A stretch of 64,000 nt of DNA, from contig NZ_CP007511.1 in the NCBI RefSeq assembly GCF_000818015.1, positions 2,738,501 to 2,802,500 on the forward strand, in the 5' to 3' direction. Made by a program: the position numbers and the translations under genes. This DNA comes from Stutzerimonas balearica DSM 6083 (GTDB taxonomy: Bacteria > Pseudomonadota > Gammaproteobacteria > Pseudomonadales > Pseudomonadaceae). Below the pieces are notes generated by a model, which was not told where the DNA came from, did not search any database, and saw nothing but the letters and a program-made list of their open reading frames with translations. Positions 1 through 64,000 of this stretch are shown here, piece after piece. Each line of letters begins with the position of its first letter. Within the stretch, counting starts at the first letter, position 1.

Positions 1-1
1 C

Positions 2-499
2 AACTACGCGGCCTGGTCGTGCAATTACGGTGGCGAGCGCTGGTACTTCCTCAGCACGCGCAAGAACATCTCCGAAGCCATCATCCAGGGCATCGAGTGG
101 ACGCTCGACTACGACATCCTGCCGTCGCTGCGCCTGACCTCCAGCTACACCTACACCGAATCCGAGCAGAAGTCCGGCGAGTTCAAGGGCGAGCCGCTGA
201 ACAAGCAGCCCAAGCACATGGCCAATGCCCTGCTCGACTGGCAGATCAACAATCGGCTGTCGGCCTGGGTCCAGGGGAACTATCGCAGCGAGACATCGGA
301 CTACATCAGCCGCACCAGCATGTCCGAAGGCACGCCCGGCTACGGCTTCGTCGATATCGGCGGCGTCTATCGGCTCACCGAGAGCGTCGACCTGAAGGCC
401 GGGCTGTACAACGTCGCCAACAAGGAAATCACCAACGAGGACTACGAAGTGGTACTCGACGGTCGCCGGCTGGTGGTAGGCGTCAGCGTCGATTTCTGA
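2..499 (+). CDS. TonB-dependent siderophore receptor, C-terminal part (5' end outside window)
   Basis: This is the last 165 codons of an outer-membrane beta-barrel receptor for ferric siderophores, energised by TonB. The frame is open from the window edge to the stop at 497-499. The visible part shows the alternating hydrophobic/aromatic strands of a barrel, the late-barrel motif NISEAIIQGIE, the segment YNVANKEITNEDY found near the end of FepA/CirA/IrgA-type receptors, and a terminal phenylalanine (VSVDF), which is the BAM recognition signal of outer-membrane proteins. The plug and TonB box lie outside the window. The cluster downstream (DUF3649, PepSY, DUF3325) is typical company for siderophore receptors and supports a role in iron uptake. 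The siderophore cannot be read from this fragment; a catecholate type is my guess from the FepA-like C-terminus. Confidence 0.88.
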   Translation, partial: NYAAWSCNYGGERWYFLSTRKNISEAIIQGIEWTLDYDILPSLRLTSSYTYTESEQKSGEFKGEPLNKQPKHMANALLDWQINNRLSAWVQGNYRSETSDYISRTSMSEGTPGYGFVDIGGVYRLTESVDLKAGLYNVANKEITNEDYEVVLDGRRLVVGVSVDF

Positions 500-611
500 A
501 GCCCGCAGGCGGTCGCGTCCCTGGCCGTCTGAGCACCGCGTTACCCGTCGCCCGGTCGGCCGCTTGCCCGCCGGGCGACGCTCGTGAAGACCAACTGACG
601 GAAGACCACCC

Positions 612-914
612 GTGTCTCGATCGACGTTTCTCAGCCGGCCCTGGCTGGACATCGCACTGCGCAGCGCCCTGGCGATCCTCGGCGGCTATGCCTTCACCTA
701 TGCCTTCACCGCCGCGCTGGCGAGGCTGCTGCCGCTGCCGCGCTTCGACGCGGTGATGATTGCCACCGAGATCGCCTTCATCGTCTATCTGGCGTACCTG
801 CTATGGAGCTTTGCCGGCGTCAGCCTGCGTCGGCTGGCCCTCGTCACCGCGACAGGTACGCTGGGTCTGGCCCTGATCGGCTTCTGGCCACAGCTACTGG
901 AGCGTCTCGGATGA
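612..914 (+). CDS. DUF3649 family small membrane protein, iron-uptake cluster
   Basis: This 100-residue inner-membrane protein has three likely membrane segments (about residues 12-35, 46-68 and 75-92). I recognise it as the DUF3649 family from its position and hydrophobicity pattern. Its biochemical role is not known; it recurs next to PepSY proteins and TonB-dependent siderophore receptors in pseudomonads, so a part in iron or siderophore handling at the inner membrane is inferred. The start is a GTG with a purine-rich GGAAG a few bases upstream. The stop overlaps the ATG of the next gene (ATGA at 911-914), so the genes are translationally coupled. It lies 112 bp after the receptor stop, probably in one operon. 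Confidence 0.8.
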   Translation: MSRSTFLSRPWLDIALRSALAILGGYAFTYAFTAALARLLPLPRFDAVMIATEIAFIVYLAYLLWSFAGVSLRRLALVTATGTLGLALIGFWPQLLERLG

Positions 915-2452
915 AAGGCCGGACATTCACCCAGTCGATGTCCTGGCTGCATACCTGGTGCGGGCTGCTGCTCGGCTGGGTGCTCTTCGCCATCTTCCTG
1001 ACCGGCACGCTGGCGGTGTTCGACAAGGAACTCAATGGCTGGATGCAGCCGGAGCTGCCGAGCCGCGCCGTCGACCCGAGCCTGGCGGCCAACACGGCGC
1101 AGCAATGGCTGCAGGCTCGCCACCCCGAGGCCCACGCGTGGAACATAGGCCTGCCCACCGAGCGTACGCCGACGCTGACCGTAGCGGCCGGTGAACAGCG
1201 GCGTGGTGGCGGCACCCCGATCGACCCGGTCAGCGGCGAAACGCTCGAGCCAAGACAGACGGTCGGCGGCAACTTCTTCTTCCGCTTCCACTTCACCCTG
1301 CACATGCCGCGTACGCTGGGCGTGTGGTTGGTGGGGTTCGCCGCCATGGCGATGCTCGTCGCGTTGATCAGCGGCATCGTCATCCACAAGAAGCTCTTCA
1401 AGGAGTTCTTCACCTTTCGCCCCGCCAAGGGCCAGCGCTCCTGGCTCGACGGCCACAATGCCAGCGCCGTCCTGCTGCTGCCGTTTCACCTGATGATCAC
1501 CTACACCGGGCTGGTGATCTTCTTTCTGATCTACATGCCGGCCGCGCTCCAGGCGCTGTATGACGGCGATCGCAACGCCATGCTGCGCGAGGCCGGCGGC
1601 TCGCCTCAGCGCATCGAGGCCGGCGCCCGTGGTGAGCGCCCCACTGCCAGCCGCGCGGCGCCGGCCACCCTGCTGCCGCTGGCCGACTTCGTGGCCAAGG
1701 GTGAGGCGCACTACGGTCCGGGCATGCTGGCCGGGCTGCAGGTCAGCCATCCGGGGCGGGCCGACGCGCGGGTCACGGTCAGGCCGATGTTGGGCAGCCG
1801 GATCGAGCTGACCAAGGGCGAAGCGCTGGTGTTCGACGGGGTCAGCGGCGCGCTGCTGCAATCCCCGGCCGCCTCGCGCGCCAGCCACCTCACCCAGCGG
1901 GTGATGGCCGGCCTGCATTTCGCCCAGTTCGGCGGCTACCCGATGCGCTGGCTGTACTTCCTGTGCGGCCTGGCGAGCTGCGCGATGATCGCCACCGGCC
2001 TGGTGCTCTACACGGTCAAACAGCGCAAGCAGGCCAAGGGCTCGCGGCGCTTCCTGGAAATCGTCGAGCGGCTGAACGTGATGACCGTCGCCGGGCTTGG
2101 CCTGGCCTGCATCGCGCTGCTCTGGGCCAACCGGCTGCTGCCGGCCGACATGGTCGGGCGCAGCGGCTGGGAGACGCGGGTGTTCTTCGCCGTCGGGCTG
2201 GCCAGCCTGCTGCACGCCGCCTTACGCCGGCCGCTCAAGGCATGGCGCGAGCAACTGTTCACCGCGGCGCTGCTCTGCGCGGGCCTGCCGCTGCTGGACT
2301 TCGCCACGACCGGCGAACTCGATGGCCGCCGGCTCGGCGTCGACCTGGCCGCCGTCGTGATCGGTGCGCTGCTCGCCTGGGTCGGCTGGAAAACCGTCTC
2401 GCGCGCGCCGGCGGCCCAACGGCGGCCACGCTGCGCAGGAGCCCTGACATGA
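911..2452 (+). CDS. PepSY-associated transmembrane protein, likely inner-membrane ferric-siderophore reductase type
   Basis: This 513-residue protein carries PepSY-type regions and about four main membrane helices: residues 12-33, about 137-160, about 190-215 and a C-terminal group. The N-terminus SWLHTWCGLLLGWVLFAIFLTGT is the classic PepSY_TM opening, and histidines such as HTW, FHFTLHMPR and LPFHLM lie in or next to helices, as in haem- or metal-linked PepSY reductases (PiuB/FoxB-like). The family is thought to help release iron from imported siderophores in the periplasm. An upstream in-frame start would overlap DUF3649 deeply; the ATG at 911 forms the ATGA overlap, so I chose it. Its own stop overlaps DUF3325 in the same way. 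Function is inferred from family and context. Confidence 0.88.
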   Translation: MKGRTFTQSMSWLHTWCGLLLGWVLFAIFLTGTLAVFDKELNGWMQPELPSRAVDPSLAANTAQQWLQARHPEAHAWNIGLPTERTPTLTVAAGEQRRGGGTPIDPVSGETLEPRQTVGGNFFFRFHFTLHMPRTLGVWLVGFAAMAMLVALISGIVIHKKLFKEFFTFRPAKGQRSWLDGHNASAVLLLPFHLMITYTGLVIFFLIYMPAALQALYDGDRNAMLREAGGSPQRIEAGARGERPTASRAAPATLLPLADFVAKGEAHYGPGMLAGLQVSHPGRADARVTVRPMLGSRIELTKGEALVFDGVSGALLQSPAASRASHLTQRVMAGLHFAQFGGYPMRWLYFLCGLASCAMIATGLVLYTVKQRKQAKGSRRFLEIVERLNVMTVAGLGLACIALLWANRLLPADMVGRSGWETRVFFAVGLASLLHAALRRPLKAWREQLFTAALLCAGLPLLDFATTGELDGRRLGVDLAAVVIGALLAWVGWKTVSRAPAAQRRPRCAGALT

Positions 2453-2784
2453 ATGCGCCCCACCTGCTGATCGCGCTGAGCCTCGCCTACGCCGGCATGC
2501 TGGGCTTGTGCCTGGGCATGCAACGACACTGGAAACAGCTCGCCAGCCCCCGCCTGCCAGCCGCGGCAAGGCGTGCCTGCATGCCATCGGGCCTGCTTCT
2601 GCTGGCCGCCTCGGTCTGGTTCGCCGGTCGGCTGTGGCCGGGCGGCATGGCTGTCGTCGCCTGGCTCGCCATGCTCTCGCTAACCGGGCTGGGCCTGCTG
2701 CTGTTGCTACCCTACCGGCCACGCCTGGCACTGGCGATGCCGCTGCTCGGTGCTCTTCTGGCCGGCATCAGCGCCATCGGCTGA
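2449..2784 (+). CDS. DUF3325 family small membrane protein
   Basis: This 111-residue hydrophobic protein has three to four membrane segments (about residues 4-20, 43-60, 65-85 and 90-108). It matches the DUF3325 family by its LALSLAYAGMLGLCLGMQRHWKQ opening and by its invariant place after a PepSY gene in siderophore clusters. No enzymatic role is known. Its ATG overlaps the PepSY stop by four bases (ATGA), so it is the last cistron of the receptor-DUF3649-PepSY-DUF3325 cluster. The next gene begins about 90 bp later and is functionally unrelated. Confidence 0.8.
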   Translation: MNAPHLLIALSLAYAGMLGLCLGMQRHWKQLASPRLPAAARRACMPSGLLLLAASVWFAGRLWPGGMAVVAWLAMLSLTGLGLLLLLPYRPRLALAMPLLGALLAGISAIG

Positions 2785-2871
2785 ATACCGTTCTTTTGCC
2801 CGACCACAACACTCAAGAACCTTCCTGGCAAGCCGAAAACGCTTTACCGACTCGCCATGGAGTGCTTGTGC

Positions 2872-4185
2872 ATGTTCAACGGACGCCTCAAACAACAACT
2901 CGAACAACAGAATGGCGAACTGGCCCTGCTGCGCCAGCTCGGCGACCAGCTCGAGCGCCAGATGCTCTCCCTGCGCCTGGACGCCGACGCGCGCATCTGC
3001 GCCTGCAACAACCGCTTCGCCGAGACACTCGGCTATCGCGAAGCACAGCTCATCGGCCGCCCGCTGGCCGAGATCGTTCCGCCCTATGTGAAGCACCTGC
3101 CCTGCTTTCATAACTTCCAGGCCGCCATCGCCCGTTTCGACCCCGTCAGCGACGACTACCGCTACCTGCGCGCCGACGGCAGCCTTGCCTGGCTGCGCGT
3201 GCACTGGCTGCCGATCCGCGCGGCGTCCGGCGCGCTGGCCTACATCCAGGGGTACGCTAACGACGTCACGGCGCAGATCGAAAAAGCCCGTGAGAGCGAA
3301 GCCTTCATCGATGCGCTGATCCTCTCCACGGCGGTCATCCAGTTCAACCTGGACGGCACCGTGATCACCGCCAACGAACAGTTCCTGCAGGCGATGGGCT
3401 ACCGCCTCGAGCAGATCGTCGGCAAGCACCATCGCCAGTTCTGCACGCCCGACGAAGCCGCCTCGCCGCAATACGAGGCCTTCTGGCAAACGCTCAATCG
3501 CGGCGAGTACGTCGCCGACCGCTTCAAGCGCGTGGACAGCCGCGGCCAGGAAGTCTGGCTGGAGGCGACCTACAACCCGGTGCATGACGCCGAGGGCAAG
3601 CTGTGCAAGGTCGTCAAGTTCGCCAGCGTGGTGACCGACCAGGTTCATCGCGAAAGCGAGGTGCGCGAGGCGGCGGCGATTGCCTTCGAGGTGTCGCAGC
3701 AGACCGACGTCAGCGCCGAGCGCGGCGCCGCCGTGGTGCAGCAGACCATGCACACCATGCACAGGATCGCCGAACGGATGCAGGGCGCCACGGCCAGCAT
3801 CGACGCGGTCGGCCAGCAATCGCAGTTGATCAGCTCGATCGTGCAGACCATTGGCGGCATCGCCGCGCAGACAAACCTGCTCGCCCTCAACGCCGCAATC
3901 GAGGCGGCCCGTGCCGGCGAGCAAGGCCGCGGCTTCGCGGTAGTCGCCGACGAGGTGCGCCAGCTGGCCGGTCGGACCAGCGCGGCCACCGAGGAAATCG
4001 TCGAAGTGGTTCAGCAGAACCAGAAGCTCGCCGAGCAGGCCACCGCGCAGATGGCCGCCAGCCGGGAACAGGCCGAGCAGGGTCTGGCGCTGGCCAATCA
4101 GGCCGGCGCCGTGATCGTCGAGATCCAGGACGGCGCCAAACAGGTGGTCAGCGCCGTCGGCCGCTTCGCCAACGAACTGCACTGA
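2872..4185 (+). CDS. Soluble methyl-accepting chemotaxis protein with two PAS domains (BdlA-like)
   Basis: This 437-residue cytoplasmic chemoreceptor lacks membrane segments. After a short coiled coil (residues 5-30) come two PAS domains (about 30-135 and 145-255), each followed by the PAC-like end seen in [12 protein letters not shown] and [13 protein letters not shown]. The rest is an MCP signalling helix with the hairpin tip [31 protein letters not shown] near residue 340, which binds CheA/CheW. This is the architecture and length of P. aeruginosa BdlA, which links redox or nutrient cues to biofilm dispersal; Aer-type redox sensing is the alternative. I chose the ATG at 2872 because GGAG at 2859-2862 lies nine bases upstream; an in-frame ATG at 2857 would sit on that ribosome binding site. 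No haem or flavin residue can be assigned by eye. Confidence 0.88.
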
Positions 4186-4284
4186 CAGCCTTCGCACGTG
4201 CCCGTCGCAGCGGGCACGAACGGTCGCTGCAAAAAACCGCCGAGCCATTACAATGCGCGGTTTCGTTCCGACCGGTCCCCGCCC

Positions 4285-6288
4285 ATGTCACTGCCCAAGC
4301 ATCACCTCGAACTGCTCGCCCCGGCCCGCGATGTCAACATCGCCCGCGAGGCCATTCTGCACGGGGCCGATGCGGTGTATATCGGCGGGCCGAGCTTCGG
4401 CGCCCGGCACAACGCCGAGAACAGCGTGGCGGAGATCGCCGAGCTGGTGGCCTTCGCCCATCGCTTTCATGTGCGGGTATTCGTCACCCTCAACACCATC
4501 CTTCACGACGACGAACTCGAAGCGGCACGCGCACTGATCCAGCAGCTATACGACGCCGGCGTCGATGCCCTGATCGTGCAGGACATGGGCATCCTCGAAC
4601 TGGACATCCCGCCGATCGAGCTGCACGCCAGCACCCAGACCGACATTCGCACGCTCGAGCGCGCGCGCTTTCTCGACCAGGCCGGCTTCTCCCAGCTGGT
4701 GCTGGCGCGCGAGCTGAACCTCGCCGAGATCCGCGGCATCGCCGATGCCACCGATGCGGCCATCGAGTTCTTCATCCACGGCGCGCTCTGCGTGGCCTTC
4801 TCCGGGCAGTGCTACATCAGCCACGCGCAGACCGGGCGCAGCGCCAACCGCGGCGACTGCTCGCAGGCCTGCCGCCTGCCCTACACGCTCAAGGACGACC
4901 AGGGCCGCGTGGTCGCCTTCGAGAAGCACCTCCTGTCGATGAAGGACAACAACCAGAGCGCCAACCTGCGCCAGCTGGTCGAGGCCGGCGTGCGCTCGTT
5001 CAAGATCGAGGGGCGCTACAAGGACGTCAGCTACGTCAAGAACATTACCGCCTACTACCGGCAGCGCCTGGATGAGATCCTTGCCGACCGCCCGGACCTG
5101 GCCCGCGCCTCCAGCGGCCGCACCGAGCACTTCTTCGTGCCGGACCCGGAGCGCACCTTCCACCGCGGCAGCACCGATTACTTCGTCACCGAGCGCAAGG
5201 TCGACATCGGCGCGTTCGACTCGCCGACCTTTACCGGGCTGGCGGTCGGCGAGGTACTCAAGGTCGGCAAGCGTGACCTCCAGGTACGCACCCGCGAGCC
5301 GCTGTCCAACGGCGACGGCCTGAACGTGCTGGTCAAGCGCGAGGTACTCGGCTTTCGTGCCAGCGTGGTGGAACCGCGCGGCGAGCAGGAAGAAGACGGC
5401 GAGCGCTGGCTGCATTACCGCGTCGAGCCGAACGACGGGCTGCCTGAAGGCCTGCATCGCCTGCGCCCGCATCACCCGCTGAACCGCAACCTGGACCACA
5501 ACTGGCAGCAGGCGCTGCTCAGGCCCTCGGCCGAGCGCCGCATCGGCCTCGCCTGGCAGGCCAGCCTGCGCCGCGACGGCCTGCAGCTGACCGCCACCAG
5601 TGAGGAAGGCGCCGTGGCCTCGGTGCGTCTGGATGGCCCCTTCGCCCCGGCGAACAAGCCCGAACAGGCGCGCGCCAGCCTGCAGGACCTGCTCAGCCAG
5701 CTGGGCACCACGCTCTACCATGCCGAGTCCGTCGAACTGGACGCGCCGGAGCTGTTTTTCATCCCCAATTCCCAGCTCAAGGCGCTGCGCCGCGAAGCCA
5801 TCGAAGCGCTCGACGAGGCCCGCGCCGCCCTGCGCCCGCGCGCCGCGCGCAAGGCCGAGAGCGTGCCGCCGCCGGTGTATCCCGAGGCGCACCTGTCGTT
5901 CCTGGCCAACGTCTACAACCACAAGGCGCGCGCGTTCTACCACCGCCACGGCGTGCAGCTGATCGATGCGGCCTACGAGGCCCACGAAGAGACCGGCGAG
6001 GTGCCGGTGATGATCACCAAGCACTGCCTGCGCTTCTCCTTCAACCTCTGCCCGAAACAGGCCAAGGGCGTGACTGGCGTGCGCACCAAGGTGGCGCCGA
6101 TGCAGCTGGTCCACGGTGACGAGGTGCTGACCCTGAAGTTCGACTGCAAGCCCTGCGAGATGCACGTGGTCGGCAAGATCAAGAGCCATATTCTCGGCCT
6201 GCCGCAACCCGGCTCGGCCGCCAGCGTGGTTGGCCAGATCACGCCGGAAGAGCTGCTCAAGACCATCCGCAGCAAGCCGGCGCACTGA
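4285..6288 (+). CDS. rlhA: 23S rRNA 5-hydroxycytidine C2501 synthase, U32 family
   Basis: This 667-residue protein belongs to peptidase family U32, whose members are RNA hydroxylases. The length and long C-terminal region match RlhA (YdcP), which hydroxylates C2501 of 23S rRNA; the shorter TrhP (YegQ, about 450 residues) acts on tRNA. The U32 signature EFFIHGALCVAFSGQCYIS ends at about residue 179. Cysteines at 169, 176, 192 and 196 are candidates for the iron-sulfur site, and further pairs lie near the C-terminus (KHCLRFSFNLC, FDCKPCEM). I took the ATG at 4285 (MSLPKHHLELLAPARD), because family members start just before the ELLAPA strand; the 29 codons before it look like leader. It is probably monocistronic. 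Confidence 0.88.
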   Translation: MSLPKHHLELLAPARDVNIAREAILHGADAVYIGGPSFGARHNAENSVAEIAELVAFAHRFHVRVFVTLNTILHDDELEAARALIQQLYDAGVDALIVQDMGILELDIPPIELHASTQTDIRTLERARFLDQAGFSQLVLARELNLAEIRGIADATDAAIEFFIHGALCVAFSGQCYISHAQTGRSANRGDCSQACRLPYTLKDDQGRVVAFEKHLLSMKDNNQSANLRQLVEAGVRSFKIEGRYKDVSYVKNITAYYRQRLDEILADRPDLARASSGRTEHFFVPDPERTFHRGSTDYFVTERKVDIGAFDSPTFTGLAVGEVLKVGKRDLQVRTREPLSNGDGLNVLVKREVLGFRASVVEPRGEQEEDGERWLHYRVEPNDGLPEGLHRLRPHHPLNRNLDHNWQQALLRPSAERRIGLAWQASLRRDGLQLTATSEEGAVASVRLDGPFAPANKPEQARASLQDLLSQLGTTLYHAESVELDAPELFFIPNSQLKALRREAIEALDEARAALRPRAARKAESVPPPVYPEAHLSFLANVYNHKARAFYHRHGVQLIDAAYEAHEETGEVPVMITKHCLRFSFNLCPKQAKGVTGVRTKVAPMQLVHGDEVLTLKFDCKPCEMHVVGKIKSHILGLPQPGSAASVVGQITPEELLKTIRSKPAH

Positions 6289-6367
6289 CCCGCGGCCCCG
6301 CCGCAGGCCGATGCCAGAGGACCGAGCGCCTGCAGGCTCGGTCCTGGCTCATCGCAGCCGGCTCGCT

Positions 6368-7993
6368 TCAGGTCCTGAAGCGCAGCGCCATCTGGTTGAG
6401 ATCGGTTGCCAGCCTGGCCAGCTCATCGCTGGCAACCGCCGTCTGGTCGGCCCCCGCCGCCGACTGAATCGACAGGTCCCGAATGGTCATCAGGCTGCGA
6501 TCCACCTCGCGGGCCACTTGCGCCTGCTGTTCCGCCGCAGCCGCGATCATGACGGTGCGCTCGTTGATGATCGCCACCGAGGCCGCGATGTTGTCGAGCA
6601 TGGCCCCGGCTTCGCGAGCCACGCCGAGGGTTCTGTCGGCCTCCTGCGTGCTCAGCGCCGTCGCTTTCACAACGCTGTCGGTGCCCGACTGGATCGCGGC
6701 AATCATCTGCTCGATTTCCTGGGTCGATTGCCCGGTACGGTGCGCCAGCGCCCGCACCTCGTCGGCGACCACGGCGAAGCCACGCCCCTGATCGCCGGCA
6801 CGGGCTGCCTCGATAGCCGCGTTCAGCGCCAGCAGATTGGTCTGTTCGGCGATGGTGCGTATCACGTCGAGCACCTTGCTGATGTCGCGCGCCTGGCCGG
6901 CGAGCCCCTGGACGAACCCGCCCGTCTCGCCGATGCGCGCCGACAGGCTATCGATTGCGTTGACCGTGTCGTTGACGTGGCGGCGCCCGGCCTCGGCGGC
7001 GGCCGTCGAGTCCCGCACGCTGTCCGACGTCGAGGCCGAATTGCTGGCGACCTCTTCGATGGCCGCGGTCATCTGATTGACCGCCGTCGCGGCGAGCTCG
7101 ACCTGCTCGTTCTGCCGCTGTAACCCGCGTTTGCCTTCGTGGGCCACACTGGTCATCTCTTCGGTGGCCGTGGCCAGCTGCGTCGAGGAGTGGCCGATGT
7201 GCTTGAGCGTCGCGCGAAGGGTCGCCTGCATCGTGGCCAGCGCCGACAACAGGCGGGCCGGCTCGTCTCTACCGTCAACCTCGACCGATTGGCTCAGGTC
7301 CGATCCGGCGATGCGTTCGGCCACTCGCAGCGCCTGCCCGAGCGGCTGGGTGATGCTGCGCGTGAAGCCGATCGCCAGGCCCACCGTAGCGACGACGGCA
7401 ACCGCCATTACCCCGAGCAGCACCCAGAGGCTGCGCGAATAGACTGAGCCGGCAGACAGTCTGGAGGCCTTGGCGCCCTCGTCGTTATAGGCCGTCAGGG
7501 CCGCCAGTGCCTCGTTGATATCGCTGCCCTGCTGGCGCATGCCGCCGTTGAACAACGCGATCGCCGCGGGCGCATCGCTACCCGAAAGAAACGTGAGCAG
7601 CTGTTCGAGCGACTGTTCGTAGCCATGGACGGCGGTTTGGACTTGGCCCACGAGCCGCCGCTCCTGTTCGTCGATCAACGGCGATGCCAGGTAGCTGCTG
7701 ACCCGCTGTTCGATCTGCGAACGACGCTCGCCGATATCGCGCCGGGCATCGGCTGCCGACTCATCGGCCGAGGGGATGAGTGATCGCGCCACCATCAGGC
7801 GCAACTCCAGTACATCGCTCCGAAGCCCACCGGAATCGCGGACGCCGGCCAGCCAGTTGGTTTCCATGACCTGCTCCGTTTCCCGCAGGGCCTGCACCTG
7901 GACCAGCGAAAAACACCCAACAAACAGCAACAGCAAGGCGATGGCCGAGAAGCTGAGCGCTGCTCGGGCAGACACGTTCATTGAGCGAAACAT
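6368..7993 (-). CDS. Methyl-accepting chemotaxis protein with periplasmic four-helix-bundle sensor
   Basis: This 541-residue transmembrane chemoreceptor has a first membrane helix at about residues 13-33, a periplasmic helical domain of about 155 residues (4HB_MCP type), a second membrane helix (about 190-212), a HAMP domain (SITQPLGQALRVAERIAGSDL) and a long cytoplasmic signalling coiled coil. The hairpin tip contains [34 protein letters not shown]. It signals to CheA/CheW for taxis or a related pathway. The C-terminus (MALRFRT) has no NWETF-type CheR-docking pentapeptide. The start at 7993 gives a normal short N-terminus; an upstream extension lacks a ribosome binding site, and a second ATG at 7981 is possible. 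The ligand cannot be predicted. It is convergent with rlhA. Confidence 0.9.
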   Translation of the reverse strand: MFRSMNVSARAALSFSAIALLLLFVGCFSLVQVQALRETEQVMETNWLAGVRDSGGLRSDVLELRLMVARSLIPSADESAADARRDIGERRSQIEQRVSSYLASPLIDEQERRLVGQVQTAVHGYEQSLEQLLTFLSGSDAPAAIALFNGGMRQQGSDINEALAALTAYNDEGAKASRLSAGSVYSRSLWVLLGVMAVAVVATVGLAIGFTRSITQPLGQALRVAERIAGSDLSQSVEVDGRDEPARLLSALATMQATLRATLKHIGHSSTQLATATEEMTSVAHEGKRGLQRQNEQVELAATAVNQMTAAIEEVASNSASTSDSVRDSTAAAEAGRRHVNDTVNAIDSLSARIGETGGFVQGLAGQARDISKVLDVIRTIAEQTNLLALNAAIEAARAGDQGRGFAVVADEVRALAHRTGQSTQEIEQMIAAIQSGTDSVVKATALSTQEADRTLGVAREAGAMLDNIAASVAIINERTVMIAAAAEQQAQVAREVDRSLMTIRDLSIQSAAGADQTAVASDELARLATDLNQMALRFRT

Positions 7994-8371
7994 GGGAGGC
8001 ACCCTGAGGGTAGGCTTCGGACAGGATTGTTCCGAAATTGATACAGAGTGTTTCACCAAGCGGCGAGGCTGTACAAGATTCGTCCAGCGATATCAGCGCA
8101 ATATCAGACCAAAGCAGTAGGCCGTTTTTCCGGGCCGAAAGCGGGAGCCGAGTTCGTCCGGATTGCCCCGGCGAGCACCCGGAGCAGGCATGCGGACATC
8201 TTGCGGTCCGTTGCGTACCGGTCTCGAGGCGAGGCTCGCAGGCGCACCCTGCGAGGAACCATCGGCAGGCTCGCCGCCACCAACACTCAGCACAGACGAT
8301 CGGAGGCGTGCCGGCTCGCCGGGCTTCTGGCCCGCTCGCCTGTAGCACGCGCAATTCAACAAGGTGAAACC
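7994..8371. other. 378-bp intergenic region between divergent genes
   Basis: This stretch must hold the promoters of the minus-strand chemoreceptor and of the plus-strand stress-domain gene. The clearest element is the ribosome binding site AAGGTG at 8361-8366, six bases before the ATG at 8372. Open frames cross the region on both strands, but none has a ribosome binding site or protein-like composition. I see no terminator, RNA gene or repeat here. Confidence 0.5.
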
Positions 8372-8968
8372 ATGACCCAGATACTCATAGCGGCGTTCGA
8401 CCGGTACACCGAAGCAGAGCAAGTCAAAGCCGAGCTGGTGAGCCAGGGTATTTCGCCGGACGACATCCAGCTCTCGGCATCCTTCAACCCCGAGAACATC
8501 GCCAGCAGCCGCGTCGAGGTCGTCGGTGAAGAGCCGGATGCCGATGCCGGTGTCGTCGACAGGATGGGCAGTTTCTTTCGCCGGGTATTCGGCGACGACG
8601 CACCTGCCCATGCCGGGCGTTACCCGGAAGCTGCGCGGCGGGGGTCGACGGTGGTGACGGTATCGCTGAGCGACGAGGGACCGGTCTCCATGGTCGAGCA
8701 GGTCATGGAGCGTCACGGCGCCATCGACATAGACGAGCGCAGCGCCAGCTGGGCGGATGGCGATGCGACGCCGGTGACGGCCAGCACCGAAACGCTGACC
8801 AGCGGTTACCCGGATGCCACCTCCATCGGCGTGGACGCGCGCGAACTGGACGGCAGCAGCACGCCGGAGCGCGGCCAGGCGCAGGGCAGCATTCCCGGCC
8901 GCGCCGAGAACGCCCGGGCAGCGCGGCGCGACAACACGGCCGGCCGGGTGCGCATCATTCCGCGTTGA
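8372..8968 (+). CDS. Stress-domain protein (YflT / general stress protein 17M-like N-terminus)
   Basis: This is a 198-residue soluble protein. Residues 1-45 (QILIAAFDRYTEAEQVKAELVSQGI) resemble the small alpha/beta YflT or general stress 17M domain, which starts with a strand and an 'x-AE-V---L---G' helix. A second strand region at about 90-118 (STVVTVSLSDEGPVSMVEQVMERHGAIDID) would complete the fold. The last 80 residues are rich in S, T, A, R and D and are probably disordered. The ATG at 8372 follows AAGGTG; the open frame continues upstream, but without protein-like sequence. The 3' end overlaps the 3' end of the convergent DUF72 gene by 14 bp. No enzymatic role can be assigned; a stress-linked role is a guess from the domain. 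Confidence 0.68.
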   Translation: MTQILIAAFDRYTEAEQVKAELVSQGISPDDIQLSASFNPENIASSRVEVVGEEPDADAGVVDRMGSFFRRVFGDDAPAHAGRYPEAARRGSTVVTVSLSDEGPVSMVEQVMERHGAIDIDERSASWADGDATPVTASTETLTSGYPDATSIGVDARELDGSSTPERGQAQGSIPGRAENARAARRDNTAGRVRIIPR

Positions 8969-9701
8969 CTCGAACAGACAGCAGCGCCTGCAGGGTCAAG
9001 GCATTGGCCACGGCGGCGCCGCTGGCGGTGTTGTCGAAGATGCACCAGCAGGGGATACCCGCCTGCCGGCACTGGCGCAGCTCGCCCGCCAGCCGTGCGA
9101 GCCAGTCAGGCGAATAGGCAGAGTGGTAAATGCGTGGCGAGCCGTGCAGGCGGTAGTAGCGCAAGCCCGACCAGCCAGCAGGCTGGTCGCCGCCAGGAAT
9201 CGGCGATGGGTCGGCAGCGACCCGCGCCAGCTGCCAGTGTCGCAACAAGGGCTCGGCGTCCAGCCAGCTGGCATGCCGCGCTTCCAGCGCCAGAGCGCCG
9301 TCGTAGCGCGCCCGCAACTGGCCGAGGAAATCGTCGGCCAAGGCTTGCTCGAACGCCAGCGAAGGCGGCAACTGCAGCAACAGGCAACCCAGCCGCCCTC
9401 CCAGCTCGGCGATTTCGTCGAGAAAGCGCTGCAGTTCGCCTTCACAGTCGCGCAGACGCCGCTCATGGCTGATCAGCCGAGGCAACTTGACGCTGAACGT
9501 GAAGCCTTCCGGTACGGCTGCCGCCCATCTCCGGTAGGTCGTCGGACGATGCGGGCGATAGAACGACGAATTGATCTCCACCGCTGAAAACCGCCCGGCG
9601 TAGCGTTGCAGGTGTGTTCCTTCGCTCGGAAACTCGGGCCACGCTGCCCGTGGCAGGCTCCAGCCGGCGCAACCGAGGCGGATGCCCTCATTCGCGCTCA
9701 T
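8955..9701 (-). CDS. DUF72 family protein (YecE-like)
   Basis: This 248-residue soluble protein has a predicted TIM-barrel fold. Family marks are RLGCAGWSLP at the N-terminus, YAGRFSAVEINSSFYRPHRPTTYRRWA at about residues 33-60, FTFSVKLPRLISHERRL, LGCLLLQLPPSL, ALEARHASWL, YYRLHGSPRIYHSAYS and WCIFDNTASGAAVANAL. DUF72 resembles xylose-isomerase-like barrels, but its reaction is unknown. The length (about 250) is normal for the family. Its last 14 bp overlap the end of the convergent stress-domain gene, and it lies divergently from the K+ channel gene 86 bp away. Confidence 0.88.
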   Translation of the reverse strand: MSANEGIRLGCAGWSLPRAAWPEFPSEGTHLQRYAGRFSAVEINSSFYRPHRPTTYRRWAAAVPEGFTFSVKLPRLISHERRLRDCEGELQRFLDEIAELGGRLGCLLLQLPPSLAFEQALADDFLGQLRARYDGALALEARHASWLDAEPLLRHWQLARVAADPSPIPGGDQPAGWSGLRYYRLHGSPRIYHSAYSPDWLARLAGELRQCRQAGIPCWCIFDNTASGAAVANALTLQALLSVRVNAE

Positions 9702-9787
9702 TGCCCCTCCGGTTCGACTGTGCCAGCGCGAGGCCGGCCAGGTGTTTTAGACTTGCGCGCTGTCTGACGTCCTCAGCGGCCATTGTC

Positions 9788-10585
9788 ATGAAGCAGCAAC
9801 CCGTTACGCCCTTCCAGATCCTGATCCTGGTGCTTTCCGTCTATGTGATCGGCGCGCTGGTGGCCGACCTTCTGTTCGAACTGCCAGAAGACGTTTCGAC
9901 GCTGCTTGGTTATCTGGACAACATCGTCTGCTTCTTTTTCTTCCTCGACTTCTGGATGCGCCTGCAACAGGCCGAGGACAAATTGCGTTTCATGCGCTGG
10001 GGCTGGATCGACCTGCTGGCCAGCGTACCGGCCGCGGGCCTGCAGGCGGCCAAGCTGTTCCGCGTCCTGCAGATTCTGCGCGTGCTGCGGGCGATCAAGT
10101 CGATGCGCCTGATCTGGCGGATCCTGTTCCGCAACCGCGCCGAAGGCATCGTCGCCTCGGCCGCTACCGCAACCATGCTGCTGGTGGCGTTCGGTGCACT
10201 GACCATGCTGCTGGTGGAGGCGCCCAATCCGCAGAGCTCGATCAACACGCCGGAGGAAGCTCTGTGGTGGGCCTTTGTCACGGTGACCACGGTCGGCTAC
10301 GGCGACTTCTACCCGGTCACGACCCTGGGGAGGATCGTTGCGGTGCTGCTGATGATTTCGGGCGTCGGGTTGTTCGGCAGCTTCGCGGCCTACATCGGCT
10401 CGCTGTTCGTCGCCGACAAGAACGAGCAGGACGACCGCGACCAACAGGCCGATCGTGAAACGCTGCAACGGCTGCTGCTGCAAATGGAAAGCCTGACCGA
10501 GGAAGTGCGCAGCCTGAAACGGCAGCTACAGGACCAGGGTCACGGTGCCGCCGATGAGGCAGAGCCACCGCGCTCGGTGCCTTAG
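9788..10585 (+). CDS. Potassium channel family protein (voltage-gated type ion transporter)
   Basis: This 265-residue inner-membrane protein shows the six-helix plan of small prokaryotic voltage-gated K+ channels. The selectivity filter TTVGYGD sits at about residues 167-173, between a pore helix (EEALWWAFVTV) and the last membrane helix (GRIVAVLLMISGVGLFGSFAAYIGSLF). The fourth helix region (KLFRVLQILRVLRAIKSMRLIWRILFRNR) carries regularly spaced arginines and lysines like a voltage sensor. After the pore, about 50 residues form a charged coiled coil (ETLQRLLLQMESLTEEVRSLKRQLQ) that may tetramerise the channel. The upstream open frame is not protein-like, so I took the ATG at 9788. The gene stands alone, so its physiological role is open. 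Confidence 0.9.
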   Translation: MKQQPVTPFQILILVLSVYVIGALVADLLFELPEDVSTLLGYLDNIVCFFFFLDFWMRLQQAEDKLRFMRWGWIDLLASVPAAGLQAAKLFRVLQILRVLRAIKSMRLIWRILFRNRAEGIVASAATATMLLVAFGALTMLLVEAPNPQSSINTPEEALWWAFVTVTTVGYGDFYPVTTLGRIVAVLLMISGVGLFGSFAAYIGSLFVADKNEQDDRDQQADRETLQRLLLQMESLTEEVRSLKRQLQDQGHGAADEAEPPRSVP

Positions 10586-10679
10586 CGCCCGGCCGGTACG
10601 GACAGGCGCGACCGCGCGCACTGAGCGATCTGCTGCGCTGCGGGTCGAAACACAACACTGATCAGTAAAGGTGTCGATC

Positions 10680-13049
10680 ATGGCCAAGGCCGGGGGCAAG
10701 CCGTACAAATCCGTCAGGCTCGAGCGTCTTGCGCGCTTCATCGAGTGGGCCAGCGCGCGCCATCCGGATTTCGTCGCGAAGAAGCACCATCAGGAAAAGT
10801 GGTACATGCCCTACATCGGCTACCCGATGCCGGGCCTGGGGCGCGCGGCAAAAGCCTTCTGGCTGGGCCTGCACGCCGAGGCGGTGGACGCGCTGATGGC
10901 CGAACCCGACGCGGACGAACTGCTCGACCGCGTCGTCGCCCGCGACCTCGGCGAAATCGCCTGCGACGTCGACGTGTTCGGGACCACCAAGACCTTCACC
11001 CTGGGCTCGCCGGCACACCTGCTGGAGCCCGAATGGGCCCTGCGCCTGGAAGACAGCCCCCGGCGCGGCGACTTCCCCGGCACGCTGCAGCGGGCCGTGC
11101 AGAGCCATGTGCGGAGCCGCCTGCAACTGCTCGAAAGGCCCTTCGCCGAGATGGACGAGGACAGCCGCCAGCGCTGCCTGGCGCGGGTCCGCCCGGAAGT
11201 CGAGCGGCTCGACGAATTCCTCGCGCGGGCCATCGAGATCGTCAACGAGACCCGTCATGAGCTGCGCTATGTCGTCGAGTTGCGCCAGGGCGATCTGCGC
11301 CTGGAAATCCAGCGGCGTGTGCCCCGCCACGATCAGCTCCTGAGCGACGCCGAAGTGGCCCGCTACAAGGCCGACGACCGCCAGATGCTGGAGGAAAAGT
11401 TCGCCCTGATGCGCGAGCACGCCGGCGACTTCGACCTCCTGCAACTGGGCCACAAGCGGCTGATCGAACTGCTCCAGCTGGAGCCGCGCAAACTGCGCCG
11501 CGCCATTACCCTCGCTCGCCGTGAGCACGCCGAGCGCATGGCCTTTGCCGTGCTGCTGGAGAACGACCCGCGCTTCGCCCACTACCACGAGCTGTACCCG
11601 GCGCGCCGGCTGACCCGCCAGTGGGTCGCCTACCTGGGGCCGACCAACAGCGGCAAGACCCATCGCTCGATCGAGGCGATGACGGCGGTCAGGCACGGCA
11701 TCTACCTCTCGCCGCTGCGGCTGATGGCGCTGGAGAATCAGGAGCGCCTGGAAGCCATGGGCGTGCCCTGCTCGCTGGTCACCGGCGAGGAGCAGATCAT
11801 CCGCGAAGGTGCGACGCACTTCTGCTGCACGGTGGAGGAGTTCGCCCGCTTTCGCGGCCAGCACTGGGACGCGGTGGTGGTCGACGAAGTGCAGATGCTT
11901 GCCGACGGCCAGCGCGGCTGGGCCTGGGTCGATGCGCTGGTCAGCGCCTATACGCCACGCCTGCTGATGACCGGCCCGGCGTTGATCGAACCCTCGCTGC
12001 GTACGCTCTGCGCGTTGTGTGGCGATCAGCTGAAGATCGAGCGCACCCGACGCCTTTCGCCGGTGGAGGTCGCACGCCGGGCCACCACACTCAACGGCCT
12101 CGAGCCGGGCTCGATGCTGGTGGCCTTCAGCCGCAAGACCGTGCTCGAACTCAAGGGCATGCTCGAAACCACCGGCAAGCGCGTCTCGGTGGTCTACGGC
12201 GCGCTGTCGCCAGAGGTGCGCCGCGAGCAGGCACGGCGCTTCCGCGAGGGCGAGGCGGACCTGATGGTCGCCACCGACGCGGTGGGCATGGGCCTGAATC
12301 TCCCGGCGCACACCCTGTGCTTCTATACCGAGGAGAAGTTCGACGGCATCCAGAACCGCCAGCTCAACGTCCAGGAGGTCAAGCAGATCGGCGGGCGTGC
12401 CGGTCGTTTCGGCCATCACGACGAAGGCACCATCACCGCGCTCGATCCGCAGACGCTGCGCGCGATCCGCCAGCTGTTTCACAGCCCGGACCGCCCGGTG
12501 AGCCTCGCGCAGTTTCAGGTTCGTCCGTCCATCGAACACCTCTCGGCAATTTCCGAGCAGATGAACGAGCCGTCGCTGCTGCGTGCCTGGCTGACGTTCA
12601 ACCGCAACATCAACTACGGCGCCGAGTTCGTCTCGGTGCTGCCCGACGAGCTGGCCGAGTGGATCGGCCTGATCGACGATCCGAAAATCCCCCTCTGGCT
12701 GCGCTGGATCTTCGCCTGCACGCCGATTCGCGGCGGGCTCGAGGGGCCGGCCGCGCATGCCGCGCAGCAGTGGCTCAAGCGGGTCGCCGCAGGCCGCTCG
12801 GTCGAGTTGCCGCGCCTGCTGCTGCGCAACGACCTGAGCTCCCTGGAGACTTCGCTGCACGTGGTCGAAACCTACCTGCACCTGGCGCGCACGCTGCCAG
12901 ACCGGTTTGCGCAGGTCGAGCAGGCCGAAGAACAGCGCACCCTGCTCAACCAGGCGATCACCCGCGAACTGTCGCGCCAGCGGCGGCCGCGCCACGCCAA
13001 GCAGCGCACGGGCGGCCCACTGCGGCGCGAGCGCCAGGCCCGACGCTGA
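10680..13049 (+). CDS. SUV3-like superfamily 2 ATP-dependent RNA helicase
   Basis: This 789-residue protein has about 310 N-terminal residues unlike the helicase part, then a superfamily 2 helicase core of the Ski2/SUV3 kind. Visible motifs are GPTNSGKTH (catalytic Lys 326), GIYLSPLRLMALE, the Walker B DEVQM (402-406), VAFSRKTV, ATDAVGMGLNL and QIGGRAGRFG (569-578). Beyond the core, PLWLRWIFACTPI resembles the SUV3 C-terminal domain of mitochondrial SUPV3L1, a 3'-5' RNA helicase of the degradosome. The C-terminus is very basic (RQRRPRHAKQRTGGPLRRERQARR), fitting RNA binding. I chose the ATG at 10680, seven bases after TAAAGG, over a GTG at 10671. RNA unwinding or decay is inferred; no nuclease gene is adjacent. 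Confidence 0.85.
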   Translation: MAKAGGKPYKSVRLERLARFIEWASARHPDFVAKKHHQEKWYMPYIGYPMPGLGRAAKAFWLGLHAEAVDALMAEPDADELLDRVVARDLGEIACDVDVFGTTKTFTLGSPAHLLEPEWALRLEDSPRRGDFPGTLQRAVQSHVRSRLQLLERPFAEMDEDSRQRCLARVRPEVERLDEFLARAIEIVNETRHELRYVVELRQGDLRLEIQRRVPRHDQLLSDAEVARYKADDRQMLEEKFALMREHAGDFDLLQLGHKRLIELLQLEPRKLRRAITLARREHAERMAFAVLLENDPRFAHYHELYPARRLTRQWVAYLGPTNSGKTHRSIEAMTAVRHGIYLSPLRLMALENQERLEAMGVPCSLVTGEEQIIREGATHFCCTVEEFARFRGQHWDAVVVDEVQMLADGQRGWAWVDALVSAYTPRLLMTGPALIEPSLRTLCALCGDQLKIERTRRLSPVEVARRATTLNGLEPGSMLVAFSRKTVLELKGMLETTGKRVSVVYGALSPEVRREQARRFREGEADLMVATDAVGMGLNLPAHTLCFYTEEKFDGIQNRQLNVQEVKQIGGRAGRFGHHDEGTITALDPQTLRAIRQLFHSPDRPVSLAQFQVRPSIEHLSAISEQMNEPSLLRAWLTFNRNINYGAEFVSVLPDELAEWIGLIDDPKIPLWLRWIFACTPIRGGLEGPAAHAAQQWLKRVAAGRSVELPRLLLRNDLSSLETSLHVVETYLHLARTLPDRFAQVEQAEEQRTLLNQAITRELSRQRRPRHAKQRTGGPLRRERQARR

Positions 13050-13099
13050 CGAGAGGCGTATACTGCTGGCCCTCTGCAGTTTCCTGTCGCGGAGGTCTC

Positions 13100-13864
13100 G
13101 TGCCCATCCACTATGTGCGCCGCCTTACCGATCGCCGTCGCTCCCGGCGGAGCAATCGCCAGCTCGGCCTGTACCTGGCATTCGTCGCCGGTGCCGCCAA
13201 CGCCGGCGGGTTCATGGCGGTGCAGCAATACACGTCGCACATGACCGGCATCGTTTCGACGATGGCCGACGCCCTGGCGCTCGGGCGCTACCAGCTGGTG
13301 CTGGCCGGCCTGGGCGCGCTGCTGTCCTTTGTGCTCGGGGCGATGTGCTCGACGCTGATGATCAACTTCGCCCGTCGGCGCCGGCTGCACAGCGTCTATG
13401 CCGCGCCGCTGGCTGTCGAGGCCTGGCTGCTGCTGGCCTTTGGTGTGCTTGGCGCGCGCCTGATGGAGGTGCCGGGCTTCTTCGTGCCGCTGACCGTGAT
13501 GCTGCTGAGTTTCATGATGGGCCTGCAGAACGCCATGGTGACCAAGCTTTCCAACGCCGAGGTACGTACCACCCATGTCACCGGCATGATCACCGACATC
13601 GGTATCGAGCTGGGCAAGCTGCTCTATGTCAACCGCTCGCGGCGCGAAGACCTGCCTCGGGTGCGCGCCAACCGGGAGCGCCTGCTGATCAACAGCCTGC
13701 TGGTGGGCTGCTTCTTCGGGGGCGGTGTCGTCGGTGCGCTGGGCTTCAAGCTGATCGGCTTCCTTTTCACCGTACCGCTGGCGGCCGTGCTGCTGGCGCT
13801 GGCGACGGTGCCACTGTCCGACGACCTGCTGCTCGGCTGGCGGCTGTGGCGGCGTCGGCACTGA
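13100..13864 (+). CDS. DUF1275 family membrane protein (YoaK-like)
   Basis: This 254-residue protein has six or so membrane helices (starting near residue 25, then about 60-85, 95-115, 120-140, 190-215 and 218-238). Family marks are LYLAFVAGAANAGGFMAVQQYTSHMTGIVSTMADALALG near the N-terminus, the central GLQNAMVTKLSNAEVRTTHVTGMITDIGIELG, and a basic cytoplasmic loop. The transported substrate of DUF1275 proteins is unknown. The start is a GTG at 13100 with a strong GGAGG at 13091-13095. The upstream helicase gene ends 50 bp before, and an independent promoter cannot be excluded. Confidence 0.85.
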   Translation: MPIHYVRRLTDRRRSRRSNRQLGLYLAFVAGAANAGGFMAVQQYTSHMTGIVSTMADALALGRYQLVLAGLGALLSFVLGAMCSTLMINFARRRRLHSVYAAPLAVEAWLLLAFGVLGARLMEVPGFFVPLTVMLLSFMMGLQNAMVTKLSNAEVRTTHVTGMITDIGIELGKLLYVNRSRREDLPRVRANRERLLINSLLVGCFFGGGVVGALGFKLIGFLFTVPLAAVLLALATVPLSDDLLLGWRLWRRRH

Positions 13865-13958
13865 GCCGGGCAAGAACGCTCGCCGCACACCTCGGTGCCG
13901 GACAATCGCTCAGCCATTTGGTTCCGACGGATGGCAGGAAAATGTTCGATTTTTTACT

Positions 13959-13987
13959 TTGACAGCGCCTTTCTTTGCCTCTAAGTT
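13959..13987 (+). promoter_or_regulatory. Candidate sigma-70 promoter of glpFK
   Basis: A perfect -35 TTGACA (13959-13964) is followed after 17 bp by TAAGTT (13982-13987), a moderate -10. Transcription would start near 13994, leaving a leader of about 67 nt before glpF. An ATGTTC half-site (13942-13947), like the arms of the glpD palindrome, lies just upstream. Confidence 0.55.
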
Positions 13988-13992
13988 TTCGT

Positions 13993-14010
13993 TTCCGAAC
14001 AATTCCGAAC
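13993..14010. promoter_or_regulatory. Candidate GlpR-binding direct repeat at the glpF start site
   Basis: Two copies of TTCCGAAC (13993-14000 and 14003-14010) are separated by AA and lie at the predicted transcription start. The GAAC core matches the arm of the inverted repeat upstream of glpD. A repressor bound here would block glpFK initiation. The assignment to GlpR is an inference. Confidence 0.35.
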
Positions 14011-14060
14011 GAACCGCAGTGCTCGGAATAAAACAAAAACAACTGAACGAGGCCTCGCGC

Positions 14061-14942
14061 ATGAGTACGCCCATCGTCCCTACGCTCAAGGGACAATGCA
14101 TCGCCGAATTTCTCGGCACTGCCCTTCTCATCTTCTTCGGTACCGGCTGCGTCGCCGCGCTCAAGCTCGGCGGTGCCGATCTGGGCCTGTGGGAGATCAG
14201 CATCATCTGGGGTATCGGTGTATCGATGGCGGTCTATCTGGCTGCCGGCGTCTCCGGTGCCCATCTGAACCCGGCAGTGACCATCGCCCTGTGGCTGTTC
14301 GGCACTTTCGAGCGCCACCGGGTGCCGGCCTACATCCTGGCGCAGCTGGCCGGCGCCTTCTGCGCCGCGGCGCTTGTCTACGGGCTGTACAGCAGCCTGT
14401 TTTTCGATTTCGAACAGAGCCATCAGATGATCCGCGGCAGCACGGAGAGCCTGGCGCTGGCCTCGATCTTCTCCACCTATCCGCACGCTTCGCTGTCGTT
14501 CGGCCAGGCGTTTCTCGTGGAAATGGTGATCACCGCGATTCTGCTGGCGATGATCATGGCCATCACCGACGACGGCAACGGCCTGCCACGGGGGCCGCTG
14601 GCACCGCTGCTGATCGGCTTGCTGATTGCCGTCATCGGCGGCTCGATGGGACCACTGACCGGCTTTGCGATGAATCCGGCGCGTGACCTGGGACCCAAGC
14701 TGATGACCTTTCTGGCCGGCTGGGGCGAGGTCGCCCTCACCGGCGGGCGCAGCGTGCCGTATTTTCTGGTGCCGGTGTTCGCCCCGATTCTCGGTGCCTG
14801 CCTCGGCGCCGCCGGCTACAAGGCACTGATCTGCCGGCACCTGCCCGGAGTCGGCTCAGCCGCCTGCGCAGTGCCGGCCGCCCGAGAAAACACCCCGACC
14901 GAAATCAATTCCGCGCAACCCGAAGTCAGCAAAGCCCGCTGA
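14061..14942 (+). CDS. glpF: Glycerol uptake facilitator (aquaglyceroporin)
   Basis: This 293-residue inner-membrane channel admits glycerol by facilitated diffusion; GlpK then traps it as glycerol 3-phosphate. Both aquaporin-family NPA loops are present, GAHLNPAVT and [12 protein letters not shown], with six membrane helices between residues 10 and 260. The aspartate after the second NPA (NPARD) is the mark that separates glycerol facilitators from water channels. The hydrophilic C-terminal tail of about 30 residues is not conserved in the family. The upstream frame extension is leader, as the predicted promoter lies inside it; the ATG at 14061 gives the usual MIP N-terminus. glpK follows 11 bp later in the same operon. 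Confidence 0.95.
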
Positions 14943-14953
14943 GGAACGTCGCC

Positions 14954-16462
14954 ATGAGCAACTCGAACAAGCAATACGTCGTAGCCCTCGACCAGGGCAC
15001 CACCAGCTCCCGCGCCATCGTGCTGGACCGCAACGCCAACGTGGTGACCATCGCCCAGCGCGAGTTCGCGCAGATCTACCCGCAGCCGAGCTGGGTCGAG
15101 CACGACCCGATGGAAATCTGGGCGACCCAGAGCGGCGTGTTCGTCGAAGCCCTGGCCCAGGCCGGCATCAGCAACGAGCAGGTGGCGGCCATCGGCATCA
15201 CCAACCAGCGTGAGACCGCCATCGTCTGGGACAAGGTCAGCGGCCGGCCGATCTACAACGCCATCGTCTGGCAGAGCCGCCAGAGCACGCCGATCTGCGA
15301 CCAGCTCAAGCGCGACGGCATGAACGATCACATCCGCAAGACCACCGGCCTGGTGATCGACCCCTATTTCTCCGGCACCAAGATCAAGTGGATTCTCGAC
15401 CACGTCGAGGGCAGCCGTGAGCGCGCCCGCCGCGGCGAACTGCTGTTCGGCACCGTCGACTGCTGGCTGATCTGGAAGATGACCCAGGGCAAGGCCCACG
15501 TCACCGACTACACCAACGCCTCGCGCACCATGCTGTTCGACATCCACAAGCTGGACTGGGATCCGGTGATGCTCGAAGCGCTGGATATCCCGCGCGAGAT
15601 GCTGCCGGAGGTGCGTTCCTCCTCGGAAATTTACGGCCACGCCTACATCGGTTCCGGCCAGAGCACCGGCATTCCCATCGCCGGTATCGCCGGGGATCAG
15701 CAGGCCGCGCTGTTCGGCCAGATGTGCGTCGAGCCTGGGCAGGCCAAGAACACCTACGGCACCGGCTGCTTTCTGCTGATGAACACCGGGACCAAGGCAG
15801 TGCAATCCGAACATGGCCTGCTCACCACCATCGCCTGCGGGCCACGTGGCGAAGTGAATTACGCGCTGGAAGGCGCCATCTTCAATGGCGGCTCCACCGT
15901 GCAGTGGCTGCGTGACGAGCTGAAGGTACTCAACGAATCGCTGGACTCGGAGTACTTCGCCACCAAGGTGCCGGACAGCAACGGCATCTACCTGGTGCCG
16001 GCGTTTACCGGTCTTGGCGCGCCCTACTGGGATCCGCGCGCCCGCGGCGCACTGTTCGGCCTGACCCGTGGGGTCAAGGTTGACCATCTGATCCGTGCGG
16101 CGCTGGAGTCCATCGCCTACCAGACCCGCGACGTGCTCGATGCCATGCAGCAGGACGCCGGCGAGCGGCTGCGCGCCCTGCGCGTGGACGGCGGCGCGGT
16201 GGCCAACAACTTCCTCATGCAGTTCCAGGCCGACCTGCTCGGCACCCAGGTCGAGCGCCCGCAAATGAAGGAAACCACCGCCCTCGGCGCAGCCTACCTG
16301 GCCGGACTGGCGACAGGCTTCTGGAGCGATCTCGACGAGCTGCGCAGCAAGAGCAGCATCGAGCGGGTGTTCGAACCGGCGTGTGGCAGCGAACAGCGCG
16401 AAGCGCTCTATCGCGGCTGGCAGAAGGCGGTCGAGCGCACCCGCAACTGGGCCGAGGACTGA
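14954..16462 (+). CDS. glpK: Glycerol kinase
   Basis: This 502-residue FGGY-family kinase phosphorylates glycerol with ATP to sn-glycerol 3-phosphate in the cytoplasm. The phosphate-binding opening is [15 protein letters not shown] (residues 10-24); the glycerol contacts [10 protein letters not shown] and the catalytic loop [14 protein letters not shown] are intact; the C-terminal domain has the FGGY signature region [18 protein letters not shown] and the ATP-side [13 protein letters not shown]. Length is normal. GAGG lies upstream of the ATG, and the gene is 11 bp behind glpF, so the two are one operon. Its product feeds GlpD and is also the likely inducer of GlpR. Confidence 0.97.
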
Positions 16463-16476
16463 GCGGACGCGCCCAC

Positions 16477-16505
16477 GCCTGCCGGCGACCGGCTCGCTGG
16501 CAGGC
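16477..16505 (+). terminator. Hairpin after glpK, possible terminator or attenuator
   Basis: GCCTGCC (16477-16483) pairs with GGCAGGC (16499-16505), starting 14 bp after the glpK stop. No T-tract follows, so termination would be weak or Rho-assisted. It may separate glpFK from glpR expression. Confidence 0.35.
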
Positions 16506-16594
16506 GCGGTCATGCGCGAATCCGAACAGGCTACGCTTTAACCGAACGCCAGACTCCGGCATGCTTCCCGCCAAACAGCGAACAAGGAAGCCCC

Positions 16595-17353
16595 ATGAGC
16601 CTGGCGCCCCGGCAGCAGAACATCCTCGAACTCGTGCGCGAACGCGGCTATGTGAGCATCGACGAACTGGCCCGGCACTTCACCGTGACCCCGCAGACCA
16701 TCCGCCGCGACATCAACCAGCTCGGCGAAGCCGGCCTGCTGCGGCGCTACCACGGCGGCGCGGCCTACGACTCCAGCGTGCAGAACACTGCCTACAACCA
16801 GCGCGCGCACCAGATGCGCGATGAAAAGCAGCGCATCGCCGCCGCCATGGCCGCGCGCATCCCCGATCAGGCTTCGCTGTTCATCAATATCGGCACCACT
16901 ACCGAGGCCATCGCCCGCGCCCTGCTCAACCATCGCGACCTGAAGATCATCACCAACGACCTGCACGTGGCGAGCATCCTCAGCACCAAGGAAGATTTCG
17001 ATGTGCTGATCGCCGGCGGCAACGTGCGCAGCGACGGCGGCGTGGTGGGCCAGGCCACCGCGGATTTCATCAGCCAGTTCAAGGTCGATTTCGCGCTGAT
17101 CGGCATCAGCGGTATCGACGAGGACGGCACCCTGCTCGACTTCGATTACCAGGAAGTCCGCGTCTCCCAGGCGATCATCCATAACGCACGCAAGGTGTTT
17201 CTGGCAGCGGACTCCAGCAAGTTCGGCCGTAGCGCCATGACGCGCCTGGGCTCGCTGGAACAGATCGACTGCCTGTTCACCGACACGCCGCCATCCGATG
17301 TATTCGTCGAGCTGCTGGCCCGACACAAGGTACAGCTAGAGGTCGCCGAGTAG
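16595..17353 (+). CDS. glpR: DeoR-family glycerol-3-phosphate regulon repressor
   Basis: This 252-residue repressor has an N-terminal DeoR helix-turn-helix ([34 protein letters not shown], residues 9-43) followed by the sugar-phosphate sensor domain with [36 protein letters not shown] and the late [11 protein letters not shown]. GlpR normally represses the glp genes until glycerol 3-phosphate binds. It sits between glpK and glpD, as in P. aeruginosa. A palindrome with GAACAT arms 105 bp downstream, in front of glpD, is its likely target. The ATG at 16595 gives the standard family N-terminus. Confidence 0.95.
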
Positions 17354-17457
17354 ACGGCGCAATTTTTAACGGGCAGCCGCGCCGCGTTTTCAAATATTTT
17401 CCCTTTTATCGAATTCGAACATTTTTTCCCTTTCGCGCGGATTCTTTTGCGAATAGC

Positions 17458-17475
17458 ATGTTCAAAACCGAACAT
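17458..17475. promoter_or_regulatory. Candidate GlpR operator upstream of glpD
   Basis: Perfect inverted arms ATGTTC (17458-17463) and GAACAT (17470-17475) flank the six bases AAAACC, 26 bp before the glpD GTG. The arms match the core of known GlpR sites (ATGTTCG...CGAACAT). A second GAACAT half-site is at 17417-17422, next to TCGAATTCGA. Confidence 0.6.
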
Positions 17476-17501
17476 GATCTTTCGCATTCGAGGAGGAACC
17501 C

Positions 17502-19037
17502 GTGCCCCATCTCCCCCAACCCGTCTCCGAGCTCTATGACGTCGCCGTAATCGGCGGCGGAATCAACGGCGTCGGCATTGCTGCCGACGCGGCCGGTCGT
17601 GGGCTTTCGGTGTTTCTTTGCGAACGCGATGACCTGGCCAGCCATACCTCTTCGGCCAGCAGCAAGCTGATCCACGGTGGCCTGCGCTACCTGGAGCACT
17701 ATGAGTTTCGTCTCGTCCGAGAGGCGCTGGCAGAGCGCGAGGTGCTGCTGAACAAGGCGCCACACATCGTCAAGCCGATGCGCTTCGTGCTGCCGCACCG
17801 GCCGCACCTCCGCCCGGCCTGGATGATCCGCGCCGGGCTGTTCCTTTACGATCACCTCGGCACACGCAAGCGACTGCCCGCCTCGCGCAGCCTGCGCTTC
17901 GGTCAGGACAGCGCGCTGAAGCCGACGATCAGCCGAGGGTTCGAATATTCCGATTGCTGGGTTGACGATGCACGGCTGGTGGTGCTCAACGCCATGGCTG
18001 CACGCGAGCACGGCGCGCATATCCACACCCGCACGCAATGCCTGAGCGCCAGGCGGGCGGGAGGCATCTGGCATGTCGAGCTGCAGCGCGCCGACGGCAG
18101 CCGTTTCGCCCTACGCGCCAAGGCGCTGGTCAATGCGGCCGGCCCATGGGTCGCACAGTTCATCGGCGAAAACCTGAAGCAGCGCTCGCCCTATGGCATA
18201 CGCCTGATCCAGGGCAGCCACATCATCGTTCCGCGCCTGTTCGAAGGTGAACAGGCCTACATTCTGCAGAACGAAGATCGCCGCATCGTGTTCACGATTC
18301 CCTATCTGGATCGCTACACCATGATCGGCACCACCGACCGCGAGTACCGGGGCGACCCGGCGCAGGTCAGCATCAGCGAAGAGGAGATCGCCTACCTGCT
18401 GGCCATTTCCAACGCGCATTTCCGCAAGCAGCTGGCAGCGCAGGACATCCTGCACACCTTTGCCGGCGTCAGGCCGCTGTGCGATGACGAATCGGACAAC
18501 CCTTCGGCGGTAACCCGCGACTACACCCTGTCGCTCTCGGCTGACCCAGGCCAGGCTCCCTTGCTTTCGGTGTTCGGCGGCAAGCTGACCACCTACCGCA
18601 AGCTGGCCGAGTCCGCGCTCGCGCAGCTCAAGCCGTTCTTTACGCAGATGGGCGACAGCTGGACTGCATCGTCGCCATTGCCCGGCGCGGAGAGCTTCGG
18701 CTCGATCAGCGAGCTGGCTGCGCGGCTCACCGAGCGAGTCGTCGACATCACGCCAGAGCTGGCCCACCGCTGGGCCACGACCTACGGCAGTCGCGTCTGG
18801 CACATGCTGGGCGACGCGCGTTCACGCAGCGAGCTGGGTGAAGAACTTGGCCACGGCCTGTACCGGGCCGAAGTGGATTACCTGCTCGCCGAGGAATGGG
18901 CCACACAGGCCGAGGACATCCTCTGGCGGCGCACCAAGCTCGGCCTGGTCTGCAGCCCCGAGCAGGTCGCACAGCTGCAGCGTTACCTGGCCGATCATCC
19001 GCTGCTGCAACCCGGACGCAGCAGCGACGCCGCCTGA
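17502..19037 (+). CDS. glpD: Aerobic glycerol-3-phosphate dehydrogenase
   Basis: This 511-residue FAD-dependent peripheral membrane enzyme oxidises sn-glycerol 3-phosphate to dihydroxyacetone phosphate and passes electrons to ubiquinone. The N-terminal Rossmann motif DVAVIGGGINGVGIAADAAGRG (residues 11-32) binds FAD. The family segments SSASSKLIHGGLRYLEHYEF, AKALVNAAGPWV, IVPRLF, FTIPYLDRYTMIGTTD and SVFGGKLTTYRKLAE are all intact, with the alpha-helical C-terminal domain from about 390. The GTG start has AGGAGG at 17491-17496. A GlpR-like palindrome lies between that site and glpR. Its 3' end is only 4 bp from the convergent zapA. Confidence 0.96.
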   Translation: MPHLPQPVSELYDVAVIGGGINGVGIAADAAGRGLSVFLCERDDLASHTSSASSKLIHGGLRYLEHYEFRLVREALAEREVLLNKAPHIVKPMRFVLPHRPHLRPAWMIRAGLFLYDHLGTRKRLPASRSLRFGQDSALKPTISRGFEYSDCWVDDARLVVLNAMAAREHGAHIHTRTQCLSARRAGGIWHVELQRADGSRFALRAKALVNAAGPWVAQFIGENLKQRSPYGIRLIQGSHIIVPRLFEGEQAYILQNEDRRIVFTIPYLDRYTMIGTTDREYRGDPAQVSISEEEIAYLLAISNAHFRKQLAAQDILHTFAGVRPLCDDESDNPSAVTRDYTLSLSADPGQAPLLSVFGGKLTTYRKLAESALAQLKPFFTQMGDSWTASSPLPGAESFGSISELAARLTERVVDITPELAHRWATTYGSRVWHMLGDARSRSELGEELGHGLYRAEVDYLLAEEWATQAEDILWRRTKLGLVCSPEQVAQLQRYLADHPLLQPGRSSDAA

Positions 19038-19041
19038 GCGG

Positions 19042-19332
19042 TCAATCGCGGGTTGCATCGAGTTGCCGGTTGATCCGCGCCAGGCTGGCCGCGATGCGCT
19101 GCTCGACGCGCTGTAACTGCTCGTCCTGTTTCAGCAAGGGTACGCAGAGGTTCAGGGCCGTCAGCACCAGCAGCTTGTCGCCAGTCGCGTTGGGGAACTG
19201 CCGCTGGCTCTCGGCCAGGTGCTGCTGCAGGAGCGCGGCAGCATCCTGCAGCAGCGCTTCCTGGCTGGGCGGGGCGCGGAAGGAGTACTCGCGGCCGAAT
19301 ACCTTCAGCACCTGCACCCCATCGGCACTCAT
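19042..19332 (-). CDS. zapA: Cell division protein ZapA
   Basis: This 96-residue protein binds FtsZ and promotes bundling at the Z ring. The N-terminal part (VQVLKVFGREYSFRAPPSQEALLQDAAALL) matches the ZapA globular domain, followed by the LLVLTALNLCVPLL helix and a long C-terminal coiled coil that dimerises the protein. The start overlaps the stop of the upstream TIGR02449 gene (ATGA on the minus strand, 19329-19332), as is usual in pseudomonads. Downstream I would expect the 6S RNA gene and ygfA (5-formyl-THF cyclo-ligase), but glpD follows convergently after 4 bp. Confidence 0.9.
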   Translation of the reverse strand: MSADGVQVLKVFGREYSFRAPPSQEALLQDAAALLQQHLAESQRQFPNATGDKLLVLTALNLCVPLLKQDEQLQRVEQRIAASLARINRQLDATRD

Positions 19333-19556
19333 GCCGCTGAGCTACTGGCGGCACGGTCCAGCAGGGCCTGCAGGCGTGCCAGGGTGGCGCCCTGGCGGTC
19401 TTCCTGCTCCAGTGCGGCGAGCTGCAGGTTGTCGTTCTCCTCGCGGGCCTGCTGCAGCTGCTGTTCGAGCAACGTGCAATGTTCGCTGAGCTGCTGGTTG
19501 CGCTGCAGCAGGTCATCGATAACGGTTTCGAGTTGCGCCAGGGTGGCTTCGAGCAT
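19329..19556 (-). CDS. Small coiled-coil protein upstream of zapA (TIGR02449 family)
   Basis: This 75-residue, nearly all-helical protein (LEATLAQLETVIDDLLQRNQQLSEHCTLLEQQLQQAREENDNLQ) has leucine heptads over residues 2-50. It corresponds to the TIGR02449 family that precedes zapA in Pseudomonas; a role as a ZapA/ZapB-like division partner is often supposed but not proven. The ATG at 19556 gives the family length; the open frame extends upstream, but through non-conserved sequence. Its stop overlaps the zapA start. Confidence 0.78.
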   Translation of the reverse strand: MLEATLAQLETVIDDLLQRNQQLSEHCTLLEQQLQQAREENDNLQLAALEQEDRQGATLARLQALLDRAASSSAA

Positions 19557-19715
19557 GGGAAAGGTTTCCAGGTCGGCTTGAAAAAGCGCGCGAGAGTACC
19601 CGAAACGATGATTGCCAGGGGCCTTCATTACGCCTTCAACGCTCACGGCGGCGGCCATCGCCAAGGGAAGACGTTTGCGGTAGCCTCGGCGGCCTATTCG
19701 CAGAGGAGTATTCCC

Positions 19716-19997
19716 ATGGCACGCGCTACCGCCCGCCACATCCTGGTTTCCACCGAAGCCAAGTGCAATGAACTGAAAACCGCCATCGAAGGCGGTGCCG
19801 ACTTCGCCGAGCTGGCCCGTCAGCACTCCACCTGTCCGTCCGGCCGTGACGGCGGCAATCTGGGTTCCTTTGGCCCGGGGCAGATGGTCCGCGAGTTCGA
19901 TACCGTGGTATTCAGCGCGCCGCTCAATCAGGTGCAAGGCCCGGTGAAGACGCAGTTCGGCTATCACCTGCTGGAAGTCACCAGCCGCCAGGACTGA
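19716..19997 (+). CDS. ppiC: Parvulin-type peptidyl-prolyl cis-trans isomerase C
   Basis: This 93-residue single-domain cytoplasmic parvulin catalyses proline isomerisation in protein folding. It runs from ARHILVSTEAKCNELKTAIEGGADFAELARQHSTCPSGRDGGNLGSFGPGQMV to FGYHLLEVTSRQD and contains the rotamase signature GGNLGSFGPGQMVREFDTVVF. Catalytic-site histidines (RHILV and GYHLLEV) and the cysteine near the first strand pair (HSTC) are in place. GAGGAG at 19703-19708 supports the ATG at 19716; the longer open frame upstream is not protein-like. A strong hairpin terminator follows seven bases after the stop. Confidence 0.93.
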   Translation: MARATARHILVSTEAKCNELKTAIEGGADFAELARQHSTCPSGRDGGNLGSFGPGQMVREFDTVVFSAPLNQVQGPVKTQFGYHLLEVTSRQD

Positions 19998-20003
19998 ACG
20001 CGA

Positions 20004-20027
20004 AAAGGCCCGGTTTCCCGGGCCTTT
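20004..20027 (+). terminator. Rho-independent terminator after ppiC (probably bidirectional)
   Basis: A perfect 10-bp stem (20004-20013 with 20018-20027; AAAGGCCCGG arms) encloses a TTTC loop. It ends in TTT on the plus strand and in TTTT on the minus strand, so it can also serve the convergent DUF2789 gene. Confidence 0.88.
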
Positions 20028-20038
20028 CTATGTAGCGC

Positions 20039-20299
20039 TCAGCGCGGTTCGCCGGCTCTGTCACGGTTCTCGTGCAGGAGCACATTGAGTTCATCGACCA
20101 CCGGCTCCCAGGCGTCGTCGCTCGCCAGCGCCTCACGCAGCATCTGCGCCTGGCCGGGGCTCCAGAACGATGCCTCGGTGAGCTTGACGTCGTCGGGCAG
20201 TGGGTAGTGTTCGGCGATGAACGCGTCGATTCCCGCCTGATCGGAAGGCAGGCCGAGCTGCTCGAAAAGCAGTTCGAGGGTTTTGCTTACCGGTTCCAT
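20039..20299 (-). CDS. DUF2789 family small protein
   Basis: This 86-residue soluble protein (EPVSKTLELLFEQLGLPSDQAGIDAFIAEHYPLPDDVKL, then EASFWSPGQAQMLREALASDDAWEPVVDELNVLL) matches the DUF2789 family of pseudomonads and relatives. It is mainly helical and acidic. No function is known. The start at 20299 is supported by AAGGAG upstream; the 15 extra upstream codons are rejected for that reason. The ppiC terminator lies just beyond its stop. Confidence 0.85.
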   Translation of the reverse strand: MEPVSKTLELLFEQLGLPSDQAGIDAFIAEHYPLPDDVKLTEASFWSPGQAQMLREALASDDAWEPVVDELNVLLHENRDRAGEPR

Positions 20300-20378
20300 A
20301 GAAGTCTCCTTTCGAATCGAAGCGGCATTACCGTGGCGTTGCACAATAGAGAGCCGCCAACCCGCTGCGGTTCCACGA

Positions 20379-21299
20379 TCAACCGAGCGACAGCCCGATC
20401 GCGACCAGCAATGGCGTCGTCACGCTGATCGCCACGTTCAAGCCCATCGCCGGCAGCAAAGCACGCTCGCGGCAGGGCTCGCCGCGGAGCAGCCAGCCAG
20501 CGCGCACAGCCAGCGGCAGGGTCGCACAACCCAGCAGCACCGCCATGGGTGCGACGCCTGCCATTACCACCGCCACCAGCAGCAGATAGGTGGCGAACCA
20601 CTGCAGCCAGAGCAGTCGCACACAGCGGGCGCAACCGAGGACCATGGGCAATGTGCGCCGGCCAACCCGCCGGTCCGCCTCGATGTCTGGAAACTGGTTG
20701 AGCAACAGCAGGTTGTTGCACAGCGCAAAAGGCACCAGCGAAAGCGCCAACCCGGTGCCATCGACCCTGCCTGCCAGCGCCAACTGCGTTCCGAGCACCA
20801 TCAGCGGTCCGAAGCCCAGGCCAGGCGCCACCAGGCACAACCAAGGCCGTCTCGTTACCCAAGGAGTATAGGCAACGACCAGCAACAGCCCGAGCAATCC
20901 TAGCGGCCCCAGGCGCAGGGCCAGGGTCGGATCGCGCCAGAGAAGCCAGGCGCCGCTGGCAGCGCAAAGCGCCAGGCTGCCGATGCCCAGCCAGAGCGCC
21001 ACGGGTGCGAGCCCCGGCTGTGCAGGAAGTGTCCCGCTGCCGCCGCTGAACGCCGTGCGTCGAGTCTGTTGATCCAGCCCGCTACGAAAATCGGCATATT
21101 CGTTCAGCGCATTCACCGCCGCATGCGCGGCGATTGCGCCGATCAGTACCGCCAGCACGTCCCACAACGCGATCTGGCTGCCGACCTGCCGTATGGCCAG
21201 CGCGACGCCCAACGCCACACAGGTGACGGCTTGCAGCAGAAAGCGAAACCGGATCACGCCCAGTCCGGCCAGAAATTCCGGCATTTGCCTGGCTCCCAC
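20379..21299 (-). CDS. UbiA/MenA superfamily prenyltransferase
   Basis: This 306-residue polytopic membrane protein has about eight to nine helices. The two aspartate-rich motifs of intramembrane prenyltransferases are clear: NALNEYADFRSGLD (about residues 63-76), which binds the Mg-diphosphate, and FPDIEADRRVGRRTLPM (about 202-218). The first motif is closer to MenA (NxxNDYxDxxxGxD) than to UbiA. Pseudomonads normally use ubiquinone and lack menaquinone, and no quinone gene is adjacent, so the aromatic substrate is unknown. ATG codons at residues 1 and 6 are both possible. Confidence 0.85.
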   Translation of the reverse strand: MGARQMPEFLAGLGVIRFRFLLQAVTCVALGVALAIRQVGSQIALWDVLAVLIGAIAAHAAVNALNEYADFRSGLDQQTRRTAFSGGSGTLPAQPGLAPVALWLGIGSLALCAASGAWLLWRDPTLALRLGPLGLLGLLLVVAYTPWVTRRPWLCLVAPGLGFGPLMVLGTQLALAGRVDGTGLALSLVPFALCNNLLLLNQFPDIEADRRVGRRTLPMVLGCARCVRLLWLQWFATYLLLVAVVMAGVAPMAVLLGCATLPLAVRAGWLLRGEPCRERALLPAMGLNVAISVTTPLLVAIGLSLG

Positions 21300-21428
21300 G
21301 AAGATGGCCCCGCCATGGTGGAACGGTCCGTCGCCAGGCCCGTTGACTCAGGTCAGCACGGCGCAGCCGAGCGCTTTGCCTGATTCGGCGGTCCAACGCG
21401 AAGCCATTCACCGCAAGAGGGTCTTGCC

Positions 21429-21893
21429 ATGGGACTGTTCGACCGCATCAAAGAGAAACTGGGCCTTGGTGGCGTTTCCAACGAAGCACACAAGCCGACC
21501 AGCACCGCGCCCACCAGCGCCTCGACCAGCAATGAACAAGGCGCGACGCTGACTACCAATCGGCCATCCGCCACCGATAATGCGACCCTGGCACCGGGCC
21601 AGGACCTTAACGCGGCCCCCGCCCACCTGTCCCAGGTGGACGTAGCAGCCAAGCTCGATTCGATGGCTGCCAGTCATGCCGAAAAGCTCAACTGGCGGAC
21701 ATCGATCGTCGACCTGATGAAGCTGCTCGGCCTGGACAGCAGCCTGGAATCGCGCCGCGAGCTGGCCGTCGAGCTGGGCTGCCCGGCCGAGAAAATGAGC
21801 GACTCGGCGCAGATGAACATGTGGTTGCACCGTGAAGTACTCAAGCGGGTCGCCGATCACGGCGGTAGCGTTCCGCCCGAACTGCTGCACTAG
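21429..21893 (+). CDS. DUF3597 family protein
   Basis: This 154-residue soluble protein has a short amphipathic start (GLFDRIKEKLGLGG), a low-complexity S/T/A/N-rich linker (residues 17-65) and a compact C-terminal DUF3597 domain (about 68-154) with SQVDVAAKLDSMAASHAEKLNWRTSIVDLMKLLGLDSSLESRRELAVELG and a closing MNMWLHREVLKRVADHGG. The domain resembles peptidoglycan-binding-like helical folds in some annotations, but no activity is established. The ATG at 21429 is preceded by AAGAGG. A perfect hairpin follows the stop. Confidence 0.87.
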   Translation: MGLFDRIKEKLGLGGVSNEAHKPTSTAPTSASTSNEQGATLTTNRPSATDNATLAPGQDLNAAPAHLSQVDVAAKLDSMAASHAEKLNWRTSIVDLMKLLGLDSSLESRRELAVELGCPAEKMSDSAQMNMWLHREVLKRVADHGGSVPPELLH

Positions 21894-21901
21894 AAATGCA
21901 A

Positions 21902-21923
21902 AGGGCCGCCTCACGGCGGCCCT
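21902..21923 (+). terminator. Hairpin terminator between DUF3597 and the convergent HPF paralogue
   Basis: AGGGCCGCC (21902-21910) and GGCGGCCCT (21915-21923) form a perfect 9-bp stem with a TCAC loop, 8 bp after the DUF3597 stop. The T-tract is weak. It is placed to serve both convergent genes. Confidence 0.7.
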
Positions 21924-21946
21924 CATTACCGGCTACTTGCTAGCGC

Positions 21947-22357
21947 TCAGGCCAGGCGGGCCTGCTCATCGGCGAGGAAGTCCTCCTCCAGCAGAGCATC
22001 GCTCGCCGCGCTGGAACCCAGCGGCTGCGCGGCGACTGCATTGCGCTTCGCACGCGCCTTGCCGAACTGATGGCCGAGGGCCTTGTCGAGCTTTTCCATG
22101 GCGCCGTCGATGGCCAGTTCCAGCGACTCGGCCTTGTGGGTCACCGAAACCGGCTGCAGCCCCTTGGGCCGCGCCTCCATCTGGCAGCGCTTGTCCTGGG
22201 CGCCAGCCTTGTCTCCGTTCTCATCACTCAGATGCACGACGATCCGCGTCAGATCGTCGTCGTAGCGCTCCAGTCTGCTGGCGACACTGGCACTCACCCA
22301 GTCTGCAAGCCGGGCACTGCCGTCGATATGGTTATCGCTGTGAACCTGGATTTGCAT
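21947..22357 (-). CDS. HPF/RaiA-family ribosome-associated protein, paralogue 1
   Basis: This 136-residue protein has an N-terminal S30EA/HPF domain (about residues 1-98: MQIQVHSDNHIDGSARLADWV, then RIVVHLSDENGDKAGAQDKRCQMEARP and SVTHKAESLELAIDGAMEKL) and a 38-residue tail rich in A, S and E. The domain binds the 30S decoding site and silences ribosomes in stationary phase. The tail is not the C-terminal dimerisation domain of long HPF. A second close paralogue lies at 44203-44514, sharing DENG-K-G-QDKRCQ-EAR and VTHKAESL-LAIDGA-EK. Neither is linked to rpoN, where the canonical hpf usually lies. Confidence 0.85.
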   Translation of the reverse strand: MQIQVHSDNHIDGSARLADWVSASVASRLERYDDDLTRIVVHLSDENGDKAGAQDKRCQMEARPKGLQPVSVTHKAESLELAIDGAMEKLDKALGHQFGKARAKRNAVAAQPLGSSAASDALLEEDFLADEQARLA

Positions 22358-22571
22358 AAGTCGTCCTTACCTTGGCTTGTGGACACGGCCACCGTCGTCG
22401 AGTGGCCTGGCACCAGCTATGCCACCGTCCGGCCCGATGCGCAATGGGCAAAATCGCGCAGCGGCTGCCGGAGCACGAACAGGTTCGGCGCAGGGTGCAG
22501 CCCGCTAGCAGCGGTTCGTAGCCGTTGCGATGCCGTTCGCAACGCCAACGCCCGAGACAACAAACTGTAAG

Positions 22572-22599
22572 AAAATGCGGGCCGCGCGATCGGCGGCCC
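22572..22599 (-). terminator. Candidate terminator of the 86-aa gene
   Basis: On the minus strand the 7-bp stem GGGCCGC/GCGGCCC (22579-22585 with 22593-22599) is followed by GCATTTTC, a modest T-run, 24 bp beyond the stop of the gene at 22623. The remaining 200 bp up to the HPF gene shows no other feature. Confidence 0.5.
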
Positions 22600-22622
22600 G
22601 GGAAGGTCGTTTGCAGACGGTC

Positions 22623-22883
22623 TCAGGCCGCCTGCGAAAACAGCGCATGCCCGTGATCGAGCGCCTGATCGACCAGCCAGCGCCCGTGTGCCAGCGACAG
22701 CCGCTGGGCGATCTGCAGTTCGCTGACGAAGCCGTGACTACCCGAAACCGGCAAGCGCCGAGTGGTATGTCCGGCGGGATCGGTGATCCGACAGCCCAGG
22801 GCCCAGGGAGTAGGAGCCCCCGGGTACTCCATGACGTCGGCGACGATGGTGTGGTCGCGGTAGGTGCATTGCATGGTGCTCAT
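22623..22883 (-). CDS. Hypothetical protein, 86 residues
   Basis: I do not recognise this family. The predicted protein is soluble, with an N-terminal strand-rich half (MQCTYRDHTIVADVMEYPG, WALGCRITDP, HTTRRLPVSG) and a helical C-terminal half (SELQIAQRLSLAHGRWLVDQALDHGHALF). GAGGTAA upstream of the ATG at 22883 supports translation; a second ATG three codons later is possible. A hairpin terminator follows. The larger open frame extends upstream of this start, but there it has no protein-like character. Confidence 0.6.
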   Translation of the reverse strand: MSTMQCTYRDHTIVADVMEYPGAPTPWALGCRITDPAGHTTRRLPVSGSHGFVSELQIAQRLSLAHGRWLVDQALDHGHALFSQAA

Positions 22884-23014
22884 GGTCGTTACCTCGCAAT
22901 CAGCCTTGGCTTTGCCCCCGGCGACCGCTCGGCGGCTGCCGCACCGGGGTCTGTCCAAGGCTGCGCGCAGAGTTCGGCCGACGCAAGCCGTACCGACGAA
23001 CGCGCCGACTCGGC

Positions 23015-23830
23015 TCAGGCGTCCAGCGAGGGCCCGATCATGCGCGACAGTTGCGCATACACACCGGGGGCTGCCACGAGATAGGGGTTGCCCTCGAGCA
23101 GCCCATCGCCGCGCAGAAAGTCGTTCGCCAGCGCGCCGGCCTCCTTCACCAGGACCAACCCGGCGAGGCAATCCCAGCTCTTGAGCTGGGTCTCGTAGTA
23201 ACCGATCAGGCGTCCGGCGGCGACATAGGCCGTCATCAGCGCGCCAGAGCCGTTGCGCAGGAACATTCCGCCCTCGGCAAGCAACTGCACGAGGAAGGGA
23301 ATGAAGTGCTCCTTGCCGCGCGGATGGAAGGTACCCGCCCCGGTGAGCCCCTCACTGACGTGGGTCGCCGCACTGGCCTTTAGCGGCTCTTCATTGACAT
23401 AGGCGCCGCGTCCCAGGCAGCCATGAAAGAGTTCGTCGTGGTTGGGGTCGGCGATGGCGCCAACACAGGGTTGGCCATCGACCAAGAGGCCAACCGATAC
23501 GCACCAGTTGTGCAGCCCATGCAGGAAGCAGGCGGTTCCGTCGATCGGATCAATCACCCACACGCAACGGGCCTTGAGGTCGGCGGCGCCGCTTTCCTCG
23601 CCGAGAAAACCGTCTTCGGGAAACCGTTCGGCCAGCTGCGAGCGCAGGAACTGCTCGATCCGCTGGTCCGCGACGCTGACGACATCCTGCCGGTCGCCGC
23701 CCTTGTGTTCGACCGTCAGCGTCGCGCGCGAGCGATACAGTGCCATGCCCATCTGCGCCGCTTCGCGCGCCAGGGAGCAGGCAAAGGCGTAACGGGCGTC
23801 GATATCGAGCGGCTGGTCGGCAGGCGTCAT
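23015..23830 (-). CDS. Inositol monophosphatase family protein
   Basis: This 271-residue soluble Mg-dependent phosphatase of the IMPase/FBPase fold carries the metal-site motifs GEESG (about residue 77), WVIDPIDGTACFLHG (about 91-105) and the late SWDCLAGLVLVKEAG. The conserved aspartates and glutamate are intact. Within the superfamily the substrate may be an inositol phosphate, histidinol phosphate or a nucleotide (PAP/PAPS, as for CysQ); sequence alone does not decide. The DNA after it (23831-24064 toward amtB) has no recognisable gene. Confidence 0.85.
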   Translation of the reverse strand: MTPADQPLDIDARYAFACSLAREAAQMGMALYRSRATLTVEHKGGDRQDVVSVADQRIEQFLRSQLAERFPEDGFLGEESGAADLKARCVWVIDPIDGTACFLHGLHNWCVSVGLLVDGQPCVGAIADPNHDELFHGCLGRGAYVNEEPLKASAATHVSEGLTGAGTFHPRGKEHFIPFLVQLLAEGGMFLRNGSGALMTAYVAAGRLIGYYETQLKSWDCLAGLVLVKEAGALANDFLRGDGLLEGNPYLVAAPGVYAQLSRMIGPSLDA

Positions 23831-24064
23831 GGCGGGCTTCCTGTAGGCGGAGGCGCGATTCTAGACAAGCTGCCAGGCAAGAGACACCGCCGCCAGGCCG
23901 GTTTTCCTGACACGAGGGAGCAGAGCGTCGCACCGGCTCAGCTCGCTGCCCCCTTCATCGCGCTGCACCCACCTGCCCCGCTTGCGGCATTCCTGCTCCA
24001 GTAACCGGGCGCTGCTCACAACGGGCCGACTGCGGGCGAACGACTGGCGTTCGCCCGCGCCGCG

Positions 24065-25273
24065 TCAATCCTGATTAAGCGCACCGATGCGGTGAATCGA
24101 CAGATCCGCGCCGTTGAATTCCTCTTCCTGCGACAAACGGATACCGAGCGTGGCGCGCAGCAGACCATAAACCGCAAAACCGCCGACCAGCGCCACACCA
24201 ACGCCCAGTAGCGAGCCAATCAACTGGCTGGCCAGGCTGACGCCGCCCAGGCCGCCAAGCCAGTGCTGGCCGAACAGGCCGCAAGCGACTCCGCCCCAGA
24301 CACCACACAGGCCGTGCAGCGGCCAGACGCCGAGCACGTCGTCGATCTTCCACTTGTTCTGGGTGGCGGTGAACGCCCAGACGAACAGTGCTCCGGCGAT
24401 CGCTCCGGTGGCCAGCGCACCCACCGGGTGCATCAGGTCGGAACCGGCGCAAACGGCTACCAGCCCGGCCAGCGGCCCGTTGTGCAGAAAGCCCGGGTCG
24501 TTGCGGCCAACCAGCCAGGCCGAGGCCGTACCGCCGACCATCGCCATCAGCGAGTTGACGGCGACCAGGCCGCTGATGCCCTCGAGTGACTGCGCACTCA
24601 TCACGTTGAAGCCGAACCAGCCGACGATGAGGATCCACGAGCCCAGCGCCAGGAACGGGATGTTCGAGGGCGCAAAGGCAACCAGGCGGCCATCACGGTA
24701 GCGACCGTTGCGCCGGCCGAGCAGGATCACCGCACCGAAGGCCAGCCAGCCCCCCATGGCATGCACCACCACGGAGCCGGCGAAGTCATGGAAGGCCGCG
24801 CCAAAGGTCGCCTCCAGCCAGGCCTGCAGGCCCAGGTTGCCGTTCCAGATCAGGCCTTCGAAGAAGGGATAGACGAAGGCAACGATCAGCAGCGTGGCGC
24901 ATAGCTGCGGGCCGAACTTGGCGCGCTCGGCGATACCACCGGAAATGATCGCCGGGATGGCCGCGGCAAAGGTAAGCAGAAAGAAGAACTTCACCAGCGC
25001 ATAGCCGTGATCGGCCACCAACTGATCGGCCGGGTTCATGAAGGTGACGCCGTAGGCGATCCAGTAGCCGATGAAGAAGTAGGCCAGGGTCGAGACGGCG
25101 AAGTCGGTGATGATCTTCGACAGTGCGTTGACCTGGTTCTTCAGGCGCACCGTACCCACCTCCAGAAAGGCGAAGCCGGCGTGCATCGCCAGCACCATCA
25201 CGGCACCGATCAGGATGAAAAGCGTGTTGGAGCCGTGCACCAGGGACTGCACGGCACTATCGAGGTTTTCCAT
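24065..25273 (-). CDS. amtB: Ammonium transporter
   Basis: This 402-residue inner-membrane Amt/Rh-family channel has 11 helices from about residue 18 onward. The twin-histidine pore is visible as HDFAGSVVVHAMGGWLAFG (about 162-180) and DDVLGVWPLHGLCGVWGG (about 313-330). Family signatures include AERAKFGPQL and the cytoplasmic C-terminal tail GIRLSQEEEFNGADLSIHRIG, which transmits PII control. It lacks the cleaved signal peptide of E. coli AmtB: the ATG at 25273 leads straight into the first helix. glnK, usually upstream, is not adjacent, so this may be a second Amt protein. Transport is of NH4+/NH3 for assimilation. Confidence 0.93.
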   Translation of the reverse strand: MENLDSAVQSLVHGSNTLFILIGAVMVLAMHAGFAFLEVGTVRLKNQVNALSKIITDFAVSTLAYFFIGYWIAYGVTFMNPADQLVADHGYALVKFFFLLTFAAAIPAIISGGIAERAKFGPQLCATLLIVAFVYPFFEGLIWNGNLGLQAWLEATFGAAFHDFAGSVVVHAMGGWLAFGAVILLGRRNGRYRDGRLVAFAPSNIPFLALGSWILIVGWFGFNVMSAQSLEGISGLVAVNSLMAMVGGTASAWLVGRNDPGFLHNGPLAGLVAVCAGSDLMHPVGALATGAIAGALFVWAFTATQNKWKIDDVLGVWPLHGLCGVWGGVACGLFGQHWLGGLGGVSLASQLIGSLLGVGVALVGGFAVYGLLRATLGIRLSQEEEFNGADLSIHRIGALNQD

Positions 25274-25623
25274 GGTTCGCTACTGCCTCAGGAGAAATCG
25301 CACCAAAACGGCAACCTCGAAAACCCCACCGCACCAAGATGCGTCGCTGCCATCTTTTCCAAGACCGCATCCCCGGCCCGCCGTGGCGAGGGCTCGCTGA
25401 TGGAAATCAGGCAAGTATTTGATTTTTAACAGGTTGCTGCCAATTCTGGAAAACCGGATCGCGCCAAGTTGGAGCTGATCAGGTATTTCCTGCACCGAAG
25501 CAATGCAACGCGCGTACCAAGCGAGCCGGTATTGCCTCGGCTCGATGCTGCACATCGGGGCAGGCGCCGTCCCGCGGCACTGCGTTGGCGCAAAGCATAT
25601 TCGGACGTCGGCGCTGCGAAGAC
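25274..25623. other. 350-bp intergenic region upstream of amtB
   Basis: This region lies between the amtB start and the stop of the dGTPase gene, so it holds the amtB promoter and the dgt terminator. I looked on the minus strand for a sigma-54 -24/-12 pair and for NtrC sites, expected for a nitrogen-regulated transporter, and found no convincing match. Short open frames here have no ribosome binding sites. Base composition is lower in GC near 25400-25440 (ATTTGATTTTTAACAGG). Confidence 0.45.
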
Positions 25624-27111
25624 TCAGATCACCTGCAACGTGCGGTATTCGTCCCAGGCGTGCTGGTCGGTCATCCCGCTGACGAAGTCCTGCAGCATGC
25701 GGGTGCGATGGTAGAACTCCCATAGCGGCCAATCGGGCGCATCCGGGTCTGCGCCGCGCAGGGCTTCGTGATAGGCCTTGATCAGCAGGCTCGGCAGGCG
25801 GCGCGCCAGCATTTGCAGATGAGGCTCCTCGCGGCAGCTGCCTACGGTCAACTGCTCGAAGAGCGCTGGGCTTACTCGCAGCAACGGCGCGTAGTGATCG
25901 AGCAAGCCCTGCAGGATCCGGTGGCCCTGCAGTTGTAGCGTCTCGACTTCCGGATGGCAGAACACCCGGGCCATGGCCACATCCTTGAAGGTGGCGACTA
26001 TCGCGTTGGGCAGGCTCCGATCCTCCAGGAGCGCACGGTCCAGCGTGCCGTGGAAGATCGCCTCGATGTTGTCGATGAACTGCCGCGCGGCATGCTGCAC
26101 CAACGGATGCACCAGATTGACGCGCAGCCAGATAAAGAACTCGCCGTTCCTGTTGATCGGTTCCCTGTGCGCGCGCTCGAGTGCGTAACCGACCATGCTG
26201 GCGAAACTGCGATTGCTGCCCGGGATCGGTGAATCCGGCGAGGCATGCGTGGCGAAGCGCTCGACCAGCAGCTGCGCCAGCTGCTCGATGCTGAAGATGC
26301 CCTTCTCGACCGAGTCCTCGATATCGGCCAGGCAGTAGGCTATGTCGTCCGCCGCCTCCATGATGTAGGCGACCGGGTGGCGAGTGCCCGGTGCCATGCC
26401 GAGCGCCTCGTGCAGTTCAGCGACGAAACCTTCCTCGGAAAGATAGAAGCCCGGCTTCTTGCGCAGGTAGGCGCCCGGCGTACCTTTATCCGGTTTGGGT
26501 GCATAGGCCGCACGCACGTACTTGAGCAGCCCGGCCGTCTGGGTATAGGTGAGGTTCAGGCGTAACAGGGTCACCACCAGGCGAACCGCCTGGGCATTGC
26601 CTTCGAACTGCTTGAGATCGCAAAGCATGCGATGACGCAGCGCCGGGTCGCCCCGCTGGCCAAGCGCCTGGTCGAAGAGCGCGTCCAGATGCTGGTCGAA
26701 CCACTGGCCGATGGCGTACTCGCCAAAGTGTCCGAATGGCGGATTGCCGATGTCATGCATCAGGCAGGTCATCTCGACGAGCGTCTCCAGTGCGCCCTCC
26801 AGCCCATCGAGCCCGACCTCGCCGGCCCGCTCACCGAGCTGCTTGTACAAGGTGCGCACGATGAAACGCCCGGCCTGCTGCACTTCCAGCGAATGAGTCA
26901 GCCGGCTGCGTACCGCCGCATTGCGCTCGAGCGGGAACACCTGGGTTTTCTGCTGCAGCCGACGGACGGCGGCGGAGTTGATGATGCGGCCGCGATCGCT
27001 TTCCAGCTGATCGACGATCGCCGACAGGCCACCGGCCGCTCCCTGCTCCGCGCGCCCGTATGGCCGCTGACGAGTCACCCTGCACTTGAAATCGATAGCC
27101 AAGAGATGCAA
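25624..27111 (-). CDS. dgt: Deoxyguanosinetriphosphate triphosphohydrolase
   Basis: This 495-residue enzyme hydrolyses dGTP to deoxyguanosine and triphosphate. It aligns with the E. coli Dgt type in length and segments: ESDRGRIINSAAVRRLQQKTQVFPLERNAAVRSRLTHSLEVQ, the HD pair in LMHDIGNPPFGHFGE (about residues 116-130) and the last metal-binding aspartate in MEAADDIAYCLADIED. Hexamer contacts cannot be judged. Loss of Dgt raises mutation rate in E. coli, and the phage inhibitor Gp1.2 targets it. The start (MHLLAIDFKCRV) is close to the E. coli N-terminus. The gene is divergent from a small plus-strand gene. Confidence 0.93.
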   Translation of the reverse strand: MHLLAIDFKCRVTRQRPYGRAEQGAAGGLSAIVDQLESDRGRIINSAAVRRLQQKTQVFPLERNAAVRSRLTHSLEVQQAGRFIVRTLYKQLGERAGEVGLDGLEGALETLVEMTCLMHDIGNPPFGHFGEYAIGQWFDQHLDALFDQALGQRGDPALRHRMLCDLKQFEGNAQAVRLVVTLLRLNLTYTQTAGLLKYVRAAYAPKPDKGTPGAYLRKKPGFYLSEEGFVAELHEALGMAPGTRHPVAYIMEAADDIAYCLADIEDSVEKGIFSIEQLAQLLVERFATHASPDSPIPGSNRSFASMVGYALERAHREPINRNGEFFIWLRVNLVHPLVQHAARQFIDNIEAIFHGTLDRALLEDRSLPNAIVATFKDVAMARVFCHPEVETLQLQGHRILQGLLDHYAPLLRVSPALFEQLTVGSCREEPHLQMLARRLPSLLIKAYHEALRGADPDAPDWPLWEFYHRTRMLQDFVSGMTDQHAWDEYRTLQVI

Positions 27112-27221
27112 TCCGAAAGACCTCCGAAGCTGCCGAGCCTAACCTGTCGCACCACTATTACCAAGGCAGCGCACCTGGCGTAGGCTGGCCGCTTCAACCC
27201 TCGCGAGCGAAGAGCACTGCC

Positions 27222-27416
27222 ATGTCCCGAGCCGATTTTCACCGCGCGCATGCCGAGCGTGCCACGGCCGAAGCACAGCGCCTGCTGGATGAGCGCGCCC
27301 GCCTGGGGTCTCGCTGGCTGGCCTGGGTCGCAACCGAACTCTATCGGCTCAGCCCGCCGGCCTATGCCGCCATGGTGCGCCGCGAACTGCAGCGCCTGAC
27401 CCAGGCAAGCGCTTGA
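27222..27416 (+). CDS. Small hypothetical protein, 64 residues
   Basis: The predicted peptide is helical and basic: SRADFHRAHAERATAEAQRLLDERARLGSRWLAWVATELYRLSPPAYAAMVRRELQRL. It has a central tryptophan-rich turn and no membrane segment. I do not know the family; the regular helix pattern and codon use look like a real gene. The ribosome binding site (GAAGAG) is weak and about 8 bp from the ATG. It lies 92 bp before the YebC-type gene on the same strand and may be cotranscribed with it. Confidence 0.55.
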   Translation: MSRADFHRAHAERATAEAQRLLDERARLGSRWLAWVATELYRLSPPAYAAMVRRELQRLTQASA

Positions 27417-27508
27417 GCGGGCGTCGCGTGAATCGCTCGCCGGCAGGTGCCGGCGCCTCGCCAAGGGGCTAGAATCCGCGCGACATCGACCATCACATGA
27501 GATGAACC

Positions 27509-28207
27509 ATGGGCGCACAGTGGAAAGCCAAACCCAAGGAAGCCGCCGCCAATGCCAAGGGCAAGATCTTCGGCAAGCTGGTGAAGGAAATCATGATCGC
27601 CGCGCGTAACGGCGCCGATCCGGAGACCAACGCCAAGCTGCGCCTGGCCGTGCACCAGGCCAAGAAGGCCTCGATGCCCAAGGACACGCTCGAGCGCGCC
27701 ATCAAGAAGGGTGCCGGCCTCACCGGCGAGGTGGTCCATTACGAGCGCACCCTTTACGAGGGTTTCGCCCCGCATCAGGTGCCGGTGATCGTCGAGTGCC
27801 TGACTGACAACCTCAACCGCACGGTCGCGGAAATTCGCGTGCTGTTCCGCAAGGGCCAGCTCGGCTCGTCCGGCTCGGTGAGCTGGGACTTCGACCACGT
27901 CGGCATGATCGAGGCGACGCCCGAAGCCGGCGCGGACGCCGAGTTGGCCGCCATCGAGGCCGGCGCCCAGGATTTCGAGGCCGCCGACGAAGGCGCAACG
28001 CTGTTCATTACCGAGCCCACTGACCTGGACGCGGTATGCAAGGCCCTGCCCGACTTCGGCTTTACCGTGCAATCCGCCACGCTCGGCTACCGCCCGAAGA
28101 ACCCGGTGTCACTCAGCGGTGCGGAGCTGGAAGAAGTGGAAGCCTTTCTCGAGGCGATCGACTCGCACGACGATGTGCAGAACGTCTATGTCGGCCTTGC
28201 CGGCTGA
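27509..28207 (+). CDS. YebC/PmpR (TACO1) family protein, YeeN-like paralogue
   Basis: This 232-residue protein has the three-domain YebC plan: an N-terminal helical domain ([35 protein letters not shown]), the central [31 protein letters not shown], and a C-terminal domain ending in [24 protein letters not shown]. YebC proteins were first called transcription regulators and more recently linked to relief of ribosome stalling on proline-rich stretches. The sequence opens MGAQWK rather than MAGHSKWANIK, so it looks like the second, YeeN-type paralogue, not the ruvC-linked one. It is followed 21 bp later by yajD. Confidence 0.9.
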
Positions 28208-28228
28208 GAGCATTGGGAGGCAGGCAGC

Positions 28229-28570
28229 ATGACAGCGAAGAAGCCGGACATTCCTTATAGCCAGCGCGAGCAAGGGTACCGGGAGAAGGCCCTGAAGATG
28301 TTCCCCTGGGTGTGCGGTCGTTGCGCACGGGAGTTTTCGGGCAAGCGTTTGAGCGAGTTGACGGTCCATCACAAGGACCACAACCACGACAACAATCCCG
28401 AGGACGGATCGAACTGGGAGCTGCTCTGCCTGTATTGCCACGACAACGAGCATGCTCGCTATACCGACGCGCAATACCAGGCTGCGCCGCGCGCCGGTGC
28501 CGATTTGGGGCGCAAGGAAACCTTCAAGGCCCTCGCCGGCCTGGCAGAGCTGCTCAAGGACAAGGGCTGA
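28229..28570 (+). CDS. yajD: HNH nuclease family protein YajD
   Basis: This 113-residue protein has an HNH fold held by two zinc-binding pairs: CGRC (about residues 29-32) and CLYC (71-74). Between them ELTVHHKDHNHDNNPEDGSNWELL carries the HH and N of the nuclease motif. YajD is a conserved small HNH protein of gammaproteobacteria; a DNA substrate has not been established. GGGAGG lies about 10 bp upstream of the ATG. It probably shares a transcript with the YebC-type gene 21 bp before it. Confidence 0.88.
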   Translation: MTAKKPDIPYSQREQGYREKALKMFPWVCGRCAREFSGKRLSELTVHHKDHNHDNNPEDGSNWELLCLYCHDNEHARYTDAQYQAAPRAGADLGRKETFKALAGLAELLKDKG

Positions 28571-28578
28571 GGCCCTTG
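28561..28578. terminator. Hairpin at the yajD 3' end
   Basis: CAAGGGC (28561-28567) and GCCCTTG (28572-28578) form a perfect 7-bp stem across the yajD stop codon, between yajD and convergent uspA. There is no T-tract, so its strength as a terminator is uncertain. Confidence 0.4.
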
Positions 28579-28603
28579 CCTCGCCCCTGTTCTCAGTTGC
28601 CGG

Positions 28604-29035
28604 TCATTTGACCAGTACGACCGGGATAGCCGACTCGTGCACGACCCGGTTGGTCACCGAGCCCATCACCAGGCCGGTGAAGTTGCCAAGCCCGCGGGTG
28701 CCCATCACCAGCGTGTCGCAACCGAGGCGGCTGACCGCTGCACTGATCTGGTCGGCCGCATTGCCCATGACGGTGTGCGTCTCGGCCTGGATGCCGGCCG
28801 CGTTCAGGGTCTTCGAGGCTTCGTCGAGCAGGCCGCGCGACTGGGCCATCAAGCCGTTGTTGATCTCCTCGATCATGCTGGCACTGACGTACTCGCCATA
28901 GAGCACCGGCTCCTGCTGGACGTTGATCACGTGCACCTGCGGCACGCTTTTGAGCTCGCCTGCCAGGTCGACCACGTACTGCAGGGCCCGCCGGGCATTG
29001 TCCGAACCATCGAAAGCCACAAGAAGCTTGCGCAT
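28604..29035 (-). CDS. Universal stress protein, ATP-binding UspA type
   Basis: This 143-residue protein has the single UspA Rossmann-like domain. It opens RKLLVAFDGSDNARRALQYVVDLA and ends with the nucleotide-binding motif MGTRGLGNFTGLVMGSVTNRVV, matching G-2x-G-9x-G-(S/T), so it should be an ATP-binding member, followed by SAIPVVLVK. Such proteins aid survival in starvation, oxygen limitation or membrane stress. GGGAGGTGA before the ATG at 29035 is a very strong ribosome binding site; the long open frame upstream is rejected. A candidate ANR box lies 75 bp upstream, shared with the divergent globin gene. Confidence 0.92.
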   Translation of the reverse strand: MRKLLVAFDGSDNARRALQYVVDLAGELKSVPQVHVINVQQEPVLYGEYVSASMIEEINNGLMAQSRGLLDEASKTLNAAGIQAETHTVMGNAADQISAAVSRLGCDTLVMGTRGLGNFTGLVMGSVTNRVVHESAIPVVLVK

Positions 29036-29109
29036 AGTCACCTCCCTTGATGTGAGGTTTAGAGCATAGCGCAGGCCAACGCGACGCAGGGCGCACCGCC
29101 GCGCTTGTG

Positions 29110-29123
29110 TTGATCTGGCACAA
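29110..29123. promoter_or_regulatory. Candidate ANR/FNR-type box between uspA and the globin gene
   Basis: TTGAT (29110-29114) - CTGG - CACAA (29119-29123) has one perfect and one 3-of-5 half against TTGAT-N4-ATCAA. It sits between two divergent genes of types often controlled by oxygen-sensing ANR in pseudomonads. The match is imperfect. Confidence 0.4.
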
Positions 29124-29158
29124 GCCGCGATCATCGGCGCCTGCAATGGAGGACGAAA

Positions 29159-29599
29159 ATGATCGGTCAACAGCAGGAGCCGGTGTTCGGCGTGGGCGAT
29201 GCCTCGTTCCAGGCGGCCGGCGGCGAGGCCGGGCTCAAGCGCCTGGTAGCGGATTTCTACCGGGCGATGGACAGCCTGCCGGAGGCGGCGACGATACGCG
29301 CCATGTATCCGGATGACCTGGGCCTGGCGCAGGAGAAACTGACCAGTTTTCTTTGCGGCTGGCTGGGCGGCCCGCGGCGTTATGCAGAGCGCTTCGGCCC
29401 GATCAGCATTCCGCAGTTCCATACGCGCTGGAACGTCGGCGAGGCGGAGCGCGATGCCTGGCTGAGCTGCATGGCCTGGGCCATCGAGCGCCAGCCCTAC
29501 TCGGCCGCGTTCGCGCAGTACCTCTTGACCCAGCTGCGCGTGCCGGCCGAGCGCATCCGCCAGGTCCAGCAACCGCCTGGCTGCCCGCGGAGCCGATAG
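29159..29599 (+). CDS. Group II truncated haemoglobin
   Basis: This 146-residue small globin has the 2-on-2 fold typical of group II (TrHbO/YjbI-like). Recognisable positions are the FY pair (B9/B10, Tyr 34), the E-F turn GGPRRYAERFG, the likely proximal haem ligand His 88 (QFHTRWNVGEAERDAWL) and the conserved Trp 101 (G8). TrHbO proteins bind O2 and may support respiration, peroxidase chemistry or NO handling. GGAGGA just before the ATG is a strong ribosome binding site. The proline-rich C-terminus (QQPPGCPRSR) is not conserved. The stop abuts the stop of the convergent symporter gene. Confidence 0.85.
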   Translation: MIGQQQEPVFGVGDASFQAAGGEAGLKRLVADFYRAMDSLPEAATIRAMYPDDLGLAQEKLTSFLCGWLGGPRRYAERFGPISIPQFHTRWNVGEAERDAWLSCMAWAIERQPYSAAFAQYLLTQLRVPAERIRQVQQPPGCPRSR

Positions 29600-31522
29600 T
29601 CAACGGTGCTCGGCTTCGGCTACACCGAGCGCCGGATCGGGACGTTGCTCGAACCTGTCGCTCAGCGCCATCCGCAGCCACACGGGTGAGAGCACCAGAC
29701 CCACGCCCAGGCTCAGCCAACTGAGCCACTCGCCGCCCTCGGGGGGCGGGAATGCCAGGCGACCGATTCCGACCAGCAGGCTGTAGAGCGACACCGCGGT
29801 GACCACTACCGCCAGAACGCGACTTCCAAAGGCCCCACGCGCACGACCTTGATCGCCACAAAGCACCGCCGTGCGCCCCCAGAAGCCGAACGGGCGAACC
29901 TTGCGATAGAAATGCTGCAGCGTCGCATCGTCGGTGCGTGGCGTGACGAAGGTGATCAGTACCGCCGCCGCGCAAGTAATCAACGACATCAGGCCCAGCC
30001 GGATCCACTCCTCACCGGGGTCGGTACCGAAGTAGTACAGCAGGACGGGCGCCAGGATCAGCGAGACGAGCATCGCGGCCAATTCGGAATAGAGGTTGAT
30101 CCGCTCCCACAACCAACGCAGCACCAGCACGGCGCCCATTCCGGCCCCGAACAGCAGCGAGATGAACCAGGCCGTCTGGATCGAACCGAGGTTGGCCATG
30201 ATGACCATGGCGATGAGCAGAATCACCACGTTGGATATCCGCGCTACCAACACCAGCTCCTTATCCTTGGCCTCCCGCTTGAGCAGCTTCGGCGCCACCA
30301 CCGCGCGATAGACGTCATTGCTCCAGTACGAGGCGCCCCAGTTGAGATGCGTGTCGACGGTAGAGGCCAGCGCCGCCAGCAAGCCCACCAGCATCAGGCC
30401 GCGCAGGCCGGGCGGCATGAGCTCATCGATGCCGGTCACGAAGAGCGCCTCGCGGGCTGCGGTGAAGCCATCGGCGCCGGCCTCTGCTGGAGAAAATGGA
30501 TAGAGCACCAGCAGGCCGATCGAGATTGCCAGCCAAAACAGGCTGCGCACGAGAATCTGCAACCAGGTGAACACCAGGCCTGCGATCCTCGCCTCACGGT
30601 CGGTCGGACAGGCCATGCTGCGCTGTGCCAGATACCCGGTGCCATCGGAGTTCATCTGGAACAGCCACTGCATGCCAACGATCACCAGAAACGGCAGCAC
30701 AGCCTCCCCTACATTCGAGGGCGGCGAGAAAGAGAGCAGCTTGCTTGCCTGCTCCATGCCATACAGCTCGACGACCCGGTCGGTCAGTCCCCCGAGCCCG
30801 CCCGCCGCATCGACCACGAACCAGGCATAGGCGACCGTGCCCAGCATCGCCACGGCGAACTGCATGACGTCCGTCTGCACCACGGCGCGCAGCCCGCCGG
30901 TGATCGAATAGGTCGCCGTGAATACCAGGATGAGCAGGATGGAGATGAGGTTGTTGGCACTGGTGGTGATTGGGTCGAGGCCCGTAATGCTTTCGCCCAG
31001 GCGTATGCCGCTGGCCTCGATAAAGCTAGCGACGACCTGATAAAGCTCCGCTGGCAGCCATTCATGCCAGGGTAGAAAGACCTCCGCGATGCGGATGGCC
31101 GCAACCAGCACCATCGCCAGCACCACACAGTTGATCACCGTGCCGTAATAGACCGCCTTGAACAGCCGCAGCGGCGCGACGGCCCTGCCGCTATAGCGCA
31201 CGCGAGTGACCTCGGCATCGGTCAGAACGCCGGCACGCCGCCAGTTGCTGGCGAACAACCAGGCCAGCAGCAGGAACGCCAGACCGTAGATCCACAACCG
31301 CCACACTGCGAACACACCGGCAGTGGCGACCAGGCCTGCCACCAGCAGCGGCGTGTCGGCGGCAAACTGTGTCGCCGCCATCGATACCCCCGCCCGCCAA
31401 CCCTTGATGGTCCGGCCAGCGAGAAAATACTCATCCAGGCTCTGGGACGCCTTGCTTCGCGCACGCAGGCCCGACATCAACCCGTAAACGATGAAGGCCA
31501 CGACGATCAGTAGGTCCAACAT
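29600..31522 (-). CDS. Sodium:solute symporter family protein
   Basis: This 640-residue inner-membrane transporter of the SSS (PutP/SGLT) family has about 14 helices. Marks include DEYFLAGRTIKGWRAGVSMAATQFAADTPLLVAGL near the N-terminus, TYSITGGLRAVVQTDVMQFAVAMLG in the core (about residues 205-230), and STVDTHLNWGASYWSNDVYR around 390. It runs about 130 residues longer than PutP because of extra C-terminal helices. The substrate cannot be read; the extended SSS types include amino acid and organic acid carriers. No sensor-kinase or enzyme gene is adjacent to suggest the solute. Its stop touches the globin gene stop. Confidence 0.9.
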   Translation of the reverse strand: MLDLLIVVAFIVYGLMSGLRARSKASQSLDEYFLAGRTIKGWRAGVSMAATQFAADTPLLVAGLVATAGVFAVWRLWIYGLAFLLLAWLFASNWRRAGVLTDAEVTRVRYSGRAVAPLRLFKAVYYGTVINCVVLAMVLVAAIRIAEVFLPWHEWLPAELYQVVASFIEASGIRLGESITGLDPITTSANNLISILLILVFTATYSITGGLRAVVQTDVMQFAVAMLGTVAYAWFVVDAAGGLGGLTDRVVELYGMEQASKLLSFSPPSNVGEAVLPFLVIVGMQWLFQMNSDGTGYLAQRSMACPTDREARIAGLVFTWLQILVRSLFWLAISIGLLVLYPFSPAEAGADGFTAAREALFVTGIDELMPPGLRGLMLVGLLAALASTVDTHLNWGASYWSNDVYRAVVAPKLLKREAKDKELVLVARISNVVILLIAMVIMANLGSIQTAWFISLLFGAGMGAVLVLRWLWERINLYSELAAMLVSLILAPVLLYYFGTDPGEEWIRLGLMSLITCAAAVLITFVTPRTDDATLQHFYRKVRPFGFWGRTAVLCGDQGRARGAFGSRVLAVVVTAVSLYSLLVGIGRLAFPPPEGGEWLSWLSLGVGLVLSPVWLRMALSDRFEQRPDPALGVAEAEHR

Positions 31523-31678
31523 ATTGTTTTTCCTGTCGTTGGAATCTGCTTAAGGTTGAGAGCACCTCCTGGCGATAAAAATGCCGCCGGCCGGATGAAC
31601 GGCAGCGATCCGGCCCGGCTGCTTCGCATGGCCGGCACGCGCTAGAATCGCCGGGCCTAGGGCCAATCGAATCCTCCT

Positions 31679-32491
31679 GTGCTCGACATTCAACGCCTCG
31701 CCAGCCCCCTTCATCCGTTGCTCAAACAGTTCTATCGCAGCCATGGCAGTCGCGCGCGCATCGCGCCGCTCGCAGAATGTTGGGTAGTCCGCCAGGGCGA
31801 AATCGTAGCGGGGTTGTGCCTGACGCCCGTCGCCGAGGGCTACTGGCTGACCAATCTCCTGGTCGCGCCGGAACACCGCGGTACCGGTATGGCGTCCGCC
31901 CTGCTCACTCAAGTGCAGATGCAAACGGCTGCGCCGATCTGGTTGTTCTGCCGCCCTTCGCTGGTTGGCTTCTACGAGCAGCGAGGGTTTGGAGCGACGG
32001 AGGAGCTGCCGAGAGAGCTTTGCGCTCGTCTGGAGCGCTACCGGCAGACCAAGGCACTGGTCGCCATGCGACGCAAGGAGAAAGAGATGGACACGCCAAC
32101 GATCGATATTGTCGCGGCCGCCCTGTTCGATGCAGAGGGGCGCCTGCTCGTGGTGCGCAAACGCGGCAGCCGCTTCTTCATGCTGCCCGGTGGCAAACGC
32201 GAAGCAGGCGAGACCTCTTTGCAGACCCTTTGCCGGGAACTGGAGGAGGAACTGGGTCTTGCACTGCCAGCGGAAGACGTCGAACCGCTCGGGCGGTTCC
32301 AGGCGGCCGCCGCCAACGAGCCAGGCCACCGCGTCAATGCAAAGGTCTTTCTGGGCAAACTGCATGAAGCGGTTGAGACGCGCGCCGAAATCGAGGAGGC
32401 GTGCTGGCTCGAGCTGCCAGCCGTTACGCGAATTGAGCTGGCGCCGTTACTCGCGGAACAGATTCTCCCGGCACTGGCAGTTCGAAGGTAA
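31679..32491 (+). CDS. GNAT acetyltransferase - Nudix hydrolase fusion
   Basis: This 270-residue frame joins two enzymes. Residues 1-130 form a GNAT domain with the acetyl-CoA loop LVAPEHRGTGMASALL and the late FYEQRGFGATEELPRE. Residues 137-270 form a Nudix domain with an intact Nudix box, GGKREAGETSLQTLCRELEEELGL, which coordinates Mg2+ for nucleoside-diphosphate-X hydrolysis. The start is a GTG at 31679 preceded by TCCTCCT, a poor ribosome binding site. In contrast, an internal ATG at 32087 (MDTPTIDIV) has AAGGAG six bases upstream, so the Nudix half may also be made alone. Substrates of both halves are unknown. Confidence 0.85.
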   Translation: MLDIQRLASPLHPLLKQFYRSHGSRARIAPLAECWVVRQGEIVAGLCLTPVAEGYWLTNLLVAPEHRGTGMASALLTQVQMQTAAPIWLFCRPSLVGFYEQRGFGATEELPRELCARLERYRQTKALVAMRRKEKEMDTPTIDIVAAALFDAEGRLLVVRKRGSRFFMLPGGKREAGETSLQTLCRELEEELGLALPAEDVEPLGRFQAAAANEPGHRVNAKVFLGKLHEAVETRAEIEEACWLELPAVTRIELAPLLAEQILPALAVRR

Positions 32492-32498
32492 AGCGAAC

Positions 32499-32639
32499 TC
32501 AGGGCGAAATGGGGTCGCTGGCGGGAAAGGTTTCCTCGATGGCCTCGTCCAGCTGCTCTTCATCAGCCTCATCGGGCTTGCGCTCCACTTCACCTTCATC
32601 GGGAATGGGATCTTTGTCTGAAAGGTTCTGGCCAATCAT
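32499..32639 (-). CDS. 46-residue acidic protein with conserved EEALEETFPASDP-type motif
   Basis: The reading frame encodes MIGQNLSDKDPIPDEGEVERKP, then DEADEEQLDEAIEETFPASD and PISP. The C-terminal DEAIEETFPASDP segment matches a motif I know from many small proteobacterial proteins of unknown function, often written as ...EEAFPASDP. The frame is 47 codons long, too short for usual ORF filters. AGAGG lies eight bases before the ATG. It is very acidic and predicted to be mostly disordered except for the helix before TFPASDP. It lies downstream of the rsmZ terminator on the same strand and convergent with the GNAT-Nudix gene, 7 bp away. Function unknown. Confidence 0.75.
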   Translation of the reverse strand: MIGQNLSDKDPIPDEGEVERKPDEADEEQLDEAIEETFPASDPISP

Positions 32640-32729
32640 GTTTCCAACCTCTGGGGCGTCGTCAGAACATTAGTGTGCGTCGGCCAGCAACAGTTCGGGC
32701 TACTCGGTCGGCCGCACTTTTCTACGGAC

Positions 32730-32757
32730 AAAAAAAGGGGCGGGGTATACCCCGCCC
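32730..32757 (-). terminator. Rho-independent terminator of rsmZ
   Basis: On the minus strand GGGCGGGG-TATA-CCCCGCCC (32757-32738) forms a perfect 8-bp GC stem followed, after one C, by seven T residues (32736-32730). Confidence 0.92.
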
Positions 32758-32862
32758 GGCTTCTTCCATGCTCCCTGTATTCCTGATCATCATCCTGATG
32801 AAACCGCATCCTGCGGCTGTCCTGGCCCCATCCTTGTGGCCTCGTGCTTGTCCGTCAGCACA
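32730..32862 (-). ncRNA. rsmZ: RsmZ, CsrA/RsmA-sequestering small RNA
   Basis: On the minus strand this ~130-nt transcript would contain eight GGA motifs within 90 nt (plus-strand TCC at 32765, 32772, 32781, 32793, 32809, 32820, 32831 and 32851) and end in a strong terminator. Many GGA triplets in loops titrate RsmA/CsrA, freeing target mRNAs. A -10-like TAATAT (32869-32874) places the start near 32862. A GacA box lies about 170 bp upstream, and the DNA between is AT-rich, as in P. aeruginosa rsmZ, which also lies next to rpoS. The 5' end is an estimate. Repeat hairpins such as CCGCAGGATGCGG are visible. Confidence 0.85.
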
Positions 32863-33025
32863 GGGGCGATATTAATGATCACCCGCCCCGGAGCAACTGG
32901 CCCCGGCACCGGGCAACAGCGACAAATCACCGCAGCCCTGCGATTAAAATACCTTATAAATCAATGTTTTATTTATAGTCCACGAAACCATTCGACAGGC
33001 TCAACCAGGCTTTACCTACAGCAAA

Positions 33026-33043
33026 TGTAAGCAAATGCTTACA
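33026..33043 (-). promoter_or_regulatory. GacA-binding upstream activating sequence of rsmZ
   Basis: TGTAAG-CAAATG-CTTACA is a perfect 18-bp palindromic match to the TGTAAG-N6-CTTACA consensus bound by phosphorylated GacA upstream of rsm small RNA genes. The segment from about 32940 to 32995 between this box and rsmZ is AT-rich, which in P. aeruginosa is bound by MvaT/MvaU. Confidence 0.9.
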
Positions 33044-33095
33044 TCTTGCTGAGCAATTGGCCCGCGTGGATTAGTCCGTTCGGTTTAGTGAGGCC

Positions 33096-33130
33096 AAAAA
33101 CGAAACGGGCCTGAAATCAGGCCCGTTTCG
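33096..33130 (-). terminator. Rho-independent terminator of rpoS
   Basis: A perfect 13-bp stem (33101-33113 with 33118-33130; CGAAACGGGCCTG arms) with a four-base loop is followed on the minus strand by five T residues (33100-33096), 14 bp after the rpoS stop. Confidence 0.93.
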
Positions 33131-33144
33131 GCGACCGGGACGCC

Positions 33145-34137
33145 TCAGTGGAACAGCGCTTCGCTCGACAGCCCGTTGCGCTCGAAGATCTCACGCATAC
33201 GGCGCAACGCTTCGACCTGAATTTGCCGCACCCGCTCGCGAGTGAGACCTATCTCCTGTCCCACCTCTTCGAGCGTGCTGCTTTCGTGCCCACGCAGGCC
33301 GAATCGGCGCACGACGACCTCGCGCTGCTTTTCGGTCAGGTCGGACAGCCATTGATCGATGCTTGACGACAGATCATCGTCCAGCAACAAGTCGCAGGGA
33401 TCGTTGGGCTTTTCGTCGGTCAGGGTGTCGAGCAGCGTCTTGTCGGTGTCCGGCCCGAGCGACACGTCGACCGAAGTGACCCGCTCGTTCAACCCAAGCA
33501 TGCGCTTGACCTCGGCAACCGGCTTTTCGAGCAGGTTGGCGATTTCCTCAGGGCTCGGTTCGTGATCCAGCTTCTGGGTCAACTCGCGTGCCGCGCGCAG
33601 ATAGACGTTCAGCTCCTTGACCACATGAATCGGCAGGCGGATGGTCCGCGTCTGGTTCATGATCGCGCGCTCGATGGTCTGGCGAATCCACCAGGTGGCG
33701 TAGGTCGAAAAGCGGAATCCCCGCTCCGGGTCGAATTTCTCCACGGCGCGAATCAACCCGAGATTGCCCTCTTCGACCAGATCGAGCAGCGACAGGCCTC
33801 GATTGACGTAGCGACGCGCAATCTTCACCACCAAGCGCAGGTTGCTCTCGATCATGCGCTTGCGCCCGGCGGGATCCCCCTTGCGAGCCAGACGTGCGAA
33901 GTGCACTTCTTCCTCGGGCGTCAGCAGGGGGGAGAAGCCGATCTCGTTGAGATACAACTGGGTCGCGTCGAGCGCCCGGTTGTAGTCGATGAACTTGTGT
34001 TGCTTGGCGACAGGCTTGGTCTTGGGAGCCTTGGTCGCATGCTGCACTGTGCTGACACGGTCGAAGTCTATGCCCGGCTCCATGAGCAAAACCGCATCCT
34101 CGACGTCAAACTCCAGCGCTTCTTTTTTGAGTGCCAT
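33145..34137 (-). CDS. rpoS: RNA polymerase sigma factor RpoS
   Basis: This 330-residue stationary-phase and general stress sigma factor has region 1.2 at about 55-90 ([21 protein letters not shown]), region 2 with [57 protein letters not shown], region 3, and region 4 with [36 protein letters not shown]. Length matches Pseudomonas RpoS (334). It follows nlpD by 96 bp; in related species the main rpoS promoter lies inside nlpD. RsmZ, encoded just downstream on the same strand, belongs to the Gac/Rsm post-transcriptional network that also controls stationary-phase traits. Confidence 0.97.
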
Positions 34138-34233
34138 TATTCTTGTCCCGTTCCGAGTTCGACAACGGGCTCAAGACACGCGCGTCCATGCACGAAACCC
34201 GAGCCCATTAGTGGCGGCACGGGTGGCTTGGAG

Positions 34234-35070
34234 TCAACGCTTTGGCAGGTATTGCAGTGGGTCGACGGGCTTACCCTGGCGACGAATCTCGAAGTGCAGC
34301 TTCACCCGGTCGGTACCTGTAGATCCCATCTCGGCAATGCTCTGCCCAGCCTTGACTCGTTGGCCCTCCCGTACCAGCAGCCTGCGGTTATGACCGTAGG
34401 CGCTTACATAAGTATCGCTGTGCTTGATGATTACAAGTTCGCCGTAACCCCTCAAACCACTACCGGCGTACACCACAGTCCCATCAGAAGCAGCGAGAAC
34501 AGGCTGTCCTAATTCACCGGCGATATCAATGCCTTTATTCAAACTGCCGTTTGAGGAAAAACGGCCTATTACCTGACCATTCGAGGGCCATGCCCAGCCG
34601 CTTGCCGAACGGGTTACAGGCGTCACCTTGACGGGGGCGGACGCCACTGGCTCCTTGCTGATCGCCGGCGGCCGAGGTACCGGATTGGCAACCACCACAG
34701 GCGTGCTCGGCCGAGGCGCCGGCTGCGCCGGGCGCTGTCCAGGGGACGGCGCAGCCGGCCGTGCCGCGGTCGTCGAACCTGCGCCAGAGAAGCGGATGCG
34801 TTGCCCCGGATGAATCACATAGGGCGCAGAAATCCCGTTCAGCCGCGCCAGGCTGCGCCAGTCCCAGCCATGCCGGCCTGCGATAGACGAAAGCGTGTCG
34901 CCGCGCCGAACCGTGTAGGCGCCGCTGGTCACTGGCGGCCGGCTGTTTCGATCGACCACCTGCACGCCGCCTGGCGGCGACGAGGCACACCCGGCGAGAA
35001 AGATGGCGGCACATGCCACCGGATACAGCGCGTACGACGAAAAGAGGCGAAACCACCGCCGATAGCCCAT
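34234..35070 (-). CDS. nlpD: NlpD, amidase-activating lipoprotein (LysM and degenerate LytM)
   Basis: This 278-residue outer-membrane lipoprotein activates the peptidoglycan amidase AmiC during daughter-cell separation. It has a signal with lipobox LAGC (lipidated Cys near 28), a LysM domain (GAYTVRRGDTLSSIAGRHGWDWRSLARLN...HPGQRIRF, about 50-95), a proline-rich linker, and an M23/LytM domain at about 160-278. The zinc ligands are degraded: NKGIDIAGELG replaces the usual HxGxD, and LHFEIR replaces HxH, as in other NlpD proteins, so it has no hydrolase activity. The ATG at 35070 has GAGG too close; a TTG at 35079 (GGGAG six bases upstream) may be the real start and adds only MRL. Confidence 0.9.
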   Translation of the reverse strand: MGYRRWFRLFSSYALYPVACAAIFLAGCASSPPGGVQVVDRNSRPPVTSGAYTVRRGDTLSSIAGRHGWDWRSLARLNGISAPYVIHPGQRIRFSGAGSTTAARPAAPSPGQRPAQPAPRPSTPVVVANPVPRPPAISKEPVASAPVKVTPVTRSASGWAWPSNGQVIGRFSSNGSLNKGIDIAGELGQPVLAASDGTVVYAGSGLRGYGELVIIKHSDTYVSAYGHNRRLLVREGQRVKAGQSIAEMGSTGTDRVKLHFEIRRQGKPVDPLQYLPKR

Positions 35071-35108
35071 GAGCCTCAATGCTCGCTCCCTAGGGATGTA
35101 ATCGGTGT

Positions 35109-36044
35109 TCAGGCGCCTTGGGTGGCGGGCTGGCGTCGGCCGGCAACCCACTCCAGGCTGAGAACCAGCAGGATACCAGCGATTGCCAGGCCGACCGCCA
35201 GCAGCAATTGCGGGTCTTGCCCGGTCAGATCGCCAAAGGCGCCCGGCAACAGGTTCTGCTCCAGCAGCGGGGTCTTTTGCCCGTGCGAATCGAGACGCCA
35301 GGTCAAGGTCTGCTTCCACGGCCAGACCTTGTTCAGCGAGCCGAGCATCAGGCCGGTCAGAAAACCGAGCGTGAGGTCACGCCAGCGACGCAGCGTCCAG
35401 CTCAGCAGCCTGGCGAAACTCAGCAGGCCCACCAGGCAACCCAGCGCGAACACCGCCAGCACGGCGACATCAAGGCTTTTCACCGCGCCGAGCACTACCG
35501 GATACAAGCCCAGCAGCACCAGTATGAAGCTGCCGGAAATACCCGGCAGGATCATCGCGCAGATGGCGATCGCGCCCGCCAGAAACAGGCTGAGCATGTC
35601 GCTGCCCCATTGCACCGGCGCGGCCACGGTAATCCAGAACGCGAAAACGATGCCGGCGGCGAAAGCCAGCAGCAGCGGCAGGTTGCGCTGCTTGATCTCG
35701 CGCCCGACCAGATAGACCGACACCAGAATCAGACCGAAGAAAAACGACCAGACCGGGATCGGGTGTCGCTCCAGCAGGTAGGTGATCACCTTGGCGAGCG
35801 TGAAGACGCTGGTGAGAATGCCGGCGAACAGAACGAGCAGAAAGGATGCATTGGCGCGCGCCCAGGCCTCGGCAACACGCCCGCGCAACAGCGGACCTAC
35901 CGCGGAGGGAAGCGATGCGATCGAGCGCAGCAGCTCGTCATAGATCCCCGTAATGAACGCGACCGTACCGCCCGAAACGCCAGGCACGACGTCGGCCGCG
36001 CCCATGGCCATGCCCTTGGCGTACAACAACAAAGCGTTTTTCAT
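35109..36044 (-). CDS. DUF368 family polyprenyl-phosphate transporter (PopT-like)
   Basis: This 311-residue membrane protein has about eight helices. The DUF368 mark GMAMGAADVVPGVSGGTVAFITGIYDELL is at residues 11-39, with an internal echo in GAIAICAMILPGISGSFILVLLGLYPVVL (about 157-185); together they suggest the inverted-repeat fold of the family. DUF368 proteins such as PopT were recently shown to return undecaprenyl phosphate across the cytoplasmic membrane, recycling the lipid carrier for cell-wall and O-antigen synthesis. It lies between pcm and nlpD, where P. aeruginosa as I recall has none. The specific lipid here is inferred. Confidence 0.87.
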   Translation of the reverse strand: MKNALLLYAKGMAMGAADVVPGVSGGTVAFITGIYDELLRSIASLPSAVGPLLRGRVAEAWARANASFLLVLFAGILTSVFTLAKVITYLLERHPIPVWSFFFGLILVSVYLVGREIKQRNLPLLLAFAAGIVFAFWITVAAPVQWGSDMLSLFLAGAIAICAMILPGISGSFILVLLGLYPVVLGAVKSLDVAVLAVFALGCLVGLLSFARLLSWTLRRWRDLTLGFLTGLMLGSLNKVWPWKQTLTWRLDSHGQKTPLLEQNLLPGAFGDLTGQDPQLLLAVGLAIAGILLVLSLEWVAGRRQPATQGA

Positions 36045-36062
36045 GCTTCCTTCCGCTGATGA

Positions 36063-36740
36063 TCAGATCACAGGTCCATTGAGTAGCGGCACGAAGCGAA
36101 CGGTATCCAACAATTGACGGGAGAATCCGTTTTCCTCTCGGATGATCAGCATCAGTTGCTGAACGTCGCCGGCCCCGACCGGAATCACCAGCCGCCCTCC
36201 GGGAGCCAGTTGATCGAGCAGGGCCTGCGGCACATCGGCTGCCGCTGCGGTGACGATGATGCCGTTGTAAGGTGCCAGTGCCGGCCAGCCTTCCCAGCCA
36301 TCGCCCCAGCGAAAGACCACATTGCGCAACTTGAGTTCGCCGAGACGCTCCTTGGCTCGCTCCTGCAGCGCTTGGATTCGTTCGACGGAGAACACCCGCT
36401 CGACCAACTGCGCCAGCACGGCAGTCTGGTAGCCGGAGCCGGTACCGATCTCCAGCACCTTGTCCAGAGGGCCGTCAGCCAGCAGCAGCTCGCTCATCCT
36501 GGCCACCATGAAAGGCTGCGAGATCGTCTGGTTGTGGCCGATGGGCAGCGCCGTATCCTCGTAGGCACGATGCGCCAGCGCTTCGTCGACGAACAGGTGG
36601 CGTGGCGTACGCCTGATCACCTCGAGCACGTGCGGATTGGACAGGCCTTCCTCGTACAGGCGCTGGATCAGGCGATCGCGCGTACGCTGCGACGTCATCC
36701 CGGTGCCATGCAGCAGATCGGTCGGTACGCGGTGGTTCAC
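36063..36740 (-). CDS. pcm: Protein-L-isoaspartate O-methyltransferase
   Basis: This 225-residue enzyme uses S-adenosylmethionine to methylate L-isoaspartyl residues, starting repair of aged proteins. It carries [16 protein letters not shown], the SAM-binding [18 protein letters not shown] (about residues 95-112), VFSVERI, and the late [11 protein letters not shown]. The start overlaps the surE stop by four bases (ATGA, 36737-36740). It is part of the conserved surE-pcm-nlpD-rpoS stationary-phase cluster. Confidence 0.95.
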
Positions 36741-37486
36741 AAGATGTCCTCCATCCAGCGATCCAGCCCCTGGAAGGCCTCATGGAAGGTACGATCCAGC
36801 TGCAACGGCGTGATCGAAACGTAGCCCTGCATGATGGCGTGGAAGTCAGTGCCCGGGCCGCCATCCTCGACGTCGCCCGCGACGGAAATCCAGTAGCCCT
36901 CCTTGCCTCGAGGATTGGCCTGGCGCACCGGCGGCTTGGCACGGCTTCGATGCCCGAGACGGGTCAGGCGGATACCACGGATATGGTCCAGCGGCAGGTT
37001 CGGCACGTTGACACTCAGCACGGTGCGCGGAGGCAGTTCGAGCTGCTCGTGCTTCTCCACCAGCACACGGGCGATATGCGCCGCGGTTGCCAGGTTGTCC
37101 GGGGAACGCGAAACGAGCGAGAAGGCAAAGGCCGGACGACCGGTGAAGCGCCCCTCGATCGCCGCCGCGACGGTCCCTGAATAGAGCACGTCGTCGCCCA
37201 GATTGGCACCGAGGTTGATCCCGGAGACCACCATGTCGGGCGTCTCTTCCAGCAGACCGTTGAGCCCCAGATGGACGCAATCGGTCGGCGAGCCGTTCAG
37301 CCCGATGAAGCCGTTGGGCATGGTCACCGGGTGCAGTGGCCGGTCGAGTGTCAGCGCACTGCTGGCACCGCTCATGTCCTGGATGGGGGCGACTACTCGG
37401 CACTCGGCATAGTCGGCCAGCGCGTCATAGAGCGCGGCGAGCCCAGGTGCATACACCCCGTCGTCGTTGGCGATCAGAATACGCAT
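36737..37486 (-). CDS. surE: 5'/3'-nucleotidase SurE
   Basis: This 249-residue metal-dependent phosphatase acts on nucleoside 5'- and 3'-monophosphates and short polyphosphates in stationary phase. The catalytic opening [14 protein letters not shown] carries the metal-binding NDD motif; further family segments are [46 protein letters not shown] and the C-terminal [18 protein letters not shown]. Its start shares one base with the truD stop (TGATG) and its stop overlaps pcm, so the three are translationally coupled. Confidence 0.96.
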
Positions 37487-38526
37487 CAGATTTCCGTCTG
37501 CCCTGCCAGGCTGACCAGTTCACGCACCACGGCTGTGGCGAAGCACCCGGTCGGCAGGACGAATTCCAGTTGCAGAATGTCAGGCTCGGGATAATGCCAC
37601 GACAAGTTGCCAATGGGGAGGCGCAGCACCCGCCGTTCATGCTTCATTCCAGCATCCGCAAGCCACTTGGCGATGGCCGGCTCGGTTGCCGCCACCCGCT
37701 GCTCAAGCGCCTGGATACGGCCGGTCGTCGGCGCGTCGCCCGCGCCCCAGAGTGGCCCCGTGGGATGCAGGTCGAGAATCGCCAGGCGAGGATCCTGACA
37801 CTCGTCCTCACCGGCCGCGAAAAAGCTGCGACTGTCAGTGAAGGCCAGCAGGTCCCCGACCAGCGCCTGGTTCCAGGTACCGTCGGCGACACGCTCGGCC
37901 AGCACGCGGTTGAACAGATAGCTGCGCCCGGCCGAGAGCAACCGCGAGCGCAGGTTGCGCTGCTCCGGTAGTTCGCCCCTGCCGGCGAAGTCGCGCGCAC
38001 CCTGCACGTTATTGCCCTGGTGACCGAAACGCTGCAGGCCGAAGTAATTCGGCACACCCTGCGCCTGGAGCTGGCGCAACCTTGCCTCGAGCAGCGCATG
38101 GTCAGCGTCGAGTTCGGTCAGGCGCAGCGTGAAGCCGTTCGCCGAGTGCGCACCGCGTTGCAGCTTGCGCTGATGGCGTACCGAGCGGAGCACCCGCAGG
38201 CTCTCGTCCTCGGCCCGTTTCAAGTCCGGGTCAGGGCGGCCCGGCAGGTGCAGGCTGAACCACTGGCGGGTCAGCGCCTGACGGTCCTTGAGGCCGGCAT
38301 AACTGACCTGACGTAGCGGGACACCTGCAGCTCTGGCGATACGTCGTGCCGCCTCCTCGGTATTCAGCTGACGCTTTTCGACCCACAGCCAGAGGTGCTC
38401 GCCTTCGCCGGATAGCGGAATGTCCAGCACCTCATCGACCTGGAAGTCTTCGGCCACGGCCTTCAGCAACGCGCGACCGCAGGGCTCACCGTGCGCATGT
38501 GGTCCAAGCAGCTGCTCTTCGGTCAT
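37486..38526 (-). CDS. truD: tRNA pseudouridine(13) synthase TruD
   Basis: This 346-residue enzyme converts U13 of certain tRNAs to pseudouridine. The catalytic aspartate is in [18 protein letters not shown] (about residue 80), preceded by [24 protein letters not shown]. The TRUD insertion domain contains [21 protein letters not shown]. The C-terminus ends in [16 protein letters not shown]. The ATG at 38526 overlaps the ispF stop by four bases; the longer upstream open frame is rejected. Length is normal. Confidence 0.95.
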
Positions 38527-38996
38527 ACCGCGACCAGCAGAGCGACCGCATGCACGGCAATGCCCTCCTCCCGCCCGGTGAAGCCGAGCTTCTCGGTCGT
38601 GGTGGCCTTGACGTTGACCTGGTCCAGGTCGACCTGCAGGTCCTCGGCAATCAATGCACGCATCGTCTCGATATGCGGCGCCATCTTCGGCGCCTGGGCG
38701 ACGATGGTGGCGTCGACATTGCCCACCTTCCAGCCCTTGGACCGGACCTGTTCGAGCACGTGGCGCAGCAGCACGCGACTGTCGGCGCCCTTGAAGCGCG
38801 GATCGGTGTCCGGGAAATGCTTGCCGATGTCGCCCAGTGCCGCGGCACCGAGCAGCGCATCGGCCAGGGCATGCAGCAGTACATCGCCATCGGAATGCGC
38901 CAGCAGGCCGAATCTGTGAGGAATCCGCACGCCACCGAGCGTGATGAAGTCGCCCTCGCCGAAGCGGTGGACGTCGTAACCATGGCCGATACGCAT
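38523..38996 (-). CDS. ispF: 2-C-methyl-D-erythritol 2,4-cyclodiphosphate synthase
   Basis: This 157-residue trimeric enzyme catalyses the fifth step of the MEP isoprenoid pathway, making MEcPP from CDP-ME 2-phosphate. The zinc ligands are in [14 protein letters not shown] (Asp 8, His 10) and in [54 protein letters not shown] closes the active site. AAAGGG lies eight bases before the ATG at 38996, better than the GTG two codons earlier. It starts the ispF-truD-surE-pcm operon. ispD is 6.8 kb away on the same strand, not adjacent as in many enterobacteria. Confidence 0.96.
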
Positions 38997-39111
38997 GCGC
39001 ACAACCCTTTCGAGAAATTGAAAGTGGCGATTCTACAGGAGCGCAGGGCTGTGGTGATTCCGGCGCCCAGGATCGACCACGGCGATGAGCACTATCGACC
39101 GAATCGATCCC

Positions 39112-39131
39112 ATATCGCCTTTTGACGATAT
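39112..39131. promoter_or_regulatory. Palindromic operator of the ArsR-type gene
   Basis: ATATCG (39112-39117) and CGATAT (39126-39131) are perfect inverted arms separated by eight bases, 38 bp before the ArsR gene; another CGATAT is at 39148-39153. ArsR regulators often bind such sites at their own promoters. Confidence 0.5.
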
Positions 39132-39168
39132 AGAGTTCGCCACATCCCGATATGCAACGAGCAGCGCC

Positions 39169-39471
39169 ATGCAACCTACCCTGGACGATGCCATCAAGGC
39201 CCTGGCCCACCCGTTGCGCCGCGAAATCCTGTGCTGGTTGCGAGAACCCGAGCGGTATTTCCCCGAGCAACAGTACCCGCTGGACCTGGGTGTCTGCGCC
39301 GGCCAGATCGACAAGCGCGCCGGCCTGTCGCAGTCCACTGTCTCGGCGCACCTGGCCACGCTCCAGCGTGCCGGGTTGGTCAGCAGTCGCAAGGTGGGGC
39401 AATGGCACTTCTTCAGGCGCAACGATGCGGCCATCGAGCGCTTTCTCACGCAACTGCGGCAATCCCTGTGA
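39169..39471 (+). CDS. ArsR-family winged-helix transcriptional regulator
   Basis: This 100-residue repressor has the ArsR winged helix over almost its full length: [23 protein letters not shown], then [43 protein letters not shown] single cysteine (VCAG) lies before the recognition helix, but no CxC metal site is seen, so a thiol-reactive or redox signal is more likely than metal. I chose the ATG at 39169, which matches the family N-terminus. The following gene encodes an alkene reductase 49 bp later, the probable target. Palindromic ATATCG/CGATAT sites lie upstream. Confidence 0.88.
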
Positions 39472-39520
39472 TCGAGCCGCGCTTCAACCGATGAATCATC
39501 CACGTTCAAGGAGCACTCTG

Positions 39521-40570
39521 ATGCCCACACTCTTCGACCCGATCAAGATCGGCGACCTGGAACTGTCCAACCGCATCATCATGGCGCCGCTGACGCGCTG
39601 CCGTGCCGAACCGGGACGTGTGCCGGGCGACCTGATGGTGGAGTACTACAGCCAGCGCGCGGATGCCGGGCTGATCATCAGTGAAGCCACATCGGTCACG
39701 CCCATGGGCGTCGGCTACCCGGACACCCCCGGCATCTGGTCGGCCGAGCAGGTTCAGGGCTGGAAGAAGATCACCGAAGCCGTACATGCCAAGGGCGGCA
39801 AGATCGTCCTGCAGCTATGGCACGTCGGGCGCATCTCCGACCCGATCTACCTGGACGGCCAGCTGCCGGTCGCGCCGAGCGCCATCAAGCCTGCCGGGCA
39901 TGTCAGCCTGGTCCGTCCGATGAAGGACTACGAGACCCCGCGCGCGCTGGAGACAGCCGAGATCCCGGGGATCATCGAGGCCTACCGCAAGGGCGCGGAA
40001 AATGCCAAGGAAGCCGGTTTCGACGGCGTGGAGATCCATGGCGCCAATGGCTACCTGCTCGACCAGTTCCTGCAGGACAGCACCAACCAGCGCACCGACC
40101 AGTACGGTGGCTCGTTGGAAAACCGCGCACGCCTGATGCTGGAGGTGACCGACGCCGCCATCTCGGTCTGGGGCGCCGGACGCGTCGGCGTACATCTGGC
40201 GCCGCGTGCCGATTCCCACGACATGGGTGATTCCAACCGCGCCGAAACCTTTGGCTACGTTGCCCGCGAACTGGGCAAACGCGGCGTCGCCTTTATCTGC
40301 ACCCGCGAGAAGGCCGGCGAAGACAGCCTAGGCCCGCAGCTCAAGCAACTGTTCGGGGGTGTCTACATCGCCAACGAGCGCTTTACCAAGGAGCAGGCCG
40401 GCACCTGGCTCGCGGAAGGCAAGGCCGACGCCGTGGCCTTTGGTATTCCCTACATCGCCAACCCGGATCTGGTCGAACGCCTGCGCCGGGACGCGCCGCT
40501 CAACGAGCCGCGGCCCGAGCTCTTCTATGCCAAGGGCGCCGAAGGCTATACCGATTACCCGTCGCTCTAG
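39521..40570 (+). CDS. Alkene reductase, Old Yellow Enzyme family (NemA/XenB-like)
   Basis: This 349-residue FMN enzyme folds as a TIM barrel and reduces activated alkenes, nitro compounds or N-ethylmaleimide with NAD(P)H. Seen segments are LFDPIKIGDLELSNRIIMAPLTRCRA, the FMN-binding LQLWHVGRISD, the substrate His/Asn pair in GVEIHGANGYLLDQFLQDSTNQRTDQYGGSLENRAR (about residues 180-215) and AFGIPYIANPDLVERLR. AAGGAG precedes the ATG at 39521. It is probably regulated by the ArsR protein just upstream. A strong terminator follows. The natural substrate is unknown. Confidence 0.93.
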   Translation: MPTLFDPIKIGDLELSNRIIMAPLTRCRAEPGRVPGDLMVEYYSQRADAGLIISEATSVTPMGVGYPDTPGIWSAEQVQGWKKITEAVHAKGGKIVLQLWHVGRISDPIYLDGQLPVAPSAIKPAGHVSLVRPMKDYETPRALETAEIPGIIEAYRKGAENAKEAGFDGVEIHGANGYLLDQFLQDSTNQRTDQYGGSLENRARLMLEVTDAAISVWGAGRVGVHLAPRADSHDMGDSNRAETFGYVARELGKRGVAFICTREKAGEDSLGPQLKQLFGGVYIANERFTKEQAGTWLAEGKADAVAFGIPYIANPDLVERLRRDAPLNEPRPELFYAKGAEGYTDYPSL

Positions 40571-40583
40571 CTCCTTGCGACGG

Positions 40584-40618
40584 AAAGGCCCGACCGGGAA
40601 ACCGGCCGGGCCTTTTTT
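40584..40618 (+). terminator. Rho-independent terminator after the alkene reductase
   Basis: AAAGGCCCG (40584-40592) pairs with CGGGCCTTT (40606-40614), with an extra inner CCGG/CCGG stem round GAAA, followed by TTTT. Confidence 0.88.
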
Positions 40619-40686
40619 GTGCGTTCGATTCAATAGCGCCGCCGCCGGGTCGTCGCATCGCCGCGAAGCCCGGTTGGCCCGGCACC

Positions 40687-41023
40687 AACCGGAGCAGACG
40701 CGTGGATGAGGCTGCGCCGTCATCCACCCTACGCGCCCTGCAAAGCACCGCTTCCGTAGGGTGGAAAACCGCCAGCGTTTTCCACGCCGCAGCACCACGC
40801 AAACGCCGCAGCACCAGCACCAGCACCAGCACCGAACCGGAGCAGACGCGTGGATGAGGCTGCGCCGTCATCCACCCTACGCGCCCTGCAAAGCACCGCC
40901 TCCGCCGGATGGAAAACCGCCCAGCGTTCTCCACGCCGCCAGCGCAGCATGCAAACCCGGCGGCGAAAGCGCCGCGTCGGAGCAGATTCGTGGACGGGGG
41001 CTGGGCCGCCCTCCCCTACGCCT
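40687..41023. repeat. 148-bp tandem repeat carrying paired palindromes, in a 445-bp gene-free stretch
   Basis: Unit 1 begins at about 40687 (AACCGGAGCAGACGCG) and unit 2 at 40835, an exact 148-bp step; a degenerate third start (CGGAGCAGATTCGTGGA) is at about 40978. Each unit contains two inverted repeats: GTGGATGA...TCATCCAC and TGGAAAAC...GTTTTCCA (unit 1: 40761-40785). Between units is a CAGCAC hexanucleotide run (about 40809-40832). The repeat lies between the alkene-reductase terminator and fghA. No protein is supported here despite open frames. Its origin is unknown; a REP-like palindromic element is likely. Confidence 0.75.
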
Positions 41024-41861
41024 TCAGCGCCTCGGCGTGGTGGCGCAGGTGGTCATCGATGAAGCTGGCGATGAAGTAGTAGCTATGGTCGTAGCCCGGC
41101 TGGATGCGCAACCGTAGCGGATGGCCGGCCGCGTCGGCGACTGCCTGGAGCGCGTCGGGCTTTAGCTGGCCGTGCATGAAGTCGTCACGGTCGCCCTGAT
41201 CGACCAGTAGCGGCAGGCGCTCCTTCGCCTCGGCGAGCAACGCGCAGGCGTCCCATGCGCGCCAGCGGGAACGATCCGCCCCCAGATAGCGGGAGAATGC
41301 CTTTTCGCCCCAGGGACAGGCCATCGGATTGCTGATGGGCGCAAAAGCCGATAGTGAGCGATAACGCCCGGGGTTCTTCAGGGCGCAGACGAGCGCGCCA
41401 TGCCCGCCCATGGAATGTCCGCTGATGCCACGCCGGTCGGATACCGGAAAGTTGGCCTCGATCAACGCCGGCAGCTCGTCCACCACGTAGTCGTACATTC
41501 GGTAATGCTGTGCCCAGGGCTCCTCGGTGGCGTTCAGATAGAACCCCGCGCCCAGGCCGAAATCCCAGGCACCGTCCGGGTCATCCGGCACGCCGTCGCC
41601 GCGCGGGCTGGTATCCGGCGCCACGATGACCAGACCGAGTTCGGCCGCCAGTCGCTGGGCGCCCGCCTTCTGCATGAAGTTCTCATCGGTACAGGTCAGG
41701 CCGGAGAGCCAGTAGAGTACCGGCAGCTTCTCTCCCTGCTCAGCCTGCGGCGGCAGGTATACGGCAAACACCATGTCGCATCCCAGGCTGCTGGAGCGGT
41801 GTCGGTAGCGCTTGTGCCAGCCACCAAAGCTCTTGTTGCTGGAAACGATCTCAAGGGCCAT
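41016..41861 (-). CDS. fghA: S-formylglutathione hydrolase
   Basis: This 281-residue esterase hydrolyses S-formylglutathione to formate and glutathione, the last step of glutathione-dependent formaldehyde detoxification. The alpha/beta-hydrolase nucleophile elbow is [12 protein letters not shown] (Ser near 148), with catalytic Asp in [11 protein letters not shown] and His in [16 protein letters not shown]. The entry [22 protein letters not shown] is the family mark. The ATG at 41861 is chosen; an open frame continues upstream through adhC in another frame. It lies 86 bp downstream of adhC and is presumably cotranscribed. Confidence 0.95.
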
Positions 41862-41947
41862 GCGAACCTCCGTAGAATGCGCCTTGCGCACCGGTATCCA
41901 GGGTGCGCAAGAAGCCGGTGAGCGCCCGTGCAGCTCACCGATCTGGC

Positions 41948-43066
<1,119 letters not shown>

Positions 43067-43172
43067 TCACTCTCGATGGGTTGCAGTCGGGTGAGTATAA
43101 TTTCTCTTCAGGTAGGGATAATCTCGTTTTTTCTCAAAACATTAGTGCTGCAAAGCAATAATCGAGGGCCGC

Positions 43173-44066
43173 ATGAGCCGCTGGGAAGGTCTGGACGAGT
43201 TCGTTGCCGTTGCCGAACAGGGCAGCTTCATGGCCGCCGCGCAGAAGCTGCGCGTGTCGTCGTCGCATGTCAGCCGCCAGGTCGCACGCCTGGAGGAACG
43301 CCTGCAGACGCGCCTGCTATATCGCACCACCCGTCGCGTTTCACTGACCGATGCCGGTCATCACTTCTTCGCCCGTTGCCAGCGCCTGATCGAGGAACGC
43401 GACGATGCCTTCAGCGCCGTCAGCGATCAGAACAGCGTGCCCAGCGGCCTGCTGCGCATGACCGCTGCCGTCGCCTATGGAGAGCGGTTCATCGTGCCAC
43501 TGGTGAACGACTTCATGGCGCGTCATCCGCAGCTGCGGGTGGAGATCGAGCTGTCCAATCGCACGCTCGACCTGGTCCAGGAAGGCTTCGATCTCGCGAT
43601 CCGCCTAGGTCGGCTGGGCGAATCGCGGCTGGTCGCAACACGAATCGCACCTCGCGTCATGTATCTGTGTGCCGCACCGGCGTATCTGGAACGTTACGGC
43701 CGCCCGCACACGCTCTCCGAGCTGGCACGGCACAACTGCCTGATCGGCACCAGCGACACCTGGATGCTGCAGGTCGACGGCCGCGAGCAGCATTTCAAGC
43801 CTTCGGGCAACTGGCGCTGCAACAGTGGCCATGCCGTGCTCGATGCAGCGCTGCGCGGCTTCGGCATCTGCCAACTGCCTGATTACTACGTTCAGGAACC
43901 GCTACGCCGAGGCGAACTGGTTGCGCTGCTTTCGGCGCACCAGCCGCCGGACACCGCCGTCTGGGCCGTTTATCCGCAGCGCCGGCTGCTGTCCGCGAAG
44001 GTCGGTGGCCTGATCGAGGCACTGAAAGCGGGACTGGCCGCCGCGCCGGAATACGCCCGTAGATGA
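43173..44066 (+). CDS. LysR-family regulator, probable activator of adhC-fghA
   Basis: This 297-residue regulator has the LysR helix-turn-helix at residues 1-60 (LDEFVAVAEQGSFMAAAQKLRVSSSHVSRQVARLEERLQTRLLYRTTRRVSLTDAG) and a periplasmic-binding-like effector domain (about 90-290). It lies 109 bp from adhC on the opposite strand, the usual place for a LysR regulator of that gene. In P. aeruginosa GfnR, at the equivalent position, controls formaldehyde/glutathione genes; orthology is inferred from position. TATAAT at 43096-43101 may be a -10 element in the shared region. Confidence 0.9.
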   Translation: MSRWEGLDEFVAVAEQGSFMAAAQKLRVSSSHVSRQVARLEERLQTRLLYRTTRRVSLTDAGHHFFARCQRLIEERDDAFSAVSDQNSVPSGLLRMTAAVAYGERFIVPLVNDFMARHPQLRVEIELSNRTLDLVQEGFDLAIRLGRLGESRLVATRIAPRVMYLCAAPAYLERYGRPHTLSELARHNCLIGTSDTWMLQVDGREQHFKPSGNWRCNSGHAVLDAALRGFGICQLPDYYVQEPLRRGELVALLSAHQPPDTAVWAVYPQRRLLSAKVGGLIEALKAGLAAAPEYARR

Positions 44067-44202
44067 GCGCCGTTTCGCCTGTTCGGTCGTCTGTCCGGCG
44101 TCCGGACGGGCGTTGGAACCCTGCCCTGCTGGCCCCGTCGTAACTGGAAAGCCAGAGCGTCGGCGTCTGGTTTTTGCCAAGCCATGCCATCAGGAGAATT
44201 CC

Positions 44203-44514
44203 ATGCTCATCCAGGTAAACAGCAATCACAGCATCGAAATGTCCCAGGGCCTGGAGGACCGCGTCCGCGCCACCCTGGAAGACGAGCTGGAGCGATTCGA
44301 CGAATACCTGACGCGTCTGGAGGTTCACCTCAACGACGAGAACGGCAGCAAGAGCGGCCCGCAGGACAAGCGCTGCCAGATCGAGGCCCGTCTCAAGCAC
44401 CACGAACCGCTATCGGTAACGCACAAGGCCGAGTCGCTGGACCTGGCCATCGACGGCGCAGCGGAGAAGATGCTGCACGCGCTCGACCATCTCACCGGCA
44501 AGCTCAGCCGCTGA
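44203..44514 (+). CDS. HPF/RaiA-family ribosome hibernation factor, paralogue 2
   Basis: This 103-residue protein is a single S30EA/HPF domain: MLIQVNSNHSIEMSQGLEDRVRATLEDELERF, then LEVHLNDENGSKSGPQDKRCQIEARLKHHEPL and SVTHKAESLDLAIDGAAEKMLHALDHL. It should sit in the mRNA channel of the 30S subunit and keep ribosomes idle. CAGGAG precedes the ATG at 44203; the open frame upstream is leader. It resembles the protein at 21947-22357 closely but lacks its tail. The baeRF gene follows after 37 bp on the same strand, so the two are probably one transcript. Confidence 0.88.
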   Translation: MLIQVNSNHSIEMSQGLEDRVRATLEDELERFDEYLTRLEVHLNDENGSKSGPQDKRCQIEARLKHHEPLSVTHKAESLDLAIDGAAEKMLHALDHLTGKLSR

Positions 44515-44551
44515 CCTCACCCTTTCACCGGCCCCTGTTGCGAGGTACCCC

Positions 44552-45715
44552 ATGCCAAGCGATCTGAACCGAGACACCTTGAAGGAGCTGCTGGCGGTGC
44601 GCCAGCGTCCATGTCTGTCGCTGTATCAGCCGACCCACAGGAGTTTTCCCGAGCGAGAGCAGGACCCCATTCGTTTCAAACACTTGGTACGTCAGTTGGA
44701 GGACGCCCTTAAACAGCAGCACTGCGACCAGCCCGAGACGCTGCTCGCGCCTTTCCGGGCGCTGATCGACGACGCCGATTTCTGGAATAACAGCCGCGAC
44801 GGCCTGGCCATCTTCGCCGCGCCGGGCTATTTCAAGATCTTTCGCCCGCAGCGTCGGGTCGCCGAACTGGCCGTGGCGAACGAGCGCATGCACGTCAAGC
44901 CACTACTGCGTATCGCCCAGTCCGCCGACCGTTACCAGATTCTGGCGCTGACGATGGATTCGGTACGGCTCTACGAGGGCAACCGGGACGGCATCGATCA
45001 GGTTCGACTGGCCGACGGCGTCCCCGCCACGCTCGAGCAGGCGCTGGGCCGCGAGTTGACCGACAAGGGCCAGAGCGGTTTCCCGCAGGGCTACAGCCGC
45101 GCCGGTGAGCGGGGCGACCCGATGCAGGTGGAGGCCGGTGGTGCCGGGCGTCAAGCCGAGATGGACCGTGACCGTGAGCGTTTCTTCCGCGAAGTGGACC
45201 GGGCCATCCTCGAACATCACTCCAAGCGTTCTGGCCTGCCGCTGATACTGGCGGCGCTGCCGGATCACCAGGCGCATTTCCGCAAGCTCAGCCATAACCC
45301 GCACCTGCTCGCCGAGGGCATCGACAACGATCCGTCCCTGCTTAGCCAGAACGAGCTGCGCGAGAAGAGCTGGTTGGTGATGCAGCCGCGCTACATCAAG
45401 CGCCTGGAAGGCTTCATCGATCGCTTCGGGGAATCGCTCGGTCAGGGACTGGCCAGCGAGGCCATCGAGGAAATCGGTCGCGCGACCCGTGAGGGGCGCG
45501 TCGCCACGCTGCTGGTCGAGGCGGACCGCCGCATTCCGGGCCAGGTCGACAAGGATGAGGCCAAGGCCCTGCCTGCCGAAGAGGCCGACGCCTCGACACC
45601 CGATCTGCTCGACGAACTGACCGTCTGGACGCTGGAACAGGGCGGTGAAGTCATCGCGGTGCCGGCCGAGCGCATACCGACGCAAAGCGGAGCGGCGGCG
45701 CTGTATCGGTTCTAG
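44552..45715 (+). CDS. Bacterial archaeo-eukaryotic release factor-like protein (baeRF/Balon-type)
   Basis: This 387-residue soluble protein resembles the bacterial eRF1/Pelota-like (baeRF) superfamily. Its N-terminus, RDTLKELLAVRQRPCLSLYQPTHRSFPEREQDPIRFKHLVRQLEDAL, and the following ADFWNNSRDGLAIFAAPGYFKIFRPQRRVAELAVANERMHVKPLLRIAQSADRYQILALTMDSVRLYEG are characteristic, as is the C-terminal AIEEIGRATREGRVATLLVEADRR...GGEVIAVPAERIP, the eRF1 domain 3-like part. No GGQ motif is seen, so peptide release is unlikely. Psychrobacter Balon, a member of this superfamily, binds the ribosomal A site during hibernation next to RaiA. GAGG precedes the ATG. The HPF gene 37 bp upstream strengthens a hibernation role, which remains inference. 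Confidence 0.8.
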   Translation: MPSDLNRDTLKELLAVRQRPCLSLYQPTHRSFPEREQDPIRFKHLVRQLEDALKQQHCDQPETLLAPFRALIDDADFWNNSRDGLAIFAAPGYFKIFRPQRRVAELAVANERMHVKPLLRIAQSADRYQILALTMDSVRLYEGNRDGIDQVRLADGVPATLEQALGRELTDKGQSGFPQGYSRAGERGDPMQVEAGGAGRQAEMDRDRERFFREVDRAILEHHSKRSGLPLILAALPDHQAHFRKLSHNPHLLAEGIDNDPSLLSQNELREKSWLVMQPRYIKRLEGFIDRFGESLGQGLASEAIEEIGRATREGRVATLLVEADRRIPGQVDKDEAKALPAEEADASTPDLLDELTVWTLEQGGEVIAVPAERIPTQSGAAALYRF

Positions 45716-45726
45716 GTCAGAACCCA

Positions 45727-45760
45727 GCCCCGCAGACCGGCTCAGGCCGGGCTGCGGGGC
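45727..45760. terminator. Hairpin between convergent baeRF and ispD genes
   Basis: GCCCCGCAG (45727-45735) pairs with CTGCGGGGC (45752-45760), with an inner CCGG/CCGG stem. No long T-tract follows on either strand. Its place between convergent stops suggests bidirectional termination. Confidence 0.5.
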
Positions 45761-45772
45761 ACGCCTGTCACC

Positions 45773-46477
45773 TCAGCGTGGACCCCACTGCAACTGCAAC
45801 CACTGGAGGTCATCCGGACGGGTGACCTTGATGTTGTCCGCGCGCCCTTCCACTACCCGCGGACGATGGCCGAGCCACTCGATCGCCGAGGCCTCGTCCG
45901 TGATTTCCGCACCCGCCTGGGCCGCCCCGGTCAGTGCCTGGCGCAACAAGCCCAGGCGAAACATCTGCGGGGTATAGGCCAGCCAGATCGGGCGGCGGTC
46001 GACCGTCTGCTCGACGCGACCGTCGGCCGCGACGCGCTTGAGCGTGTCCTTCGCCGGAACGGCCAGCAACCCGCCGACCGGATCCTCGCCGAGCTGGTCG
46101 AGTAACCGCTGCAGGTCTTCATCCGCAAGATTGGGGCGTGCCGCATCGTGCACCAATACCCAGTCCCCATCGAGGGCGCCGAGGTCTTTCAGCCGCTCGA
46201 GACCGGCCAGTACCGAGTCGGCACGTTCTCTCCCGCCTGCTGCGCGACTGATCCGCGGGTCAGCCGCGCAGCCCAGCATCGGCCACCAGGGATCGTCCGG
46301 TGCAAGGGCGACCACCACACCTCGAACGCCGGCACGGCCCAGAAAACAGCCAAGGGTATGTTCAAGAATCGTGCGGTCACCGAGCTGCAGGTATTGCTTG
46401 GGGCGGTCAGCAGCCATGCGACTGCCAATGCCGGCAGCAGGAATCACCACCCAGAAAGAGGTCGGTCGGTTGTTCAT
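45773..46477 (-). CDS. ispD: 2-C-methyl-D-erythritol 4-phosphate cytidylyltransferase
   Basis: This 234-residue enzyme makes CDP-ME from MEP and CTP, the third step of the MEP isoprenoid pathway. The nucleotide-binding start is VVIPAAGIGSRMAADRPKQYLQLGDRTILEHTL (residues 9-41), with catalytic arginine and lysine in place. Further segments are VLVHDAARPNL, VDRRPIWLAYTPQMFR and the closing TRPDDL. Its ATG overlaps the ftsB stop by four bases (46474-46477), the usual ftsB-ispD coupling. Confidence 0.96.
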   Translation of the reverse strand: MNNRPTSFWVVIPAAGIGSRMAADRPKQYLQLGDRTILEHTLGCFLGRAGVRGVVVALAPDDPWWPMLGCAADPRISRAAGGRERADSVLAGLERLKDLGALDGDWVLVHDAARPNLADEDLQRLLDQLGEDPVGGLLAVPAKDTLKRVAADGRVEQTVDRRPIWLAYTPQMFRLGLLRQALTGAAQAGAEITDEASAIEWLGHRPRVVEGRADNIKVTRPDDLQWLQLQWGPR

Positions 46478-46761
46478 TCGGTGAGCTGGTAGAGGGTTTC
46501 GCCTTCCTTGACCATGCCCAGCTCATGGCGGGCACGCTCCTCGACGGTTTCCATGCCCTGTTTGAGCTCCATCACCTCGGCCTCGAGGATGCGATTGCGC
46601 TCGAGCAGGCGCTTGTTCTCGCCTTGCTGCTCCTCGATCTGCTTGTTGAGGCTGCTGATCTGCGCCAGGCTCCCTTCGCCCACCCACAAGCGGTACTGCA
46701 GACCGCCCAGCAGCAGGATCAGCACGACGAACAGCCAGTATGGGCTACGCAATGAAGGCAT
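46474..46761 (-). CDS. ftsB: Cell division protein FtsB
   Basis: This 95-residue single-pass inner-membrane protein has a membrane helix at about residues 7-23 (YWLFVVLILLLGGLQYRLW) and a periplasmic coiled coil (SSLNKQIEEQQGENKRLLERNRILEAEVMELKQG) that zips with FtsL; the FtsQLB complex then activates septal peptidoglycan synthesis. The end RARHELGMVKEGETLYQL is the family hallmark. It lies 124 bp after eno, behind the eno terminator, and overlaps ispD. Confidence 0.95.
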   Translation of the reverse strand: MPSLRSPYWLFVVLILLLGGLQYRLWVGEGSLAQISSLNKQIEEQQGENKRLLERNRILEAEVMELKQGMETVEERARHELGMVKEGETLYQLTE

Positions 46762-46844
46762 GAACGGTATCGGTCGCGGTTCGAAAAAGAAGGATGCACT
46801 ACGGGAGCAGCAAGTCTCGCCATTGTCGCCGCAACGATTGAAAC

Positions 46845-46872
46845 AAAAAAGGGCGACTTACGCCGCCCTTTT
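46845..46872 (-). terminator. Rho-independent terminator of eno
   Basis: On the minus strand a 9-bp stem (46872-46864 with 46855-46847; AAAAGGGCG arms) is followed by a T-run (46850-46845, TTTTTT). It begins 14 bp after the eno stop. Confidence 0.88.
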
Positions 46873-46885
46873 CCCGATCTTCCGA

Positions 46886-50802
<3,917 letters not shown>

Positions 50803-50842
50803 TTAAGACGGGAGCGTAGTCTACCCGAAACCCCCAATCAGC

Positions 50843-52156
50843 TCAAACCGCCGTCACCGCTGGGGGCTGCCAACGCACCTCCCATCCCGGCGGGCAGAGC
50901 CCGGGCAGATTGGCAACGGCGAGCAGCTCGCCATCGCGATAAACGAGCGGCAGCCGCTGGCGGACAAACCAGGGAACATCCGCCTCGTTGAGCAGGCGCT
51001 TCAGGTCGCGCCTACCCCGCGAGCCCACGTGCATAAGCTCTCCGCCCTGGCGATAACGCAGGGTGAGCGCCCCGAGCTCAACGCCGGACGGCGCCTTGCC
51101 GCCGATGGTTAGGGTCAGCTGACCATTGTTCGGCAATGGTGTTTCCGACGCTCGAATCGCCAAGGCTTCGGCTGGCCAAGGCGCCAACCATTGGCCAGAA
51201 AGCCACCAGACGCGGCCATTGGCCCGGCGCAGCTCACCGCCCGTCAGACGCCAGATGGGGCAGGCATCCTCGCTCGCATCGAGCAAGTTTCGCCAACCCG
51301 CCCAGTGCTCGCTGTCGGGTAGCAGCGTCCAGGCTCGCAGCCAATGGCGCAGCGCGTTGCGCTGGCGCGCCGGACTGAGACGGCCCAATGCCGCGAGGTC
51401 GAGACTAGGCAAGGGCAGCCACCCAGGCACCCCCTGCCCGGCCGCATTGCGTAGATCGTCCTCAGCCAGCTCACCGAGCAAGGCATCGGCCTCCGCAAAA
51501 TGGGCCGCGGCACGTCCGATCACGCGCTTGGCCTGCGGCCAGCGCCGCTCGAGAACCGGGAACACCTCATGGCGCAGATAGTTGCGCGCAAAATCCACCT
51601 GACGGTTGCTCGGGTCTTCCACCCAGGTCAAGCCGAACTGCCGCGCATAACCTTCCAGCGTTTCGCGGGACACGCTCAGCCAGGGCCTGACCAACCAGCC
51701 ACGCCCGAGTCGACGCGCCGGCGCCATCGCCCCCAGGCCGCGCACCCCGGAACCACGCAACAATCGAAACAGTAAGGTTTCCGCCTGGTCGTCGCGATGA
51801 TGGGCGCAGAGCAGCACATCTTCCGGCTCGAGCAACGCTTCAAAGGCGGCGTAGCGGGCCTGCCGTGCCGCGCGCTCGAGACTGGCTCCCGACTCGACCT
51901 CGACCTGCCTGACCTCGAGCGGCACCGCCAGCTCGCCACAACGGGAACGGCAATGCCTGACCCAGTCACCCGCGGCAGCCTGTAAACCATGATCGACATG
52001 CACCGCGACCAGGGGCGGCAGCTTCTGCGTCTGGCGCAGACGGCTCAGCAGGTGCAACAGCACGCTGGAATCCAGCCCGCCGGAAAAGGCGACGAACCAG
52101 CGCGGCGCGTCACGCCACGGCGCCAGTGCGCTCAGCAATTCCCGCTCAAGCGACAT
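50843..52156 (-). CDS. tilS: tRNA(Ile)-lysidine synthase
   Basis: This 437-residue enzyme adds lysine to C34 of the CAU-anticodon tRNA-Ile, so that it reads AUA. The PP-loop SGGLDSSVLLHLLSRL binds ATP (about residues 24-38), with HHRDDQAETLLFRLLRGSG and the TilS_C region containing LNEADVPWFVRQRLPLVYRDGELLAVANLPG. The ATG at 52156 has GGAGG six bases upstream; twelve extra upstream codons are rejected. It lies 58 bp downstream of the accA terminator. Confidence 0.95.
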   Translation of the reverse strand: MSLERELLSALAPWRDAPRWFVAFSGGLDSSVLLHLLSRLRQTQKLPPLVAVHVDHGLQAAAGDWVRHCRSRCGELAVPLEVRQVEVESGASLERAARQARYAAFEALLEPEDVLLCAHHRDDQAETLLFRLLRGSGVRGLGAMAPARRLGRGWLVRPWLSVSRETLEGYARQFGLTWVEDPSNRQVDFARNYLRHEVFPVLERRWPQAKRVIGRAAAHFAEADALLGELAEDDLRNAAGQGVPGWLPLPSLDLAALGRLSPARQRNALRHWLRAWTLLPDSEHWAGWRNLLDASEDACPIWRLTGGELRRANGRVWWLSGQWLAPWPAEALAIRASETPLPNNGQLTLTIGGKAPSGVELGALTLRYRQGGELMHVGSRGRRDLKRLLNEADVPWFVRQRLPLVYRDGELLAVANLPGLCPPGWEVRWQPPAVTAV

Positions 52157-52213
52157 GTCCCGCCTCCCGACAAGACCGAGCCGCCCCGCCAAGCGCTATC
52201 CGCCGAAAACGAA

Positions 52214-52237
52214 ACAGGGTGCCGGAAGGCACCCTGT
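52214..52237 (-). terminator. Rho-independent terminator of accA
   Basis: On the minus strand ACAGGGTGCC/GGCACCCTGT (52237-52214) forms a perfect 10-bp stem with loop TTCC, followed by TTCGTTTTC. It begins 30 bp after the accA stop. Confidence 0.85.
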
Positions 52238-52266
52238 CATACCGCAGCTGGATCACCTGAGCCGGC

Positions 52267-53214
52267 TCAGACGCCGTAGCTCATCAGCCGCTCGTAGCGA
52301 CGCGCGAGCAGCTTGTCGGTATCCAGCGACTTGAGCATGTCCAGCTGACGAGTCAGTTCCTCGCGCACGGACTCGGCCATCGCCGCCGGATTGCGGTGCG
52401 CGCCGCCCAGCGGCTCGTTGATCACCTTGTCGACGATGCCCAGGTCCTTCAGGCGCTCGGCGGTGACGCCCATGGCCTCGGCGGCTTCCGGCGCCTTCTC
52501 GGCGGTGCGCCAGAGGATCGAGGCGCAGCCTTCCGGAGAAATCACTGCATAGGTCGAATACTGCAGCATATTCAGCTGATCGCAGACACCGATGGCCAGC
52601 GCACCGCCCGATCCGCCCTCACCGATCACCGTGGCGATGATCGGCGTCTTCAGGCGCGCCATCACGCGCAGGTTCCAGGCGATGGCTTCGCTCTGGTTGC
52701 GTTCCTCGGCATCGATGCCGGGGTAGGCACCAGGCGTATCGATGAAGGTGAGGATCGGCATCTTGAAGCGCTCGGCCATTTCCATCAGGCGGCAGGCCTT
52801 GCGATAGCCCTCCGGGCGCGGCATGCCGAAGTTGCGGCGGACCTTCTCGCGCACCTCGCGGCCCTTCTGGTGGCCGATGACCATGACCGGCTGGCCATTC
52901 AGGCGTGCGGTCCCACCGACGATCGCTGCGTCGTCGGAGAAATGACGATCGCCATGCAGCTCTTCAAATTCGGTGAACAGGTGGCTGATGTAGTCCAGCG
53001 TGTAGGGGCGCTGCGGGTGGCGGGCCAGGCGGGCGATCTGCCAGCTGCTGAGGTTGCCGAAGATGCTTGCAGTGAGCGACTCGCTCTTTTCCTGCAAGCG
53101 GGCAATCTCGTCGCCGATATTCAGGTCATTGTCATTGCCTACCAGGCGCAGCTCTTCGATCTTGGCTTGCAGGTCGGCAATCGGCTGTTCGAAATCCAGA
53201 AAATTCGGGTTCAT
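52267..53214 (-). CDS. accA: Acetyl-CoA carboxylase carboxyltransferase subunit alpha
   Basis: This 315-residue subunit forms the carboxyltransferase with AccD and makes malonyl-CoA for fatty-acid synthesis. Seen segments are [21 protein letters not shown], the core [64 protein letters not shown] and [38 protein letters not shown]. The ATG at 53214 is supported by GGA six bases upstream and by alignment with E. coli; an ATG two codons earlier has no ribosome binding site. Confidence 0.96.
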
Positions 53215-53399
53215 AGGCATCCGTCATGCGTCGACGGCCAGGCGGCCGGGAGGCTGTTCCGTTTTTTGCGCCATACCTTACGGGACGGGCGCATTCAGGT
53301 CGAACGAAATCGTTCAGCACCAACAACCCGGTCGGCGACCGGGCCGATCGAGCGCCGCCGGGGCGACGCCTCTTGCGTCCGGGCGCAAGTACCGCCCGG

Positions 53400-56930
<3,531 letters not shown>

Positions 56931-57023
56931 GGACAAACCTGCGCGGGCAAAACGACAAGCGCGCGATTGTACCGAAAAGCGGCCGAGGCAGGTCCGCCGT
57001 TCGCCCTGCCTGCGGCACGATAC

Positions 57024-58451
57024 TCAGGGCTTGATGCCGCCGTTGCCGTCGTCCCAGATGCCGGGCTCGAGCTTCGCGCGGATTTCCGGATAGTCGCGCG
57101 CGTCGAACTGCGGAACCTTGCCGGCACTCAGCTGCTGCCGGTAGTCGCGCGAGAGTTTCACCGCAGTCTTCGACAGCAGGACGATGGCGATCAGGTTGGT
57201 GATCGCCATCAGCCCCATGGAGACGTCGGCCAGGCTCCAGACGAAGGGTAGCGAGGCCAGCGCGCCAAACATCACCATCGCCAGCACCAATAGACGAAAC
57301 ACCAGCAGGCCGGCCGAATGGTTACGCTCGAGAAAGACCAGGCAGTTCTCTGCGTAGAAGTAGTTAGCGACGATGGAGGTGAACGCGAAGAACAGCACGA
57401 TGATCGCCAGGAAATACTGCCCCCAGCCGCCGACATGGTCGACCAGCGCATTCTGCACCAGCTCGATCCCCTCGCCTTCCTGGGGGCCGGCCAGCAGGAT
57501 GATCGCCGCCGACGCCGTACAGATCATCAGCGTATCGATGAACACGCCGGCCATTTGCACATAGCCCTGCGAAGCAGGATGCGGCGGATAGGGCACAGCC
57601 GCCGCAGCGGCGTTCGGCGCCGAGCCCATGCCCGCCTCGTTGGAAAACAGGCCGCGCTTGAAGCCGTTCAACAGCGCAGCGCCGAGCCCACCGGCGGCGG
57701 CTTCCTCGAAACCAAACGCGCTCTTGAAGATGAGTGCGAAGACGCCAGGCAGCTCGGTGATATTGATCAGGATGAGCGCCAGCGCAACGAGCATGTAGGC
57801 CGCAGCCATGAAGGGCACCGCCAGCTGCGAGAAGCGCGCGATGGAGCGCAGGCCGCCAAAGATGATCGGCGCGGTCAGCAGCACGATGCCGATGCCACAA
57901 AGCCAGGCAGGCACGCCAAAGGCGCCTTGCATCGCCCCGGTAATGGTGTTGGCCTGAACCGAGTTGAAGACGAAGCCGAAGGCAAGGATGAGAAACACCG
58001 AGAACAGAGAACCCATCCAGCGGGCGCCCAGCCCCTTCTCCATGTAATAGGCAGGCCCGCCGCGGTACTGCCCGCGGTCGTCACGAATCTTGAACAGCTG
58101 CGCGAGCGTCGCTTCGACGAAACCGGTCGCCATACCGACCAAGGCGATTACCCACATCCAGAACACCGCGCCCGGGCCACCGAGCGTGATGGCGACCGCC
58201 ACCCCGGCGACGTTGCCGGTGCCCACCCGCGCGGCGAGTGACGTACAGAGCGCCTGGAACGGCGAGATACCTGAGTCATCGCTCTTGCCGCTGCCCTTGA
58301 GGATGCCGAACGCATGGCCGAAGTGGCGGAACTGGATGAAGCCCAGGCGGAACGTGAACAACAGGCCGCAACCGACCAGCATCCAGATGAGGATCTTGCC
58401 CCATATGAGCCCGTTGAGCAGATCGACGATTTGGGTGGCAAACTCTGGCAT
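57024..58451 (-). CDS. Sodium:alanine symporter family (AGCS) amino acid transporter
   Basis: This 475-residue inner-membrane transporter has 11 or so helices. The AGCS signature GGPGAVFWMWVIALVGMATGFVEATLAQLFKIRD lies at about residues 90-125, with QALCTSLAARVGTGNVAGVAVAI just before it and FSNEAGMGSAPNAAAAA in the later core. It imports alanine or glycine with Na+. The P. aeruginosa order dnaE-permease-rnhB has the same kind of gene here, so it is probably part of that conserved stretch. Substrate specificity is not decided by sequence. Confidence 0.93.
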   Translation of the reverse strand: MPEFATQIVDLLNGLIWGKILIWMLVGCGLLFTFRLGFIQFRHFGHAFGILKGSGKSDDSGISPFQALCTSLAARVGTGNVAGVAVAITLGGPGAVFWMWVIALVGMATGFVEATLAQLFKIRDDRGQYRGGPAYYMEKGLGARWMGSLFSVFLILAFGFVFNSVQANTITGAMQGAFGVPAWLCGIGIVLLTAPIIFGGLRSIARFSQLAVPFMAAAYMLVALALILINITELPGVFALIFKSAFGFEEAAAGGLGAALLNGFKRGLFSNEAGMGSAPNAAAAAVPYPPHPASQGYVQMAGVFIDTLMICTASAAIILLAGPQEGEGIELVQNALVDHVGGWGQYFLAIIVLFFAFTSIVANYFYAENCLVFLERNHSAGLLVFRLLVLAMVMFGALASLPFVWSLADVSMGLMAITNLIAIVLLSKTAVKLSRDYRQQLSAGKVPQFDARDYPEIRAKLEPGIWDDGNGGIKP

Positions 58452-58538
58452 CAGCGCTCTCCATCGGCAGTGACGTACCGCCGCGCGCGACGCGGCGGCT
58501 CCGTCAGCTATGGACAGCTCAGCTGAATCAGGGTGCCG

Positions 58539-59177
58539 CTAGACCAACGCTGCGGGCGCCAGCGCCGTTACGCTGAGCTCGGCGCGCTCGATCAGTGTAC
58601 GCACCGGCGCGAAGGAGCGCCGATGGATGGGGGTGGGGCCGAGTCGCTGCAATGCCTCGAGGTGCAGCGGTGTCGGATAGCCCTTGTGACCGGCCAGGCC
58701 GTAGCCGGGATAAACCAGATCGAGCGCCTGCATCTCGCGATCACGACTGACCTTGGCTAGGATCGACGCCGCGGCAATCGCCGGGACCTGTGCATCACCC
58801 TGTACCACCGGTGCGCTCGGTACCGCCAGTTGCGGGCAGCGGTTGCCGTCGATCAGCGCCAGCCGCGGCACCACGCTGAGCCCTTCCACGGCGCGCTGCA
58901 TCGCCAACATGGTGGCATGCAGAATGTTCAGCTGGTCGATCTCCTCGACTTCAGCGCGCGCCACGCACCAGGCTAGCGCCTTTTCGCAGATCTCGTCGAA
59001 CAGCGCTTCGCGGCGGGCTTCACTGAGTTTTTTCGAGTCGTTGAGCCCCTCGATCGGGCGAGCCGGATCTAGGATCACCGCCGCGGTCACAACCGGACCA
59101 CAGAGCGGCCCTCGGCCGACCTCGTCGACGCCGGCGACCAGTTCTTCGACCAAACCGAAATCCAGTCCGAACTGCAT
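58539..59177 (-). CDS. rnhB: Ribonuclease HII
   Basis: This 212-residue nuclease removes RNA, including single ribonucleotides, from RNA:DNA hybrids. The catalytic DE(D)D residues are in [20 protein letters not shown] (about residues 15-34), LIDGNRCP, and [17 protein letters not shown]. Its start shares a base with the lpxB stop (TGATG), so it is coupled to lpxB, as in other gammaproteobacteria. Confidence 0.96.
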
Positions 59178-60310
59178 CAGGGCCTCTCAACCAACGTCAA
59201 TATTGCTTCGGCGGCCTTCACCGAGGCGTCTTGGCGCAGCGCCCGGTGAATGGCATCGAACCCCTTCACCTGAGGTTCGCCATCGTCCAGCAGTGGCAGC
59301 AATGCCGCGGCCAACGCGTCGGGTGTGGCGGCATCCTGCAACAACTCCGGCACCAGCAAGCGCTGAGCGAGCAGATTCGGCAGCGCCACGTAAGGGCTCT
59401 TCACCAAACGCCGCAGGATGCGATAGGTCATCGGAGCCACCCGGTAGCCCACCACCATCGGCCGTTTGAACAACAGCGCTTCGAGCGTTGCCGTGCCCGA
59501 CGCAATCAGCACCGCGTCACAGGCGGCCAGCGCCTCGTGCGAGCGGCCATCGACGAGCCGCAACGGCAGGGCCCGCCCGGCAAGCATCTGCTCGATCTGC
59601 GCGCGCCGCTCCGGGCTGGCGCATGGCAGTACGAAGCTCACATCCGGTCGTTTTGCGTGGATCCGCTGAGCCGCCTCGAGAAACAGCTCACCCAGACGGG
59701 CCACCTCCCCGCCGCGGCTTCCAGGCAGCAGCGCCACGACAGCACCTTGCTCGGGCAAACCCAGCTCGGCACGCGCTAGGGCCCGGTCGGCCTGGAACGG
59801 AATGGCATCGGCCAGTGGGTGGCCAACGAAACGCACCGGCACGCCCTGCTCTTCATAGAAGCGCGCCTCGAATGGAAACAGCGTCAGCATCAGATCGCAG
59901 GCTTCGCGGATCTTCAGCACGCGCTTCTGCCGCCACGCCCAGACGGACGGGCTGACATAGTGCACGGTGCGAATGCCGGCGCGCCGCAGGCGAAGCTCGA
60001 GGCCCAGGTTGAAATCCGGCGCATCGATGCCAATGAACACGTCCGGCCTGGCCGCGATCAGCTCGGCAGTCAGCCGGCGGCGGCGTGCCAGCAGCTCCGG
60101 CAGACGGCCAAGCACTTCCACCAGGCCCATCACTGCAAGACGCTCGAGCGGGAAGCTCGACTGCAGCCCCTCGGCCTCCATGCGCTTGCCGCCGACACCG
60201 ATGAACTCGACATCGGGACAGCGCTTGCGCAATGCCTGCATAAGCCCGGCGCCGAGGATATCGCCCGATGCCTCCCCGGCTACCAAAGCAACTCGAAGCG
60301 GCCTGTTCAT
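59177..60310 (-). CDS. lpxB: Lipid-A-disaccharide synthase
   Basis: This 377-residue glycosyltransferase joins UDP-2,3-diacylglucosamine and lipid X to the lipid A disaccharide. It opens [21 protein letters not shown] and carries [49 protein letters not shown] and [20 protein letters not shown]. The ATG at 60310 begins two bases after the lpxA stop codon position (one-base spacing), as expected in the lpxD-fabZ-lpxA-lpxB cluster. The upstream 31-codon extension is rejected. Confidence 0.96.
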
Positions 60311-60311
60311 C

Positions 60312-61088
60312 TCAGCGTGTAATGCCGCGCGTCGAGGCCTTGATGGAGTCGCGGAATACCGCAACCTCGGGGAACTGCTCAGCCGCTTCGGCAAGCTCAC
60401 CAAGCGCAGCCTCCACCGTCAGGCCTTTGCGATAGACGACCTTGTAGGCCTGCCGCAGGGCATGGATCGCCGCGTCGCTGAAGCCCCGCCGGCGCATGCC
60501 CTCGAAATTCATGCTGCGCGCCTCGGCCGGATTGCCGAAAACGGTAACGAAAGCGGGTACGTCCTTGCCGATCGCCGTCCCCATACCGGAAAAACTGTGC
60601 GCACCGATCCTGCAGAACTGATGGACCAGGGTGTAGCCGGAGAGAATGGCCCAGTCACCCACATGCACATGCCCGGCCAGCGCGGTGTTGTTTACCAGGA
60701 TGCAGTGGTCACCAATGACGCTGTCATGACCGATATGAGCGTAGGCCATGATCAGGTTGTGATTGCCGATCGTGGTCTCGTGACGGTCCTGAATGGTCCC
60801 GCGATGGATCGTTACCCCTTCGCGCACGACGTTGTGATCGCCGATCACCAGCCGGGTTGGCTCCCCCTTGTACTTCAGGTCAGGAGTGTCCTCGCCAACC
60901 GAGGAAAACTGAAAAATACGATTGTGTCGGCCGATACGGGTCGGCCCCTTGATGACCACGTGCGACGCGATCACCGTTCCCTCGCCTATCTCGACATTCG
61001 GCCCGATGATCGACCAAGGACCGACCTGCACGTCATCTGCAAGACGGGCCGATGGATCGACGATGGCACGAGGGTCGATCAAACTCAT
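60312..61088 (-). CDS. lpxA: UDP-N-acetylglucosamine acyltransferase
   Basis: This 258-residue trimeric enzyme adds a 3-hydroxyacyl chain from acyl-ACP to UDP-GlcNAc, the first step of lipid A synthesis. It has a left-handed beta-helix of hexapeptide repeats (residues 1-180) with catalytic His in [16 protein letters not shown], followed by [23 protein letters not shown] and a helical tail. Its start overlaps the fabZ stop by four bases. Confidence 0.96.
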
Positions 61089-61525
61089 AGTTTGCGTTCC
61101 GCACAGATGATTTCGGCCGAGCAGACCGCTTTACCGTCGACACTGGCTTCGCACTCGAACTTCCAGATGCCGCGCTTAACGCTGAGGTATTTGGCTTCCA
61201 GGATCAGCTGATCGCCCGGCAGGACTGGCTGGCGGAAGCGCAGCTTGTCCGAACCGACAAAATAGTAGAGCGTGCCGTCGGAGGGCTTCACATCCATCAT
61301 CTTGAAGCCGAGGATACCCGCTGCCTGCGCCATCGCCTCGATGATCAGTACACCGGGCATGATCGGATGCTGGGGGAAATGCCCAGTGAAGAACGGCTCG
61401 TTGATGGTCACGTTCTTGTATGCGCGAATGCGCTTGGCCTCCGTGTCCAGCTCGACCACCCGGTCCACCAGCAGGAAGGGGTAGCGGTGCGGCAGGTATT
61501 CGCGAATGTCGTTGATATCCATCAT
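61085..61525 (-). CDS. fabZ: 3-hydroxyacyl-[acyl-carrier-protein] dehydratase FabZ
   Basis: This 146-residue hotdog-fold enzyme dehydrates 3-hydroxyacyl-ACP in fatty-acid elongation. The catalytic His and Glu are in [28 protein letters not shown] (about residues 45-72). The sequence is very close to P. aeruginosa FabZ from MMDIN to [12 protein letters not shown], including length, so the start at 61525 is secure. It overlaps lpxA and follows lpxD by 93 bp. Confidence 0.96.
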
Positions 61526-61618
61526 GTCAGCAAGGAGCCTGTAGAAATATGAAGGGGCAACCAATGCCCCGCCTCGTCGACGCGCGCGCAGCGCCAGTCA
61601 GCGACTCAGCAGAAAGGG

Positions 61619-62677
61619 TCAGGCATCAGAAGACGAATCGCCGCCCGAGGTCACGGCCGCGAGCTGTTTTTCCAGCTGTTGCAGGCGTCGCGCCATATCG
61701 TCGAGCTGCCTGATCCGTGCCGCGCTCTTTCTCCATTCAGCCGCCGGCTGCATCGCCGTGCCGGACGAATAGCTGCCTGGCTCGGAGATCGAGCGGGTCA
61801 CCATGGTCATCCCGGTGACGAACACGTTGTCGCACACTTCGATGTGACCGACCATGCCAACGCCGCCTGCGATCATGCAGTTACGCCCGATCTTGGTACT
61901 GCCCGAGATGCCCACGCAACCAGCCATGGCGGTGTTGTCACCGATCTGTACGTTGTGCGCGATCATGATCTGGTTATCGAGCTTGACGCCATTGCCGATG
62001 AGCGTGTCTGCCAATGCTCCTCGGTCGATGGTGGTATTCGAGCCGATCTCGACGTCGTCGCCGATAAGGACTCCACCGATCTGCGCGATCTTTTGCCAAC
62101 TGCCCTTTTCGTTGGCAAAGCCGAAGCCTTCGCCACCGATTACTGCACCGGATTGAATCACCACGCGCTTGCCGATGACGACGTCGTGATACAGCGTGAC
62201 CCGTGGCGCGAGCCGTCCGCCTTCGCCGATCCGACTACGCGCACCGATAAAGCACTGCGCCCCGATTTCGACATCCGCCTCGATGCAGGCGCCGGCCTCG
62301 ATGACCACGTAAGCGCCGATGCGCGCCGAGGGGTGAACCTGCGCGCTGGCGGCGATCACCGCGGAGGGGTGGACGCCCGGGACGCTGGCAGGACGGGTTT
62401 CGAACAGATGCGAAAGCTGTGCGTAGGCCAGGTAGGGGTTGCTGACGATAAGCGCAGCTCCCTGATACCGCTCGGCCTCTTCCGACGTGAGCAGCACGGC
62501 GGCCGCCCGCGTCTCGGCGAGGTACTTGCGGTACTGGCTGTTCGCGAGAAAGCTCAGCTGGCCTGGCCCGGCATCCTGAAGTGTCGCAAGGCCGGTGATG
62601 ACTCGCTGGGCATCGCCGCGCACCGAGCCGCCCAGCAACTCGGCCAGTTGGCCGAGCGAGTATTCGTGGCAGGACAT
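61619..62677 (-). CDS. lpxD: UDP-3-O-(3-hydroxyacyl)glucosamine N-acyltransferase
   Basis: This 352-residue enzyme adds the second acyl chain in lipid A synthesis. It has an N-terminal uridine-binding domain ([48 protein letters not shown]), a beta-helix of hexapeptide repeats (about 100-310) with the conserved His in [27 protein letters not shown], and a C-terminal helix ([19 protein letters not shown]). It starts one base after the ompH stop codon, so translation is coupled. Confidence 0.96.
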
Positions 62678-62678
62678 G

Positions 62679-63182
62679 TCAACGCAGCTGGTTCATACGT
62701 TCGATGACCTGACGCGTGATGTCGTACGTTGGCTTCACGTCGACCACGGCACCACGCTCCAGAACGATGTCGTAGTCACCCTTCTTGAGGACCTCCTCGA
62801 CAGCCTTGTCCAGCTTCGGCTTGAGCTGCTTGAGCATGTCGCGGTCAGCAACGGCCTTGGCTTCGTTGAGCTCCTTGGACTGGAACTGGAAGTCACGCGC
62901 CTTCTGCTTGAATTCCAGTTCGAGGCGCTCGCGCTCGGCCTGTTGCATCTTGTCGCCATCCTTGACCAGGCGGTCCTGAATGCGCTTCGCCTCGCTTTCC
63001 AGGCTCTTCAGCTTGCTCAACTGAGGGCCGAACTTCTTCTCGGCGTCGACGGCGTAACGCTTCGCGGCATCGGACTCGAGCAGCGCCATCTGGTAGTTCA
63101 GAACCGCAATCTTCATCTCGGCGAACGCGGGCGTCGCCACCAGAGCGGCGAGAACGAGAAACATCTGGGTCAACTTACGCAC
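62679..63182 (-). CDS. skp: Periplasmic chaperone Skp/OmpH (HlpA)
   Basis: This 167-residue periplasmic trimeric chaperone carries unfolded outer-membrane proteins to BamA. The signal peptide [20 protein letters not shown] is cleaved before [17 protein letters not shown]. Two long helical arms (about residues 45-115, e.g. [18 protein letters not shown]) follow, and the end is [13 protein letters not shown]. The P. aeruginosa homologue begins MRK, so I chose the GTG at 63182; the GTG at 63194 lies on the AGGAG ribosome binding site. bamA lies 50 bp upstream. Confidence 0.94.
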
Positions 63183-63232
63183 GGTGAATACCACTCCTGC
63201 AAAGGTTACCGAAGCAAGATGCTCGGCTAGTG

Positions 63233-64000
63233 TTAGAACGTCTGCCCCAGGGAGAACTGGAACACCTGGGTATCGGCGTCATCCGGCTCCACGACGGGCA
63301 TCGCCAGACTGAAGCTCAACGGGCCCATCGCGGTAATCCATGTCAGGCCCACACCTACCGAACTGGCCATGTCACCGATATCGATGTCGCTGCAATTGTT
63401 CGAACCCGACGGGCAGTTGGTATCGAACACATTACCCACATCCCAGAACAGGGAGGTCCGCAGCGAGCGCTGGTCCTTGACGAAAGGCATCGGGAACAAC
63501 ACCTCGAGACCGCCCTGCACCAGCACGTTGCCACCGAACGGCAGCGGATCCTGATCCGGATCCTTCACCGTTCCCGGGCGCGTACCGTCGCTTGGTGTAC
63601 TGCGCGGCCCGAGGCTGCTGTCTTCGAAGCCGCGTACCGAGTTGAAGCCGCCAGCGTAGTAATGCTCGTAGAACGGCAGGCGCTCGGTCGAGCCATAGGC
63701 ATCACCGTAGCCCAGTCGGGTATGCATGCGCAGCGTGTAATCCTTCGTCATCGGCACGAACAGCTGGCCGTTGTAGTCGAGCTTGTAGAACGAAAGGTCG
63801 CTACCGGGAATGGTGGTTTCGAAGACCAGACTCTGCGAATGACCGCGAGTAGCCAGTACGCCGCGGTTCAGCGTCGATTCGGACCAGCCGGCCGAGCCCT
63901 TGAAGTTGAGGAAGCTGTCGCCTTCCTTCTCCATGAAATCGAAGATTTCGTCGACCGTATAGAGACCGGTATCGATGCTGTCCTGCTGAACGGACAGGCC
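63233..64000 (-). CDS. bamA: Outer-membrane assembly factor BamA, C-terminal part (5' end outside window)
   Basis: This is the last 255 codons of BamA, the beta-barrel protein that inserts other barrels into the outer membrane. The frame is open to the window edge. The visible barrel has the loop-6 motif SVRGFEDSSLGPR, whose VRGF/Y sequence is conserved in the Omp85 family, strands such as LFWDVGNVFDTN and GVGLTWITAMGPLSFSLAMPV, and the terminal motif VFQFSLGQTF with a final phenylalanine. The POTRA domains are outside the window. The chaperone skp follows on the same strand. Confidence 0.96.
   Translation of the reverse strand, partial: GLSVQQDSIDTGLYTVDEIFDFMEKEGDSFLNFKGSAGWSESTLNRGVLATRGHSQSLVFETTIPGSDLSFYKLDYNGQLFVPMTKDYTLRMHTRLGYGDAYGSTERLPFYEHYYAGGFNSVRGFEDSSLGPRSTPSDGTRPGTVKDPDQDPLPFGGNVLVQGGLEVLFPMPFVKDQRSLRTSLFWDVGNVFDTNCPSGSNNCSDIDIGDMASSVGVGLTWITAMGPLSFSLAMPVVEPDDADTQVFQFSLGQTF

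Follow-up and report, generated by a model that had tools for sequence, protein, structure and literature searches.

A short HPF gene and a baeRF3 gene form a candidate ribosome-hibernation operon in Stutzerimonas balearica

Two adjacent genes encode an HPF-family protein and a baeRF protein

We analyzed a 64,000-nucleotide stretch of DNA (the window) from the genome of Stutzerimonas balearica DSM 6083, which is a single contig of 4.38 Mb. As the initial annotation had stated, the window includes two genes on the same strand that are separated by 37 nucleotides. The first gene (44203–44514, + strand; ATG at 44203 and stop codon at 44512–44514) encodes a protein of 103 amino acids with an S30AE domain, and the AGGAG immediately 5' of its ATG is, by its sequence, a good ribosome-binding site. 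An in-frame TTG at 44113 is an alternative start that would give a longer form; the nearest relative (locus L095) has the 103-residue form. The second gene (44552–45715, + strand; ATG at 44552, with the stop codon ending at 45715) encodes 387 amino acids, and the gap between the two genes (44515–44551, + strand) contains GAGG at 44542–44545. A scan of positions 43900–45900, including the gap, for sigma-70 promoters and terminators did not find any.

Upstream of the pair is a LysR-type regulator (43173–44066, + strand) and, further upstream, a class III alcohol dehydrogenase (adhC). Downstream of the second gene, on the opposite strand, are ispD and ftsB. We named adhC, ispD, and ftsB from their position and sequence, without a profile. 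Among named organisms, the closest at this locus is Pseudomonas oligotrophica, which lies within the Stutzerimonas group (88% for the 387-residue protein and 96% for the HPF). Also in the window, beside the end of a gene that finishes at 40570, is an 87-nucleotide direct repeat (40687–40921), with two copies that are 95% identical at a spacing of 148, plus shorter partial copies.

The second gene encodes a distant relative of Balon

The second protein had been assigned to the baeRF family by eye, and the Pfam profiles bear this out. It matches baeRF_family3 (PF18845) with E = 9.8e-46 and 156.6 bits, as compared to a cut-off of 31.5 bits, and the profiles for baeRF families 6, 7, 8, and 11 exceed their cut-offs as well. 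This is the only PF18845 gene in the genome. We take the Pfam family to follow the classification of Burroughs and Aravind. The translation contains no GGQ, as had been noted, and it does not contain NIKS either. The predicted fold is of the three-domain aeRF1 type and, in model-fold comparisons, is closest to Balon. Profile, PDB sequence, and model-fold comparisons concur in relating the 387-residue protein to Balon and the baeRF families.

Balon itself is AOC03_06830 from Psychrobacter urativorans (PDB entries 8rd8, 8rdv, and 8rdw). Against the profile for Balon equivalogs (NF052287), our protein scores 160.2 bits over residues 10–387, which is below the cut-off of 330 bits, so we consider it to be a baeRF3/Balon-superfamily protein and not an ortholog of Balon. 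It is just 21–23% identical to four aligned Balon-type sequences. For the mycobacterial Balon homologs Msmeg1130 and Rv2629 (8v9j/8v9l, 8v9k), the matches to NF052288 and NF052289 are far below the cut-offs (14.8 vs. 480 bits and 18.8 vs. 320 bits).

An N-terminal stretch, THR-x-x-P-x-x-x-QDPI, is common to the 387-residue protein and the Balon-type sequences from the order, and within it the THREHP of Balon aligns with THRSFP, so the histidine is replaced by phenylalanine. Among 81 baeRF sequences (including a shortened open reading frame from locus L120), P33 is found in 79, F32 in 51, and H32 in 24. In Balon, an “HP motif” binds the decoding center (PMC10901736). If the aligned HP is that motif, as we assume, then the replaced histidine may belong to it. 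In the C domain, strands are predicted at 329–333 and 338–341; their counterpart in the aligned Balon-type sequences is a stretch that we assume to be the C-domain β-hairpin of Balon.

The HPF partner is of a divergent class

The assignment of the first protein to the HPF family was borne out by Pfam as well: PF02482 (S30AE) matches residues 8–101 with E = 1.1e-10 and 42.5 bits, as compared to a cut-off of 23.7 bits, and is its sole Pfam match above the cut-off. Calling it a paralog was correct, as the genome contains three S30AE genes, along with the one PF18845 gene. By the Pfam profiles, the 103-residue protein has no C-terminal dimerization domain of the kind found in long HPFs. It scores 24.7 bits against TIGR00741 (the HPF/YfiA equivalog), which is below the cut-off of 40.9 bits, and in an alignment of HPF classes it falls in a divergent class that is marked by DEN..K, KRC..EAR, and TH.A. 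It also has sub-threshold similarity to gp25/TssE baseplate profiles (E = 0.012 and E = 0.027), which is most likely due to chance.

The best PDB sequence for the linked HPF is “hpf” from Acinetobacter baumannii (7m4z_v; E = 3.8e-18), which was reported on a 70S particle (PMC8263017). This is also the closest solved relative of a second S30AE protein in the genome (E = 6.4e-25), which belongs to the same class. The gene for this paralog (21947–22357, − strand; PF02482 match at G000:C1:2760564-2760836) encodes 136 amino acids with a C-terminal tail, and some 22 kb separate it from the pair; it is not linked to baeRF and is outside the operon. The third S30AE gene, which is next to a gene that we take to be rpoN, is of the canonical class (locus L001), and the genome has an RMF gene as well. 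The canonical HPF matches 8rd8_D, a chain of the Balon structure that is annotated as an S30 protein, with E = 9.2e-16. The linked HPF had no match to 8rd8_D at E values up to 1 in the PDB sequence search. Judging from these comparisons, the class of the linked HPF differs from the class that is seen with Balon in the Psychrobacter structure 8rd8.

The pairing is widespread and is not due to chance

To describe how common the pairing is, we examined 198 genomes of Pseudomonadaceae. PF18845 is found in 65 of these and a match to the linked HPF is found in 117: 56 genomes have both, 9 have baeRF alone, 61 have this class of HPF alone, and 72 have neither. The two genes are adjacent in 32 of the 65 genomes with PF18845, as judged from the positions of the matches and, for the remaining places, from fetched loci; these are 28 of the 30 Stutzerimonas genomes and four genomes from three other genera. 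The other 33 genomes have baeRF without an HPF neighbor, so the pair is not obligatory; in one of them (L087), the HPF is on the opposite strand at a distance of about 2 kb. The two sampled Stutzerimonas genomes that lack baeRF (G124 and G168) each have one HPF of the divergent class. These group with the paralog at 21947 in a tree, which means that we found neither the linked HPF nor baeRF in these genomes.

More broadly, 533 stretches in the genome collection encode relatives. Among the best 80 of these 533, the locus contains a divergent-class HPF in 57 cases, and in 55 of these the two genes are neighbors on one strand, no more than 128 nucleotides apart. HPF is first in 43 of the adjacent pairs and baeRF is first in 12. 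The adjacent pairs among these 80 loci are from Pseudomonadota, Deinococcota, Cyanobacteriota, Chloroflexota, and Nitrospirota. The counts are not independent, as many of the 80 loci come from closely related organisms, and some of the loci end near the baeRF gene, which makes the absence of a neighbor uncertain there. One of the 55 adjacent loci is L120 (4001–5137) from Polaromonas glacialis, whose baeRF is apparently broken by a stop codon or frameshift in the assembly and is followed by a divergent-class HPF; with a stop in its baeRF frame, this locus was omitted from alignment A2 and kept in the 80-locus counts.

We searched the loci with domain-trimmed profiles for the divergent and the canonical class of HPF. 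The canonical profile was built from a single sequence, and the statement that no canonical HPF lies beside baeRF3 is only that strong. S30AE genes (PF02482) are present somewhere in all 25 of the genomes whose locus has no adjacent divergent-class HPF, with match positions relative to the baeRF locus that are resolved only in part.

Because the two genes are adjacent in 32/65 Pseudomonadaceae genomes and in 55/80 loci, the linkage of HPF and baeRF3 is not due to chance. A tree of HPF sequences is informative about its history. The tree contains 89 sequences after identical ones were dropped, namely 51 that are linked and 38 unlinked ones that were picked by hand instead of being taken in full. 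The linked/unlinked label requires 8 changes on this tree, and at least 4 of them are forced by well-supported branches (the alignment has 102 columns and few forks are resolved). When the labels are shuffled on the same tree, about 29 changes are required.

In Stutzerimonas, P. matsuisoli, and P. indica, the pair occupies a conserved genomic slot, with the order adhC, lysR, [HPF], baeRF, ispD, ftsB, as identified by using tblastn with the neighbors. The slot is also present in P. flexibilis, without a match to lysR, and in P. luteola, P. asuensis, and P. duriflava it holds baeRF without HPF. P. zanjanensis, P. brassicacearum, and their relatives have a pair with a tailed HPF, and none of the four slot neighbors was found there, so the linkage occurs at more than one genomic place.

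Similar linkage has been described before. Several baeRF families were reported to have HPF as a neighbor, and joint translational shutdown was proposed (Burroughs and Aravind 2019, PMC6514570). For Balon genes, the most frequent neighbor was reported to be RaiA (Helena-Bueno et al. 2024, PMC10901736). The main idea is therefore known, and the linkage is not new. We also searched 293 genomes of the order for Balon and found 8 with a gene above the NF052287 cut-off. With our two HPF profiles and loci of about 4.1 kb, we found no HPF open reading frame within about 1.5 kb of any of these 8 genes, while the baeRF3 gene of S. balearica adjoins an HPF of another class than Balon's partner.

A conserved promoter-like motif lies upstream of the pair

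Upstream of the pair is a putative ECF-type promoter (44115–44142, + strand), with GGAACCC at 44115–44121, a spacer, and CGTCGTA at 44136–44142. In its form, the motif is that of an ECF promoter. The core of the motif, GGAACCC-N14-CGTCG, begins 88 nucleotides upstream of the HPF gene (G000:C1:2782615-2782640), and it can be read in the style of AlgU promoters as GAACCC-N16-TCGTA.

In an alignment of upstream regions, GGAACCC and CGTCG are conserved and the spacer is free to vary. Of the 35 linked slot loci, 33 have the strict motif within the 200 nucleotides upstream; the exceptions are L056 and L079. It is also present ahead of baeRF in all five slot loci without HPF (L074, L076, and L080–L082). 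Outside of the slot, the strict motif was absent from all five Pseudomonas loci at the other genomic place (L088–L091 and L101) and from all 17 linked or nearby loci from other groups. In this genome, neither the second HPF gene nor the canonical one has a looser form of the motif upstream, and this form was found in 1 of 1,219 control windows, all of which were from Stutzerimonas loci and were searched on one strand. A still looser pattern, within 350 nucleotides upstream of baeRF, gave one match each in L087, L117, and L118, which are outside of the slot; we consider these to be chance matches.

We collected 26 distinct motif sequences, all of which share both boxes, and the pattern used to collect them fixes part of the motif. 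(L067, whose spacer is one nucleotide longer, is among the 33 loci but not among the 26 sequences.) The signals that were not forced by the pattern are C at position 7 (25/26), C at position 22 (26/26), and the rate of the motif relative to the control windows. In all 26, the fifth and the sixth base of the −35 box are other than T, which departs from the published GAACTT of AlgU; the fifth base is fixed by the pattern that was used to collect the 26, and not by the pattern that gave 33/35.

Across the genome, there is no enrichment of the motif: GGAACC-N14-16-CGTCG has 13 matches, and the reversed control pattern has 42. It is conservation, and not genome-wide statistics, that marks the site upstream of the pair. 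All 13 matches, including the pair's own, overlap an open frame of at least 150 amino acids on either strand, and a second target of the regulon was not established among these 13.

Which sigma factor might recognize this site? The AlgU consensus is GAACTT-N16/17-TCtgA (PMC10651043), and a footprinted AlgU site from P. stutzeri A1501 is GAACTC-N16-TCGGA (PMC9141998). The spacing and the TC of our motif fit the AlgU consensus, but the last two bases of the −35 box differ. The algU gene of this genome has GAACTT-N16-TCTAT in front of it. The genome has ten matches to PF08281, a profile that may miss other ECF genes, and the two that we judged to be ECF sigma factors are equivalogs of RpoE/AlgU and SigX (2 of 10 tested). 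No site like the pair's was seen upstream of sigX or oprF. The motif resembles AlgU (sigma-E) promoters, and AlgU is the most likely candidate for control of the pair. SigX is also a candidate, as its consensus is undefined (PMC7641640).

A proposed role in ribosome hibernation

We think it quite likely that the two genes form an operon for ribosome hibernation, which would be transcribed with an ECF sigma factor such as AlgU and would provide an HPF and a baeRF3 A-site factor. This reading draws on the gene content, the homology of both proteins, the predicted fold, and the conservation of the linkage and of the upstream motif. The conserved linkage, together with a single conserved promoter-like motif that precedes the first gene, fits with joint expression. 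In response to envelope stress or general stress, both genes would be transcribed from 44115–44142 by RNA polymerase that carries an ECF sigma factor, most likely AlgU. The short HPF-class protein would then bind in the A/P-site channel of the 30S subunit and shut out mRNA and tRNA, and the baeRF3 protein would probably occupy the A site at the same time, as Balon does. Its N domain would be at the decoding center; its middle domain would be at the peptidyl-transferase center, without releasing the peptide; and its C domain would take the position of Pelota or eRF1, which is where Balon meets EF-Tu. Together, the two proteins would keep 70S ribosomes idle and protected, besides the action of the ordinary HPF and RMF. 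Several observations count against this reading: the low identity to the Balon-type sequences and the score below the Balon cut-off, the phenylalanine in place of the histidine, the 33 of 65 Pseudomonadaceae genomes in which baeRF has no such neighbor, the missing T in the −35 box, and the lack of genome-wide enrichment of the strict motif. The initial annotation had already suggested a hibernation pair by analogy to Balon and RaiA. That reading gained support from the profiles, the PDB sequence and model-fold comparisons, the linkage, and the motif, but the linked HPF is not of the class that partners with Balon.

Alternatively, the two genes might be mere neighbors whose products act separately, with the HPF in ordinary hibernation and baeRF3 elsewhere. 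Separate action would fit with the 33 of 65 Pseudomonadaceae baeRF genomes that are unlinked, and with the P. luteola-type slot (L080–L082), where baeRF is alone behind the same motif. But the two genes are neighbors in several phyla, with either gene first, and at more than one location in the genome, a recurrence that chance does not yield, and we consider separate action to be improbable.

A second alternative is that baeRF3 is an active release or rescue factor, in which Q201, at the tip of the GGAGRQ loop of the middle domain, hydrolyzes peptidyl-tRNA on stalled ribosomes, and that the HPF stores the emptied ribosomes. The loop's G-[KR]-Q lies near the position of eRF1's GGQ, as we place it, and the aligned Balon-type sequences have no glutamine at Q201. 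Burroughs and Aravind allow that baeRF families with the catalytic glutamine may be release factors (PMC6514570). In our first alignment, of 11 sequences, Q201 was invariant. In the full set of 81, however, this column has Q in only 55 sequences, with K in 17, A in 4, E in 4, and S in 1, which means that catalysis is not conserved; the sequence with serine is from a linked locus (L056). Position 200 ([KR] in 80/81) and the helix that follows are better conserved than Q201, the model has low confidence for the loop at 173–197, and the length of this loop varies within the family. GGQ is lacking as well, and we give this reading little weight. It is even less probable that baeRF3 is a splitting factor akin to Dom34/Pelota, which would enter empty or stalled A sites and promote the separation of the subunits instead of storage: Balon and its mycobacterial homologs, whose scores are far higher, occur on intact 70S ribosomes and inhibit translation (PMC10901736), and baeRF3 adjoins an HPF, which is a storage factor.

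If the pair does form a hibernation operon, it could be a second module besides the ordinary one, controlled by a stress sigma factor, in which a dedicated HPF of the divergent class is matched to baeRF3 as the A-site plug. Across phyla, this pairing might have been assembled or rearranged repeatedly; it would be unlike Balon and the canonical-class RaiA of Psychrobacter. We offer this extension tentatively and lean somewhat against it.

What is new here is in the details, namely the divergent class of the linked HPF and the conserved motif upstream of the pair. The baeRF families of Burroughs and Aravind share the same HPF neighborhood, and the text that we consulted does not treat the class of the linked HPF or a promoter-like motif (PMC6514570). 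We did not find either the pairing with this HPF class or the motif described in the open-licence literature. The difference in class between the linked HPF and Balon's RaiA raises the question of whether each A-site plug has its own HPF, which is directly testable.

As a short gene pair that is present in 28/30 Stutzerimonas genomes, this system is a test case for joint action, and natural variants should aid such tests. In three Stutzerimonas loci (L036, L074, and L076), we found no HPF in the interval from lysR to baeRF, and the upstream motif is present; in G124 and G168, we found neither of the paired genes. (L037 is apparently from the same contig as L074.) Similarly, in the P. luteola-type loci (L080, L081, and L082), the motif is about 256–259 nucleotides upstream of baeRF, with no HPF in between. 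These loci retain the slot's baeRF, so the HPF gene was gained or lost within a unit in which the motif was preserved.
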